48,489 nucleotides of DNA from Herminiimonas sp. (GTDB lineage Bacteria; Pseudomonadota; Gammaproteobacteria; Burkholderiales; Burkholderiaceae), in contig JACMQD010000379.1 in NCBI GenBank assembly GCA_014377155.1, positions 1-48,489 on the forward strand. Direction: 5' to 3'. Every line of letters begins with the position of its first letter. Position 1 is the stretch's first letter. This document shows, in pieces, positions 1 through 48,489 of this stretch. The notes beneath the pieces were generated by a model. The model was not told where the DNA came from. It did not search any database and saw nothing but the letters and a program-made list of their open reading frames with translations. The translations under genes and the position numbers were made by a program.

Positions 1-1215
1 AAGGTATTCTGGACTGGCGATCCGTCGCGTCCATGGTTGCCGCTTTGCATTGGGATTCTCGGTGCAGCGGTCGGTTGGATTGGCAGCATGGCGCTGACCC
101 GGCATCCATTGGCAGAACAAATGATTTCGGTTCTACAAATGTGGCGCTTCGCTGCCCAGGCGCACACACAAGAAAATAGTGCAAGTGGCCATGCCAATGC
201 GATGGTCAAGGTGATTGCTTATCGGTCAGGCATGTTGGGTGCTTACCATCGCTTTCGCAACCGCGGGCAACTAACGGTTGCAATGTTTCACAGGATTCTG
301 CCGGTCGACGATTTACGTTATTTAGGCGCAGATCCGGAATGGACCATGACGCCGAATTCATTCGCGCGTTGCCTTCAATTTTTCCGCAGCCACTACAATG
401 TTGTCAGTCCCGAACAGGTCTTTGCTGCGTTGCGCGGAGAAGGGCATCTTCCAAGGCGAAGTCTCCTGGTCACATTCGATGACGGTTGGGGTGATACGGC
501 CGAATACGCGCAACCTATTCTCGACGCCTATTCGATCCCGTCCCTGGTATTCGTAGTTGGTAGTGCGATCGACCGATCGACGCCATTTTGGGAAGAAGCC
601 ATTTATGCGTTGCTTTCTACCCATGCTGAAGGCTACGCGCAATTAAGGCAGGCGTTAAAGCCCTTCGGTGTCATATTACCGGAAGTTCCGCCGACCCAAA
701 TGAATGAAAAAAGCATCCGGGCAATCATCAGCAGATTGTCCGAGTCCGACCGCCTCACCTTGGAGTCAGTTACCGGTTCGCTGGGTGCAGCTTACGGCAA
801 CAATGCTGCGATGCTTGATTGCGAACAACTGGTTAAGCTTGACGCTTCAATCCATACCATCGGCGGACATGGAATGAGCCATCAACCGCTGACCAGCGTT
901 ATGGATATCCAAAACGAAATGATCAGCGCGCAGGCGTCAATCTCAGCGTATTTGAATAAGCCGAAGATTGAATCCATGTCCTTTCCGCATGGCGCTTATT
1001 CCGATTCCGTGATCGCGCACTGTAGATCGGTCGGGTACAAATATCTCTTCAGCAGCGATGCGCATTTGAATACGCTTGACGACAAGACCGGCACCTATTC
1101 TCCTGTCGGTCGCATTCACATTTCCGAGCGGTGGATCACAAACAAAGAAGGTGAGTTTCAGCCGGCACTGCTTGCCACATGGCTGTTCCTGCGACCAACA
1201 GTAAACCTGCACTGA
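1..1215 (+). CDS. Polysaccharide deacetylase, 5' end outside window
   Basis: NodB-type carbohydrate esterase likely to N- or O-deacetylate an exopolysaccharide unit. The deacetylase part starts around the ATG at 202 (MVKVIAYRSGML) and shows TFDDGW (about nt 473-490, metal-binding Asp pair), a GHGMSH zinc-binding block near nt 865-885 and an SFPHG motif near nt 975. The reading frame is open all the way to base 1 with no stop. The upstream stretch encodes a hydrophobic helix followed by TRHPLAEQMISVLQ, which looks like the C-terminal end of a Wzx-type flippase. No convincing ribosome binding site precedes 202. The protein could therefore be a flippase-deacetylase fusion or a deacetylase with a long N-terminal extension. 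Its 3' end (from 1119) is repeated at 2386-2481 by the local duplication. Confidence 0.8.
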   Translation, partial: KVFWTGDPSRPWLPLCIGILGAAVGWIGSMALTRHPLAEQMISVLQMWRFAAQAHTQENSASGHANAMVKVIAYRSGMLGAYHRFRNRGQLTVAMFHRILPVDDLRYLGADPEWTMTPNSFARCLQFFRSHYNVVSPEQVFAALRGEGHLPRRSLLVTFDDGWGDTAEYAQPILDAYSIPSLVFVVGSAIDRSTPFWEEAIYALLSTHAEGYAQLRQALKPFGVILPEVPPTQMNEKSIRAIISRLSESDRLTLESVTGSLGAAYGNNAAMLDCEQLVKLDASIHTIGGHGMSHQPLTSVMDIQNEMISAQASISAYLNKPKIESMSFPHGAYSDSVIAHCRSVGYKYLFSSDAHLNTLDDKTGTYSPVGRIHISERWITNKEGEFQPALLATWLFLRPTVNLH

Positions 1216-1230
1216 TCGGATAAATTAAAA

Positions 1231-2268
1231 ATGGATAATGCCGGTTTTTCGGCGCGTATTGCCACGCCGGCCACGCTGAGTGCCGTTGAAATTAGTGTTT
1301 GGGAAACACTCTGCGCGACCGTTCCTCATCTGTTTTCGCCATTCTTGAGTTTTCATTATGCCCATGCGGTAGCCGAATGCGGAGTCGATGTCAGGGTTTG
1401 TATTCTGTCCAAAAATGGCGAAATTTGCGGATTTCTGCCGTACCAATTTGGCAGCAGGATCGCCGTATGGAGCGGTGTAGCAGAACCGGTTGGCGCTGGA
1501 ATGACCGACTATTTCGGCTTGATCGGCGCAGCGGATTTAAGGATTTCGTCAAAGCAGCTTCTACATCACGCAAATATTCGCTATCTCGGTTTTTCCCACT
1601 TGGATGAACCTCAGCTAGGTTATGGGTTGCGCGGTGAGCAGCCACGCACAGGATTGCGCATTCGCCTATCACCAGATGCCGTATGTCCTCTAGAAGCTGT
1701 GCTCAAATTAAAACAAAAATATCGCAAAAATAGCGAGCGTTGCGCGAAGCTGCTTGCGTCGGAAATAGGACCAACAGAATTCATCCTCGATGTTCAGGAC
1801 CAAAGAAAAAGCGGGATCGATAACCTGATTCGTCAAAAACGTGCGCAGTACGAAAGGACCAATGTGCCGGATTCACTCGGTCATGCGTGGACACGTGCGC
1901 TTCTTCACAAGTTGAGTAATAGTCGATCTGCCAGTTGCCGCGGCATGCTCTCAACCTTGACGGCGGATGGCCAGTGGGTTGCTAGTCATTTTGGCATCGT
2001 CGGCAATGGCGTCTTGCAGTACTGGTTCCCGGTATATAACCAGGAATTTGCCAAATATGCCCCGGGGCGACTACTTATTCATCAGGTGATCGAATCGAGC
2101 CGGGAAGCCTCGATCCATCTGGTCGATCGTGGTGAAGGTGATACACCGAGCAAAAGGGTGCTGGCCAACGAAGAGCATCAGTTTCTACGGGGCGTATGGC
2201 ATGACGATTCCTTCATGAGTTACGCTTCACGCGGCTTTCATAGCGTGAAGTGGCGACTCAAAAAATAA
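1231..2268 (+). CDS. GNAT/CelD-like acetyltransferase, copy 1
   Basis: A 345-residue protein resembling the CelD/BcsL-like GNAT proteins of exopolysaccharide clusters, which acylate sugars in the cytoplasm. An N-terminal half (about 1-150) is followed by the usual acetyltransferase core with KLKQKYRKNSERCAK, IDNLIRQKRAQYERT and a C-terminal DRGEGDTPSKR...HSVKWRLKK segment. It starts 15 nt after the deacetylase stop and probably shares its transcript; the ribosome binding site is weak. It differs from copy 2 at about 23 of 345 positions. Both copies lack frameshifts or stops, so both probably remain functional. The acceptor sugar is unknown. Confidence 0.8.
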   Translation: MDNAGFSARIATPATLSAVEISVWETLCATVPHLFSPFLSFHYAHAVAECGVDVRVCILSKNGEICGFLPYQFGSRIAVWSGVAEPVGAGMTDYFGLIGAADLRISSKQLLHHANIRYLGFSHLDEPQLGYGLRGEQPRTGLRIRLSPDAVCPLEAVLKLKQKYRKNSERCAKLLASEIGPTEFILDVQDQRKSGIDNLIRQKRAQYERTNVPDSLGHAWTRALLHKLSNSRSASCRGMLSTLTADGQWVASHFGIVGNGVLQYWFPVYNQEFAKYAPGRLLIHQVIESSREASIHLVDRGEGDTPSKRVLANEEHQFLRGVWHDDSFMSYASRGFHSVKWRLKK

Positions 2269-2334
2269 GACAATTAAGGCTCGTCGCTGGACTCGATTTA
2301 ATCGAAGCAATGAAGCTGCTTCTTATCGCTAGCA

Positions 2335-2387
2335 TTACGAAGCACTGCCCTGTTCGGTAATAATCGGAAACGGTCTTTTCAACGTCA
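2335..2387 (-). pseudogene. Relic of the 3' end of the GT2-deacetylase gene
   Basis: Read on the minus strand this encodes MTLKRPFPIITEQGSAS and a TAA stop. The intact gene ends MTLKRPFPIISEQGSAS at 3600-3652. It has no start or body and ends abruptly at the duplication junction, so it is a passenger copy left by the tandem duplication. Confidence 0.85.
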
Positions 2388-2481
2388 TTTCCGAGCGGTG
2401 GATCACAAACGAAGAAGGTGAGTTTCAGCCGGCATTGCTTGCCACGTGGCTGTTCCTGCGACCAACAGTACACTTGCGCTG
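2388..2481 (+). pseudogene. Relic of the 3' end of the left deacetylase gene
   Basis: Encodes ISERWITNEEGEFQPALLAT and on to LRPTVHLR plus a TGA stop, nearly identical to the end of the deacetylase at 1121-1215. The sequence begins at the junction base without a start codon. It now forms the leader of GNAT copy 2, including the same 15-nt stop-to-start spacing. Confidence 0.85.
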
Positions 2482-2497
2482 ATCGGATAAGTTAAAA

Positions 2498-3535
2498 ATG
2501 GATAATGCCGGATTTTCGGCGCGTATTGCCACGCCGGCCACGCTTAGTGCGGTTGAAATTAGTATTTGGGAAACACTCTGCGCAACCGTTCCTCATTTGT
2601 TTTCGCCATTCTTGAGTTTTCATTATGCCCATGCGGTAGCCGAATGCGGAGTCGATGTCAGGATTTGTATTCTGTCCAGAAATGGCGAAATTTGCGGATT
2701 TTTGCCGTATCAATTTGGCAGCCGGACCGCCGCATGGAGTGGTGTCGCTGAACCGGTTGGTGCTGGGATGACCGACTATTTCGGCTTGATCGGCGCAGCG
2801 GATTTAAGGATTTCGTCAAAGCAGCTTCTACATCACGCAAATATTCGCTATCTAGGTTTTTCCCACTTGGATGAACCTCAGCTAGGATATGGTTTGCGCG
2901 GTGAGCAACCACGCACAGGATTGCGCATTCGCCTGCCACCCGATGCAGGATGTCCCCTGGAAGCTGTGCTCAAATTAAAACAGAAATATCGCAAAGATAG
3001 CGAGCGTTGCGCAAAGCTGCTTACGGCGGAAAGAGGACCAACAGAATTCATCCTCGATGTTGAGGACCAAAGAAAAAGTGTGATCGATAACCTGATTGGT
3101 CAAAAACGGGCGCAGTACGAAAGGACCAATGTGCCGGATTCACTGGGTCATGCGTGGACACGTGCGCTTCTTTACAAGTTGAGTGATAGTCGATCCGCCA
3201 GTTGCCGCGGCATGCTCTCAAACTTGACGGCTGACGGCCAGTGGGTTGCTAGTCATTTTGGCATCGTCGGCAATGGCGTCTTACAGTACTGGTTCCCGGT
3301 ATATAACCAGGAATTTGCCAAATATGCGCCGGGGCGACTACTGCTTCATCAGATGATCGAATCGAGCCGGGAAGCGTCGATCCATTTGGTCGATTGCGGT
3401 GAAGGCGATACACCGAGCAAGAGGGTGCTGGCCAACGAGGAGCATCAATTCTTCCGTGGCGTATGGCACGACAATTCGCTGATGAGTTACGCTTCACGCG
3501 GCTTTCATAGCGTGAAGTGGCGACTCAAAAAATAG
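2498..3535 (+). CDS. GNAT/CelD-like acetyltransferase, copy 2
   Basis: Second 345-residue copy of the CelD-like acetyltransferase, about 93% identical to copy 1 by direct comparison. Changes are scattered (for example V23I, I77T, R200G, H226Y, R299C, D325N) with none that break the frame. The conserved KQKYRKDSERC and HSVKWRLKK segments are kept. Its leader is a copied deacetylase 3' end, so it may lack its own promoter and depend on read-through from copy 1. It converges on the GT2-deacetylase gene with a 64-nt gap in which no clear terminator is visible. The copies could acylate different sugars or simply raise dosage. Confidence 0.8.
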   Translation: MDNAGFSARIATPATLSAVEISIWETLCATVPHLFSPFLSFHYAHAVAECGVDVRICILSRNGEICGFLPYQFGSRTAAWSGVAEPVGAGMTDYFGLIGAADLRISSKQLLHHANIRYLGFSHLDEPQLGYGLRGEQPRTGLRIRLPPDAGCPLEAVLKLKQKYRKDSERCAKLLTAERGPTEFILDVEDQRKSVIDNLIGQKRAQYERTNVPDSLGHAWTRALLYKLSDSRSASCRGMLSNLTADGQWVASHFGIVGNGVLQYWFPVYNQEFAKYAPGRLLLHQMIESSREASIHLVDCGEGDTPSKRVLANEEHQFFRGVWHDNSLMSYASRGFHSVKWRLKK

Positions 3536-3599
3536 GTTAGCGAAGGCGCGCCGCCGGACTCCCTAATTCGACCCGATGCAGCTGTTCGTATCACGTGTA

Positions 3600-5663
3600 T
3601 TACGAAGCACTGCCCTGTTCGCTAATAATCGGAAACGGTCTTTTCAATGTCATCAGATACTGGACCAGCAGGCGCCGCGGCGTTCTTGCCCACGGGTCGA
3701 AACGCGGTAGCTGGAATATCGGCGTGCGCGGTGAAGCCGTGCCGAGCGCTGTGGTCACCGCACCTTGAAATCCTGCTTGCTGCACCATGCGGATGTGGCT
3801 CGGCTTGATATCCCGACCCGGCACGCCATTCGGATACGAAAACAGCGTGACAGGCTCGCGCAGAATGTCCTGCAATATTTCCTTGGAACGCATGATCTCG
3901 GCGCGTGCCTCGGTATCGGTGCAGCAGGCCAGGATGGGATGATTAACCGTATGCGCACCGATATCGAAGCCTCGCGAATGCAGATTTGCGAGGTCGGCGG
4001 CGTTGAACATGCGGATGTCGTTGTGTAGCCCGAGCGCGTCTTCGCAGGCGCCGATCAGGCTGTCGCGCTGGGCCACCGGTAAATACTTGACCATCCTGAG
4101 CACATCGTCGCGCCGCATCGCGGCAATCTCGTCCGGCACGAACCCATGCGCCAAAAACGCCGGCACCAGCGTGCTGTTATCGTCGCCCGTCAGGTCGAGT
4201 ACTTTGTACAGACGCTCGAACCAAAGCGCATTGCCCTCGAGCTGGCAGGTCGATATGAAAAACGTCGCCGGGATTGCATCGCGCTCGAGGATCGGCACTA
4301 CGCCGGTCAGCCAGTTCGGATAGCCATCATCGAACGTGATGGCCGCGGAAAAGCGCGGCAGGTCATTGCGCGGCAGGCGCGCAATGCCTTCCTGCAAAGG
4401 CAGAATGCGGAAATTGTTCTGGATGATCGTAATCAGCTTGTGGAACTCGTGCACGGTCAACTCTTTCGTGACCTGCATGTCCGTATCTTCCGGCACCTTG
4501 TGAAAAGTAAAAATCGTCAAGGGTCGTTCAGTGCCGCCGGTTAGCGTCGCCGACAGCATGCGCGCCCAAAGCGGCGTATCGGAATCAGTCGACGCCGGTG
4601 TCGCGCGCGCTGGGCGCACCTGAAATGGCTTCAGTGCCGCTGTCGTTGCTTCGCGGGCTGGTTGCGGCAGGCGCGGTGTGTCCGGCGTCCGTGTGACTTG
4701 CGGGCGCAGCAGCGACGCCGACGATTTCAGTCCCGACAGCAGGCAATACGAAAAAGAGCGTAACGGCCGTTCCCCACCTGCCAGCGCCTTGCCGAACGCG
4801 CGCATCGCCACGTGCGGGTCGCCACGCCAGAAATGAGAGTAACCATGACTGAAATGGGTGCGCGCCAGCCGCGACCGGAATGCCTGGCGCGAGATGCCCG
4901 TACCCTGGGCGCTCGACAAGCCCCAGCGGTCATGTGCGCTTTCCAGGAGCGCCGCCAGATGATTGTCGCGGTCGAGCCGATGCATGGCGCTCGCCGTATG
5001 GATACGGTACAAGGCAACCGGTCCGGCCAGTGAATGCATTTCCGCGATATGCGATGCCCGTAGCCAAAAATCATAGTCTTCGCCAATGCGCATCGACTCG
5101 TCGAAGCCGCCGATTTGCTGGTATATCTCGCGCCGCACCACCGCCGTATTCATGCCCACCAGCAGGCCGAGCAAGAGCTTTGCATAAAGCCATCCCGACC
5201 GTGCCGGATCAGACGCCGAGAGTTGCGAACAATCGGTGGCAAGCTGCGCAGCCGGTACAAACCGGCCCGACTCGTCACACGTCCAGGCAATGAACTGGCC
5301 GAATACGATGCCGACATGCGGCGCACTTTCGAGATAGCGAATCTGCGCCTTGAGCTTGCCTGGGAACCAGACGTCGTCGGCATCGAGAAATGCCAGGTAA
5401 TCGCCGCGCGCCAAGCGCATGCCGGTATTGCGAGCGTGCGAAACACCGCAACCTTCAAGGCGCGTCACGCAGATGCGCTCGTCCTGAAGTGGGAGCGTCT
5501 GGTAATCGAAATCGTCCGATCCATCATCGATGACCATTATTTCGATCGATGGATAATCCTGGTTAAGGACACTATCGATCGCTTCCTGAATAAAATTCTT
5601 AGCATTGCGAACCGGAATGATGACCGATACCAAGGGGTGGGTAGAAGAGGGATTCAGCAACAC
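3600..5663 (-). CDS. GT2 glycosyltransferase-polysaccharide deacetylase fusion
   Basis: Two enzymes in one chain of about 687 residues. The N-terminal third is a family 2 GT-A transferase with VSVIIPVRNA, MVIDDGSDD and FLDADDVWFPGKL (the metal-binding DAD). A linker rich in Pro, Arg and Ala follows. The C-terminal part is a NodB deacetylase with TFHKVPE, ITFDDGYPNW and HTVNHPIL, and a YPNGVPG motif. The open frame extends to a TTG at 5708, but no ATG exists in the N-terminal region. GGAG lies just upstream of GTG 5663 and TTG 5660, so a non-ATG start there is favoured. It follows the SGNH-like gene by about 70 nt. The fusion suggests a sugar is added and deacetylated by one polypeptide, which is inference. 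Confidence 0.8.
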   Translation of the reverse strand: MLLNPSSTHPLVSVIIPVRNAKNFIQEAIDSVLNQDYPSIEIMVIDDGSDDFDYQTLPLQDERICVTRLEGCGVSHARNTGMRLARGDYLAFLDADDVWFPGKLKAQIRYLESAPHVGIVFGQFIAWTCDESGRFVPAAQLATDCSQLSASDPARSGWLYAKLLLGLLVGMNTAVVRREIYQQIGGFDESMRIGEDYDFWLRASHIAEMHSLAGPVALYRIHTASAMHRLDRDNHLAALLESAHDRWGLSSAQGTGISRQAFRSRLARTHFSHGYSHFWRGDPHVAMRAFGKALAGGERPLRSFSYCLLSGLKSSASLLRPQVTRTPDTPRLPQPAREATTAALKPFQVRPARATPASTDSDTPLWARMLSATLTGGTERPLTIFTFHKVPEDTDMQVTKELTVHEFHKLITIIQNNFRILPLQEGIARLPRNDLPRFSAAITFDDGYPNWLTGVVPILERDAIPATFFISTCQLEGNALWFERLYKVLDLTGDDNSTLVPAFLAHGFVPDEIAAMRRDDVLRMVKYLPVAQRDSLIGACEDALGLHNDIRMFNAADLANLHSRGFDIGAHTVNHPILACCTDTEARAEIMRSKEILQDILREPVTLFSYPNGVPGRDIKPSHIRMVQQAGFQGAVTTALGTASPRTPIFQLPRFDPWARTPRRLLVQYLMTLKRPFPIISEQGSAS

Positions 5664-5734
5664 GGTCTCCAATGCAACATTTTCGATTTCAAAATACTCG
5701 ATGTACAAAATGTAGAGGCAGAGGATGGCATTCG

Positions 5735-6760
5735 CTATCTCTTTGCCGGAATTATCTTAGGCGCGATTACGGTGGAGAGAGCCTGTGCACCATAGTAGTT
5801 AAGATGATCGGCGTTCTGCCAGAGTTTCGGGTTGTTAAGAACGTCGTCGAATGCAATGACTGTCCCGAACGTCCGAAGTCGATTATATTCCGCGGGCATG
5901 ACGGGGGCATCAAGATACGGGAGGTAAAGAAAAATCAGGTTCACTGAATGACTTTGTGCCAGTTCGATTATTTTACGCAAGTAAGTATTGTTATACCTAT
6001 AGAGGATATTTTCTCCAAGAAACCCGATATCGAATTTTTTGGCAAGCTTCTGTTTTTGCTCAAAATCGATACGTATGTTGTCTAGTTCTTTCTTGAAATA
6101 GCTCCGCTCATTGACCATCGTCCTTGGTGTGTCGATGCCATGCAGATAATAGGTATCGTTAAAATGCTGCCCTTCATATTTTTCGGGCTGAAAATGCTCT
6201 GAAAAACCGAAGTGGGCAGGCCGCATGGTGCGATCGAAAAGCGCAAGCTGGCGCAACGGAAGACGCACGAAATTTTCGACCAGGCCGGTGTTGACGATCA
6301 GCGGCGCGTGCAGCAAATCGGGTATCGAGGCCAGCCGCTGGAATCCCGGATGCGGTGCCCTGGCTTCGATTTGCTGTAACTCGATCACGAGCGTTTTGAT
6401 CTTTCGGTGTTCGAGCAATTCCCGAGCGAGCAAAAACTGGAGATCTCGTCCCAAATGCGGAACCGCAAAATTGACGACGTGGGATGTATCGCCGCTCGCT
6501 CGTAAGGTTTCCTCGGTCTTGTTGCTATCGATTCCGCTCTGCGTATGCGAGGTGCCGATAAAGGCAATTTCAATCGGCGTGGCATCGAAATGAATTCGCT
6601 CGTAGATCCATTTGACGCGCAGGTAATGAACGCTTTCACTGGCAAGCTGTTGAAACCGGATGTAATTATCATGTGGCAGACAAATGATGCCGACGACGAT
6701 CGCCGCCGCACTGCAGGCTGCGAGGACCAGGAACTGTATGGGCCGTAAATAAGGTTTCAT
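5735..6760 (-). CDS. SGNH-like protein, partner of MBOAT acyltransferase
   Basis: A 341-residue protein with one N-terminal membrane anchor (about 8-27) and an extracytoplasmic domain resembling the AlgJ/AlgX/DltD SGNH-like proteins that work with MBOAT acyltransferases. The likely nucleophile block is IAFIGTSHTQSGID (Ser71), and a C-terminal NADHLNYYGA block supplies the acidic/His pair (D318, H319). The frame continues upstream into the MBOAT gene, but the ATG at 6760, 4 nt after the MBOAT stop, fits the hydrophobic anchor. Probable role: transfer of acetyl groups to the polysaccharide in the periplasm. The catalytic assignment rests on motifs only. Confidence 0.7.
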   Translation of the reverse strand: MKPYLRPIQFLVLAACSAAAIVVGIICLPHDNYIRFQQLASESVHYLRVKWIYERIHFDATPIEIAFIGTSHTQSGIDSNKTEETLRASGDTSHVVNFAVPHLGRDLQFLLARELLEHRKIKTLVIELQQIEARAPHPGFQRLASIPDLLHAPLIVNTGLVENFVRLPLRQLALFDRTMRPAHFGFSEHFQPEKYEGQHFNDTYYLHGIDTPRTMVNERSYFKKELDNIRIDFEQKQKLAKKFDIGFLGENILYRYNNTYLRKIIELAQSHSVNLIFLYLPYLDAPVMPAEYNRLRTFGTVIAFDDVLNNPKLWQNADHLNYYGAQALSTVIAPKIIPAKR

Positions 6761-6764
6761 GGCG

Positions 6765-8267
6765 CTAAAAATTAAAATATAAAAACGTCGTCGGTCGAGA
6801 AATGTGAATGATCGCCACTGCCGCGATGGCGCCGAGCGCAAGTGCCCAGCCGATGTTGACTTTATCCCACACCACGACGTCGCCGTCGACGTACGATTCA
6901 AGCAGGTAATCGCGCTTGGCGATCAGTCTGGTAATGATTTCCTGAGAGTTCGGCGCAAAAAGCGCAAGCCCCAACAACGGCACGATCCACAGCAGAGCGG
7001 CCGATATTTTGATCGGTGCAGCGGCTTGCTGGGCGATCTCCCAACTGCCGGCACCCTGAAGTCCGATCATTGCTGCCATCATATGGAGCGCACTGTCGAA
7101 CGATGTCGAGCGAAACAGTACCCAGCCGAACACAACGCCGAGAAACGTCAGTAGCCAGTAGCCGATATCGAGAACTTTCGGTAGCCTCAGGGCGAATCGA
7201 TCGACCAGATAACGCCACAGATGATTGATCGACAGGTAGGCGCCGTGCATGGCGCCCCACAGAATGAAATTCCATCCGGCGCCATGCCACAATCCTCCCA
7301 ACAGCATGGTGATGATGATATTGATGTAACGGCGTGTGTTGCCATAACGGTTGCCGCCGAGCGGAATGTAGAGATAATCCCGCAAGAACGTCGAAAGCGA
7401 AATATGCCATCGCTTCCAGAAGTCAATGATATTGCGTGACTTGTAAGGCGAATTAAAATTAAAAGGCAGGCGAACATTGAGCATCAGTGACAGGCCGATC
7501 GCCATATCGGAGTAGCCGGAAAAATCATAGTAGAGCTGCAGGGTATATGCCAATGCCCCGGTCCACCCACCGCTCATTCCAACTGCAACGCCAGCCTCGG
7601 CCATCGAAAAGATCGGGTCCGAAAACGTTGCGACGCTATCGGCGAAAAATACTTTTTTGAACAAGCCGATGGTAAACATCGCGATACCGATGGTGACGTT
7701 GACTTGGTTGACCCGTGTCGCACCGGGACACGAAAACTGGGTCATGACGTCTTTATGATGAATCACCGGCCCGGCAACCAGATGCGGGAAATACGTCACG
7801 AAGAGAAGGTATTTCGAAAAGCTGGTTTCTTTCGCCTTGCGTTGATAGACATCCGAAAGATACGCAATCTGGGTAAAGGTAAAAAACGATATGCCCAAGG
7901 GTAGGGCTACCGCGGCGATCTTGGTATTGAGGCCGATGGCCGACACGAATGCGGTGCCGAAAAAGAACGCATATTTGAAATAGCACAGGACAGCAAGATT
8001 CAACGCAAGCGACAGGATGAACAGCTGCCGTCTACGGTTTGCGCTGGAATGTCCGATCCGATCAATCGCGAGGGCCATCATGAAGTTGATGCCGATCGAC
8101 GCAAGCAGTAGGAGCGTATGGGGCGGATACCACCATGCGTAAAACACCAGTGACGCCATTCCCAGCCATGAAATGGCTGCGCCGGGATATTTTTTTCCTA
8201 TCAAAAAATAGGTGAAGATTACGATAGGCGCGTACCCGAACAGGAAAGCCAGGGAATTGAAAAGCAT
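6765..8267 (-). CDS. MBOAT family membrane O-acyltransferase
   Basis: A 500-residue polytopic protein of the AlgI/PatA group, expected to move acetyl groups across the inner membrane for polysaccharide O-acetylation. It begins MLFNSLAFLFGYAPIVIFTY, typical of AlgI, and carries the family signatures PHLVAGPVIHHKD, YYDFSGYSDMAIGLSLML, FWKRWHISLSTFLRDYLYIP and GGLWHGAGWNFILWGAMHG, containing the catalytic His. It is followed after 4 nt by the SGNH-like partner. A terminator-like hairpin lies upstream (8300-8328), so this pair probably begins its own transcription unit rather than being the tail of the long eps operon. Confidence 0.93.
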   Translation of the reverse strand: MLFNSLAFLFGYAPIVIFTYFLIGKKYPGAAISWLGMASLVFYAWWYPPHTLLLLASIGINFMMALAIDRIGHSSANRRRQLFILSLALNLAVLCYFKYAFFFGTAFVSAIGLNTKIAAVALPLGISFFTFTQIAYLSDVYQRKAKETSFSKYLLFVTYFPHLVAGPVIHHKDVMTQFSCPGATRVNQVNVTIGIAMFTIGLFKKVFFADSVATFSDPIFSMAEAGVAVGMSGGWTGALAYTLQLYYDFSGYSDMAIGLSLMLNVRLPFNFNSPYKSRNIIDFWKRWHISLSTFLRDYLYIPLGGNRYGNTRRYINIIITMLLGGLWHGAGWNFILWGAMHGAYLSINHLWRYLVDRFALRLPKVLDIGYWLLTFLGVVFGWVLFRSTSFDSALHMMAAMIGLQGAGSWEIAQQAAAPIKISAALLWIVPLLGLALFAPNSQEIITRLIAKRDYLLESYVDGDVVVWDKVNIGWALALGAIAAVAIIHISRPTTFLYFNF

Positions 8268-8299
8268 GGTTTTACGGTCTCGGGTACGTATTTAGATGC

Positions 8300-8328
8300 A
8301 AAAAATAAAACCGATCGACGACAATCGG
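8300..8328 (-). terminator. Possible intrinsic terminator after the GT4 pair
   Basis: On the minus strand CCGAT-N8-ATCGG (8328-8311) is followed by TTTTATTTTTT. The 5-bp stem is short but the T tract is strong, and it sits 46 nt after the stop of the GT4 gene at 8374. It would separate the long operon from the MBOAT unit. A TTGTTC-17-TTTTAT promoter-like pair overlaps the same bases, so the segment may end one unit and start the next. Confidence 0.4.
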
Positions 8329-8373
8329 AACAAGGATCGCAGCATGTTTACGGCGCCGCCCGACATGGACAGC

Positions 8374-9531
8374 TCACGCATGTTTGATGAGCCGTGAGAA
8401 CAAATCGACTGAGCGTTGCGCATTCTCGCGCCAGGTCAAGCCCTGCTCGCCGATGGTGTCGCGTGCCTTGCCGGCGATGCGCTGGCGCAGGGCCGGGTCG
8501 GCGCACAGCTGATCGAGCGCCGCAGACAGGCCATTGACATCCTTCGGATCGAATAGCAGTGCGTTCGAATTGTCGGTCAGAATTTCGGCGATGTTGGGCT
8601 GGTCCGGGGCGACGATGGCCTTGCCCAGCGCCAGATATTCGAACAGCTTCAGCGGCGATGCATACGCCACGACCGCCGGTTGTAGCGCGATATCGAAGGC
8701 CGCCACATAGCGCGCCACGTCGTCGCGGCCGATGACGCCGGTAAAGGTGACGCGTTCACTGATGTTGAGGTCTTTCGCCTGTTTTTCCAGTGCGGCGCGC
8801 GCCGGGCCGTCGCCGACCACCAGCAAGTGGCGCCCGGTCCTGGGCGGATCTCCGGCAATCATGTCGACTACTTTGTCGAGGCCGTGCCAGTCCCGCACGA
8901 AGCCGGTGAATCCCAGCACCAGCGCGTCTTGCAAGCCGAGCGCGCGCTTGGCCTCGGTGACGTCGATGGGGCTGCCGAAGCGCTCCGAATTGATGCCATT
9001 GGGGATGACGACGATGCGCTCTTTCGCTACGCCATAGGATTCGACGATCTGCGCGAGAACGCCGGTCACCGGCAATACGAAATCGGCAGCACGCCAGGTA
9101 TAGGCTTGCGACCAGCGTGCCAGGCGGCGTAACGACAAACCGTCGTATTTGGCGCGCTCCTCGAAAATTGGTGAATTAATTTCGAGCAGCATCGGTAAGC
9201 GGTATTTGCGCTTGAGCCAGATGCCGGCCGGCAGGAACAGGTTGTAACGTTCGTAAAGGCAGTCGGGCTTGTGCTGTTCGACTGCCCGGGCGAGCTGCCG
9301 GTATGCCACCAGACTGTAGGCCAGTTCCATCAGCTCATACGAAAATTTCGGCATGAAGCGTTTGAGCCAGGCGACGGCGCCGGCATCGGAACCGAACGAT
9401 TCGGTTTCGGCCCCGGCCGGCGCGACGACGATGACTTCATGGCCGAGGCCGCGCAGGGCGGCGATCATTTCATCGATATGGACCGATTGGCCATCTTTGG
9501 AACGGGTACGGTGGTGGTAAAGAATCTTCAC
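8374..9531 (-). CDS. GT4 family glycosyltransferase
   Basis: A 385-residue GT-B retaining glycosyltransferase, cytoplasmic, adding a sugar to the lipid-linked repeat unit. The N-terminal domain begins MKILYHHRTRSKDGQSVHID. The C-terminal domain carries VIPNGINSERF, LVVGDGPAR and the nucleotide-sugar region LQPAVVAYASPLKLFEYLA, with the Glu of KLFEYLA in the usual position. It starts with GTG, overlapping the previous gene's stop by 4 nt (GTGA), so it is translationally coupled and last in the long minus operon. The donor sugar cannot be told from sequence. Confidence 0.88.
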   Translation of the reverse strand: MKILYHHRTRSKDGQSVHIDEMIAALRGLGHEVIVVAPAGAETESFGSDAGAVAWLKRFMPKFSYELMELAYSLVAYRQLARAVEQHKPDCLYERYNLFLPAGIWLKRKYRLPMLLEINSPIFEERAKYDGLSLRRLARWSQAYTWRAADFVLPVTGVLAQIVESYGVAKERIVVIPNGINSERFGSPIDVTEAKRALGLQDALVLGFTGFVRDWHGLDKVVDMIAGDPPRTGRHLLVVGDGPARAALEKQAKDLNISERVTFTGVIGRDDVARYVAAFDIALQPAVVAYASPLKLFEYLALGKAIVAPDQPNIAEILTDNSNALLFDPKDVNGLSAALDQLCADPALRQRIAGKARDTIGEQGLTWRENAQRSVDLFSRLIKHA

Positions 9532-10706
9532 AGGTGACGGTCTTTCAGGATTTTTTTAAACAAACGGATCTGGCCGCTAGTCGTGTCGCTCCAGCTGAAT
9601 TTTTCGGCATAACGGCGGGTCGCGCTGCGGTCGGGCGGCACTGCGCGCAGCGCCATTACCGAATCGGCGATGCTGCGCGCAGTACGCTGCTCCAGCAGCA
9701 GGCCAGCAGCAGGCGATTGCACCACTTCCGGCGTACCCCAGACATTGCTGGCGATGACCGGTGTGCCGCAGGCCATCGATTCGAGCAGCACATTGGCCCA
9801 GCCCTCGCGGCTCGACGCCAGCACCAGCGCATCGGCGGCGCCATAATAGTTGCGCAGTTCGGCATGCGGCACCGCGCCCAGAAACCGGACGCGATCATGC
9901 ACCCCGAAGTGGCGCGCCTGCGCTTCGAGTTGTGCGCGGTCAGGGCCGATACCGGCCAGCAGCAATCGGGTGTCTGGCAGCAGTGACAATGCCTCGATGA
10001 TCAGTCCCTGGCCCTTGTGCGCAATGAGTTGGCCGACCGATAGCAGCGTGAATTGGGTCAGGCCCAGACGGGCGCGCTGAATCACGCGATCGATCGGCCT
10101 GAATGTGGTCAGGTCGACGCCATTGCGCAGCACTACGATGCGCTCTTGCGCGATGCCGAGATCGACCATCGCCTGCTTGAGCGCCTCGCAGACCGTGATC
10201 AGGCCGGCGGCCTTGCCAGCCGCGCGGATGATCATTTTGCGCGGTTGGGCAAGCTGCGCGATGACGCTGATGTCGGAGCCACGCGCTGTGATCACGACGG
10301 GTTTATTAAGATAGTCGCCGAACTGTACCGCTGCCACGCCGTCCGGAAAAAAATAGTGCGCGTCGATCAGGTCGAAGTCATAGCCTTCGCTGATAATCCG
10401 CTCAAGCACCGGTCGCATCGCCGCCGCCATCAGATACGGTGACATGGTCATGCCGAGCTTCGGGATGTGCAAGTAGCGCGGATGGACAATGGAAATGCCG
10501 TGTCGTACCTCAGCCACCGGCACGCGCGCGAACTGCGCATACTGGCCGAAGCGTGCATTGGTCGAAGGGAACCACGGAACCGGCGCCACCACGCGGCATT
10601 CGACCGTTCCGTCTGCGGTCAAGTGGCGCAGGCGGTTTTCGACGAACACGCCGTGATTCGGTTGTTGCGCGTTCGGGTACAGCGAAGTGAAAGTCAGGAT
10701 CTTCAT
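9528..10706 (-). CDS. GT4 family glycosyltransferase
   Basis: A 392-residue GT-B enzyme. The start at ATG 10706 (MKILTFTSLYPNAQQPNHG) overlaps the amidotransferase stop by an ATGA quadruplet; the longer frame upstream has no family similarity. NHGVFVENRLRHL in the N-terminal domain and VVLRNGVDLTTF, LLAGIGPDR and SSREGWANVLLESMACGTPV (the E-x7-E donor-binding motif) in the C-terminal domain support a GT4 (WaaG/PelF-like) assignment. It sits between the amidotransferase and another GT4, so it probably builds the same repeat unit. Confidence 0.88.
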   Translation of the reverse strand: MKILTFTSLYPNAQQPNHGVFVENRLRHLTADGTVECRVVAPVPWFPSTNARFGQYAQFARVPVAEVRHGISIVHPRYLHIPKLGMTMSPYLMAAAMRPVLERIISEGYDFDLIDAHYFFPDGVAAVQFGDYLNKPVVITARGSDISVIAQLAQPRKMIIRAAGKAAGLITVCEALKQAMVDLGIAQERIVVLRNGVDLTTFRPIDRVIQRARLGLTQFTLLSVGQLIAHKGQGLIIEALSLLPDTRLLLAGIGPDRAQLEAQARHFGVHDRVRFLGAVPHAELRNYYGAADALVLASSREGWANVLLESMACGTPVIASNVWGTPEVVQSPAAGLLLEQRTARSIADSVMALRAVPPDRSATRRYAEKFSWSDTTSGQIRLFKKILKDRHL

Positions 10707-12607
10707 GCCTGGCGCCGCGCCTCGTTGGTGCGCAGGAACGATTCGAACATCAGCAGCGACCATAGCGACACGCTGTAATCCTTGACACCGGTTTCGTGAC
10801 TATCGACCAGATGACGCAGATAACCTTCGTCGAAGTAGCCGGTATCGAGCAGCATCGGACTAAGCACCGACTGCCGCACGCGCTCGCGCAGCGGGCCGCG
10901 GAACCAGTCGGCAAGTGGTACCGCGAAGCCGCGCTTGGCACGGTACAGGATGTCGGCTGGCAGAAACGGCGCTAGCGCCTTCTTGAAAATATGCTTGCCT
11001 TCGCCGCCCTTGAGCTTGATGCCGGAGGGTAGGCCGGATACCCATTCGACAAATCGATGGTCTAAGAGCGGCACCCGTACTTCGAGCGCGTGTGCCATGC
11101 TGGCGCGGTCGACCTTGGTCAGGATGTCGCCCGGCAGATAGGTTTTAAGGTCGAGATACTGAATCAGCGACAGCGGGTCGCCGGTGGGCGAGCTGGCCGC
11201 GTGCATGCGCAACACCTCCACCGCCCGATAGCCGTTCAAGCTTTGCCGAAAACGCTCGCTGAACAATTGCGTGCGGACCCGGTCGGGCATGATCGAGACG
11301 CCGTGAAAGTAGCCGTCGACGGTGTCGCGCGCCAGCGATTCGAACGTTGTCTTGGCGCGCAATACGCGTGGCGCCCAGTCGGCCTTGGGATAATATTTTC
11401 CGAGCGTGCCGAACACCGGTGCGCGTAACGCCGAGGGCAATGCCGCACGGACGCTTTCCTCGGCCATTGCATACCGATAGCGGCGGTAGCCGGCAAAATT
11501 CTCGTCGCCGCCGTCACCCGATAGCGCTACCGTAACGTGCTTGCGTGCGAGTTCGCAAACCCGATAGGTCGGTATCGCTGAGCTGTCCGAATACGGTTCG
11601 TCATACAGCGCCGCCAGCTTGTCGACCAGGCCGAAATCGTCGGCGTCCACGGTGTCCAGATAATGCCGCGTGTCGTATTGCGCCGCCACTTGCGCAGCAT
11701 ACGTCGATTCGTCGTAGTCGCGGTTGGTGAAACCGATCGAGCTGGTGGTGACTTGGCCATTGGTCAGGCCCGCCATCATTGCCACCACCGCGCTGGAATC
11801 GACGCCACCGGACAAGAAGGCACCTAGCGGCACGTCGGCAATCATGTGACTGTCGACCGCTTCGCGCAGACGCACCACCAGTTCTTCGGCTATGGCGTCT
11901 TCGGACGCCGGCGCCATCGGCATGAACGGCACGTCCCAGTATTGGCGCTGGACGATCTGGTCGCTGCCGCGCTGCAGGCGCAGCGTACACCCGGGCATGA
12001 CCTTGCGCGCGGCAACATAAATGGTGCGCGGCTCCGGTACATAGCCATAAGCGAAATAGTCTTCCACAGCACACGGGTCGAGCGCGCGCGGCAGCGACGC
12101 AAAAGTCAACAGCGACTTCAGTTCCGATCCAAAAATGAACTGACCATCGGGCAGCATCGCATGAAAGAGCGGCTTGATGCCAAGCCGGTCGCGCGCCAGA
12201 AAAAGGCATTGTTGATTGCGGTCCCAGATCGCGAAACTGAACATGCCGCGCAGGCGTGGTACGCATGCTTCGCCCCATTGTTCCCACGCATGGACGATGA
12301 CTTCGGTATCGCTGCGGGTGCGGAAGATGTGACCGAGCACCAGCAATTCTGCCATCAGTTCGCGGAAATTATAGATCTCGCCATTGAAGACGGTGACGAC
12401 ACTGCCGTCTTCATTGAACAACGGTTGCTGTCCCGAGTCGAGGTCGATGATCGACAGGCGCCGATGGCCAAATCCGAGTCCGTCCTCGATATGAATGCCG
12501 CCTTCAACCGGGCCGCGGTGATGCTGCGATTCGTTCATGCGCGTCAATGCATCATGATCGATAGCGCGCGCGCCGCGCGTGTCGAAAATTCCTGCTATTC
12601 CGCACAT
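10703..12607 (-). CDS. Exosortase A-associated glutamine amidotransferase (asparagine synthase-like)
   Basis: A 634-residue class II amidotransferase of the asparagine synthetase fold. The N-terminal Ntn glutaminase domain begins MCGIAGIF, with Cys2 as nucleophile once Met1 is removed. The synthetase domain has the pyrophosphate loop AFLSGGVDSSAVVAMM near residues 260-275 and a VALSGDGGDENFAGYRRY motif. The form found in XrtA loci is named exosortase A system-associated amidotransferase 1. It probably amidates a uronic acid or another carboxylate in the polysaccharide, which would fit the Ugd gene at 32.7 kb; this is inference. The start overlaps the preceding gene by 13 nt. Confidence 0.92.
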   Translation of the reverse strand: MCGIAGIFDTRGARAIDHDALTRMNESQHHRGPVEGGIHIEDGLGFGHRRLSIIDLDSGQQPLFNEDGSVVTVFNGEIYNFRELMAELLVLGHIFRTRSDTEVIVHAWEQWGEACVPRLRGMFSFAIWDRNQQCLFLARDRLGIKPLFHAMLPDGQFIFGSELKSLLTFASLPRALDPCAVEDYFAYGYVPEPRTIYVAARKVMPGCTLRLQRGSDQIVQRQYWDVPFMPMAPASEDAIAEELVVRLREAVDSHMIADVPLGAFLSGGVDSSAVVAMMAGLTNGQVTTSSIGFTNRDYDESTYAAQVAAQYDTRHYLDTVDADDFGLVDKLAALYDEPYSDSSAIPTYRVCELARKHVTVALSGDGGDENFAGYRRYRYAMAEESVRAALPSALRAPVFGTLGKYYPKADWAPRVLRAKTTFESLARDTVDGYFHGVSIMPDRVRTQLFSERFRQSLNGYRAVEVLRMHAASSPTGDPLSLIQYLDLKTYLPGDILTKVDRASMAHALEVRVPLLDHRFVEWVSGLPSGIKLKGGEGKHIFKKALAPFLPADILYRAKRGFAVPLADWFRGPLRERVRQSVLSPMLLDTGYFDEGYLRHLVDSHETGVKDYSVSLWSLLMFESFLRTNEARRQA

Positions 12608-13755
12608 CGCTCGACGGCTTCGTTCTTGATGGCGCGGTCGCCCGACAGGCGGTCGTACAAGCCGAGATAGGCATCGACCGTGGCGTCGATGCTGAAATGC
12701 TGCCGGACGTACTGGCGCGCAGCCTCGCCATGTTCAACGACGGCTTGCGGATGGCTGCAATAAAACGCCAGCGCATTGGCCAGCGCATCCGGGTCCGAGG
12801 GCGGCGCCATCATCCCGGTGCGGCCCTGCTGGACCACTTCCGGAACGCCGCCGACCCGGGTCGCGACGATCGGCAAGCCGCTCGCCATGGCTTCGAGAAT
12901 CGTCACCGGCGTGCCTTCGGCAATCGACGACAGCGCAAACACCGAGAACGTCCGCATGATGTCACTGATGTCGGTGCGTGCACCGGGCAACCACACGACG
13001 TTGGCAAGGCCGGCATCGGCAATCTGCTGCTCGATGGCACGCATGCAGGTACCGTTACCGACGATGACCAGTCGCAAGCGCTCACGGTGGGCCGGCAGTT
13101 TGTCGCGCAAGCGGATGAAGGCTTGCACCAGGCCGCGATGATCCTTGACGGCCTGCATCCGGCCGACTGTGCCGATGACGAAACTGTCTTGCGGGAAGTG
13201 CCGGATGCTGCTGGGGCCCGGAGAAAATACAACGGTATCGACGCCGTTGGGCACTAGCAAGGTCTTGCGCGCCGGGACCTTGACGACGTTATGCAGCCAT
13301 TGCCGCAGGTCGGCCGAAATCGGTACATAGACCTGAATCAGTGGCGTCATCAAACGCCGCAACAGGTTGTGCTTGCGATTGCTGCCGTTCGGGTCCGTGG
13401 CGTCGCGCCCGTGTTCGGCATGAATGCGCACCGGTATGCCCGCCAACGTCGCCGCCACATGATACTCGATGGCAGACAGGTTGTAGGTATGCAGGATGGC
13501 GGGACGCAAGCGCCGGATCAGTTTCCAGAATGCGCCATGAGTGCCCAGCGAGAGGCCGGGCTGCTTGTGCAACGCATAAAGCTCGACGGCCGGATTGGTG
13601 ATTTTTTCAGAAAACGGTGTGTAGTCGGTCAGGCAGACAATCGCATGCCGGTAGCGCTCGGGCGGCATGCGGTTGATGCAGTCGATCAGCAGGGTTTCCA
13701 TGCCACCGACGTCGAGCCGGTAGAGCAGGTGCACAATCAGCAGGGGACGGGCCAT
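12595..13755 (-). CDS. Sugar transferase 2 of the PEP-CTERM/EpsH1 system (GT4)
   Basis: A 386-residue GT4 enzyme matching the sugar transferase (stp2-type) that accompanies exosortase A. The N-terminus IVHLLYRLDVGGMETLLIDC is the family hallmark. The C-terminal domain has LLVPNGVDTVVF, VIGTVGRMQAVKDHRGL and AEGTPVTILEAMASGLPIVA, containing the E-x7-E motif. It starts 1 nt downstream of the xrtA stop and overlaps the amidotransferase start, so it lies inside the tightly coupled block. It is expected at the cytoplasmic face of the inner membrane. Confidence 0.9.
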   Translation of the reverse strand: MARPLLIVHLLYRLDVGGMETLLIDCINRMPPERYRHAIVCLTDYTPFSEKITNPAVELYALHKQPGLSLGTHGAFWKLIRRLRPAILHTYNLSAIEYHVAATLAGIPVRIHAEHGRDATDPNGSNRKHNLLRRLMTPLIQVYVPISADLRQWLHNVVKVPARKTLLVPNGVDTVVFSPGPSSIRHFPQDSFVIGTVGRMQAVKDHRGLVQAFIRLRDKLPAHRERLRLVIVGNGTCMRAIEQQIADAGLANVVWLPGARTDISDIMRTFSVFALSSIAEGTPVTILEAMASGLPIVATRVGGVPEVVQQGRTGMMAPPSDPDALANALAFYCSHPQAVVEHGEAARQYVRQHFSIDATVDAYLGLYDRLSGDRAIKNEAVERCAE

Positions 13756-13756
13756 G

Positions 13757-15328
13757 TCAGCGCTCCGCCGTCTGGCTGCGCGCCAGCACTGCTTCCAGCG
13801 GCGTCAGGTTATCGGTGAGAAAGCGGCGCAGTACGGCGCGCGCCTGTTGCGGATCTTCGGACAGCGGCGCATAGGCGAACACGGCGGCACTGTCATCGGC
13901 GCGATGCAGCAGCTTGCCTTTTGCCTGAAGCAGCTTACCCATGTAGTCGTTTTCCAGGAAAACGCCGTTGATCCAGTACCACTGCCACACCAGCATTGCG
14001 CCGCCGGCACCGCGCAACGCCGATTCGCGCACCACCAGCGTGCGCGAACCGATCGGTTCGGCGCGCGTGACTGTGGGGCCCTTAGCCCACAGCGGGTCTT
14101 TATCCCGCACCAGCCGATTTTCGGAATTGATCAGTCCGCCACCGCGCGGCCGGTTGCGGTAATACATCACCGACAGGCCTGCCTGGTCGGGTCCGCTGCC
14201 GAGAATGCGCGTCAGTGCCGTATTGGGTTTGGAAAAATGCGGTGTCCACTGCGCAAAGGGTGGCGCCGGCAGCCATGTCGGCGTGAAGCCCGCCAGGTCG
14301 GCATCCGCGCGGCCGGGGTTGCCTCGGCTGAGCTGGTCAGCCAGCACCGGCCAGATGCCGACGCATAGGACAACCGCTGCTGCCGCCACGAAAAAGCGGC
14401 CGTTTCCCGGTGGGTGGATGCGCTTGATGGTGGCGCCGTGCGGTGCGGGCACGACATCGATGTCATCTTGGCGCCAGAAGCCGCCGAGCCAGAACATCAG
14501 GAACATCACCAAACCGAAAAACACCCAGCCGTAAATGAGATGATCGACGCCGACGGCAAGCTCCATCCCGCTCAAGTGGCCGATCATTACAATCATGTAC
14601 GCGCGCGCACCATTGGCGACGATCGGCACGAGAATCGACAGCAGCACGAACAGCAGGCGCCGTCCGAGCGAACGGTAGGTGAGGTAGGCATACAGGCAGC
14701 CCAGCGTGAAAGAAGCGATCAGATACCGCACGCCACTGCAGGCTTCGACGACCGACCAGTTGCCGGTCGGGATCGAAAAATTCGGCCCTTCGCGTAGTAC
14801 CGGGATGCCGGTTGCCTGCAGTGCCCAGACCGTGAAATCCGCTGTCACGTCGATCAGAGGCGCGATGAAGATTTCACCGAACGGCACCGCCAGCAACATG
14901 AAGGCCAGTGGAAAGGCCATGGCTGCCGCCATGCGGCCACCGAGAATCACCAGTACCGCACACGGTAGCATCGCCACGAAGGCGTACTGCCGTACCACCT
15001 GCACATCGGCCAGTTCTGCCAGCAGCCAGCCGCTGCCGCACATCAGCAGTAGCACCAGGGCGCTCCAGAACGGCGCCGCCGGACGGGCTTGCAGCATGGC
15101 GCGCCGCTTCCAGATCAGCCAGGCACTGATCGGCAGGATAATGTAACCGTGGGCGAAAGTTTCTGAGCTGTTCCAGATTGCCACGATCGAATGGGCAGTG
15201 TCGAAATACAGCAGCAACAGCACCGTCAGTGCCGCTCCGAGCGCGATCATGGCAGCGGGTTTCTCGGCGCGGTCGGTCGCCGGCATCGGACGCCGGGTGG
15301 GCTTGGCTGCGTTAATAGGGGAGTGCAT
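13757..15328 (-). CDS. xrtA: Exosortase A fused to EpsI domain
   Basis: A 523-residue inner-membrane cysteine protease-transpeptidase that recognises PEP-CTERM tails. About eight transmembrane helices (residues 28-285) carry the predicted catalytic residues Cys197 (VVEACSGVRYL), Arg242 (VANGARAYM) and His263 (GVDHLIYGWVF). Residues of about 300-520 form an EpsI-type domain after a further anchor near 310-330. EpsI is separate in some genomes, and fusion is typical of the XrtA subtype. The start overlaps the stop of sugar transferase 1 by one base (TGATG). No PEP-CTERM substrate is encoded in this window, so substrates must be elsewhere. Confidence 0.95.
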   Translation of the reverse strand: MHSPINAAKPTRRPMPATDRAEKPAAMIALGAALTVLLLLYFDTAHSIVAIWNSSETFAHGYIILPISAWLIWKRRAMLQARPAAPFWSALVLLLMCGSGWLLAELADVQVVRQYAFVAMLPCAVLVILGGRMAAAMAFPLAFMLLAVPFGEIFIAPLIDVTADFTVWALQATGIPVLREGPNFSIPTGNWSVVEACSGVRYLIASFTLGCLYAYLTYRSLGRRLLFVLLSILVPIVANGARAYMIVMIGHLSGMELAVGVDHLIYGWVFFGLVMFLMFWLGGFWRQDDIDVVPAPHGATIKRIHPPGNGRFFVAAAAVVLCVGIWPVLADQLSRGNPGRADADLAGFTPTWLPAPPFAQWTPHFSKPNTALTRILGSGPDQAGLSVMYYRNRPRGGGLINSENRLVRDKDPLWAKGPTVTRAEPIGSRTLVVRESALRGAGGAMLVWQWYWINGVFLENDYMGKLLQAKGKLLHRADDSAAVFAYAPLSEDPQQARAVLRRFLTDNLTPLEAVLARSQTAER

Positions 15329-16575
15329 CAGGCAGGTCTTCTCTGGATGTTGGTAGTAACGGCAACAGGTGCATACAGGGATGCGTCGGCATCGAGCCAG
15401 CGGTCGACGCGTGCCAGATTGGCGGCCCAGCCATAGTCGTCGATCACCAGCTGGCGGGCGGCGGGGCCGAGCGCCCTATCGGGTCGTGCCAGCTGCGCAT
15501 TGACCGCTGCCGTGAACGCGGCGGCGTCCGCTGCCAGCACCAAATCGCGGCCGGGTATCGCGCCGATACCTTCGAGTGCCTGGGGCGTGACGATCACTGG
15601 CTTGGCCAGCGCCATCGCTTCGAGCACTTTGTTCTGGATGCCGCGCGCGATCCGCAAGGGCGCGACCGAGACGCGTGCATGGGCTACATAGGGCCGTACG
15701 TCCTCGACCCGACCGGTCACCGTGACACCGGCATGTTGCGCCAGGGCTTGCACCTGGGCCGCCGGTTTGGAGCCGACAATATAAAACCGCGCGGCCGGAT
15801 TGACTGCCACGATGCCTGGAAAAATAGCGTTGACGAACCATTCGACGGCATCGATATTGGGCCAGTAATCCATCGCGCCGGTAAACACGATGGCGTCTTC
15901 CTCGGCGCGGTACGGATTGACCAATGCATGTGCGGGCGAAAAATACCCGGTGTCGACGCCATTGTTGAAATAATCGATCTTTTTTGCGTGTTCCGGCGCC
16001 AGGCTGCGAAACAACTGTGCCTCCGCGTCGGAGACGAACAGCGAAGCGTCGAATGCTTCGGCGATGCGCCGTTCGTAACGCAGCAACTGGCGCGACTCGC
16101 GCCGGTAGACCATGCTGGCGGGCCAGGCTTTCTTGGCGGCGTACTGAGACCACTTATCAGAATCGATATCGACGAAATCGATGACCTTGGCACCATCTGC
16201 CTCGGGTGGCACGAACTGCGCCATGGCCGATGAAAACACCATGAAGCGCGTGATCGGATACTGTTTGGTGATGCGGTCGACCCAGCGCCGCATCCCGGCG
16301 TCGCGGTAGTAATCCAGCGTCAGCGGATGACCGGTCAGCAAGCCCGTCAGGCTGCCGATTTTTGCGCGCAGCGGATCGAGCTTGGCGAAATGCGTTTCAC
16401 CGCACAGTGCCTTGACGGTGTCGACATGCTGCCAGTCGTCCGGATCGTCGATGAACGTCCCGAGATGGACGTGGTAGCGCGTGCTCAAGTGCCGCAGCAA
16501 ATGATAAGAACGGATCTTGTCACCCTTGTTGGGCGGGAACGGCATCCGGTGCACGAGATAGAGCAGGTGGTCCAC
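15328..16575 (-). CDS. Sugar transferase 1 of the PEP-CTERM/EpsH1 system (GT4)
   Basis: About 415 residues, a GT-B glycosyltransferase of the stp1 type seen beside exosortase A. The N-terminus DHLLYLVHRMPFPPNKGDK is characteristic. The C-terminal domain has NGVDTGYFSP, IVFTGAMDYWPN and an RIARGIQNKVLEAMALAKPV donor-binding region. The open frame runs on to 16701, but the upstream part is only an antiparallel-like extension inside the FemAB gene. GTG 16575, 4 nt after the FemAB stop, fits the family start; ATG 16548 is an alternative. It sits between the FemAB-like gene and xrtA. Confidence 0.9.
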   Translation of the reverse strand: MDHLLYLVHRMPFPPNKGDKIRSYHLLRHLSTRYHVHLGTFIDDPDDWQHVDTVKALCGETHFAKLDPLRAKIGSLTGLLTGHPLTLDYYRDAGMRRWVDRITKQYPITRFMVFSSAMAQFVPPEADGAKVIDFVDIDSDKWSQYAAKKAWPASMVYRRESRQLLRYERRIAEAFDASLFVSDAEAQLFRSLAPEHAKKIDYFNNGVDTGYFSPAHALVNPYRAEEDAIVFTGAMDYWPNIDAVEWFVNAIFPGIVAVNPAARFYIVGSKPAAQVQALAQHAGVTVTGRVEDVRPYVAHARVSVAPLRIARGIQNKVLEAMALAKPVIVTPQALEGIGAIPGRDLVLAADAAAFTAAVNAQLARPDRALGPAARQLVIDDYGWAANLARVDRWLDADASLYAPVAVTTNIQRRPA

Positions 16576-16579
16576 GATA

Positions 16580-17638
16580 TCAGCCGAGACTCTTGACGAT
16601 GAATGGACCGATCGCGTTCGCGGCGAACAATGGCATGCGTTGCCATACCTTGATGAACAGCTGATATTTCGGATTGAGCGGATTATTGTCCGGCATCGCA
16701 TCGGCTGCGTGCAACTGATATTCGTAATACAGTTGAGTCGGCTCGAAGCCCCAGTTTTTTTTGAAATCGAAGGCGCCGGTACCGCGCTTGCTACGACCGA
16801 AATCGAAAATCCGGAAGCCGCGTTCGCATGAACGCCGCATCAGTTCCCAATACATGAAATCGTTGCCGGCCACGTCGCGCGCTTCTGGCGTACCGCCACC
16901 GTAATAAGGCAGCACTTCATCGCGGAAATAAAAGCTCAGGACGCTACAAATGGTCCGACCATCCTTGGTGATGGTCAGCACTTCGCAATCCTTGCCGAAG
17001 ACTTCCTTGAGCAACCGGAAATATTTCTTCGGGAAGACCGGCGTGCCGAGGCGGTGCACGCTTTTTGAATACGCATCGAACAGGCGGTCGACGTTATCAT
17101 CGATGGTGCTTTCCAGGCCGGCCTTGATACCCTTGCGCACCATGGCGCGTTGCTTGCGCGGGATCGATGTCAGGTTGACCTCGGGGTCAGGTGACATCTC
17201 TTTGCGGAAGGTGACGTACAGGTCCTTCGATGGCCAGTCAGCGTGGCGCGGCACCGTATTGCGATATTCGAGGTGACCGACCTTCAACTGTGCGGCGAGC
17301 GTTTGTGCGGCGTCGTCCAGCAATTGGCGCGCAGCTTCATCGGTGACCGCAATCCCGCCGGAGACGCAAAACGGCAGCGAGCTGAGCGAATGGCCGAACA
17401 GGCGGCTCTTGACTTCAGCCAGTGCCAGGATGCCGACGATCTTGCCGCCCGACTCGGCGTACAGGAACCAGGTCTTGTGCCCGAAAGATTGTTCGATGAT
17501 TTGCTTCCAGCCAGCGCGGTGGAAAAACGTCGCCTCAGGACACGCCGCGACGAATTCATCCCAGCGGGCGATATCCTGCGGCTGCATTTGACCGATTACC
17601 GGCGTGGCGGCGGGCGCTTGTCCGAGCCCGACGTTCAT
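16580..17638 (-). CDS. FemAB-related protein, PEP-CTERM system-associated
   Basis: About 352 residues with the double GNAT fold of FemAB/FemX aminoacyltransferases, in the subfamily tied to exosortase loci. Visible features are FFHRAGWKQIIEQSFGHKTW near the N-terminus, the FDAYSKSVHRLGTPVFPKKY segment and a C-terminal FDFGRSKRGTGAFDFKKNWG block that is highly characteristic. The open frame starts at a TTG (17650) overlapping the previous stop, but ATG 17638 is the first Met and is preferred. Family members transfer amino acids from aminoacyl-tRNA. Here the acceptor is unknown and may be a sugar amine exposed by deacetylation. Confidence 0.9.
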   Translation of the reverse strand: MNVGLGQAPAATPVIGQMQPQDIARWDEFVAACPEATFFHRAGWKQIIEQSFGHKTWFLYAESGGKIVGILALAEVKSRLFGHSLSSLPFCVSGGIAVTDEAARQLLDDAAQTLAAQLKVGHLEYRNTVPRHADWPSKDLYVTFRKEMSPDPEVNLTSIPRKQRAMVRKGIKAGLESTIDDNVDRLFDAYSKSVHRLGTPVFPKKYFRLLKEVFGKDCEVLTITKDGRTICSVLSFYFRDEVLPYYGGGTPEARDVAGNDFMYWELMRRSCERGFRIFDFGRSKRGTGAFDFKKNWGFEPTQLYYEYQLHAADAMPDNNPLNPKYQLFIKVWQRMPLFAANAIGPFIVKSLG

Positions 17639-17646
17639 CGGCGCGT

Positions 17647-18537
17647 TCAATTCTTCACCAGAAAGATATCGTCCATGCGGCCCCAGCTAAAGTCGCCGGC
17701 CAGTGTGCGCAGGCGACTTTCCGTGCGATCGAGGTTCAAATAATGGCGGAAACTGGTTTTCATGCTCAGGTTCGGTTGACGCGGTTGCCCGGGATCGAGC
17801 TCCCACGGATGGAAATAGAAAATGCCTGACTGCTGATCGACGCTATTGACGCGGTTCAGAAGCCAGCGCGACACCTGATACGGAAACAATCGGAAGTAGC
17901 CGCCACCGCCGGCTGGCAGGTTTTTATTCATCACGCGCACCGTGGTGACCGGCAGTTCGAGCAGGCTGTCGGGGCCGTTGGGATAGAACGCAAAGCGTGG
18001 TGCATCCGGCATGCCGTAGTGATCGTGCTGGATCGGATAGATGCTTGAGCTGTACTTGTAGCCGGCTTGATGCAGCGAATCGAGCGCCCAAAGATTATCC
18101 GTGCCGATCGAAAAGCTCGGCGCCCGATAACCCAGCACCGCTTTGCCGCCCAAATCTTCGAGGATGGTTTTGCTGACCGAAATATCCTGATAAAACTCGT
18201 CCGGCGTCTGGTCCGACGCGCGCAGGTGGCCATAGCCGTGACTAGCCAGTTCATGGCCGCCGGCGACGATGCGCCGGACCATGGCCGGATAACGTTCCGC
18301 GATCCAGCCCAGCGTGAAAAAGGTCGCATGGACGCCGGTCGATTCCAGCAGCGCCAGAATGCGGTCGATATTGGCTTCGACCCGGCATTCGATGGTCGGC
18401 CAAGTGTCGCGCGAGATGGTCGGCGCAAAGGCCGACACCTGAAAATAATCTTCGACGTCGATTGTCATCGCATTGCGAATTCTGCCCTCGCTGTCACGTG
18501 CGCCGGGGATAGGGGCATGCATGTTTTCTCTCAGCAT
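17647..18537 (-). CDS. Polysaccharide deacetylase, PEP-CTERM locus subfamily
   Basis: A 296-residue NodB-type deacetylase of the subfamily linked to exosortase A. The N-terminal motif MTIDVEDYFQVSAFA supplies the catalytic and metal Asp residues (DVED). ATFFTLGWIAER, HELASHGYGHLR (zinc His pair) and GYRAPSFSIG follow. ATG 18537 overlaps the wecB stop by 7 nt, with GGAG about 9 nt upstream inside wecB; the longer upstream frame is wecB shadow. No signal peptide is seen, so it probably acts on lipid-linked precursors in the cytoplasm. It is one of three deacetylase domains in this window. Confidence 0.93.
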   Translation of the reverse strand: MLRENMHAPIPGARDSEGRIRNAMTIDVEDYFQVSAFAPTISRDTWPTIECRVEANIDRILALLESTGVHATFFTLGWIAERYPAMVRRIVAGGHELASHGYGHLRASDQTPDEFYQDISVSKTILEDLGGKAVLGYRAPSFSIGTDNLWALDSLHQAGYKYSSSIYPIQHDHYGMPDAPRFAFYPNGPDSLLELPVTTVRVMNKNLPAGGGGYFRLFPYQVSRWLLNRVNSVDQQSGIFYFHPWELDPGQPRQPNLSMKTSFRHYLNLDRTESRLRTLAGDFSWGRMDDIFLVKN

Positions 18538-19703
18538 GATGATGAACTCCGTAATGTTTGCTTGAACCAGGCGTAGGTCGCCTGTGCGATGCGGGTGCCG
18601 GCATGACCGTCCCACAGCGGGGGAACACGATGCGGCCTGTGGCCGCCTTGTAGCACTGCATCGACAATGCCGAGTGCCTTGTCGCGGTCTTGCGCGACGA
18701 GTACATTGCCACCGCATTCGAGTGTGGCCGGGCGCTCGGTAGTATCGCGCAATGTAATGCAGGGTACGCCGAGCACGGTGGCTTCTTCCTGCATGCCGCC
18801 GGAATCAGTCACCACCATGCGCGCCGTTTTCATCAGGCCCAGCATCTCCAGATAGCCCTGCGGTTCCGTCACGACGATGGCAGGGTGGTCCAGCAACGCA
18901 TGCAGGCCAAAGTGCGTCACCATCGACTGCGTGCGGGGGTGCATCGGGAAAATGACCGGCAAGCGGTTGGCGATGGCGCGCACCAGGCCGAGCATGCCTT
19001 GCAGACTGACCGCGTCATCGACATTCGATGGCCGATGCGCGGTAAATACCGCGTGCCCGTTGGCTGCGGCAAGCACAGCGCTGCGACCGGCGGTTGCCAG
19101 CAGTGTCTGCACCGGCACGGCTTGCCCGAGGTGCTGCTGCAACGAATCGATCATGACATTACCGACCAGGCGAATCCGTGCCGGATCGATACCTTCGCGC
19201 CGCAGGTTGTTGTCGCAGGTGGTTTCGCTGGTGAGCAGCAGGTCGGATAACTGGTCGGTCAAAATGCGGTTGATTTCTTCCGGCATGCTGCGGTCGAAGC
19301 TGCGCAGTCCGGCCTCGACATGAATGACCGGCACGGCTTTCTTTTTCGCCACCAGGGCGCAGGCCAGCGTCGAATTGACATCGCCCACCACCAGCACGGC
19401 GTCGGGCGCAACGCTGTCGAGCACGGGCTCGAAGCGACGCATGATGTCGGCCGTTTGTGCTGCGTGGCTGCCCGAGCCGACGCCGAGATTGAACGCCGGC
19501 TCAGGCAGGCCCAACGCAGTGAAATACTGCGCGTTCATCGACGCGCCGTAGTGCTGACCGGTGTGCACCAGAACCGTCTCGATGGGTGGCATATGCTGTG
19601 CAAACGCGTCGATGATCGGCGCCATCTTGATGAAATTCGGTCGTGCGCCAACCACGCACAGGACCTTGTACGTCGATTCGGTGCCGTGGCGGGAAGATGT
19701 CAT
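18531..19703 (-). CDS. wecB: UDP-N-acetylglucosamine 2-epimerase (non-hydrolysing)
   Basis: A 390-residue WecB-family enzyme converting UDP-GlcNAc to UDP-ManNAc in the cytoplasm. It shows KVLCVVGARPNFIKMAPII, VLVHTGQHY, VIHVEAGLRSFDRSMPEEIN (catalytic acidic residues), VFTAHRPSNVDD, FPMHPRTQS and DSGGMQEEATVLGVPCITLR. It starts with ATG overlapping the ATPase stop by one base (TAATG). It supplies a ManNAc-type donor for the repeat unit. Length and motifs are complete. Confidence 0.93.
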   Translation of the reverse strand: MTSSRHGTESTYKVLCVVGARPNFIKMAPIIDAFAQHMPPIETVLVHTGQHYGASMNAQYFTALGLPEPAFNLGVGSGSHAAQTADIMRRFEPVLDSVAPDAVLVVGDVNSTLACALVAKKKAVPVIHVEAGLRSFDRSMPEEINRILTDQLSDLLLTSETTCDNNLRREGIDPARIRLVGNVMIDSLQQHLGQAVPVQTLLATAGRSAVLAAANGHAVFTAHRPSNVDDAVSLQGMLGLVRAIANRLPVIFPMHPRTQSMVTHFGLHALLDHPAIVVTEPQGYLEMLGLMKTARMVVTDSGGMQEEATVLGVPCITLRDTTERPATLECGGNVLVAQDRDKALGIVDAVLQGGHRPHRVPPLWDGHAGTRIAQATYAWFKQTLRSSSSC

Positions 19704-20704
19704 TATTGCTTTTCCGATGGCGTGCCGGAGGGCTTGCGCGTATTGAGCATCGATTTAAGTGCGTCAAGCAGCGACACGACCGATCGCTCGATGCCCGATA
19801 CGCGCGCATCGAGGTGCTCCAGATTGACATCGGCAAGCTCGTCGTGCAGCGGACCGACAGCCGGCTCGGCATCGACGGCTGACTCCGGCAACTCGAACTC
19901 CTGCTGGATATCGGCGACGACGGTCTGCACCTCGGCCACGCCGAAATGCTGGATCTCTTCCAGAAAGCCCATCAGAAACAGGCGGTCACACAAAGAATTG
20001 ATGCGACGTGGAATGCCACCGCTCTCGGCATGAATCAGGGCGAACGCGCCATCCGTAATGGCCGGTGTATCGCGCCAGCCAACGGTATGCAGGCGATGCT
20101 CGATATAGGTACGGGTTTCGTCCGCGTCCATCGGGCCAAGATGGTAGGTGGCGATGACACGTTGGCGCAACTGCTGCATGCCGGGGCTCATCAGTGTTTT
20201 CTTGAACTCCGGCTGGCCCAGCAGGAAGGTCTGCAGCAGCGACTTGTCAGCAGTCTGGAAATTCGACAGCATGCGCAGTTCTTCGACCGCACGCGCGGTC
20301 AGGTTCTGCGCCTCGTCCACCACCAGCAAGACGCGCTTGCCTTGCTTGTCGATATGGCGCAGCAGCTGTTCGATGTTTGTCAGCAGCGCGGCCTTGCTCA
20401 TGCCTTCGTGCGGCAGTTCGAACGCGGCTGCGACCATGCGCAGGATATCGTCGCCGTCGAGGTGCGTATTGACGATCTGGACCGCATAGATGTCTTCCGA
20501 TTCCAGCTTGCGAAACAGGCTGCGCACCAGCGTCGTCTTGCCGGCACCGACTTCGCCGGTGATGACAATGAAACCTTCGCCTTGCGACACGCCATAATCG
20601 AGATACGCCATGGCACGCTTGTGGCCTTTGCTGCCGAAATAAAAATTCGGGTCTGGACGCAGCTGAAACGGCTTGGCGGTCAACCCATAATAGGTTTCGT
20701 ACAT
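19703..20704 (-). CDS. AAA ATPase, PEP-CTERM locus (ExeA-like)
   Basis: A 333-residue protein with an ExeA/GspA-type AAA domain, annotated in XrtA loci as a putative secretion ATPase. It begins MYETYYGLTAKPFQLRPDPN. The Walker A motif GEVGAGKTT is at about 50-57, Walker B VLLVVDEAQNL near 132-142, and a sensor/arginine region QLRQRVIATYHLGPM follows. The C-terminal 50 residues are low-complexity and probably flexible. No membrane segment is seen. It lies 12 nt downstream of the beta-barrel protein gene and is coupled to wecB, suggesting a role in assembling the export route (inference from context). Confidence 0.9.
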   Translation of the reverse strand: MYETYYGLTAKPFQLRPDPNFYFGSKGHKRAMAYLDYGVSQGEGFIVITGEVGAGKTTLVRSLFRKLESEDIYAVQIVNTHLDGDDILRMVAAAFELPHEGMSKAALLTNIEQLLRHIDKQGKRVLLVVDEAQNLTARAVEELRMLSNFQTADKSLLQTFLLGQPEFKKTLMSPGMQQLRQRVIATYHLGPMDADETRTYIEHRLHTVGWRDTPAITDGAFALIHAESGGIPRRINSLCDRLFLMGFLEEIQHFGVAEVQTVVADIQQEFELPESAVDAEPAVGPLHDELADVNLEHLDARVSGIERSVVSLLDALKSMLNTRKPSGTPSEKQ

Positions 20705-20716
20705 GATCGATGGCCT

Positions 20717-22336
20717 TTAGAATGTGCTCGACAGCGATACCGCAATGGCGTTTTCGCGCACATCCAGCCCGGCCAGCGACGAGTCCTGGCGCATGCGCCG
20801 CAGTTCCACCGCACCGCGCAGCTTCGGTGAAAAACGATGCGTCAATGCCAGGCTCACACTCTTGACGCGGTCTTCGCGGGAGCCGGTCGACGCCTGGACC
20901 TTGCTGAGGCCGCCGCTAAGATTGACGTTCGTATTGGGCGACAACCGCGAACTCCACACACCCTGAATACCGGTTTGCCGGATATTGTCGGATTCGTCCA
21001 GCAGCCCTACGAGACCGAACGGCGTCGTGCCGGTATTGAGCCCGCTCTGTGCCGTACGCCGCGTGTTGTAGGCACTCAGTACAACGGTGTTGCGAATGCC
21101 GTTGAGAGCGACCGATGCCTGCAGATTTTTTTGCAGGAAGAAGCGGTTGCTAAAAGAATTGGTGCCGCTGCTCAGCGAAGGCGGCAAGCCGCTGTCGCGA
21201 ATGAAGGCATCGACCGCATCGCGGCGTACTGCGGCGTCCGGAATACTGTTGGTCCACAATTGATTCAGGAAGCCGGCAGAACTGATCCCGCCGCCCCGTG
21301 CCTGGGTCTGGGTCTGGGCCTGCGATTGGGTCGTAGTGATGTCTTCGTTATAAGAGATTGTCCACACCGACCGTCGTGCGCGATGGGTGGCCTTCAACGT
21401 GTAGGTATCGCCGAAGAAGCGTCGGCCTGCACTGGCCTCGACCATGGTTCGAGACGATGGTTGCCATGAAAAGCCGATCGAACCGGAGCCGCCTTCCGAA
21501 CGATCGGTGAGTGCGACATAGCCGAATTTTTCATAGCCGGCAGTGGCGGTTACGGCAAATGTCGACGTGACCGCGTAGCGCACGCTGGCCAATGAACTGC
21601 TGATATCGACCGATGGTGAATTGCCATAATCATTGCGCTGCTGGCTGTGGGTGATGCCCCAGCCAAGGTTACGAAAGCCACTGCCGCTATTGAGCGTAAC
21701 GGCAATGCGGTCGATTTTTGCGCTGGCGATCTGCTGGTTGTCGGAATCGAACGTGTCATGCGAGTAGCGTGCTTCCGCGCTGGCCAGATTACCGAATCGA
21801 TGACGCACATAGGGGCTCAGACTCAAGGTGCGCACTTCCGCCCGGTTGACTGCGGCATTGATGTTGTCAGTAATGGCCGGGCCGAAGGCATTGATACTCT
21901 GCTGCGCTATCGAGGCCTTCGCGTCGAAATAGAGCAGGTCGTCCACCAGTTCCGCCCTGGCATCGCCTTGCATGGTTTGCAAGACATTGTTCAAACGGCT
22001 GTCGCGCTGGTACAAAAGCCCATCGACGGCATAGTTGGCGTTCACGCGCAACCTGCGCCCGACACCGGTCAGCGAAAAATTCGGCACGATTTCAGTAACG
22101 AAGTCAGCGTGCTCCTGGCCGGCCGTCTGCAGGCGCACGTTGTCCGAATACGACTGGCGCAGTTCCAGGCCGGGCTTGAAGGTCCAGTCCGCAGCCTGGG
22201 CATGCGGCAGCGCGAACGGCAGCGCCAGCACGGCAATTACGTGCGGATAGCGCATCGAGCACACCAGACCGACGGCGATGGCTAGCGGCGAACGGGAGCG
22301 CATCCGCAGTGCGGCATCAGTTGTAGTAGTTGCCAT
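20717..22336 (-). CDS. Outer-membrane beta-barrel-like protein, PEP-CTERM system-associated
   Basis: A 539-residue protein of the uncharacterised family conserved beside the PEP-CTERM ATPase. After a signal peptide (MRYPHVIAVLALPFALPHAQA, cleavage near AQA/AD) the mature part is rich in alternating polar/hydrophobic strands such as LELRQSYSDNVRLQ and ends in aromatic Phe (AVSLSSTF), as outer-membrane barrels do. The first ATG overlaps the kinase gene by 20 nt; Met28 (nt 22255) would give a more standard signal peptide. A Gln/Thr repeat (TQSQAQTQTQ) lies near residue 340. It could be the outer-membrane conduit, since the export lipoprotein here is short; that is inference. Confidence 0.85.
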   Translation of the reverse strand: MATTTTDAALRMRSRSPLAIAVGLVCSMRYPHVIAVLALPFALPHAQAADWTFKPGLELRQSYSDNVRLQTAGQEHADFVTEIVPNFSLTGVGRRLRVNANYAVDGLLYQRDSRLNNVLQTMQGDARAELVDDLLYFDAKASIAQQSINAFGPAITDNINAAVNRAEVRTLSLSPYVRHRFGNLASAEARYSHDTFDSDNQQIASAKIDRIAVTLNSGSGFRNLGWGITHSQQRNDYGNSPSVDISSSLASVRYAVTSTFAVTATAGYEKFGYVALTDRSEGGSGSIGFSWQPSSRTMVEASAGRRFFGDTYTLKATHRARRSVWTISYNEDITTTQSQAQTQTQARGGGISSAGFLNQLWTNSIPDAAVRRDAVDAFIRDSGLPPSLSSGTNSFSNRFFLQKNLQASVALNGIRNTVVLSAYNTRRTAQSGLNTGTTPFGLVGLLDESDNIRQTGIQGVWSSRLSPNTNVNLSGGLSKVQASTGSREDRVKSVSLALTHRFSPKLRGAVELRRMRQDSSLAGLDVRENAIAVSLSSTF

Positions 22337-23207
22337 ATTGCTCTCTGCCCAGGAACGCTTTCGACTTGTTATAGATCAGATTGACGTTGGCGCATCCTTC
22401 GAGCTGGCGTAGCGCATTCTTGACCGCGTGCTGAGTCGTGGTTTCGGCCTCGATAACCATCACGATCTGGCCCATCTGGCCGGCAAGCGCACGCGATTCG
22501 GTCGTCAGCAGCAGGGGCGGCGAATCGAAAATGACGATACGATCCTGATAGCGATTGGCGATGTCGTTGAGCAAGCGTGTCATCGCGTGGCTGGCAAGCA
22601 GTTCGGTTGCATTGCGATGACTTTTGCCAGCCGGAAGAATGCTAAGGCTATCGACATTCGTACGCATCAGCACGTCCTGCAAGTCGATATCCTCGTTGTG
22701 CAGAATGTCCATCAGGCCGACGTCGGAAGTCAGGCCAAGACATTCGAGCACTGACGGCCGTGCAACATCCGCATCGACCAGCAGTACCGTATGATCCATT
22801 TCCATGGCGATGCTCATGGCCAGGTTAATCGCGCAAAAGGTCTTGCCCTCGCGCGGCAGTGCACTGGTGATCATGATCAGGTTGCCATGATGAATCGGCG
22901 CATCGCTGCGGCCGAAAGCGCGTCCCAGCAGCGGCCGTTTAATGGCGCGAAATTCCTCGGCGACAGCGGTACGACCACTGTCCGGGGTCACCATACCGAG
23001 CTTGTGCAGCTTGTCGAGATCGATCTCGTAGCGCGCCATGGTACTACCGGCGTCCGTCGAAACCGCTGGCACATGATCCGGCAGGCGCTCTGCCGTGCGG
23101 CTATGGGCCGGCAGAGTTTGCGGCGTTGCGGCCGGCGTTGCGGCCGGCGTTGCTGTACCGGACGCACGGGCGTCCAGTCGGCTTACTGCTTTTTCGATAA
23201 TGCTCAC
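22317..23207 (-). CDS. Exopolysaccharide tyrosine autokinase (BY-kinase domain)
   Basis: A 296-residue cytoplasmic BY-kinase that partners the separate chain-length protein upstream. It starts at GTG with an excellent GGAGG 4 nt before. After a 55-residue Ala/Thr/Pro-rich head, an ATPase domain shows Walker A ITSALPREGKTFCAINLA, Walker A' VLLVDADVARPS and Walker B RIVIFDSPPLLL. The C-terminus REQYGNYYN is a short Tyr cluster suited to autophosphorylation. Two 12-bp direct repeats near 23127-23151 encode PAATPAAT in the head, a potential slippage site. Phosphorylation state probably controls polymer length together with the 23305-24831 product. Confidence 0.93.
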   Translation of the reverse strand: MSIIEKAVSRLDARASGTATPAATPAATPQTLPAHSRTAERLPDHVPAVSTDAGSTMARYEIDLDKLHKLGMVTPDSGRTAVAEEFRAIKRPLLGRAFGRSDAPIHHGNLIMITSALPREGKTFCAINLAMSIAMEMDHTVLLVDADVARPSVLECLGLTSDVGLMDILHNEDIDLQDVLMRTNVDSLSILPAGKSHRNATELLASHAMTRLLNDIANRYQDRIVIFDSPPLLLTTESRALAGQMGQIVMVIEAETTTQHAVKNALRQLEGCANVNLIYNKSKAFLGREQYGNYYN

Positions 23208-23304
23208 GAGGCCTCCACGGCGAAAAATTCAGGCATGGCGCGACCGCACTGCGGCACGCCATGGGTACACGGTGTCACGACATTCACACCGAAGTCGCGC
23301 CGCA

Positions 23305-24831
23305 TCAAAGCTTCACCAACAGGCGCGTCATCATGGCGCCGTATGCGACAAACAGCAGCAGTAGCGAAACACTGAAATACATCACCATCTTGCGATGCCG
23401 TACGCGTTCATGCGGGGTCCAGTTCAAGCCGACCGATCCCAGAATCGGCAAGCCGGTTTCCTGACGGAGGCTGCCGATGCTAACGAAGGTCGGTCGCGCT
23501 TTGCTCATCAGGACGGCGACCACGATGCCGGCCGCCAGTGCGGCGGCGAAGGCCAGCGACAGCAGGCGCGTGCGGTTCGGGCCGGTCGGTGCCAGGGGCT
23601 TGGTTGGAGGATCGATTACGCGAAAGGTCATCATTTCAGTAGTCGCGCTCAGTTCGCCAGAGAGCTTCGCCGATTCACGGCTGGCGACCAGCTTTTCGTA
23701 ATTCTGCTTGTTGATTTGATAGTCGCGATTAAGTTGCGCGAACTGCTGTTGTACGCCAGGTGCTGCCGTATTGAGTTCGCGCAGACGCGCGCTGCGAGAC
23801 GAATATTCTTCGACCCGTGCGCGCATCGAAGCGACGCGCGCCTCCGCGGTGGCGAGCGACATTTTCATCTGCTGCAACATCGGGCTGTAACCGCTAGTTG
23901 AGCCGACGCCTGCCTTGCGATTGGCGTCTTCATCGCGCTTGGCTGCTTCGAGTTGGGCGATCAGGCGCTTGGCCGACACGATATCAGGATGTATCTCGGT
24001 GTACTGCAGACGCAGGCCATCGAGGTTCTTGTTAAGCGACTGGATACGCAGCTCAGTTTCGGAAGGGGGCAGTGTTGCCTGCGAATCCATCTTGGCGCCT
24101 GCTGGTATGCCGGAGATTTCCCGCTGAAGCGCATCGCGCGCCTGCTCTGCTTCGCGCAGTTCCAGGCGTGCCTGGCTCAAAACGTCCGTATTTTCAGCCA
24201 TCCTGGAACCATACTCGGTGCCTTGCTTCGGTAGCAGACCAATGTTTTTAAGATTGAAGTCCTTAAGTGCGCTTTCCGCTGCGATCAGTTTTTCTTCATA
24301 GTTCTTGATCTGGTCGTTGATGAAACGCAAAGCTTTTTCGGAATCCTGCTTTTTGTCACCAAAGCTGCCTTCGACGAAAATAGTCAAGAAAGCTTGCACC
24401 ACATCCTTGACCGCTTGCGGATTTTCGTTGGTATAGGAAATCGTGTAAATGTCGTTTTGCACAGTACCGGCAATCTTGATCTGTGCCATCAGGTTGGCAA
24501 CCAGTGCCTCATGTTCCTTGACTGACTTTGATTTCAAGTCCAGATCCACCATGCGAATGACCTTTTCCACATTCGGGCGTGTGAGCAAGGTACGGCTCAT
24601 GATCGAAACCTGCTGCTCCACGTTCGGCACGGTCGTCATGCCAGCAAGCAATGGCTTGAGAATACTTTCGGTGTCAACGAACACTCGTGCTGTCGCGTGG
24701 TACTGGTCGCGCATCGTATAGACGCCGATAGTTCCTGCCAGCAGTACGACCCACGCAGTGATGACTGCCCAAAATCGATACTTCCAGATGCCCTTTGAGA
24801 GCGTGACCAACTGCGCAATTAAATCTTCCAT
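23305..24831 (-). CDS. Polysaccharide chain-length determinant (Wzz/PCP type)
   Basis: A 508-residue inner-membrane PCP protein of the XrtA-associated subfamily. Transmembrane helices lie near residues 20-40 and 480-500, with a large coiled-coil periplasmic domain (about 165-400, Glu/Ala/Leu/Lys rich). A PTKPLAPTGPNR proline motif precedes the last helix, as in Wzz. The start has GGAGG 8 nt upstream. It is the first gene of the long minus block, facing the divergent export lipoprotein across a 310-bp AT-rich gap. Its kinase partner follows after 97 nt. Confidence 0.93.
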   Translation of the reverse strand: MEDLIAQLVTLSKGIWKYRFWAVITAWVVLLAGTIGVYTMRDQYHATARVFVDTESILKPLLAGMTTVPNVEQQVSIMSRTLLTRPNVEKVIRMVDLDLKSKSVKEHEALVANLMAQIKIAGTVQNDIYTISYTNENPQAVKDVVQAFLTIFVEGSFGDKKQDSEKALRFINDQIKNYEEKLIAAESALKDFNLKNIGLLPKQGTEYGSRMAENTDVLSQARLELREAEQARDALQREISGIPAGAKMDSQATLPPSETELRIQSLNKNLDGLRLQYTEIHPDIVSAKRLIAQLEAAKRDEDANRKAGVGSTSGYSPMLQQMKMSLATAEARVASMRARVEEYSSRSARLRELNTAAPGVQQQFAQLNRDYQINKQNYEKLVASRESAKLSGELSATTEMMTFRVIDPPTKPLAPTGPNRTRLLSLAFAAALAAGIVVAVLMSKARPTFVSIGSLRQETGLPILGSVGLNWTPHERVRHRKMVMYFSVSLLLLFVAYGAMMTRLLVKL

Positions 24832-25141
24832 CGTTTCAACCTCCAGAACTGCATACCTTTTTCGGCAACATCCGATCTATAATTTAACGGAGCTTGGTTC
24901 GGATTATTCGCGAGATTTTTCGCTAGCGCAATGAAAAGATGGTGTAATAATTATAATGTTACAAAGCACTTAAATAAAATTTGAATCAGCTCTTTTATGT
25001 GAACTTCCGCGCACAAGCTTGTGAATTAGCGTGATATAGAAGTGCAGGGCTTGAAAATTCGTGAATCGACTGCGAAAGCCGGACCGGTGTTAGAGCACTA
25101 ATGCCAACAAAAAATCCTGCCATTAATAAAGGAAAATAAGC
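24832..25141. promoter_or_regulatory. Divergent control region between the two eps transcription units
   Basis: This 310-bp gap is much more AT-rich than its surroundings and should hold promoters for the minus operon (from 24831) and the plus export gene (from 25142). TATAAT-like hexamers are visible around 24885-24890 and 24952-24957, but I could not pair them convincingly with -35 boxes. No GG-N10-GC sigma-54 element of good quality was found on either strand. The symmetrical TGTAA-N11-TTACA element (24943-24963) lies in the middle. Confidence 0.6.
24943..24963. promoter_or_regulatory. Inverted repeat TGTAA-N11-TTACA, possible operator
   Basis: A perfect 5-bp dyad with an AT-only spacer except for one G, located 112 nt before the chain-length gene and 179 nt before the export gene. 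Related TGTAA/TTACA elements occur upstream of ugd and upstream of the sigma-54 promoter at 45.5 kb, so it may bind a shared regulator such as PrsR. This is inference from pattern recurrence. Confidence 0.35.
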
Positions 25142-25777
25142 GTGAATTCTTCCACCAGTACTCTCTTGCGTGCTTTTACATGTACCGTCATCGCCGGTTC
25201 GATCCTGACCCTGGCGGCTTGTTCATCGACCGGCATGCGCGCACCCGGAATGGATGACGTTGCAATAACCGCGCCGGACTACAAGATCGGCCCGGGCGAC
25301 AGTATCAACATCATCGTCTGGCGCAACCCCGAAGTCTCGATGACCGTACCGGTGCGGCCCGATGGAAAGATTTCGACGCCATTAGTGGAGGACCTCTCTG
25401 CGAGCGGCAAGACGCCAACCGAGCTGGCGCGTGACATCGAAAAATCTCTGGCTAAATTCATTCAGCAGCCGACAGTGACGGTCATCGTCACCAATTTCGT
25501 CGGCTTGTATGACCAGCAGATCCGCGTCATTGGCCAGGCTGCCAAGCCCCAGGCGCTGCAGTATCGCCAGAATATGTCATTGATGGACGTGTTGATCGCA
25601 GTAGGCGGGGTCACCGAATTCGCGTCGGGCAACAAGGCGAACATCATTCGTACCACCAATGGACAGCAGCAGAAGCTCGGCGTACGCCTTAACGACTTGA
25701 TTCGGGACGGCGATGTGTCGGCCAACGTGCGTATGCAACCGGGTGATGTGCTGGTTATTCCCGAAAGTTTTTTCTAA
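25142..25777 (+). CDS. Polysaccharide export lipoprotein (Wza-like, PEP-CTERM subfamily)
   Basis: A 211-residue protein starting at GTG, with AAAGGA 7-8 nt upstream. It has a type II signal peptide with lipobox LAAC (Cys27), a PES domain (APDYKIGPGDSINIIVWRNP, PDGKISTPLVEDL) and one SLBB-like region (IRVIGQAAKPQALQYRQNMS, VGGVTEFASGNKANII). It is much shorter than Wza and lacks a C-terminal outer-membrane helix, so it probably needs another outer-membrane component, perhaps the beta-barrel protein at 20.7-22.3 kb. It is divergent from the chain-length gene. Confidence 0.92.
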   Translation: MNSSTSTLLRAFTCTVIAGSILTLAACSSTGMRAPGMDDVAITAPDYKIGPGDSINIIVWRNPEVSMTVPVRPDGKISTPLVEDLSASGKTPTELARDIEKSLAKFIQQPTVTVIVTNFVGLYDQQIRVIGQAAKPQALQYRQNMSLMDVLIAVGGVTEFASGNKANIIRTTNGQQQKLGVRLNDLIRDGDVSANVRMQPGDVLVIPESFF

Positions 25778-25828
25778 AAATATAATGTTGGTCCGTAGTG
25801 ATCGATTCGCCAGGCGTCCGGTAGCGCG

Positions 25829-26608
25829 CTACGGCCGCCGGGCCAGGAGATCGCGGACGAAATTGATCGGTATCGCATAGGCAATCCCGCTAGGATTGGT
25901 CACTGCGTTTTCCTTCAAACCTTTGACGTAGACCATGTTGACGACGCCGACGGCTGCGCCCGTATCGACGTCGTACACCGGGCTGCCACTGTTACCCGGG
26001 TAAGCGGTGCCATCGAGCTGGAAGACGTCGAACGACGATTTCCGCAGTTGTGCAACAGTCTTTCCATCGAGCTTGTTGGCATCCGGTGCGGCGATCACGA
26101 TCGGCGTGATCGACGATACCATGGCGCGGTGCGTGACATGGCGCAGGCCGATCAGCGTGCCTAATGGAAAACCGGAAAACGCCACGCTCTGGCCTTCGCG
26201 GACCGCGCCAGCATCGCCCAGCGCCATGGCAGGCAGGGCCGAACCCTCGATCCGCAGCAAAGCCAGGTCGTGTTCGGCGTCGATGCGCAGCACGGTGGCG
26301 CGGCGAAACTCGGTTGCGCTGTCCTTGATGATGGCGATACCCATCGCCTGGTCAAGTTGGGCAGCGACCAGCGCGCGCACGACATGCGCAGCGGTGGCAA
26401 TTGTCAGGCCGTCGCCGACCGCAAAACCGGTGCCGACGAACGACAGTGGCGGCGTCCTTATTTTGTCCATCGCGGCGATGGCCACAACGCTGGACTTGGC
26501 GGTGCTGACCACTTGCACGAAGTCTGCGCCTTGTGCCACAGGCATCAAAACGACGGAACAGAGTGCCATAATTGTGAAAAGAAGTTGGCGAAACGGCGAG
26601 AGCAGCAT
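25829..26608 (-). CDS. Exported trypsin-like serine protease
   Basis: A 259-residue S1-type protease with a signal peptide (cleavage near AQG/AD, residue 28). The triad is visible as His75 (TAAHVV), Asp114 (AEHDLALL) and Ser207 (GNSGSPV, a variant of GDSGGP). There is no PDZ domain, so it is not a full DegP-type protein. It converges on the export gene (51-nt gap) and diverges from the ACP gene (92 nt). It may process matrix or surface proteins in the periplasm; context is the only argument for that. Confidence 0.88.
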   Translation of the reverse strand: MLLSPFRQLLFTIMALCSVVLMPVAQGADFVQVVSTAKSSVVAIAAMDKIRTPPLSFVGTGFAVGDGLTIATAAHVVRALVAAQLDQAMGIAIIKDSATEFRRATVLRIDAEHDLALLRIEGSALPAMALGDAGAVREGQSVAFSGFPLGTLIGLRHVTHRAMVSSITPIVIAAPDANKLDGKTVAQLRKSSFDVFQLDGTAYPGNSGSPVYDVDTGAAVGVVNMVYVKGLKENAVTNPSGIAYAIPINFVRDLLARRP

Positions 26609-26700
26609 GAGGTTGGAAGATTATCGCAAAAATGCAGTGTAGCGTTGATTGACGCCAAGAGTAAGAAGGTCTTGCCAGAACAGGTATGTAAAGGAAAAGA

Positions 26701-26952
26701 ATGCACACGATCGATGCAGTCAGAACACTGGTCAGCGCCACGCTGCAACTCGGTGAGCGCGGCAAGATACTGGAAGCCGATTCGCCATTGCTGGGCGCCT
26801 TGCCAGAGCTCGATTCGATGGCGGTCATGAGTGTCGTCACTGCCCTGGAAAGTCGCTTCGATATCATCGTCGACGACGACGACATCAGCGCCCGCACCTT
26901 TGCCACGCTAGGCAGCCTGGCCGCATACGTCGACCAGAAAACGACGGCGTGA
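26701..26952 (+). CDS. Acyl carrier protein, exosortase A locus
   Basis: An 83-residue acidic carrier protein. The phosphopantetheine attachment site is Ser39 in PELDSMAVMSV, and the IIVDDDDISARTFATLGSLA helix III region is intact. The start has AAAGGA 7 nt upstream. Its stop overlaps the GTG of the next gene (GTGA). In related genomes this carrier accompanies an acyl-CoA ligase and PLP decarboxylase, which here lie 10 kb away (37.5-40.3 kb). The carried acyl or aminoacyl group is unknown. Confidence 0.9.
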   Translation: MHTIDAVRTLVSATLQLGERGKILEADSPLLGALPELDSMAVMSVVTALESRFDIIVDDDDISARTFATLGSLAAYVDQKTTA

Positions 26953-27785
26953 AACACCCGCCTACCACGCCGTTTTTCCTGCCCGGCGCGGCTGGCGGAC
27001 GTTTTTGCCTGTATCACGCCCCTGTGTCTGCAAGCGCGGCGCGTGGCGCGTTTGTCTACATTCATCCCTTTGCCGAAGAAATGAATTGTGCACGACGTAT
27101 CGCGGCGGAACAATCGAGGCGACTCGCGGCATGTGGCTTCGGCGTCCTCCAGATCGACCTCACCGGTTGTGGCGACAGTTGCGGTGAATTGCGCGATGTG
27201 CGCTGGCACATATGGCAGCAGGATGTGGTGGATGCAGCGCGCTGGCTGACGCAGAACTGTTCGCCAGCGGTCAGCTTATGGGGGCTGCGTGCCGGTGCGC
27301 TCTTGGCAATGGACACGCTGGCGCAGCTCGATGCGGTGCCACCGCACCTGCTGTTGTGGCAGCCTGTTACAAGCGGCGAACGCTTCCTGACGCAGTTCCT
27401 GCGCGTTGCGCTGGCACGGCGCATGGGCAATGCCGACAGTGCAGGTCATTCGAAGACCTCGGCCATGCGTGCTGCGCTGGCTGCGGGTGATGTGCTGGAG
27501 ATCGCCGGCTATGAATTGTCGGGTAAATTGGCAGATGATCTGCAGGCGGTACACGCGCCAGATGCGCTGGCGCCCGCTACACGCGTGTACTGGCTCGAGA
27601 CTGCGCCTGCCGGAGAGGCCTTACCCGCAGCGTCGGCACGCCTGCATGCAGCCTGGCGCGCGGAGGGCGCATCAGTCGACGCCGAGCTGATCGATACCGC
27701 GCCATTCTGGTCGGTGCCGGGTCATGCCATTTCGGCGCCGCTAATCGATGCCACGCTTCGCATGTTGGCGCAGGAGGCCGCGTGA
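26949..27785 (+). CDS. Alpha/beta-hydrolase, exosortase A system type 2
   Basis: A 278-residue alpha/beta-hydrolase-fold protein of the group named hydrolase 2, exosortase A system-associated. The fold is seen in GAFVYIHPFAEEMNCARR, GFGVLQIDLTGCGDSCGE and the nucleophile-elbow strand SLWGLRAGALLAM. The elbow reads G112-L-R-A-G116, with Arg114 where serine is expected, so a normal serine esterase mechanism is unlikely. It starts with GTG overlapping the ACP stop and ends overlapping the next GTG, so it is translationally coupled on both sides. Possible roles are binding or shuttling of an ACP-linked group. Confidence 0.88.
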   Translation: MKHPPTTPFFLPGAAGGRFCLYHAPVSASAARGAFVYIHPFAEEMNCARRIAAEQSRRLAACGFGVLQIDLTGCGDSCGELRDVRWHIWQQDVVDAARWLTQNCSPAVSLWGLRAGALLAMDTLAQLDAVPPHLLLWQPVTSGERFLTQFLRVALARRMGNADSAGHSKTSAMRAALAAGDVLEIAGYELSGKLADDLQAVHAPDALAPATRVYWLETAPAGEALPAASARLHAAWRAEGASVDAELIDTAPFWSVPGHAISAPLIDATLRMLAQEAA

Positions 27786-28651
27786 CGGTCGTCGAGCGTG
27801 CCACCAGTTTCGATTGCCGCGGCGATCGGGCAATCGGTATTTTTACCGAGCCCGGGCAACCGGCGCAGGCGGCACAGTCGGCACGACGGGGCATTCTGAT
27901 TGCGATCGGCGGCGCCCAGTACCGCGCCGGTAGCCACCGGCAATTCACGCTGATGGCACGCCACTTCGCTGAGCAGGGCATGGCTGTCATGCGCTTCGAT
28001 TATCGCGGCATGGGCGACAGCGAAGGCCAGCCGAGGCAGTTCGACGCGGTCGAGGATGACCTGCGCGCAGCAATCAGCCATTTCATCCGTCAGGTGAAAG
28101 GCATCGATGAGATTGTCATTCTGGGTCTGTGCGACGCTGCCACCGCTGCCGGCTTGTATGCATGTGCCGACACCCGCGTCAGTGGTCTGGTACTGATCAA
28201 TCCCTGGGTACATACCGAACGCGGGGCGGCAAAGGCGACGCTGAAGCACTACTATGTGCGACGCCTGCTGGAGCGGGATTTCTGGCGCAAGATCGTGCGC
28301 GCGGAATTTCGTTATAGCGCAGCAGTGCGCGCATTCTTGACGCTGCTCGTGCAGTCACGCGGCAAGGCCACTACTGCCACCGTTACCGCAGTCGACGAGC
28401 GCCCGCTACCGCAGCGTCTGTTCGACTGCTTGCGCGCCTTCAAGGGGCGCGTGCTGGTGTTGCTGAGTTCGGAAGATCTGACGGCGCAGGAATTTTCGGA
28501 TATCTTGGCAGAATCGCCGGCGTGGCGTCAGATGATGCTGCCGCAGCAGTATGAGGTCGTCCGCCTGGACGGTGCCGATCACACGTTTTCTTGTCGCGCC
28601 TGGCGCGAACAGGCCAGCACCGCGATTATCGAATGGAATCGCACATGGTAA
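27782..28651 (+). CDS. Alpha/beta-hydrolase, exosortase A system type 1
   Basis: A 289-residue alpha/beta-hydrolase of the hydrolase 1, exosortase A system-associated type. It has GILIAIGGAQYRAGSHRQF, MRFDYRGMGDSEGQ, and the elbow IVILGLCDAATAAGLY with Cys117 at the nucleophile position (G-L-C-D-A). A late VRLDGADHTFS segment supplies the catalytic His. A Cys nucleophile suggests thioesterase or acyltransferase chemistry on the ACP-bound substrate. GTG start, GTGA overlap with the preceding gene, 7-nt overlap with the following glycosyltransferase. Confidence 0.9.
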   Translation: MTVVERATSFDCRGDRAIGIFTEPGQPAQAAQSARRGILIAIGGAQYRAGSHRQFTLMARHFAEQGMAVMRFDYRGMGDSEGQPRQFDAVEDDLRAAISHFIRQVKGIDEIVILGLCDAATAAGLYACADTRVSGLVLINPWVHTERGAAKATLKHYYVRRLLERDFWRKIVRAEFRYSAAVRAFLTLLVQSRGKATTATVTAVDERPLPQRLFDCLRAFKGRVLVLLSSEDLTAQEFSDILAESPAWRQMMLPQQYEVVRLDGADHTFSCRAWREQASTAIIEWNRTW

Positions 28652-29889
28652 AGCGTGTCCTGATGGTGGCGTTTCATTATCCGCCGCAGACCGGCAGCAG
28701 CGGCGTGCAGCGCAGCTTGAAGTTCGCGCAGTATCTGCCGCAATTCGGCTGGGAGCCGACGGTACTGACCGCCCATCCGCGCGCGTATGCGCGCATCGAT
28801 GACAGCAGTGTCGCGCAACAGGATGGTGTCAAGGTGCACCGGGCATTCGCGCTCGACGCGTCGCGCCATCTGGCAATCAAGGGCCGGTATCTACAAATGA
28901 CGGCATTGCCAGACCGCTGGATGTCATGGTGGGCCGGCGCGGTGCCGCTCGGCTTGCGCCTGGCGCGGGCACAAAAATTCGATGCCATTTGGTCGACCTA
29001 TCCGATTGCGACTGCCCACATGATTGCGGGTACCCTGCATCGCCGTACCGGCATTCCGTGGATTGCCGATTTTCGCGATCCGATGACGGAGCCCGGCTTT
29101 CCGCCTGATCCGCGCATGCATCAGGCTTATAGCCGCATCGAGCGCGCTACGATTGCTGCTTGCACGCGTGCCGTCTTCACCACGCCAGGCAGCCGCGAAG
29201 CCTCCCTGCGGAAATTCCCTTCCATGCAGGCGGAGCGTTTCGAGGTCATCGAAAATGGTTATGACGAAGAGGATTTCGCCGCGGCGAGCGCTGCCACGCG
29301 CACCGACACCGAGCGTTTCCTACTGCTCCACAGCGGCATCGTCTACCCGTCCGAGCGCGACCCGCGGCCCTTGTTCGAAGCGCTGGCCGACCTGCGGCGC
29401 GCGGGATTGGTATCAGCGGCCAGCTTCGTACTGGTGTTGCGTGCGTCTGCGCACGAAAACACGTTGCAGGCAATGATCGACCGCTTGCAGATCGCCGACC
29501 TGGTCGTCCTGCGGCCACCCTTGCCGTACAGCGAGGCGTTGTCGGAAATGCTCTCGGCCGACGGTCTTTTGCTGTTGCAGGCGGCCAACTGCAACAATCA
29601 GATTCCGGCAAAATTATATGAATATCTGCGCGCTGGAAGACCGATCCTGGCGCTGACCGATCCGGTAGGCGACACTGCCTCGACAATGCGGGCGGCCGGA
29701 CTCGACAGCATTGCCCGACTCGATTGTAAGATTCAAATCGCGGCGGCGATCCTTGAGTTCATGCAGCGCGTCAGAGATGGTCATGCGTCACTGGCTTCGG
29801 CGGCGGTAGTGCAGGGCAGTTCGCGCCAAGGTCGCACTCGCGACCTGGCACGCGTGCTCGATGACGTGATCGCATTGCGCGCCGTCTGA
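28645..29889 (+). CDS. GT4-like glycosyltransferase
   Basis: A 414-residue GT-B enzyme. ATG 28645 is chosen because GGAA lies 8 nt upstream and the next residues (VKRVLMVAFHYPPQTGSSGV) match family N-termini; the frame extends to 28591 within the previous gene. It shows IPWIADFRDPMTEPGFP, a FEVIENGYDEEDF motif and a C-terminal IPAKLYEYLRAGRPILALTD region with the donor-binding Glu. It is last in the ACP-hydrolase operon and ends 31 nt from the convergent ligase gene. Its coupling to the ACP module suggests action on the same unusual sugar. Confidence 0.87.
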   Translation: MVKRVLMVAFHYPPQTGSSGVQRSLKFAQYLPQFGWEPTVLTAHPRAYARIDDSSVAQQDGVKVHRAFALDASRHLAIKGRYLQMTALPDRWMSWWAGAVPLGLRLARAQKFDAIWSTYPIATAHMIAGTLHRRTGIPWIADFRDPMTEPGFPPDPRMHQAYSRIERATIAACTRAVFTTPGSREASLRKFPSMQAERFEVIENGYDEEDFAAASAATRTDTERFLLLHSGIVYPSERDPRPLFEALADLRRAGLVSAASFVLVLRASAHENTLQAMIDRLQIADLVVLRPPLPYSEALSEMLSADGLLLLQAANCNNQIPAKLYEYLRAGRPILALTDPVGDTASTMRAAGLDSIARLDCKIQIAAAILEFMQRVRDGHASLASAAVVQGSSRQGRTRDLARVLDDVIALRAV

Positions 29890-29920
29890 CCGAGGTAGAT
29901 GACAGGTCGGAACGCCCGCT

Positions 29921-31825
29921 TCAGATGCCCGACTCGTTTTTCCGCTGCACCGGCCTGAGCAAAATAAACGCCAGCATCATGTAAAACAACAAGCCCAGCC
30001 TTGGAAAATCGAACAAGCTGTCCAGCGTTCCCAGCGCCAGGAAACCGATGACTGCCGCGCCAAGTGCCGGCAACGGAAAATCCTGATCGCCGAAGCGGGA
30101 AATCGACCGCAGCGCCGTGCAAACAATTAACGCCATGAACAGCAAAAGCCCCACCGCACCCTGCTCGAAATACAATTGAAGCCACATGTTCTCAAAATGC
30201 CAGGCGACGAAATCGTCTACCGAAAAAAACCAGTAATCCATGCGTTGTTCGAAACCGCCGTTGCGGATCAGCTCGATGCCTTGCGACGTCATCGAGACAT
30301 TATCGATGTCCACGGACGCCGCGCCGGTGTTATGCAGCGCCAGTTTGAGCGGCCGCAGTGCGTGCCATGCGCGAGGCGCGAGCGCGGCCGTTTCCAGCGT
30401 CAAAGCGTACTGTTTCCAGCGTCCCTGGGTGTCGCCGATGCGGACGGCGTCGATGAAGCAGGTAGCCGAGTACAGCATCCATTTTTCGCAAACCGGCACC
30501 GAGACGGCGGCTGCTTCGTCGGTGGATCGCGCTGAAAATGTTATCCGATACTGATGCTGCGAACGCACGTCGACTACCTGTTCGAAGTACAGTGGCAGTC
30601 CCGGCGAAAGTTGTAGATAGGTGTTGCGCGGATCCTGGCCGAACCGGTATCCGGCGGGGCGGGCGTTGGGGCCGGCGGCCAGTGCGGAAAATGACGGATA
30701 ACGGCCGCTGCCCATGCCCAACAGAACGGTCGGCGCGTTGTGATCCATCATGTTCAGCGCCTGCATCCAGCGCGCCGCACGCGCTCTCAGGTCGACTTGC
30801 GCACTCGAGAAGCGGCCTTTCATGAATTCGCCCTGCAACACCGGTACCGCGACCGCGGCCACGACCGAAAACAGCACCGCCATGATAAATGCCTGTACAG
30901 GCTTGAGCACGATGGTTTTCATAAACGGGATGATCGCGACGAGCGCCACGATCCCGAGCAGCATCGCGACGTAACCGCCCCGCGCATAGGTGACCATCAT
31001 GCAATACACGCCTGCTATGAAAACGCCAAGGCAAAACAGCCGCCATGGCCATTTGCGGTGGATCAGCGCACCCCAGGCGACGAAGGGCAATCCCAGCACG
31101 AAATAACCTTCGATGTAGGCACCGCCGACGTGCATTGCCGAGAAAGCACCGGTGACCCGATAGCCACTGCCGAAATTGAAGAGTCCCGTGAAAGCGCTGC
31201 GCTCCCACAGCACGATGGCCGCTGCAGCGGCGACCCCGAGAGTCATCCCGAGTCCGAACAAGCGATGGGTGGCAGCGGCATCGCGCCCCAGTTCGTGTCG
31301 TATCGCCGGCAACAACAAGCCGCACCACAGCAGACCTTTTGCTACGCGCAGGCCATTGAAGCTGCTGTAGTAGTTATTGAATGCATTGATGTCCGGCCAT
31401 TGCAGCGGCCACATCCCCGAACCGGCGGCGACAACGGTCGACAGAGCAAGGAGTCCCGCGAGTGCGCCAGCCATCGAGGGAAATCGTACTGGTCCGGCGC
31501 TGACGTCTGAACGGCATTGCGATACGATTAGTGTTGTCAATATCAGCAGGTCGAATTCGTCGAGAAAAAACCGGCCGGTAAGCGGTGCAAAATCCAGAAC
31601 CGGTAGCAATGCCGGCAGCAAAACCAGCGGTGCACGCGGCCACTTGATGAGCAGGACGGCGTACAGGGCCAGAAGGCCGAGGATCCACCCCAGAAACGGA
31701 TATTCGGCCAAACCGAGCCCGAGCATGGCCGCCGTGAGCAAAATCAGCGCCTGCCTTGGCCAGTCGGCGCTGCGTGCCCCAAGAGAGGTGCGGCAATTCA
31801 AAGCCTTGTCATACATCGTTAACAT
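29921..31825 (-). CDS. O-antigen ligase/polymerase-like protein with inserted domain
   Basis: A 634-residue polytopic inner-membrane protein of the Wzy/WaaL type. About ten helices precede a large extracytoplasmic loop, and three helices follow. The ligase signature WHFENMWLQLYFEQGAVG (about 542-559) supplies the conserved His region. Between LYFEQVVDVRSQHQYRITFS (about 422) and residue 540 lies a beta-rich segment (ALTLETAAL..., LALHNTGAASVDIDNVSM, GIELIRNGGFEQ) resembling carbohydrate-binding jelly-roll modules. That makes the protein about 200 residues longer than usual. It likely polymerises or ligates the repeat unit. Upstream is a 0.9-kb non-coding gap. Confidence 0.82.
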   Translation of the reverse strand: MLTMYDKALNCRTSLGARSADWPRQALILLTAAMLGLGLAEYPFLGWILGLLALYAVLLIKWPRAPLVLLPALLPVLDFAPLTGRFFLDEFDLLILTTLIVSQCRSDVSAGPVRFPSMAGALAGLLALSTVVAAGSGMWPLQWPDINAFNNYYSSFNGLRVAKGLLWCGLLLPAIRHELGRDAAATHRLFGLGMTLGVAAAAAIVLWERSAFTGLFNFGSGYRVTGAFSAMHVGGAYIEGYFVLGLPFVAWGALIHRKWPWRLFCLGVFIAGVYCMMVTYARGGYVAMLLGIVALVAIIPFMKTIVLKPVQAFIMAVLFSVVAAVAVPVLQGEFMKGRFSSAQVDLRARAARWMQALNMMDHNAPTVLLGMGSGRYPSFSALAAGPNARPAGYRFGQDPRNTYLQLSPGLPLYFEQVVDVRSQHQYRITFSARSTDEAAAVSVPVCEKWMLYSATCFIDAVRIGDTQGRWKQYALTLETAALAPRAWHALRPLKLALHNTGAASVDIDNVSMTSQGIELIRNGGFEQRMDYWFFSVDDFVAWHFENMWLQLYFEQGAVGLLLFMALIVCTALRSISRFGDQDFPLPALGAAVIGFLALGTLDSLFDFPRLGLLFYMMLAFILLRPVQRKNESGI

Positions 31826-32737
31826 CGAAATCGGCGTGTTGGAGAAATGAGGGACTGGATTTTACAGTTGCCTGGGCAGAGCTCATGCGACTGCAAAAAG
31901 TTGAGTAAGGATAACAGTGCCCAATGATCGGCTGTCCAATCATCGTTAAAAACCTGTTGGGCACCCCGGCTATCGACTGCCGTTAAGTTTGCGCGGTGAT
32001 ACCGTCCGCGCTGCGCAGCGCACTGTAAGGGAAGGAAAGCCGAACGCGGCGCAGTTCGGCTTGTGCCGTCTTACTGTCACGGGAGGCTATCGATACGCAG
32101 TGGTCGGCAGGCTACGCCAGTGTTCTGAAGCGCGTGTGGACAGGTCAGGGCGCGCCGACCTGTTTGAAGATAAAAAACAACGTAAAGAATTTCCGAAATA
32201 ATTTTACGAAAACAGCTTGATTGAAACTGTAAATTTTCGCAACTTAAAAAATCCACAATTAGCATAGAGGATTAAAAAATTTACAACCGGCGAGATGTGA
32301 AGTCAGGTTTGCATCGGTAAATCAGCCAGCACCTGGCGTCGTTATCGCCTGATCTCGGCAACGTGCGTCGATCAAGCGCGGCGCGCACGCAATTGGCATT
32401 CGGTAGGTCATGATTTTTGCCTGTATTGACCGTTGTCGCGAGAGTTTTCTAGGCGCTCCGGCTACTTGAATGAACATGAATGGCCACCGTTTTCGACGGG
32501 CTCGCATGCAATTCGACAGCACGAATTTCGTGCCTTCGCCTGTAGCTTTTACAAATCCTACAAACACCGTTTTACCGTTACACAGAAAGAGCTCGGCGCA
32601 ATGCGCTGCAGGGTTGTTTCCTCTGGTATTGTTGCGCTCTCGATGTCGCGAAAATAGAGTCGGCAATGCGCTTTTTGCCAGCCTCAAAGATTCAACAGCG
32701 ACGCTCCCCGATTTGAAAAACAGCGAAAGTACGAGCG
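31826..32737. other. Long intergenic region upstream of ugd
   Basis: About 0.9 kb without a convincing gene. The first part (31990-32162) is GC-rich with successive hairpins: GCGCGG-N9-CCGCGC (31991-32011), GCCGAAC-N8-GTTCGGC (32039-32060) and CAGGTC-N10-GACCTG (32141-32162). Next is an AT-rich stretch (32163-32290) with TGTAAA/CGTAAA motifs, and then about 450 nt of leader before ugd. Short open frames here lack ribosome binding sites and family features. Confidence 0.6.
32181..32245. promoter_or_regulatory. Cluster of TGTAAA-type motifs upstream of ugd
   Basis: CGTAAA (32181-32186) and TTTACG (32203-32208) form a dyad with a 16-nt spacer around TTTCCGAAAT. TGTAAATTTTCGC follows (32228-32240), and an inverted TTTACAACC lies at 32280-32288. 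The repetition in an AT-rich island about 500 nt before ugd suggests a regulator-binding region. A weak sigma-54-like TGGC/TCGC pair (32334-32348) lies downstream. Confidence 0.35.
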
Positions 32738-34114
32738 ATGAAAATAACGATTGTAGGTACCGGCTATGTCGGTCTGGTTACAGGCGCATGCCTGGCTGAG
32801 TTGGGTAATGACGTGTTTTGCCTGGATGTCGATCAGAAGAAGATCGATCTTCTCAATGGCGGCGGCATTCCGATCCATGAGCCGGGCCTGGCCGAACTCG
32901 TCAAACGAAACTTGCAGGCGGGACGTCTGATTTTTTCTACCGACCTCGCCGCTAGCGTCGAGCACGGCGATATTCAGTTCATTGCAGTGGGCACGCCACC
33001 TGACGAAGACGGCGCAGCAGATCTGCAGTATGTGCTGGCGGCGGCGCGCGGCATCGGCCGCCACATGCGCGGCTTCAAGACCATCGTCGACAAGTCGACC
33101 GTGCCGGTCGGTACCGCAGAAAAAGTGCAGCAAGTGGTAGCTGAAGAGTTGCGTCTGCGTGCGTGCGAAGACGATGTGTCATTTTCGGTCGTCTCCAATC
33201 CTGAATTCCTGAAAGAAGGTGCTGCGGTCGAGGACTTCATGCGGCCGGATCGTATCGTCATCGGCAGCGACCGCACACCCCATGGCGAACTGGCGCGCGA
33301 GATGATGAAACAGCTTTACATGCCCTTCAATCGCAATCACGAACGGACTTACTGGATGGATGTACGTTCGGCCGAATTCACCAAATATGCCGCCAATGCC
33401 ATGCTGGCAACCCGCATCTCGTTCATGAACGAACTGGCCAATCTGGCCGACGAAGTCGGTGTCGACATCGAGTCGGTACGACAAGGCATCGGATCGGACC
33501 CACGCATCGGATACAGCTTCCTGTATGCCGGTTGCGGCTATGGCGGATCGTGCTTTCCGAAAGACGTACGCGCGCTGGACCGTACGGCGCGTGAATTCAG
33601 CCAGGAATTGCTGATCCTGCGCGCGGTAGAGCGCGTCAATGATAATCAGAAACATGTTCTTGGAAAGAAGATTGCCGCGCATTTCGGGGACGACCTGAGC
33701 GGCAAGCATGTCGCGGTCTGGGGTCTGGCATTCAAGCCCAACACCGACGATATGCGTGAAGCATCGTCGCGAGTTTTAGTAAGGACACTGGTAGCACGCG
33801 GTGCTACCGTAGCCGTGTACGACCCGGTAGCGATGCAGGAAGCAAGGCGTGTAATGGCAATGGATTTCGAGGACTCACCGGACGGTTTCAAGAAAGTCCA
33901 TTTTTGCGAATCGGCAATGGAAGCCATCGACGGCGCTGATGCGCTCGCCATCGTCACCGAATGGAAGTCGTTTCGCAGTCCTGATTTTGACGCGATGAAA
34001 CGACAAATGAAATCCCCCGTCATTTTTGACGGCCGCAACCTGTTCGAACCAGACATCATGCGGCGTGCCGGTTTTGACTACCACGGTATCGGGCGATCCG
34101 TAGCCGCTTTATAA
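32738..34114 (+). CDS. ugd: UDP-glucose 6-dehydrogenase
   Basis: A 458-residue cytoplasmic enzyme making UDP-glucuronate from UDP-glucose with two NAD+. The N-terminal Rossmann motif is [32 protein letters not shown] and [13 protein letters not shown] follow, and the catalytic Cys is in [16 protein letters not shown]. The C-terminal domain has [20 protein letters not shown]. Length and motifs are complete. It provides a uronic acid donor, consistent with the amidotransferase at 10.7 kb. It is preceded by the long regulatory gap and followed by the GGDEF-EAL gene after about 0.2 kb. Confidence 0.96.
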
Positions 34115-34322
34115 GCATCCACCACGTCAAGATGAAAAATTTACAACAAAGAACTATTGCTGAGTGCGACAGTCAACGTTGAATACCTCTCAATTTTCAA
34201 ATTGCTAAAGTAACAGCGCCAGGAGTGCTTGAAACATTGTGCAATCTCTTGCGCTGTATCATGTCGTTAGTTTGCGAGCCGTGACGGGCCGACAGCGCAT
34301 TGATTTCATCATCAAGAAAGTC

Positions 34323-36191
34323 ATGAATAACTTGTTTTTCATCGGTATGGCCGGTTGTGCCGTCGTTCTGCTGTGCGCTACGTGTGGCGTGTACTGGCAC
34401 GGCACGGCATTGCGGATACGGAATAAGCTGCATCAGGCGCAAGATCGAATAGAGGGTCTTGAGACACTCAGTGAGGACCTGAAATCTCAACTCGTCTCCG
34501 CCGACGCCAGTCCGGTGCCGACGCTCACCCTGGAAGGCGGCGGGCATACTGGAAAAATACTGCAAGTTAATCCTGCGTTCGAACGGCTTCTGGGTTTTTC
34601 GGCTGTTGAGCTCTTGAGTAAGAGTTACTGGCGGCTGCACGACGCCAAGTCCGGTAAAAGCGACGATGACGATGGCTGTAACGTATTGCGAGACCTGCTT
34701 GGCAGTGCCAGAGAAGGTAGCGCGCTGGTTTGCATGAGGCACCGAAATGGCGCCGCATTGTGGAACAACGTGCAGATCGCACGTGTGAGCGATGACAAAG
34801 GCCAAATTGCTGCCACTGTGCTTGCGCACCATGATATTTCAGACTTCAAGCGCCGCCTGGGGCGTCTCGAACACGAGGCCAATCACGACGCGCTGACCGG
34901 GCTTGCCAACCGAACGTTATTGCGCAGCAGGCTAAGCGAAGCAATTGCCGCTGCCAGTCTGCGCGGTCAAAAAATCTGGATCGTGTTCATCGACCTCGAC
35001 CGTTTCAAGGCGATCAACGATAGTCTGGGCCACAAGGCAGGTGATCATCTGCTGCAAATCATTTCGGAGCGGTTGCTGGGCGTGGTGCGCGATAGCGATA
35101 CCGTGGCACGCCTCGGCGGCGACGAATTCGTCACGATTCTGCGCAGCAGCGATGACCATCCGGTATCGGCAAACATACTGGGTCGCATCATCGATGCAGT
35201 GGCACAGCCGGTGGTACTTGACGGCCATGACTTTGCGGCAACCTGCAGTATGGGCATTTCGATTTTTCCGGATGATGGCAACGATCCTGAAAAACTGGTC
35301 GGCTTTGCCGATGTGGCCATGTACAGTGCCAAGGAAAAAGGCCGCAACAATTACCAATTCTACGACGCCGCGCTCAATCAGCGTGCACTGGCGCGGATGC
35401 TATTGGAGGCGGCACTGCGCACTGCCGTCGAGCGCAAGGAATTTTGCCTGCATTATCAACCCCAGATCGACCTCAAGACGCGCCATATCGTCGGCGTAGA
35501 AGCCCTGATCTTCTGGCGTCGGCCGGGTGTCGGCATCGTGCCGCCAGCAGACTTTATCGGCATTGCCGAAGAGACCGGACTGATCAACGAGATCGGCGCC
35601 TGGGTCATCGCGGAGGCCTGCGCGCAAAACAAGGCGTGGCAGGATGCTGGACTGGGTGAACTGCGCATGGCAGTTAATCTTTCGCCGCGCCAGTTCGCGC
35701 AGCAAGACCTGGTGGACTCGATCAATCGAACTCTGACACAAACGGGACTATCGCCGCATTGTCTGGAAATCGAAATTACCGAGAACCTCATTATGTACGA
35801 CGTCGAGCGTGCGGTGAAGATTTTGCAGGAACTGAAAGCCAGTGGTATTCAGCTATCGATCGATGATTTCGGTACCGGTTATTCGAGCTTGTCGTACCTG
35901 AAACTGTTTCCGATCGACGTGCTCAAGATCGACAAATCTTTCGTCCATGATATCGGCGCCGATGCGGGCGACGAAGCAATCGTTCTATCGATTATTTCGC
36001 TGGCTCACAGCCTGAAGCTGCATGTCATCGCCGAAGGGGTGGAAACGCTGTCGCAAGCGACGTTCCTCGAACGACACGGCTGCGATGAAGTACAGGGATA
36101 CTATTTCAGCCGGCCGGTTTCGCCGACCGTGCTGGCCCACATGCTGGAAGAACAAAAGATACACGCCGCCAGCGTTGAACTGGCCGATTAA
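34323..36191 (+). CDS. Membrane-anchored PAS-GGDEF-EAL protein
   Basis: A 622-residue c-di-GMP signalling protein. ATG 34323 is preferred because it begins directly at the transmembrane helix (NNLFFIGMAGCAVVLLCATC); the frame is open to 34239. A short coiled coil is followed by a PAS domain (about 65-180), a GGDEF domain with intact LGGDEFVTIL, and an EAL domain with VEALIFW, EITENL, IDDFGTGYSSLSYL, KIDKSF and AEGVET. Both active sites look intact, so it may synthesise and/or degrade c-di-GMP. Position beside ugd suggests control of polysaccharide output. Confidence 0.93.
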   Translation: MNNLFFIGMAGCAVVLLCATCGVYWHGTALRIRNKLHQAQDRIEGLETLSEDLKSQLVSADASPVPTLTLEGGGHTGKILQVNPAFERLLGFSAVELLSKSYWRLHDAKSGKSDDDDGCNVLRDLLGSAREGSALVCMRHRNGAALWNNVQIARVSDDKGQIAATVLAHHDISDFKRRLGRLEHEANHDALTGLANRTLLRSRLSEAIAAASLRGQKIWIVFIDLDRFKAINDSLGHKAGDHLLQIISERLLGVVRDSDTVARLGGDEFVTILRSSDDHPVSANILGRIIDAVAQPVVLDGHDFAATCSMGISIFPDDGNDPEKLVGFADVAMYSAKEKGRNNYQFYDAALNQRALARMLLEAALRTAVERKEFCLHYQPQIDLKTRHIVGVEALIFWRRPGVGIVPPADFIGIAEETGLINEIGAWVIAEACAQNKAWQDAGLGELRMAVNLSPRQFAQQDLVDSINRTLTQTGLSPHCLEIEITENLIMYDVERAVKILQELKASGIQLSIDDFGTGYSSLSYLKLFPIDVLKIDKSFVHDIGADAGDEAIVLSIISLAHSLKLHVIAEGVETLSQATFLERHGCDEVQGYYFSRPVSPTVLAHMLEEQKIHAASVELAD

Positions 36192-36200
36192 TCCGACCGG

Positions 36201-37085
36201 TTAATAATTCGGTGCGGTCGTACCATCGAGCGCATTCTGGACGTCGACCAGTTGATACGGTTTTGGTAAGAATACCGCATCGAGATTGCGCGCATTGGCC
36301 ATCGCTCGGCCGTAGCCCGAGGTAATGATGACGCGCATCGTCGGATAGCGATTCAAGGCTTCGCGTGCCAGCTCTGCACCGGTTGTCTTGGGCAGTGACA
36401 AATCGGTGAAAAGTACGTCGAACGATTCGGTACCCAGCAGTTCGAGCGCGCGTTCAGCGTTATCGACCGCGACGACCCTGTGGCCCAGCGCTTCGATCAC
36501 GCTCGCAGTGGTTTCCTTGAGGTCTTCGTTGTCCTCTACCAGCAGAACGTTCAGGCAAGGATTTTGTGTGACGGGCGAAACGGCAGCGTCGTGGGAGGGC
36601 CTGGGCCACGCCGATGGGGCGCTGCGTACCTGCGACGCTGGAAAAAACCCGCCGGACATCGACGTCAGTATGCCGTCACTCGATTCCGGTGACGCGCCCT
36701 CGATCGCCTCTGTTTGCGTCACGATCCAGACGACACTGCCAGTGCTATCGAACACCGGCACGTGCGTAACAGACCAGTACCACTCCTTTGATGCTTGCCC
36801 GTCATCGAGCGATCCGCTATTCGCTTGCATTAGAAGCGCCAACGTGACCGCAGCTTTTTTTGTCAGAACTTCGTCATAGGAAGCTTGGAGCTTGGCGGCG
36901 CTCGTATCGTCATCGCCTTGTAGAAACAGCTCGAATAAGCGACGCCCCATCATTGCATCTTTCGTGATCGAAAAATTTCGCAGGCACGCGTCGTTGGCAT
37001 CCCGGATGAACAGATCGGGATCGACTACCAGATATGCACTCGGAAGCGCCCGGAAGACGGAATGAAAATTGATAGAGCTATCCAT
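36201..37085 (-). CDS. PAS-receiver protein without output domain
   Basis: A 294-residue protein with an N-terminal PAS domain (about 5-130: LPSAYLVVDPDLFIRDANDA, GRRLFELFL), a variable linker and a C-terminal receiver domain. The receiver has acidic pocket VEDNED, phospho-acceptor Asp228 (VLFTDLSLP), switch residue in IITSGYG and Lys275 (FLPKPY). No histidine kinase, DNA-binding or catalytic domain is present, so it resembles the tail of a hybrid kinase that lost its kinase core, or a stand-alone adaptor. It converges on the GGDEF-EAL gene with a 9-nt gap and may relay to another protein in trans. Confidence 0.88.
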   Translation of the reverse strand: MDSSINFHSVFRALPSAYLVVDPDLFIRDANDACLRNFSITKDAMMGRRLFELFLQGDDDTSAAKLQASYDEVLTKKAAVTLALLMQANSGSLDDGQASKEWYWSVTHVPVFDSTGSVVWIVTQTEAIEGASPESSDGILTSMSGGFFPASQVRSAPSAWPRPSHDAAVSPVTQNPCLNVLLVEDNEDLKETTASVIEALGHRVVAVDNAERALELLGTESFDVLFTDLSLPKTTGAELAREALNRYPTMRVIITSGYGRAMANARNLDAVFLPKPYQLVDVQNALDGTTAPNY

Positions 37086-37474
37086 GAGGTATTCGGCCTG
37101 AAAAATGAAATAGATGACCTGGACGGTACCGCTTGTTCATGCGACTTCGACATGAAGTTTGCAGTTAGCCGTTACTGATGCAAGCGGTTACGGATTTAGT
37201 GCTTATTGTGGTTTTAGGTACAAGCTGCCGCTGCGACCAGAATTATTTTCGGCGATAGCGATGGCAAATACAGTCGTACATGCACCTGCAAAAGTAGACA
37301 CAAGGGCAACCGCGCGTGCAGCAGAAATAGCAACCGGATTTGGCAATTAAAAATATAATCCGGGAAACTATGAGCGTCAAGGCTCAACGATATTTGATGA
37401 CCGGTAAACGATGTGTTGTGTGTGCTACCACGCGTATTTGGTGTAAGACGGCAACCAATTCATCTTATACCCAT
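37086..37474. other. Intergenic region between PAS-receiver gene and decarboxylase end
   Basis: About 390 bp upstream of the minus-strand PAS-receiver gene and downstream of the decarboxylase operon. It should contain the PAS-receiver promoter. A 63-codon TTG-started frame (37159-37350, plus) has no ribosome binding site or recognisable features. No hairpin-plus-T terminator or sigma-54 element was found. Confidence 0.5.
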
Positions 37475-38722
37475 TCAGATTAACATTTCGGTAGGCATCG
37501 GGTGTCCAAGAAACGCGGTGGGACTGGCGCTCAACCCATATGCTCCTGACTGTAACACGACGACCAGATCGCCGACTTCTGCCACTGGCAACTTCACGTC
37601 GTCGGCGAGCAAATCGAGCGGCGTGCAGAGCGGCCCCACCACCGAAACCATTTCGGTACCGTCAGTCGAGGCCTTGCCGGCAATTGCGACCGGATAATTT
37701 TTCCGAATCTTCTGCCCCAGGTTGCCGGAGGCGGCAAGATGATGGTTCATGCCGCCGTCGGTGACCAGGAATACCTTGCCGCGCGAAACCTTGCGATCGA
37801 CCACGCGGCTGACATAAACCCCCGCGGGCCCGACCAGATACCGGCCGAGTTCGATCACCAGAGTGGCGTGCGGCAGTTGCGCTGCCAGGGTCGGCATCCA
37901 TGCATGCAAATTGGCGGCGATCGGCGCCAGGTCCAGTTCCTGTTCGCCCGGAAAATACGGAATGCCGAAGCCGCCGCCGATATTAAGCAGGCGCAGTGGC
38001 GCCGGCGCGGATTCGGCAAGACGCAACGCCAGCTGCAGCGTGCGCGATTGCGACTCGACGATCGCGTCAGCTCGCAGACTTTGCGAACCGCAGTAGATGT
38101 GAAATCCGACAAAGTCGACGCCGTGGCTGCCCAGACTATCCAAGATGCGCGGTACGTCCTCGGCGTCGATGCCGAACTGTTTGGCGCCGCCGCTCATGCG
38201 CATGCCCGACGCCTTCAGTTCGAAGTCGGGGTTGATGCGCAAGGCAACCTGCGGCCTGATGCGAAGTCGTTTGCCGATCTTGCCCACGCGCGCGAGTTCG
38301 CCTTCGGACTCGAGATGAATGACCACGCCCGCGGCAATCGCCATTGCCAAGTCGCGGTCGATCTTGCCCGGCCCCGCGAAACTGACCATGGCCGGCGCAG
38401 CAGGGGTGTCGAGAGCGGTCTTCATTTCCGCCGCGGAGGCCACGTCGAAGCCGTCCACCAGGCTCGCCATGTGTTGTACCAATGCCGGCATCGGATTGGC
38501 CTTGACCGAATAATGCAGGTGGACCGCCGGCGGCAACGCTGCGCGCAAACGTGCCACGGTGGTGCTGAGTACACTGCGGTCATAGGCATAGAAGGGCGTA
38601 CTGCCAGCTCGCTCGGCCAGGCGCGCAAGCTCGATACCACCGACCTGCAGGCTGTCGCCCTCCACCGAAAAGGGTGACATGAACTTCGTACCCGAAGCAT
38701 GCGAGGTTTCAGTGGGTTTCAT
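37475..38722 (-). CDS. PLP-dependent decarboxylase, exosortase A system-associated
   Basis: A 415-residue fold-type III decarboxylase of the DAP/ornithine decarboxylase group. The PLP lysine is Lys74 in LHYSVKANPMP. PLP-phosphate binding is in LLNIGGGFGIPYF, and the inter-subunit active-site Cys is in VGPLCTPLDLLADD. It overlaps the acyl-CoA ligase gene by 14 nt, so the two are translated together. The family is found almost only with exosortase A and its substrate is unknown. It may decarboxylate an amino acid that the ligase and carrier protein then use, which is inference. Confidence 0.93.
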   Translation of the reverse strand: MKPTETSHASGTKFMSPFSVEGDSLQVGGIELARLAERAGSTPFYAYDRSVLSTTVARLRAALPPAVHLHYSVKANPMPALVQHMASLVDGFDVASAAEMKTALDTPAAPAMVSFAGPGKIDRDLAMAIAAGVVIHLESEGELARVGKIGKRLRIRPQVALRINPDFELKASGMRMSGGAKQFGIDAEDVPRILDSLGSHGVDFVGFHIYCGSQSLRADAIVESQSRTLQLALRLAESAPAPLRLLNIGGGFGIPYFPGEQELDLAPIAANLHAWMPTLAAQLPHATLVIELGRYLVGPAGVYVSRVVDRKVSRGKVFLVTDGGMNHHLAASGNLGQKIRKNYPVAIAGKASTDGTEMVSVVGPLCTPLDLLADDVKLPVAEVGDLVVVLQSGAYGLSASPTAFLGHPMPTEMLI

Positions 38723-40292
38723 GTTGTTCCAGTGATTGTGCCAGCAACAGTTCGCGCAGCCCCCTGCGGTCGAATTTGCCGTTCGGATTGCGTGGCAATG
38801 CCGTCGCCTGGAGTACGATCGTGGTGGGCATCATGTACAGGGGCAGGCATTTGCGACAGTGCGCTTGCAGGACCTCGATGCTCACGGTCGCATCCTTGTT
38901 CGGCACCACGATGGCGGCGATCGCATCACCCGATTCGGCATGCGGCAGGCCGAATACCACCACTTCGGCGACCTCCGGGCAAGAAGCCAGCACCTCTTCG
39001 ATCTCGGTCGGACTGACCCTATAGCCGGAGACCTTCATCATGTCATCGCGTCGCCCGATAAAATAAAGAAAGCCATCGGCATCCATCCTGACGGTGTCGC
39101 CCGACCACACCGCGATTTCCGCCAGCGGCAGCCCCTGTACCGGCAGTGGTCGAAACCGCATGGCCGTTTTCAGCGGATCGTTCCAGTAGCCCAGCGCGAC
39201 CTGCGCGCCGCGATGCACCAGTTCGCCTTCTTCGTCGATGCCGCATGGCGTGCCATCCGGGCGCAGTACAAGTACTTCCGCGTTTGGAATGGCGCGACCG
39301 ATCGAATCGGGCCTGCGGGCGATTTCGTCAGGTGGCAGATAGGTCGAGCGGAATGCTTCGGTCAGGCCATACATCAGGAACAGCTCGGCACGCGGTAATG
39401 TCGTGCGCAGCAGGTCGAGCGTGGCGCGCGGCAGTGCACCGCCGGAGTTGGTCAGGTACCGCAGCGACGAATCGGCGGGCCACGCATGGCGCGCCAGTTG
39501 CGCCCATAAAGGCGGCACGGCAGCCAGTCCCGTAATGCGTTCCGTGCGTACACAATCGATGATGTCGCGCGGCCCCAGATAATTGAGCAGCACCGCCGAT
39601 GCACCGCTGTAAAACGCGGTGGTCAACTGGCTCAGCCCGTAATCGAAACTCAGTGGCAGTACCGCCAGGATGCGGTCATGCGCACCATTGCCGAGATAGC
39701 TGCAAACACTCGCGGCGCCGCTGACCAGATTGCGATGCGACAGCACCACGCCCTTGGGTTTGCCGGTACTGCCAGAGGTGTACAGAATCGCCGCCATGTC
39801 GATATCGACGATCCGGTGCGGTCTACCGGTGCCGGCTGCAGCAAGCGCGGCCGGCAGCGACCGGACGTCCCACCGGCACGGGACGGCAGGCAATGCTGAC
39901 TCGATCACGAACACGGTTTGCAGGTCGGCGCACTCGCCCACCACCGTGTCGAGTGACGCCAGTCGCGCGGTCGATGTCACCAGCATCGTCACGTTGCAGT
40001 CAGTCAGGATATAGGCCACCTGGTCGGCGCGCAAAAGCGGATTGATCGGCACGAATACCGCACCGGCGGCTGCCGCGCCGAACATCGCCACGACGTTTTC
40101 GATGCGCTTTTCGAGGAACACGGCAACCCGCTGGCCACGCCCGAGGCCCTGTTTCACCAGCAGCGCTGCCATGGCGCCGACTTGCGACGCCAGTTCAGCG
40201 TAGCTCAACGACATCGCGCCATGCGACAGCGCCGGCGCATCGGGTGTGCGCCTGGCATGATCGAGGATGCACTGATGGATGAGTTCGTTCAT
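38709..40292 (-). CDS. Acyl-CoA ligase (AMP-forming), exosortase A-associated
   Basis: A 527-residue ANL-superfamily adenylating enzyme. Core motifs are ILYTSGSTGKPKGVVLSH (P-loop), MYGLTEAFRSTYLPPDE, IGRRDDMMKVSGYRVSP (hinge) and NPNGKFDRRGL with the catalytic C-terminal Lys. It would activate a carboxylic or amino acid and load CoA or the ACP encoded at 26.7 kb. It starts 14 nt after prsR and overlaps the decarboxylase start, within the minus operon led by the initiating sugar transferase. Confidence 0.93.
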   Translation of the reverse strand: MNELIHQCILDHARRTPDAPALSHGAMSLSYAELASQVGAMAALLVKQGLGRGQRVAVFLEKRIENVVAMFGAAAAGAVFVPINPLLRADQVAYILTDCNVTMLVTSTARLASLDTVVGECADLQTVFVIESALPAVPCRWDVRSLPAALAAAGTGRPHRIVDIDMAAILYTSGSTGKPKGVVLSHRNLVSGAASVCSYLGNGAHDRILAVLPLSFDYGLSQLTTAFYSGASAVLLNYLGPRDIIDCVRTERITGLAAVPPLWAQLARHAWPADSSLRYLTNSGGALPRATLDLLRTTLPRAELFLMYGLTEAFRSTYLPPDEIARRPDSIGRAIPNAEVLVLRPDGTPCGIDEEGELVHRGAQVALGYWNDPLKTAMRFRPLPVQGLPLAEIAVWSGDTVRMDADGFLYFIGRRDDMMKVSGYRVSPTEIEEVLASCPEVAEVVVFGLPHAESGDAIAAIVVPNKDATVSIEVLQAHCRKCLPLYMMPTTIVLQATALPRNPNGKFDRRGLRELLLAQSLEQHETH

Positions 40293-40305
40293 GCGCGGCG
40301 CATGG

Positions 40306-41658
40306 TCATTTGATGCCGTGCCGGCTCATCAGGTCATAGAGTGTCGGGCGGCTGATGCCGAGCATTTCGGCAGCGCGGGCAACATTGCCATCGGCCCTCG
40401 CCATGGCCTTGATGAGCGCGTTGTAACCCGCTTCGTCGCGCACCTGGCGCAGGTTGATCGGCTCTTGCGGTTCGGTCGAATCATCGAGTCCCAGATCATC
40501 GGGACCGATCTGCGGTCCGTCGGCCATGATGACAGCGCGCTTGACGCAGTTTTCCATTTCGCGCACGTTGCCCGGCCACTTGTAGTTTTCAATAGCGGTG
40601 AGTGCCGCCGCGCTGAAATTAAGCGATGACCGGCCTTCCTTGGCGCTGAAGGTATTCTTGAAATGATGTGCCAGCAGCGCCGCATCACCGGCACGATCGC
40701 GCAACGGCGGAATTGTCACCACGATTTCCGACAGGCGATAGTAGAGATCTTCGCGGAAGCGGCCGGCAAGCGCGAGTTCCTTGAGGTTCTGGTGGGTCGC
40801 ACAGACGATGCGCACGTCGACCGGAATCTCGACCCGGCCGCCGATGCGTTCCAGCACCCGCTCCTGCAGGAACCGTAGCAGCTTGGCTTGCAATGGCATC
40901 GGCAGGTCACCCACTTCGTCGAGGAAAAACGTGCCGCCGTCTGCCATCTCGATCTTGCCCAGGGTTTGCTTGACAGCGCCGGTGAAGGCACCTTTCTCGT
41001 AACCGAACAATTCGCTTTCGAGCAGGTTTTCAGGAATCGCCGCGCAGTTGATGGCAATGAAACGTTTCTGGTTGCGTGGGCTGAGCCGGTGTAGCGAACG
41101 CGCCACGACTTCCTTGCCGGTACCACTTTCGCCAAGCAGCATGACGCTAACCGATGCCGGCGCCACTTTCTCGATGTTACGGCAGACTTTCAGCATGCCC
41201 GGGTCGCGGCTGACAATGCCCGACATCGGCGAATCGGCCAGCGTCTGCATCAGGTTGCGGTTTTCCTGTTGTAGCGCATGCAGGTAGAACGCCCGTTGCA
41301 CGACCAACTGCAACATATCCTGGTCGAATGGTTTCTGGTGAAAGTCGTACGCGCCCATACCGATGGCCTTGACCGCGTTCGCGTGGTCCTGATTGCCGGT
41401 CAAAACGATAACTTTGGTGTTGGGGGCCATTGCCAGAATCTGCTGCAGGGTCGCGAGTCCCTCCGCGGAGCCATCCGGGTCCGGCGGCAAGCCGAGATCC
41501 ATGGTCACCACCGCCGGCTCGTGCCGCCGTACATGCGCGAGCGCGGCTTCGCGGTCGCCCGCGATCAGAACTTCGTAGGCATCGAAGCTCCAGCGCAGCT
41601 GCTTTTGCAGCCCGGGGTCGTCTTCGATGACGAGCAGTTTTTGTTTGTCCAGATTCAC
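40306..41658 (-). CDS. prsR: Sigma-54-dependent response regulator PrsR
   Basis: A 450-residue NtrC-type activator of the PEP-CTERM-box response regulator family. The receiver domain has Asp54 (VTMDLGLP). The AAA+ domain has Walker A GESGTGKE (176-183) and GAFTGA for sigma-54 contact. The C-terminal Fis-type helix-turn-helix reads [18 protein letters not shown]. It starts at GTG with AAAGGA close upstream, 12 nt after prsK. It should receive phosphate from PrsK and activate -24/-12 promoters of exosortase substrates and matrix genes. The candidate sigma-54 promoter at 45515-45531 is a plausible local target. Confidence 0.95.
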
Positions 41659-41670
41659 ACGATTCCTTTC

Positions 41671-43752
41671 TTACGATGTGGCATTGAGGACGCTGAAATC
41701 ATCGTCGTCATGCAAGGGCAGGGCAATCCGGAAGCGAGTGCCCTGGTCGGGCACGCTGGTGACCTCGAGCGTGCCGCCCAATTCGTGAATGTATTCCCGG
41801 CTTTCGAATACGCCGATGCCCATGCCTGCCAGTTTGGTCGATTCGAACGGTTTGAACAAGCGCTCACGGATGAATTCTTTGCTCATTCCCTGGCCATTGT
41901 CGGTCAGTTCGAGCACGACACTGCGGCCTTCCCGCACCAGGCGGATGGCGATCTCACCATCCCGCGGCGTGGCCTCCATCGCATTCTGAATCAGGTGGCC
42001 GATCACGCGCTCGAGTCGCGCCTGATTGGCATAGACGATCAAGCCACGCTCGACCACCTCGATGCTCGGTTGCGGCACGCCTGCCGCTTTGGAAGCGATG
42101 GCTCGGGTAGTGACTTGTTCGATCAAGATCGGCGCCGGCCGCTCCAGACTGGACCCGCGGCTGAATTTTTGCAGCAGCACTTTCATGCGATCGACCGAGT
42201 GACTGACCGTATCGAGCATATCTTGCTGAAATTCCGGGCTGTCACGATGTCGTTCAGCGTTCAGCACCAATAAAGATAATTGCGAAACCAGATTCTTCAG
42301 GTCATGCACGACGAAAGTCGACATACGCGTATAGGATTCGAACTGGCGCGCCACCATCAACGCATCCGATGCAGACTTTTGTACCAAGCTGCCGGCCGCC
42401 TGGTTGCCGGCGATCTTCAGCAAGTCGAGCACTTCCCAGTTGAGCTTGATCTTACTGCGTGATTCGGTCAGCACCACGAAGCCGATCAGATCGGCCTGCA
42501 AAACGAGCGGCACCACCAGCCAGGCCTCGGGCAGCGATTGCAACCACGACGGCAGCGTCAGCGAATCATAGCGTGCCGGATCGCGTACCAGTTCGGGCAG
42601 GTCGATCACCCAGTGCCGTGCCAGCATGAACTGGCTAAAGGCCGTGTCGCCTGCTTCCTGCATCGGCGTCAGTGCAATGTTCCAGCTGGTGGTGGCGCTG
42701 AAAACCTGGGCATCGTTTTTTATGAACAGGATGCCCGCGCGGCTTTCGACCAGATCGGCGATGGCGCGGATGGCACGCTGTTCCAGCCCGGGTCCCCGCT
42801 CCGAGAGGGTACGGGTAAATCGCAGCCATTCCTCCCGGTAGTCATAATTGTAGTTATAAAAATGCTTGCTGATGAAAACTTTCAAGCGGGAGCGGAAGGT
42901 GCCGGAAAATAATGTCCCCATCAGCAGCATGAGGGCGGCGAACAGAAACGCCGCCTGCATGATCGGCCCCCAGCTGCCACCAAAGTAGCGCAGGTAATAG
43001 CCCGCTGCCGCCATCAGCAGCAAGTAAGCTGCCGCCCCCGAAATTGTCGCCGAATGCATCAGGATTTGGCGTGATACGGCCAGGCGCGGCGTCCATTGTG
43101 GACTGCGCAAAATGGATACGACAATCAGGGGCACGATCAACGCATTGATCATGCCGCGCGCCACCCAGATTTCGATATTCAGCTTGCGAAAGAGTAACGC
43201 ATCGCTATACAAGTAAAAATCATAAGCAAACAGGCCGCCGATGCCCAGGCATGCGAACTTGATGCCCCAGCGGTCTTCGCTGGCAGAATTGCGGAACAGT
43301 TGTTCCACGAAAACCATCCCCATTACCGCACTGGCGATGCGACCCACGACCAGGATCAGTCCGCCGCCTTCGCTTTGGCGAAACGCAGGCTGGGCATAGC
43401 CATAAAGCGTTATCGCCAGTAAGAGAAGGTACAAGCTGAAGAATACAAAACGCGCGCTTCGCATCGGTGCAACGGCGGTGACGTCGTCTGAATCTGGCGC
43501 CACTAGCCTCAGCAAAAAAAATGTCAAGCTCGCATTGCGTGCAATTTCAAGCACATCGGCGGCAAACGAAAAAGGATGAGACGCGAAAACGCTGAGCACG
43601 ACGAATCCGGCCCATACAGCCGACATCAGGCAAGCGGTCATTAACAGGCGGCTGTACAACCTGGCGCGCCAGCGTGTTGCCAGCAGAATCGAGATCGCTG
43701 CGAACGCGAAAAGCGCCGCAGAATAGCTGACGACGGCAACACTGCCTAACAT
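41671..43752 (-). CDS. prsK: Membrane sensor histidine kinase PrsK
   Basis: A 693-residue sensor kinase of the PEP-CTERM system family. About eight to ten membrane helices (5-285) form the sensor. A GAF-like domain (about 310-455) and a HisKA-like segment with His483 (TFVVHDLKNLVSQL) follow. The ATPase domain has N-box IQNAMEATP, G1 TDNGQGMSKEF and G2 GMGIGVFESREYIHELGG. It lies 20 nt after the initiating transferase and 12 nt before prsR, forming a cognate pair. The signal it senses is unknown. Confidence 0.95.
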   Translation of the reverse strand: MLGSVAVVSYSAALFAFAAISILLATRWRARLYSRLLMTACLMSAVWAGFVVLSVFASHPFSFAADVLEIARNASLTFFLLRLVAPDSDDVTAVAPMRSARFVFFSLYLLLLAITLYGYAQPAFRQSEGGGLILVVGRIASAVMGMVFVEQLFRNSASEDRWGIKFACLGIGGLFAYDFYLYSDALLFRKLNIEIWVARGMINALIVPLIVVSILRSPQWTPRLAVSRQILMHSATISGAAAYLLLMAAAGYYLRYFGGSWGPIMQAAFLFAALMLLMGTLFSGTFRSRLKVFISKHFYNYNYDYREEWLRFTRTLSERGPGLEQRAIRAIADLVESRAGILFIKNDAQVFSATTSWNIALTPMQEAGDTAFSQFMLARHWVIDLPELVRDPARYDSLTLPSWLQSLPEAWLVVPLVLQADLIGFVVLTESRSKIKLNWEVLDLLKIAGNQAAGSLVQKSASDALMVARQFESYTRMSTFVVHDLKNLVSQLSLLVLNAERHRDSPEFQQDMLDTVSHSVDRMKVLLQKFSRGSSLERPAPILIEQVTTRAIASKAAGVPQPSIEVVERGLIVYANQARLERVIGHLIQNAMEATPRDGEIAIRLVREGRSVVLELTDNGQGMSKEFIRERLFKPFESTKLAGMGIGVFESREYIHELGGTLEVTSVPDQGTRFRIALPLHDDDDFSVLNATS

Positions 43753-43772
43753 GCTGCGGGTCCTGCGGCCAC

Positions 43773-45170
43773 CTAACGCGCGCCTTTGCCGAATAGCACT
43801 ACCTGAAGCGTGTCGATCAGGATCAGGGCATCCAGGAACAGGCTGTTGTTCTTAACGTAATACAGGTCATACTGAAGCTTCTGGATCGAATCATCGATCG
43901 AGGCACCGTAGGCATAACGGACTTGCGCCATGCCGGTGATGCCGGGCTTGATGCTATGACGGATATTGTAGAAAGGAACCTGCTCGACGAGCTGGTCGAC
44001 AAAGAACGGCCGTTCCGGACGTGGGCCGACGAAGCTCATGTCGCCGTTCATGACATTGATAATCTGGGGGATCTCGTCGATGCGGCATTTGCGGATGAAG
44101 CGTCCGACCATGGTGGTGCGCGGATCGTTCGAGGACGCCCACTGGGGCTTGCCGGCCTTTTCGGCATCGTTGCGCATACTGCGGAATTTCAGGACCATGA
44201 AACTTTTGCCATTTTTTCCTACCCGTTCCTGCTGGTAAAAAACTGGCCCACGGTCTTCGAGCACGATCAAAAGCGCGGTGATGACCATTATCGGAAACGC
44301 TACCATGTACAGCAGCGTGCTCATGACGATATCGAAAGTACGCTTGCCGAAAAGACGCACCAGGCTTTGGTCGAAACCGGTGCCGAAAACCAGCCAGCTC
44401 GGCTGCAATGAGTCGACCCGAATCTGGCACGCCTCGCGCTCGAAAAATGCCGTCGCATCGGTAACCTTGATACCCTTGAGCTTGCAGTCGAGCAATTCCC
44501 TGATCGGAAAAGCGCCGCCTCGGCGGTTCTCGACGGAGACGATAATTTCAGCCACACGATGTTTTTGCGCAGTTGACGTAAGCGAATTGTCAACCAGCGC
44601 GATCAGTGCCTGGGGGTCGATCAGGGTCGCGCCACCCGGGGCTGGTACATAGCCTACTATGCTGTATTTGTGTTCGAAACCTGCCACCTTGGCAAGGTCG
44701 CTGCATTCTTTGGCAATTGCGCCGGCGCCGAAAAACATGATGCGCGAACGCATGTACTTACTCTTCGATGTTTCGAAATAAATCGTCCGCACCAGCAAAA
44801 TCACAACGATGGTAAAAACGAATACCAGCCCCAGGATGCCGCGTCCGAAATACAGATCCGGAACCAAGTAAAACAATAGCGTCATGAATCCGAAACCGAG
44901 CAGACAGGCAGGCATTAGTCGCAGAAAAGTATTGCGAATGCCGTCGCGACCGCCATTCTGATACAAGCCCATCGCCGTCATGCTGAAACTCATCAATATC
45001 GCAAATGCCAGTGCCGACATGCTGTAGTTTTGCGCTTTTGCAGAAAAAAGGTATGCACTATCAAAACGGATAACAGCGCCGGAATAGGCCGCGCCCAGCA
45101 AGATGCAAAACTCCGCGCAAAATAGAAGCGATACTGATTTCGAAACGAAGTGATTGCCAATTCTAAACAT
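43773..45170 (-). CDS. Initiating sugar-phosphate transferase, PEP-CTERM system (EpsB type)
   Basis: A 465-residue polyisoprenyl-phosphate sugar transferase that loads the first sugar on undecaprenyl phosphate. N-terminal membrane helices and a nucleotide-binding-like domain (IMFFGAGAIAKECSDLA, VGYVPAPGG) precede the bacterial sugar transferase domain: KRTFDIVMSTLLYMVAFPIM, GPVFYQQERVGKNG, KFRSMRNDAE, RKCRIDEIPQIINVMNGDMS and VGPRPERPFFV. ATG 45170 is preferred, with GGAG 6 nt upstream; the frame reaches a TTG at 45185. It is first in the operon with prsK, prsR, ligase and decarboxylase. Confidence 0.94.
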   Translation of the reverse strand: MFRIGNHFVSKSVSLLFCAEFCILLGAAYSGAVIRFDSAYLFSAKAQNYSMSALAFAILMSFSMTAMGLYQNGGRDGIRNTFLRLMPACLLGFGFMTLLFYLVPDLYFGRGILGLVFVFTIVVILLVRTIYFETSKSKYMRSRIMFFGAGAIAKECSDLAKVAGFEHKYSIVGYVPAPGGATLIDPQALIALVDNSLTSTAQKHRVAEIIVSVENRRGGAFPIRELLDCKLKGIKVTDATAFFEREACQIRVDSLQPSWLVFGTGFDQSLVRLFGKRTFDIVMSTLLYMVAFPIMVITALLIVLEDRGPVFYQQERVGKNGKSFMVLKFRSMRNDAEKAGKPQWASSNDPRTTMVGRFIRKCRIDEIPQIINVMNGDMSFVGPRPERPFFVDQLVEQVPFYNIRHSIKPGITGMAQVRYAYGASIDDSIQKLQYDLYYVKNNSLFLDALILIDTLQVVLFGKGAR

Positions 45171-45402
45171 TTGATTCTCCGGCAAGGATTGCGCCCTTGA
45201 GCGCTGGCCTTTTTGTCAGTGCGCGAACAGACGGAAAAAGTTGCGCTCTTATGATCTTATTTACTAAAAGGTAACTTTCATTACAATAGGGAATTTTTCG
45301 GCATCACTCTGTTCGCTAAGGCACACTAGTATCGTACTAATTGAACTTAGTATTCGTATGTGGGAATTTTGCGGGGGTCATGCAATCAGAACAAGAGAAC
45401 AG

Positions 45403-45420
45403 TGTCGATTTTTATTACAC
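45403..45420. promoter_or_regulatory. Possible activator site (TGTCG-N7-TTACA) upstream of sigma-54 promoter
   Basis: The element reads TGTCGATTTTTATTACAC, or TGTAA-N7-CGACA on the other strand. It is about 95 bp upstream of the -24 element at 45516, a normal distance for a bound NtrC-type activator. It resembles motifs at 24943 and 32181. PrsR is the obvious candidate but binding is inferred. Confidence 0.4.
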
Positions 45421-45514
45421 TTGCCTCGGTTGTGATCCGCTACCGTCCATTTTAAAATGTTCCCAGTGTGCGTAAGCTCATAATTCTAAAGGCTATTTGT
45501 AAAATTGCAATGCT

Positions 45515-45531
45515 CTGGAACAAAGATTGCA
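45515..45531 (+). promoter_or_regulatory. Sigma-54 (-24/-12) promoter of the HPr-rel-A group
   Basis: The sequence CTGGAACAAAGATTGCA matches the consensus YTGGCACGNNNNTTGCW at all key positions: GG at 45517-45518, GC at 45529-45530, exactly 10 nt between. Transcription would begin near 45542, about 65 nt before the ATG at 45609. A TTGTAAAATTGCAA stretch lies immediately upstream. Confidence 0.65.
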
Positions 45532-45608
45532 TGAGTCAAACGCTAATCACTGGAAAGTTGCATTTCCGCCATAAATATTGAATTATCGCATTGTTGGAGT
45601 ACAAAGAT

Positions 45609-46184
45609 ATGGAAAAACAACAAGAACCACTTCGACCGTTGAATACGGACGAGCCTGGTACGACAACACAGGGTCATGGGTTACAAAATCCAGGCCGGCG
45701 GCGCTTCGGGCATGCCGGTCTTGGCACGTCCGGCGTATTGATGACGCTTGCCTGCAAGCCAGTTCTCGGCGGGGTGGTCTGTAAATCTCCGTCCGGTTTT
45801 TTGTCGGCCAATCAGAGCACGCACGGCGGGCAGGTTGCCATTTGCAGCGGTCGCCGCGCGCAATATTGGGCCGCAAATGAAAATTGGCCGATCGACAGGC
45901 AAACCAAATTTTCGCAGGTTTTCAGTTCTCCCAGCAGTGGTGCTTTTTCCCAACTTACGTTGGGTGACCTGATTGCGCGAAACGTATCGGATGTCGACGG
46001 ATTCGGCATGTGCTTGGTCGCAGCCTTGCTTAACTCGCGCATGGGATGGACGCCGTTCCTGCCGGAAGACAGGATCCGCGCGATGTATCTGGAGTGGCGG
46101 ACAAAAGGATATTTTTCCCCAACGGCTACGGTAAAGTGGACTGCCGTCGAAATCGTCAGCTACCTACAGTCCACGCAGGCCTGA
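45609..46184 (+). CDS. Uncharacterised small protein with Tat-like signal, HPr-rel-A locus
   Basis: A 191-residue protein with no domain I can name. ATG 45609 has GGAG 9 nt upstream. Residues 1-29 are polar. RRRFGHAGLG (about 30-39) then a short hydrophobic run (SGVLMTLA) resemble a twin-arginine signal. The mature part has VCKSPSGFLSANQSTHG and ICSGRRAQYW, with Cys49, Cys58, Cys79 and Cys135, and an aromatic-rich C-terminal half (LPEDRIRAMYLEWRTKGYFS). It is first after a sigma-54 promoter and precedes PqqD/HprK-like genes, so it may be their substrate. That role is inference. Confidence 0.75.
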   Translation: MEKQQEPLRPLNTDEPGTTTQGHGLQNPGRRRFGHAGLGTSGVLMTLACKPVLGGVVCKSPSGFLSANQSTHGGQVAICSGRRAQYWAANENWPIDRQTKFSQVFSSPSSGAFSQLTLGDLIARNVSDVDGFGMCLVAALLNSRMGWTPFLPEDRIRAMYLEWRTKGYFSPTATVKWTAVEIVSYLQSTQA

Positions 46185-46211
46185 CCGTCGACGTTACTGT
46201 GGGCTTCGCGC

Positions 46212-46499
46212 ATGCATGATTGCTTCTGGATGCTTGCCGGCGAGCGCGCACTGCTGTCGCGCTGCTGGGCCGGCGAACATGTGGTGTACCATCCCGCAGC
46301 AGGTGACACTCATCTGCTAGGGGACGCGGCAGTGGACATGTTGGCATTGCTCGATGGGCAAGCACTCGATAGCGAGGCGTTATCGGATGCGATGCGGCGC
46401 TACTGTACTGCAGACGAATCGCGGGACGTGCTTACTCTCACCAATGCCATGCTGGCCGACCTGGAGGCGCTTGGGCTTATCGAACGAACTGCGCTTTGA
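46212..46499 (+). CDS. PqqD-like protein, HPr-rel-A system
   Basis: A 95-residue PqqD-fold protein (RiPP recognition element type). It shows the family pattern: CFWMLAGERALLSRCWAGEH, VVYHPAAGDTHLLGDAAVDML and a helical C-terminus ending LADLEALGLIERT. PqqD folds bind leader peptides and deliver them to modifying enzymes. Here it would hand a peptide or protein to the HprK-like kinase. Its stop overlaps the TTG start of the kinase gene. The start at ATG 46212 lies 27 nt after the previous gene. Confidence 0.85.
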   Translation: MHDCFWMLAGERALLSRCWAGEHVVYHPAAGDTHLLGDAAVDMLALLDGQALDSEALSDAMRRYCTADESRDVLTLTNAMLADLEALGLIERTAL

Positions 46500-47416
46500 A
46501 CATTTCAGATCTCTCCCGTTCGGCCTTGCGAGCGCGACTGTCGGGCGACGGCCTGCGTTTTCGTACCGGCGACTTCACCATCCGGCTTCAGACGCGGTTG
46601 CGGCGTGTAATCGACGGCATCGCTTTGCTGTACGCGGATTTTCCGCTGGTCGATGACACCGGTTTCGCCGATTTCCATGTCACGCTCGACAGCCCTTTCA
46701 ATTTGCATCGCCTTTTTCGCCCCCAAGTGCGCTTCATGCTGGATGGCCGCCCGCCATTTCAGCCGTTGCCGATCGACCAGGCATTTCCGATGTTCGAATG
46801 GGGCTTGAACTGGTGTGTCTCGTCGCATGCCAACAGTTATGTGATTATCCACGCCGCCGTTATTGAAAAGGCAGGGCGTGCCGCGATCCTGCCAGCGCCG
46901 CCCGGCTCGGGAAAAAGTACCTTGTGCGCCGCCTTGGTCGGTCGTGGGTGGCGCCTGTTGTCGGATGAACTGACGTTGATCCGCGTCAGTGACAGCGCAA
47001 TCGTGCCGTTGCCGCGCCCGATCAGTCTGAAGAATGGGTCGATCGATGTCATCCTCGGATGGCAAGCCGATGCGGTAGCCAGTCGGCGTGTCTTCGACAC
47101 GATGAAGGGTACGGTAGCGCATGTCAAACCACCGGCCGACAGTGTGGCACGCGCGAGTGAAACCTGCCCCGTCGGCTGGATCATTTTTCCAAAATACGAA
47201 GCCGGTGCTGCGACCTGTCTGGCGCCTTTGTCAAAGTCGCGCGCGTTCGTGCGCGTAGCTGACAATGCGTTCAATTACAGCACGCTCGGTGCCAGCGCAT
47301 TCGACACGCTGGCCAATGCGGTCGACTCCGCCAGTTGCTTCGATTTTTCCTATTCCGTTCTGGACGAAGCGATTGCTGCATTCGATGCGCTGGCGGCGCA
47401 ATCCGAGCCGGCATGA
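46496..47416 (+). CDS. HprK-related kinase A
   Basis: A 306-residue protein related to the P-loop kinase domain of HPr kinase/phosphorylase but outside the PTS. It starts at TTG, overlapping the pqqD-like stop (TTGA). A unique N-terminal part (1-105) is followed by VIIHAAVIEKAGRAAILPAP, the P-loop PPGSGKST (135-142) and Walker B-like LLSDELTLIR (Asp157). Later parts (FPKYEAGAATCLAPL, NAFNYSTLGASAF) are typical of this subgroup. The target Ser/Thr is unknown; neighbours suggest the 45609 product or another secreted peptide. The next gene overlaps it (ATGA). Confidence 0.88.
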   Translation: MNISDLSRSALRARLSGDGLRFRTGDFTIRLQTRLRRVIDGIALLYADFPLVDDTGFADFHVTLDSPFNLHRLFRPQVRFMLDGRPPFQPLPIDQAFPMFEWGLNWCVSSHANSYVIIHAAVIEKAGRAAILPAPPGSGKSTLCAALVGRGWRLLSDELTLIRVSDSAIVPLPRPISLKNGSIDVILGWQADAVASRRVFDTMKGTVAHVKPPADSVARASETCPVGWIIFPKYEAGAATCLAPLSKSRAFVRVADNAFNYSTLGASAFDTLANAVDSASCFDFSYSVLDEAIAAFDALAAQSEPA

Positions 47417-48489
47417 AAGCGCTGCCGTTGCTGATACAAATGCTGCGCGCGCCCCACGCAATGCGTGCGCTCGATTTGAGCCAGTGGGATCTGCTGGTGC
47501 GGCAGGCGCGCCGCGCTAATCTGCTCGCCAGCTTGCACGGGATGCTGCAAGCGCATGGCTTGCTCGATGATGTTCCGCCAGCGGCGCTGAAGCACCTCGC
47601 GTGGTCGCGTTGCGTGTCAGACAAACATATCGAGGCCGTGCGCTGGGAAGTACGACAGATCCGCGCCGCGCTGCGCGCCACGCACGTCCCGGTCATTCTG
47701 CTCAAGGGTGCGGCATATGTGATGGCAGACCTGCCGGCGGCGCAGGGACGGCTGTTTTCGGATGTCGACATCATTGTTCCCAAAGCGCGACTCGATGAAG
47801 TCGAAGCAGCGCTGATGCTGGGTGGCTGGGTGGCTACCCAGCATGACGCATACGATCAGCGCTATTACCGCCAGTGGATGCACGAACTGCCGCCGATGCA
47901 GCACATGCGCCGCATGTCGGTGATCGACGTCCATCATGCAATTCTGCCGGAAACCGCACGCGTGCACCCGTCGCCCGACAAGCTCCGTGCAGCGTCGATG
48001 GCCGTGCCTGGCTGCGACGACTTGCGCGTTTTCTGTCCGGCGGACATGGTGCTGCATAGCGCAGTGCATCTGTTTCATGATGGCGAACTTGAACAAGGTC
48101 TGCGCGACCTGGTCGATTTGCATCGGCTGTTTGCCCATTTTGGCGCCGAGCCGTCTTTCTGGACGGTGCTGCCGGCACGCGCAGCCGAACTCGGTTTGCT
48201 ACGACCGCTGTTCTATGCGATGCGTTATGCCAACGCGATGCTGGCAACGCCGATTCCTGCGTCGGCCTTGCTAGCCGCGCGTGCCGACGCGCCGAATGCA
48301 GCGCTGTTGGTGGTCATGGATCAGCTCTTTCTGCGAGCTCTATTGCCCGCGCATGCCAGTTGTGCCGATGTCTTGTCGGGGACTGCGCGCGGCATGCTGT
48401 ACATCCGCGCGAACTGGCTCAGGATGCCGCCCCTGCTGTTGGCGCGTCATCTTTTTCACAAGGCGTTCTTATCGCCCAAGAATGTGCCG
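47413..48489 (+). CDS. Nucleotidyltransferase family protein, 3' end outside window
   Basis: The frame is open from ATG 47413 through the last base (359 codons, no stop). It overlaps the HprK-like stop by ATGA. The core has PVILLKGAAYVMADLP followed by GRLFSDVDIIVPKARLDEVE, the DxD nucleotidyltransferase motif of the uncharacterised NTP_transf_5 group that often accompanies HPr-rel-A genes. VIDVHHAIL, MVLHSAVHLFHDGEL and LRDLVDLHRLF follow, as in this family. It probably transfers a nucleotide, or cooperates in protein modification with the kinase; the substrate is unknown. Confidence 0.88.
   Translation, partial: MKALPLLIQMLRAPHAMRALDLSQWDLLVRQARRANLLASLHGMLQAHGLLDDVPPAALKHLAWSRCVSDKHIEAVRWEVRQIRAALRATHVPVILLKGAAYVMADLPAAQGRLFSDVDIIVPKARLDEVEAALMLGGWVATQHDAYDQRYYRQWMHELPPMQHMRRMSVIDVHHAILPETARVHPSPDKLRAASMAVPGCDDLRVFCPADMVLHSAVHLFHDGELEQGLRDLVDLHRLFAHFGAEPSFWTVLPARAAELGLLRPLFYAMRYANAMLATPIPASALLAARADAPNAALLVVMDQLFLRALLPAHASCADVLSGTARGMLYIRANWLRMPPLLLARHLFHKAFLSPKNVP

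Follow-up and report, generated by a model that had tools for sequence, protein, structure and literature searches.

The window, i.e. the whole stretch of 48,489 bases of Herminiimonas sp. DNA that was analysed, ends in a row of four plus-strand genes. These stand behind a regulatory box and a predicted sigma-54 promoter, next to divergent genes for an EpsB2-type glycosyltransferase, PrsK and PrsR, and in the same locus as exosortase A. The features are:

13757..15328, minus strand: exosortase A (XrtA), same locus (TIGR03109, 347.2 bits, cut-off 208)
40306..41658, minus strand: PrsR, sigma-54 response regulator, predicted activator (TIGR02915, 750.7 bits, cut-off 502.6)
41671..43752, minus strand: PrsK histidine kinase (TIGR02916, 822.8 bits, cut-off 300)
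43773..45185, minus strand: EpsB2-type glycosyltransferase, divergent neighbour (TIGR03013, 552.1 bits, cut-off 393.35)
45403..45419, plus strand: PEP-CTERM box, predicted PrsR site, TGTCG-N7-TTACA, TGTCGATTTTTATTACA (motif match)
45516..45531, plus strand: sigma-54 -24/-12 promoter, TGGAACAAAGATTGCA (score 19.5 of 21.5)
45609..46184, plus strand: candidate substrate of 191 aa, with an RR-hydrophobic leader and then a GYWKN-type helical domain
46212..46499, plus strand: PqqD-family protein, candidate leader-binding element (TIGR04353, PqqD_rel_X, 50.8 bits, cut-off 35)
46496..47416, plus strand: HprK-related kinase A, TTG start (TIGR04352, HprK_rel_A, 384.8 bits, cut-off 200)
47413..48489, plus strand: NTP_transf_5 nucleotidyltransferase (PF14907, 190.7 bits, gathering score 31.2)

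The PqqD stop and the kinase start share 4 nt (46496-46499), as do the kinase stop and the nucleotidyltransferase start (47413-47416), and the nucleotidyltransferase gene is truncated by the window end, its 3' end lying outside. Coordinates and family matches agree with the original prediction of packed plus-strand genes with 4-nt overlaps among the last three, and with its divergent operon encoding the sigma-54 activator PrsR, as EpsB2, PrsK and PrsR all score above their model cut-offs. The Pfam PqqD model gives the 46212 product 21.3 bits, under its 23.4 cut-off. Among 80 genome loci with the cassette, a match to the window's nucleotidyltransferase follows the kinase in every one. By pattern, the kinase frames carry the P-loop in 81/81 and SDE in 80/81, and the nucleotidyltransferase frames carry KG in 72/81 and DxD, by our own pattern, in 59/81.

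The kinase and the PqqD-family protein, adjacent and both above curated cut-offs, belong to the HPr-rel-A system named in NCBIfam. An NTP_transf_5-type gene adjoining the kinase is typical of that system. Full-text search of an open-licence collection found no paper on the HprK-related kinase or HPr-rel-A, and no publication on the system's partner or regulation. The predicted fold of the window kinase is of the HprK/PEPCK type and includes the HprK C-terminal domain fold, shared with HPr kinase/phosphorylase (PDB 1ko7, 1kkl) over residues 113-306. However, the best fold match is PEPCK, with which the kinase aligns over its whole length, and Pfam Hpr_kinase_C gives it only 14.1 bits against a cut-off of 33.3. 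It gives no TIGR00679 match at E <= 0.001, and the operon contains no HPr gene.

The promoter TGGAACAAAGATTGCA was equalled in score by 0.5% of 200 shuffles, and the box is the sole TGTC-N8-TTACA match in the window. In Haft 2006, the promoter of PEP-CTERM genes is described as having two parts, a 17-nt box (motif 1) followed by a -24/-12 element, with motif 1 ending in TTTACA and a spacer of 32-92 nt to the 17-nt motif 2 (PMC1569441). The operon has the same arrangement: the box matches motif 1, differing from the TTTACA ending at one base (A for the first T), and the -24(GG)/-12(GC) elements of the PEP-CTERM box regulon are present. The spacer in the window is 96 nt when counted from the box end to TGG, and the start of the published motif 2 may lie elsewhere. 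Among relatives, the spacing is 86.8 (SD 10.0, n = 57 regions), on average about 24 nt longer than the 62.8 (SD 10.6) given for PEP-CTERM genes there (PMC1569441). This operon encodes no PEP-CTERM protein.

Both elements that had been predicted, the -24/-12 promoter and the TGTCG-N7-TTACA element, are conserved upstream of relatives. Seventy-nine upstream regions were taken (78 loci and the window), 76 of them long enough for the promoter test, and 67 of the 76 contain a -24/-12 site that reaches p <= 0.05 when compared with shuffles. The remaining nine include five clear misses (L015, L018, L019, L023, L052), four of which come from genomes that encode PrsR. An unsupervised count returned the dyad GTCG-N7-TTAC in 65 of the 72 regions having a good -24/-12 site, and TGTC-N7-TTTA occurs in 47/72 upstream regions of relatives.

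A second sample of 369 genomes was drawn separately. Kinase matches at E <= 0.001 occur in 181 of them, and the counts given here use the 41 with a kinase above the family cut-off, the other 328 serving as comparison. PrsR is encoded in 40/41 of the kinase genomes and 66/328 of the others, which, alongside the conserved box and promoter, supports the predicted control by sigma-54 and PrsR. PrsK, PrsR and EpsB2 lie within 10 kb in only 11/80 loci at the score limits used; this adjacency was therefore dropped as the chief argument for an exosortase link, and box conservation with genome-wide PrsR co-occurrence is the better evidence. XrtA/EPS genes lie within 10 kb of the cassette in 49/80 loci, and 39 of the 58 other boxes in the loci stand before genes ending in a PEP-CTERM motif. 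XrtA is over its cut-off in 38/328 genomes lacking the kinase, and the kinase is therefore dispensable for the exosortase. The shared box regulon, the proximity to XrtA/EPS genes and this dispensability would also suit a different reading. There the leader protein would serve as a scaffold or sensor expressed alongside, and the kinase and nucleotidyltransferase would act on other targets, for instance an exopolysaccharide carrier or the PEP-CTERM proteins within the regulon. We regard this as unlikely, given the behaviour of the leader gene.

In 78/80 loci the PqqD-kinase pair is preceded by a gene whose product has a Tat-like leader of the RR-hydrophobic kind, and such a gene accompanies 40 of the 41 cassettes in the 369-genome sample. 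The two samples together have three gaps in this pairing, two of which are contig ends. At L003 the kinase has neither PqqD nor leader gene in front, and both lie on another contig of the same genome. At L157 the leader gene sits downstream of the nucleotidyltransferase (L164). The 45609 product, proposed from the outset as partner or candidate substrate, is tied closely to the cassette. Its widespread occurrence without the cassette, named beforehand as the outcome that would count against this, was not seen in the 369 genomes. Outside cassettes whose kinase exceeds the cut-off, the family model found, besides the lone GYWKN parts and short leader peptides described below, only a 75-aa frame (G326 C464, E 7e-5), matches weaker than E 1e-4 in G047, G397 and G134 C38, and an additional copy in G336, a genome that also bears the cassette.

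The body after the leader varies, being the GYWKN helical domain, another body or a 12-residue tail. The family model fails to match the bodies in 8/41 sampled cassettes, so the whole 190-aa family was rejected as the conserved unit: what stays constant is the leader with the serine motif rather than the GYWKN domain. Among eight cassettes with other bodies, two lack box and promoter and three have the box at an unusual distance. The serine motif is usually kept, either as C...S-x3-S after the leader or as C-x-[TA]-S near the C-terminus; the C-terminal pattern fits 11/12 partners chosen by eye, a count outside which L152, L153, L156, L158 and L164 fall. In L158 the leader is present and neither motif is clear. 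The near-obligatory leader gene, keeping its leader and usually its serine motif while the body is swapped or cut to 12 residues, argues against a mere scaffold, as does the PqqD domain within the cassette or fused to the kinase. PqqD domains are known elsewhere as leader-binding elements. The genomic evidence is strong, and the predicted leader-guided modification is favoured by this persistence and by two PqqD-kinase fusions found beside leader peptides.

The leader protein of the window falls under none of the NCBIfam or Pfam models. It has an N-terminal tail, RR at 30-31, a hydrophobic leader with TL at 46-47, then Cys58, Ser62 and Ser66, and the GYWKN-type domain at about residues 81-190. 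RR is present in 78/79 aligned family members, whereas the roughly 30 residues preceding it are weakly conserved, unlike a classic RiPP leader. The Tat arrangement is present: RR-x-[FLIMA], an uncharged hydrophobic stretch and a small residue before the cleavage site. It is less probable even than the scaffold reading that modification is phosphorylation only, or reversible as in HPr kinase/phosphorylase, with the protein intracellular and the RR-hydrophobic stretch a docking tag. The predicted HprK-type fold of the kinase would fit such a scheme; the curated Tat models miss nearly all members at E <= 1 (TIGR01409 matches 1/45, PF10518 2/45, and neither the window protein), and AlphaFold, which predicts a folded domain for the window's member, gives low confidence over the leader and serine region, as in a flexible docking tail. 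Yet 67/78 members combine, by our own pattern, RR and an uncharged stretch with a small residue where cleavage would be plausible, and the GYWKN domain is otherwise found in proteins of 290-630 aa whose N-termini look secretory by eye (L125, L127, L128). The regulon, too, is that of exported proteins (PMC1569441). The domain occurs without the leader in G055, G120, G139 and G255, with no kinase match in the fetched stretch.

Phosphorylation and phosphoglycosylation of lasso peptides provide a close precedent. HPr-kinase homologs such as PsmK and the nucleotidyltransferase PsmN are described there, PsmN reportedly adding a group to the phosphate in the lasso peptide pseudomycoidin (PMC9266682, PMC8498205). 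On that description, an HPr-kinase homolog, a nucleotidyltransferase, a leader-binding protein and a target serine would be shared with our operon, whose kinase and nucleotidyltransferase are of the HprK and NTP_transf_5 types by family and fold. The candidate target here is instead a protein with a Tat-like leader, its serine following the leader in the main type, under predicted PrsR/sigma-54 regulation. Membership of a lasso peptide cluster was rejected because neither the lasso cyclase (C) nor the leader protease (B2) is in the operon. At a distance of 33 kb there is an Asn-synthase-like gene, but it encodes the XrtA amidotransferase (TIGR03108, 1046.8 bits) and scores 246.6 against a lasso cyclase cut-off of 525.

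The reading we favour, and hold to be reasonably probable, is that an exported protein of the exosortase A regulon is phosphorylated on serine under leader guidance and that the nucleotidyltransferase probably builds further on this; we infer both the chemistry and the export. The four genes would form one operon switched by PrsR and sigma-54, encoding an exported protein and its modifying enzymes. The PqqD-like protein may bind the RR-hydrophobic leader of the 45609 product and deliver it to the kinase, which would phosphorylate a conserved serine just past the leader, Ser62 and/or Ser66. By analogy with PsmN, the NTP_transf_5 enzyme could then place a nucleotide- or sugar-derived group on the phosphate. 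Modification would occur in the cytoplasm ahead of export, after which the leader would carry the folded protein out via Tat and be cleaved off. A small protein with an export-type tag, encoded beside a dedicated kinase, a nucleotidyltransferase and a helper that binds the tag, and switched together with protein sorting for the biofilm matrix, suggests that a conserved serine is tagged before export.

The leader-gene partner, the conserved promoter and box, the exchangeable body with its kept serine motif, and some PqqD-kinase fusions are new here. A named but unexplained enzyme set thereby gains a dedicated partner, a regulator and a precise target prediction of two conserved serines. If the favoured reading is correct, an export signal doubles as a modification leader, and leader-guided chemistry extends from peptides to folded exported proteins. 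More tentatively, the operon may represent a general, so far unrecognised class of leader-guided modification. There, Tat-type signal peptides would be recognised through a PqqD-type element, the passenger's serine would receive a phosphate-linked nucleotide or sugar from an HprK-type kinase working with an NTP_transf_5 enzyme, and Tat would export the product. Passengers would be as small as a 12-residue tail or as large as folded domains, and in the XrtA regulon the added group might tie the product to the exopolysaccharide matrix.

PqqD is fused to the kinase in two related cassettes with short leader peptides alongside. Such peptides also adjoin other HprK-like kinases (in G141, G224, G325 and, at one place, G400), and three stand in tandem beside a related kinase in L119. 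In G358 and a second place of G400 they occur with no kinase match in the fetched stretch; counted by region, L121 and L124 of L119-L124 show none. The tandem peptides and the minimal precursors L152, L153 and L162 could point to a cassette making a secreted antimicrobial or signalling peptide, with the leader protein as precursor and GYWKN for immunity or delivery. This is improbable, as most HprK_rel_A partners seen are about 180-300 aa and a folded domain is predicted for the window's member; in an unsystematic look, neither a transporter nor a protease was noticed next to the cassette. Twenty more regions with weaker kinase matches, mostly the strongest of these, were fetched, and since by our leader pattern a convincing short leader peptide lies on the kinase strand in five of them (L136, L138, L142, L144, L147), the short peptides are to be taken as a lead and do not amount to a rule. 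In L147 the peptide is about 2 kb from the kinase.

The operon layout of the original prediction, four plus-strand genes with 4-nt overlaps behind a promoter and a box and facing a divergent PrsR operon, was borne out by the gene, family and site calls. In the window the 4-nt overlaps join the PqqD, kinase and nucleotidyltransferase (NTase) genes, and the divergent genes encode EpsB2, the histidine kinase PrsK and the sigma-54 response regulator PrsR. Exosortase A (XrtA) and its EPS genes are also present. The features are:

45403-45419, PEP-CTERM box (predicted PrsR site) TGTCGATTTTTATTACA, the sole box of its kind in the window
45516-45531, -24/-12 site upstream of the leader gene
45609-46184, + strand, leader gene, 191 aa, with an RR-hydrophobic N-terminus
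46212-46499, + strand, PqqD-family gene
46496-47416, + strand, HprK-related kinase A, TTG start
47413 to the window end, + strand, NTP_transf_5 nucleotidyltransferase

The leader gene belongs to the system. Drawn from public genomes by the kinase, not by the 45609 gene, the 80 loci are the best of at least 559 stretches encoding a relative. An HMM of the 45609 family, built from the window protein and 33 members of a set of 80 proteins, gave exactly one match per locus in 78/80, on the kinase strand and upstream of PqqD and kinase. One miss is L009, where the kinase ORF starts at base 117 of the contig. In the other, L003, neither PqqD nor a leader gene precedes the HprK_rel_A kinase (10001) and NTase; the L003 genome carries a leader-gene fragment and PqqD on another contig, and has no PrsR over the cut-off. 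The window NTase as query matched in 80/80 loci, and the window PqqD found no match in four of the 80 (L003, L009, L034, L080).

A second sample comprised 369 genomes of the class of genome G008, with the kinase over the cut-off in 41; the two samples overlap in G008, one of the 41, which is locus L012. An alignment of 45 leader proteins, used as a model, matched next to the kinase in 33 of these 41 genomes. The eight remaining cassettes and three of the 33 were read directly, and the 30 best loci were re-read. Thus sorted, the 41 cassettes comprise 31 of the GYWKN type (named after its helical body domain), eight with another body, one minimal precursor (L162) and one cut by a contig end (L115). 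The eight (L111, L112, L113, L114, L116, L117, L118, L130) combine a similar RR leader with a body unmatched by the model. In two other groups the kinase was over the cut-off in 3/218 and 7/210 genomes, and all ten cassettes, two of them already seen as L066 and L061, have a leader gene. At one locus (L157/L164) it follows the NTase and does not lie upstream.

PrsR was over the cut-off in 38 of the 40 locus genomes, out of 80 loci, that were checked as whole genomes, the exceptions being those of L003 and L023. The L023 genome lacks both PrsR and the leader-gene promoter, and in L015, L018, L019 and L052 the promoter is absent although the genomes have PrsR. In the 369-genome sample PrsR occurs in 40/41 kinase genomes vs 66/328 others (Fisher p = 1.3e-23), and XrtA over the cut-off in 35/41 vs 38/328 (p = 1.4e-22); the kinase cassette is therefore an optional module of PrsR-bearing genomes. 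XrtA/EPS genes lie within 10 kb of 49/80 cassettes.

Among 79 regions upstream of leader genes, 76 were testable for a -24/-12 site (three were too short), and the best score reached p <= 0.05 against shuffles in 67; the other nine include five clear failures and four between 0.065 and 0.115. The top spaced word pair in the 72 good-site regions was TGTCG-N7-TTACA, with GTCG-N7-TTAC in 65/72, although such promoter and box counts are not independent events, as the loci share descent. The 1.58 Mb of loci contain 116 strict boxes vs 1.5 expected by base composition. Half of them (58/116) precede leader genes, and 39 of the 58 others sit before genes with a terminal PEP-CTERM motif, with two boxes at some genes. 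Leader-gene upstream regions show the same motif 1/motif 2 arrangement that Haft and colleagues (PMC1569441) reported in front of PEP-CTERM genes and attributed to PrsR with sigma-54, whereas the box-to-promoter spacing is 86.8 nt here vs 62.8 nt in that 2006 account. In three of the eight other-body cassettes a perfect box lies 64-81 nt from the promoter, in three a near-perfect one lies ~130 nt off, and two have neither. The near-perfect boxes (8-9/10) are those of L112, L114 and L118, their distance to the -24/-12 site being ~130 nt instead of 65-95 nt.

The alignment of GYWKN-type proteins comprises 79 sequences, the window's and those of 78 loci; 78 of them have RR, the odd one being truncated, 78 a Cys, and all 79 a Ser pair four residues apart (window Ser62 and Ser66). 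Just five columns are invariant among 45 diverse members (two Arg, two Ser and one Asn), and a Thr and a Ser within the hydrophobic stretch are at least 90% conserved, which would be atypical of a plain signal peptide. Among 32 later sequences, all fetched with the 45-member model and so not independent of it (L081 is L012 again), RR occurs in 32/32 and C-x1-5-S-x3-S in 29/32, compared with 1/32 in the last 62 residues. The leader pattern, composed after the family had been seen, fits 67/78 substrates vs 10/1339 other ORFs of the same loci. AlphaFold predicts a confident six-helix domain at residues ~81-190 of the window protein, for which a fold search against the PDB gave no match; the N-terminus with leader and Ser motif is modelled at low confidence, consistent with a flexible tail within the enzymes' reach.

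Other-body partners share the leader type RR...TL...A. At or near the C-terminus, [CAG]-x-[TAN]-S-hydrophobic occurs in 7/8 of them and in L159, L160, L161 and L162 (11/12), a pattern derived from sequences already seen, so that it describes them and tests nothing. The count leaves out L152, L153, L156, L158 and L164, and L158 lacks the pattern. The smallest partner, L162, is a 74-aa precursor with 12 residues past the presumed leader, ending CNASLI, and in L152 and L153 a short tail after the leader bears SGNLSG. The pairing of one kinase family with many bodies but one kind of leader points to the leader as probably the recognised part. Several points weigh against leader-guided modification and export of this protein under PrsR control: the enzymes could act on a protein other than the leader protein, the curated Tat models fail for nearly all family members, the ~30 residues ahead of RR are free to vary, and the promoter is absent at some loci.

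Related uncurated kinases adjoin short leader peptides in L119, L120, L122, L123, L136, L138, L142 and L144, and lie ~2 kb from one in L147. Short RR-leader peptides of like look in L121 (3640-4516, +) and L124 (5333-5569, -) have no kinase match in the fetched stretch. In L136 (4138-5784, -) and L138 (456-3065, -), beside short RR-leader peptides, a PqqD domain is fused ahead of the kinase (44.4 and 51.2 bits; cut-off 23.4) and an NTP_transf_5 gene follows directly; this fusion type is related to the system but distinct from it and uncurated. L119 (3778-5885, -) has a tandem trio of leader peptides (66, 78 and 87 aa), with GS immediately past the presumed cleavage site, by one HprK-like kinase that is under every NCBIfam cut-off. 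The L122 peptide (4446-4709, +), also by an HprK-like kinase, is preceded by a perfect PEP-CTERM box with a -24/-12 site (gap 63).

The enzyme families are already known by NCBIfam name, as are the regulator and box for PEP-CTERM genes. A full-text search of open-licence literature for the NCBIfam enzyme-family names found no paper, and a literature search for the PqqD/kinase/NTase/leader combination no relevant one. As far as these searches go, the dedicated leader protein, invariant serines, body exchange, fusion evidence and the cassette's place in the PrsR regulon are new, and we file the system as a form of leader-guided kinase/nucleotidyltransferase tailoring.

L129 (3405-4601, -) encodes an extra copy of a protein with leader and SGxxSGN and has no kinase match in the fetched stretch; its genome (G336) has a cassette elsewhere, and the protein is possibly modified in trans. 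The GYWKN domain also occurs in proteins that have neither leader nor Ser motif and no kinase nearby (L125 2726-4153, L126 35-625, L127 1443-2315, L128 3920-5812), and a Pfam scan of L125, L127 and L128 covered it with no model. Elsewhere in the window, adjacent near-identical genes at 1231-2268 and 2498-3535 (+) agree at 323/346 translated positions (stop included) and 968/1038 bases, as after a tandem duplication.
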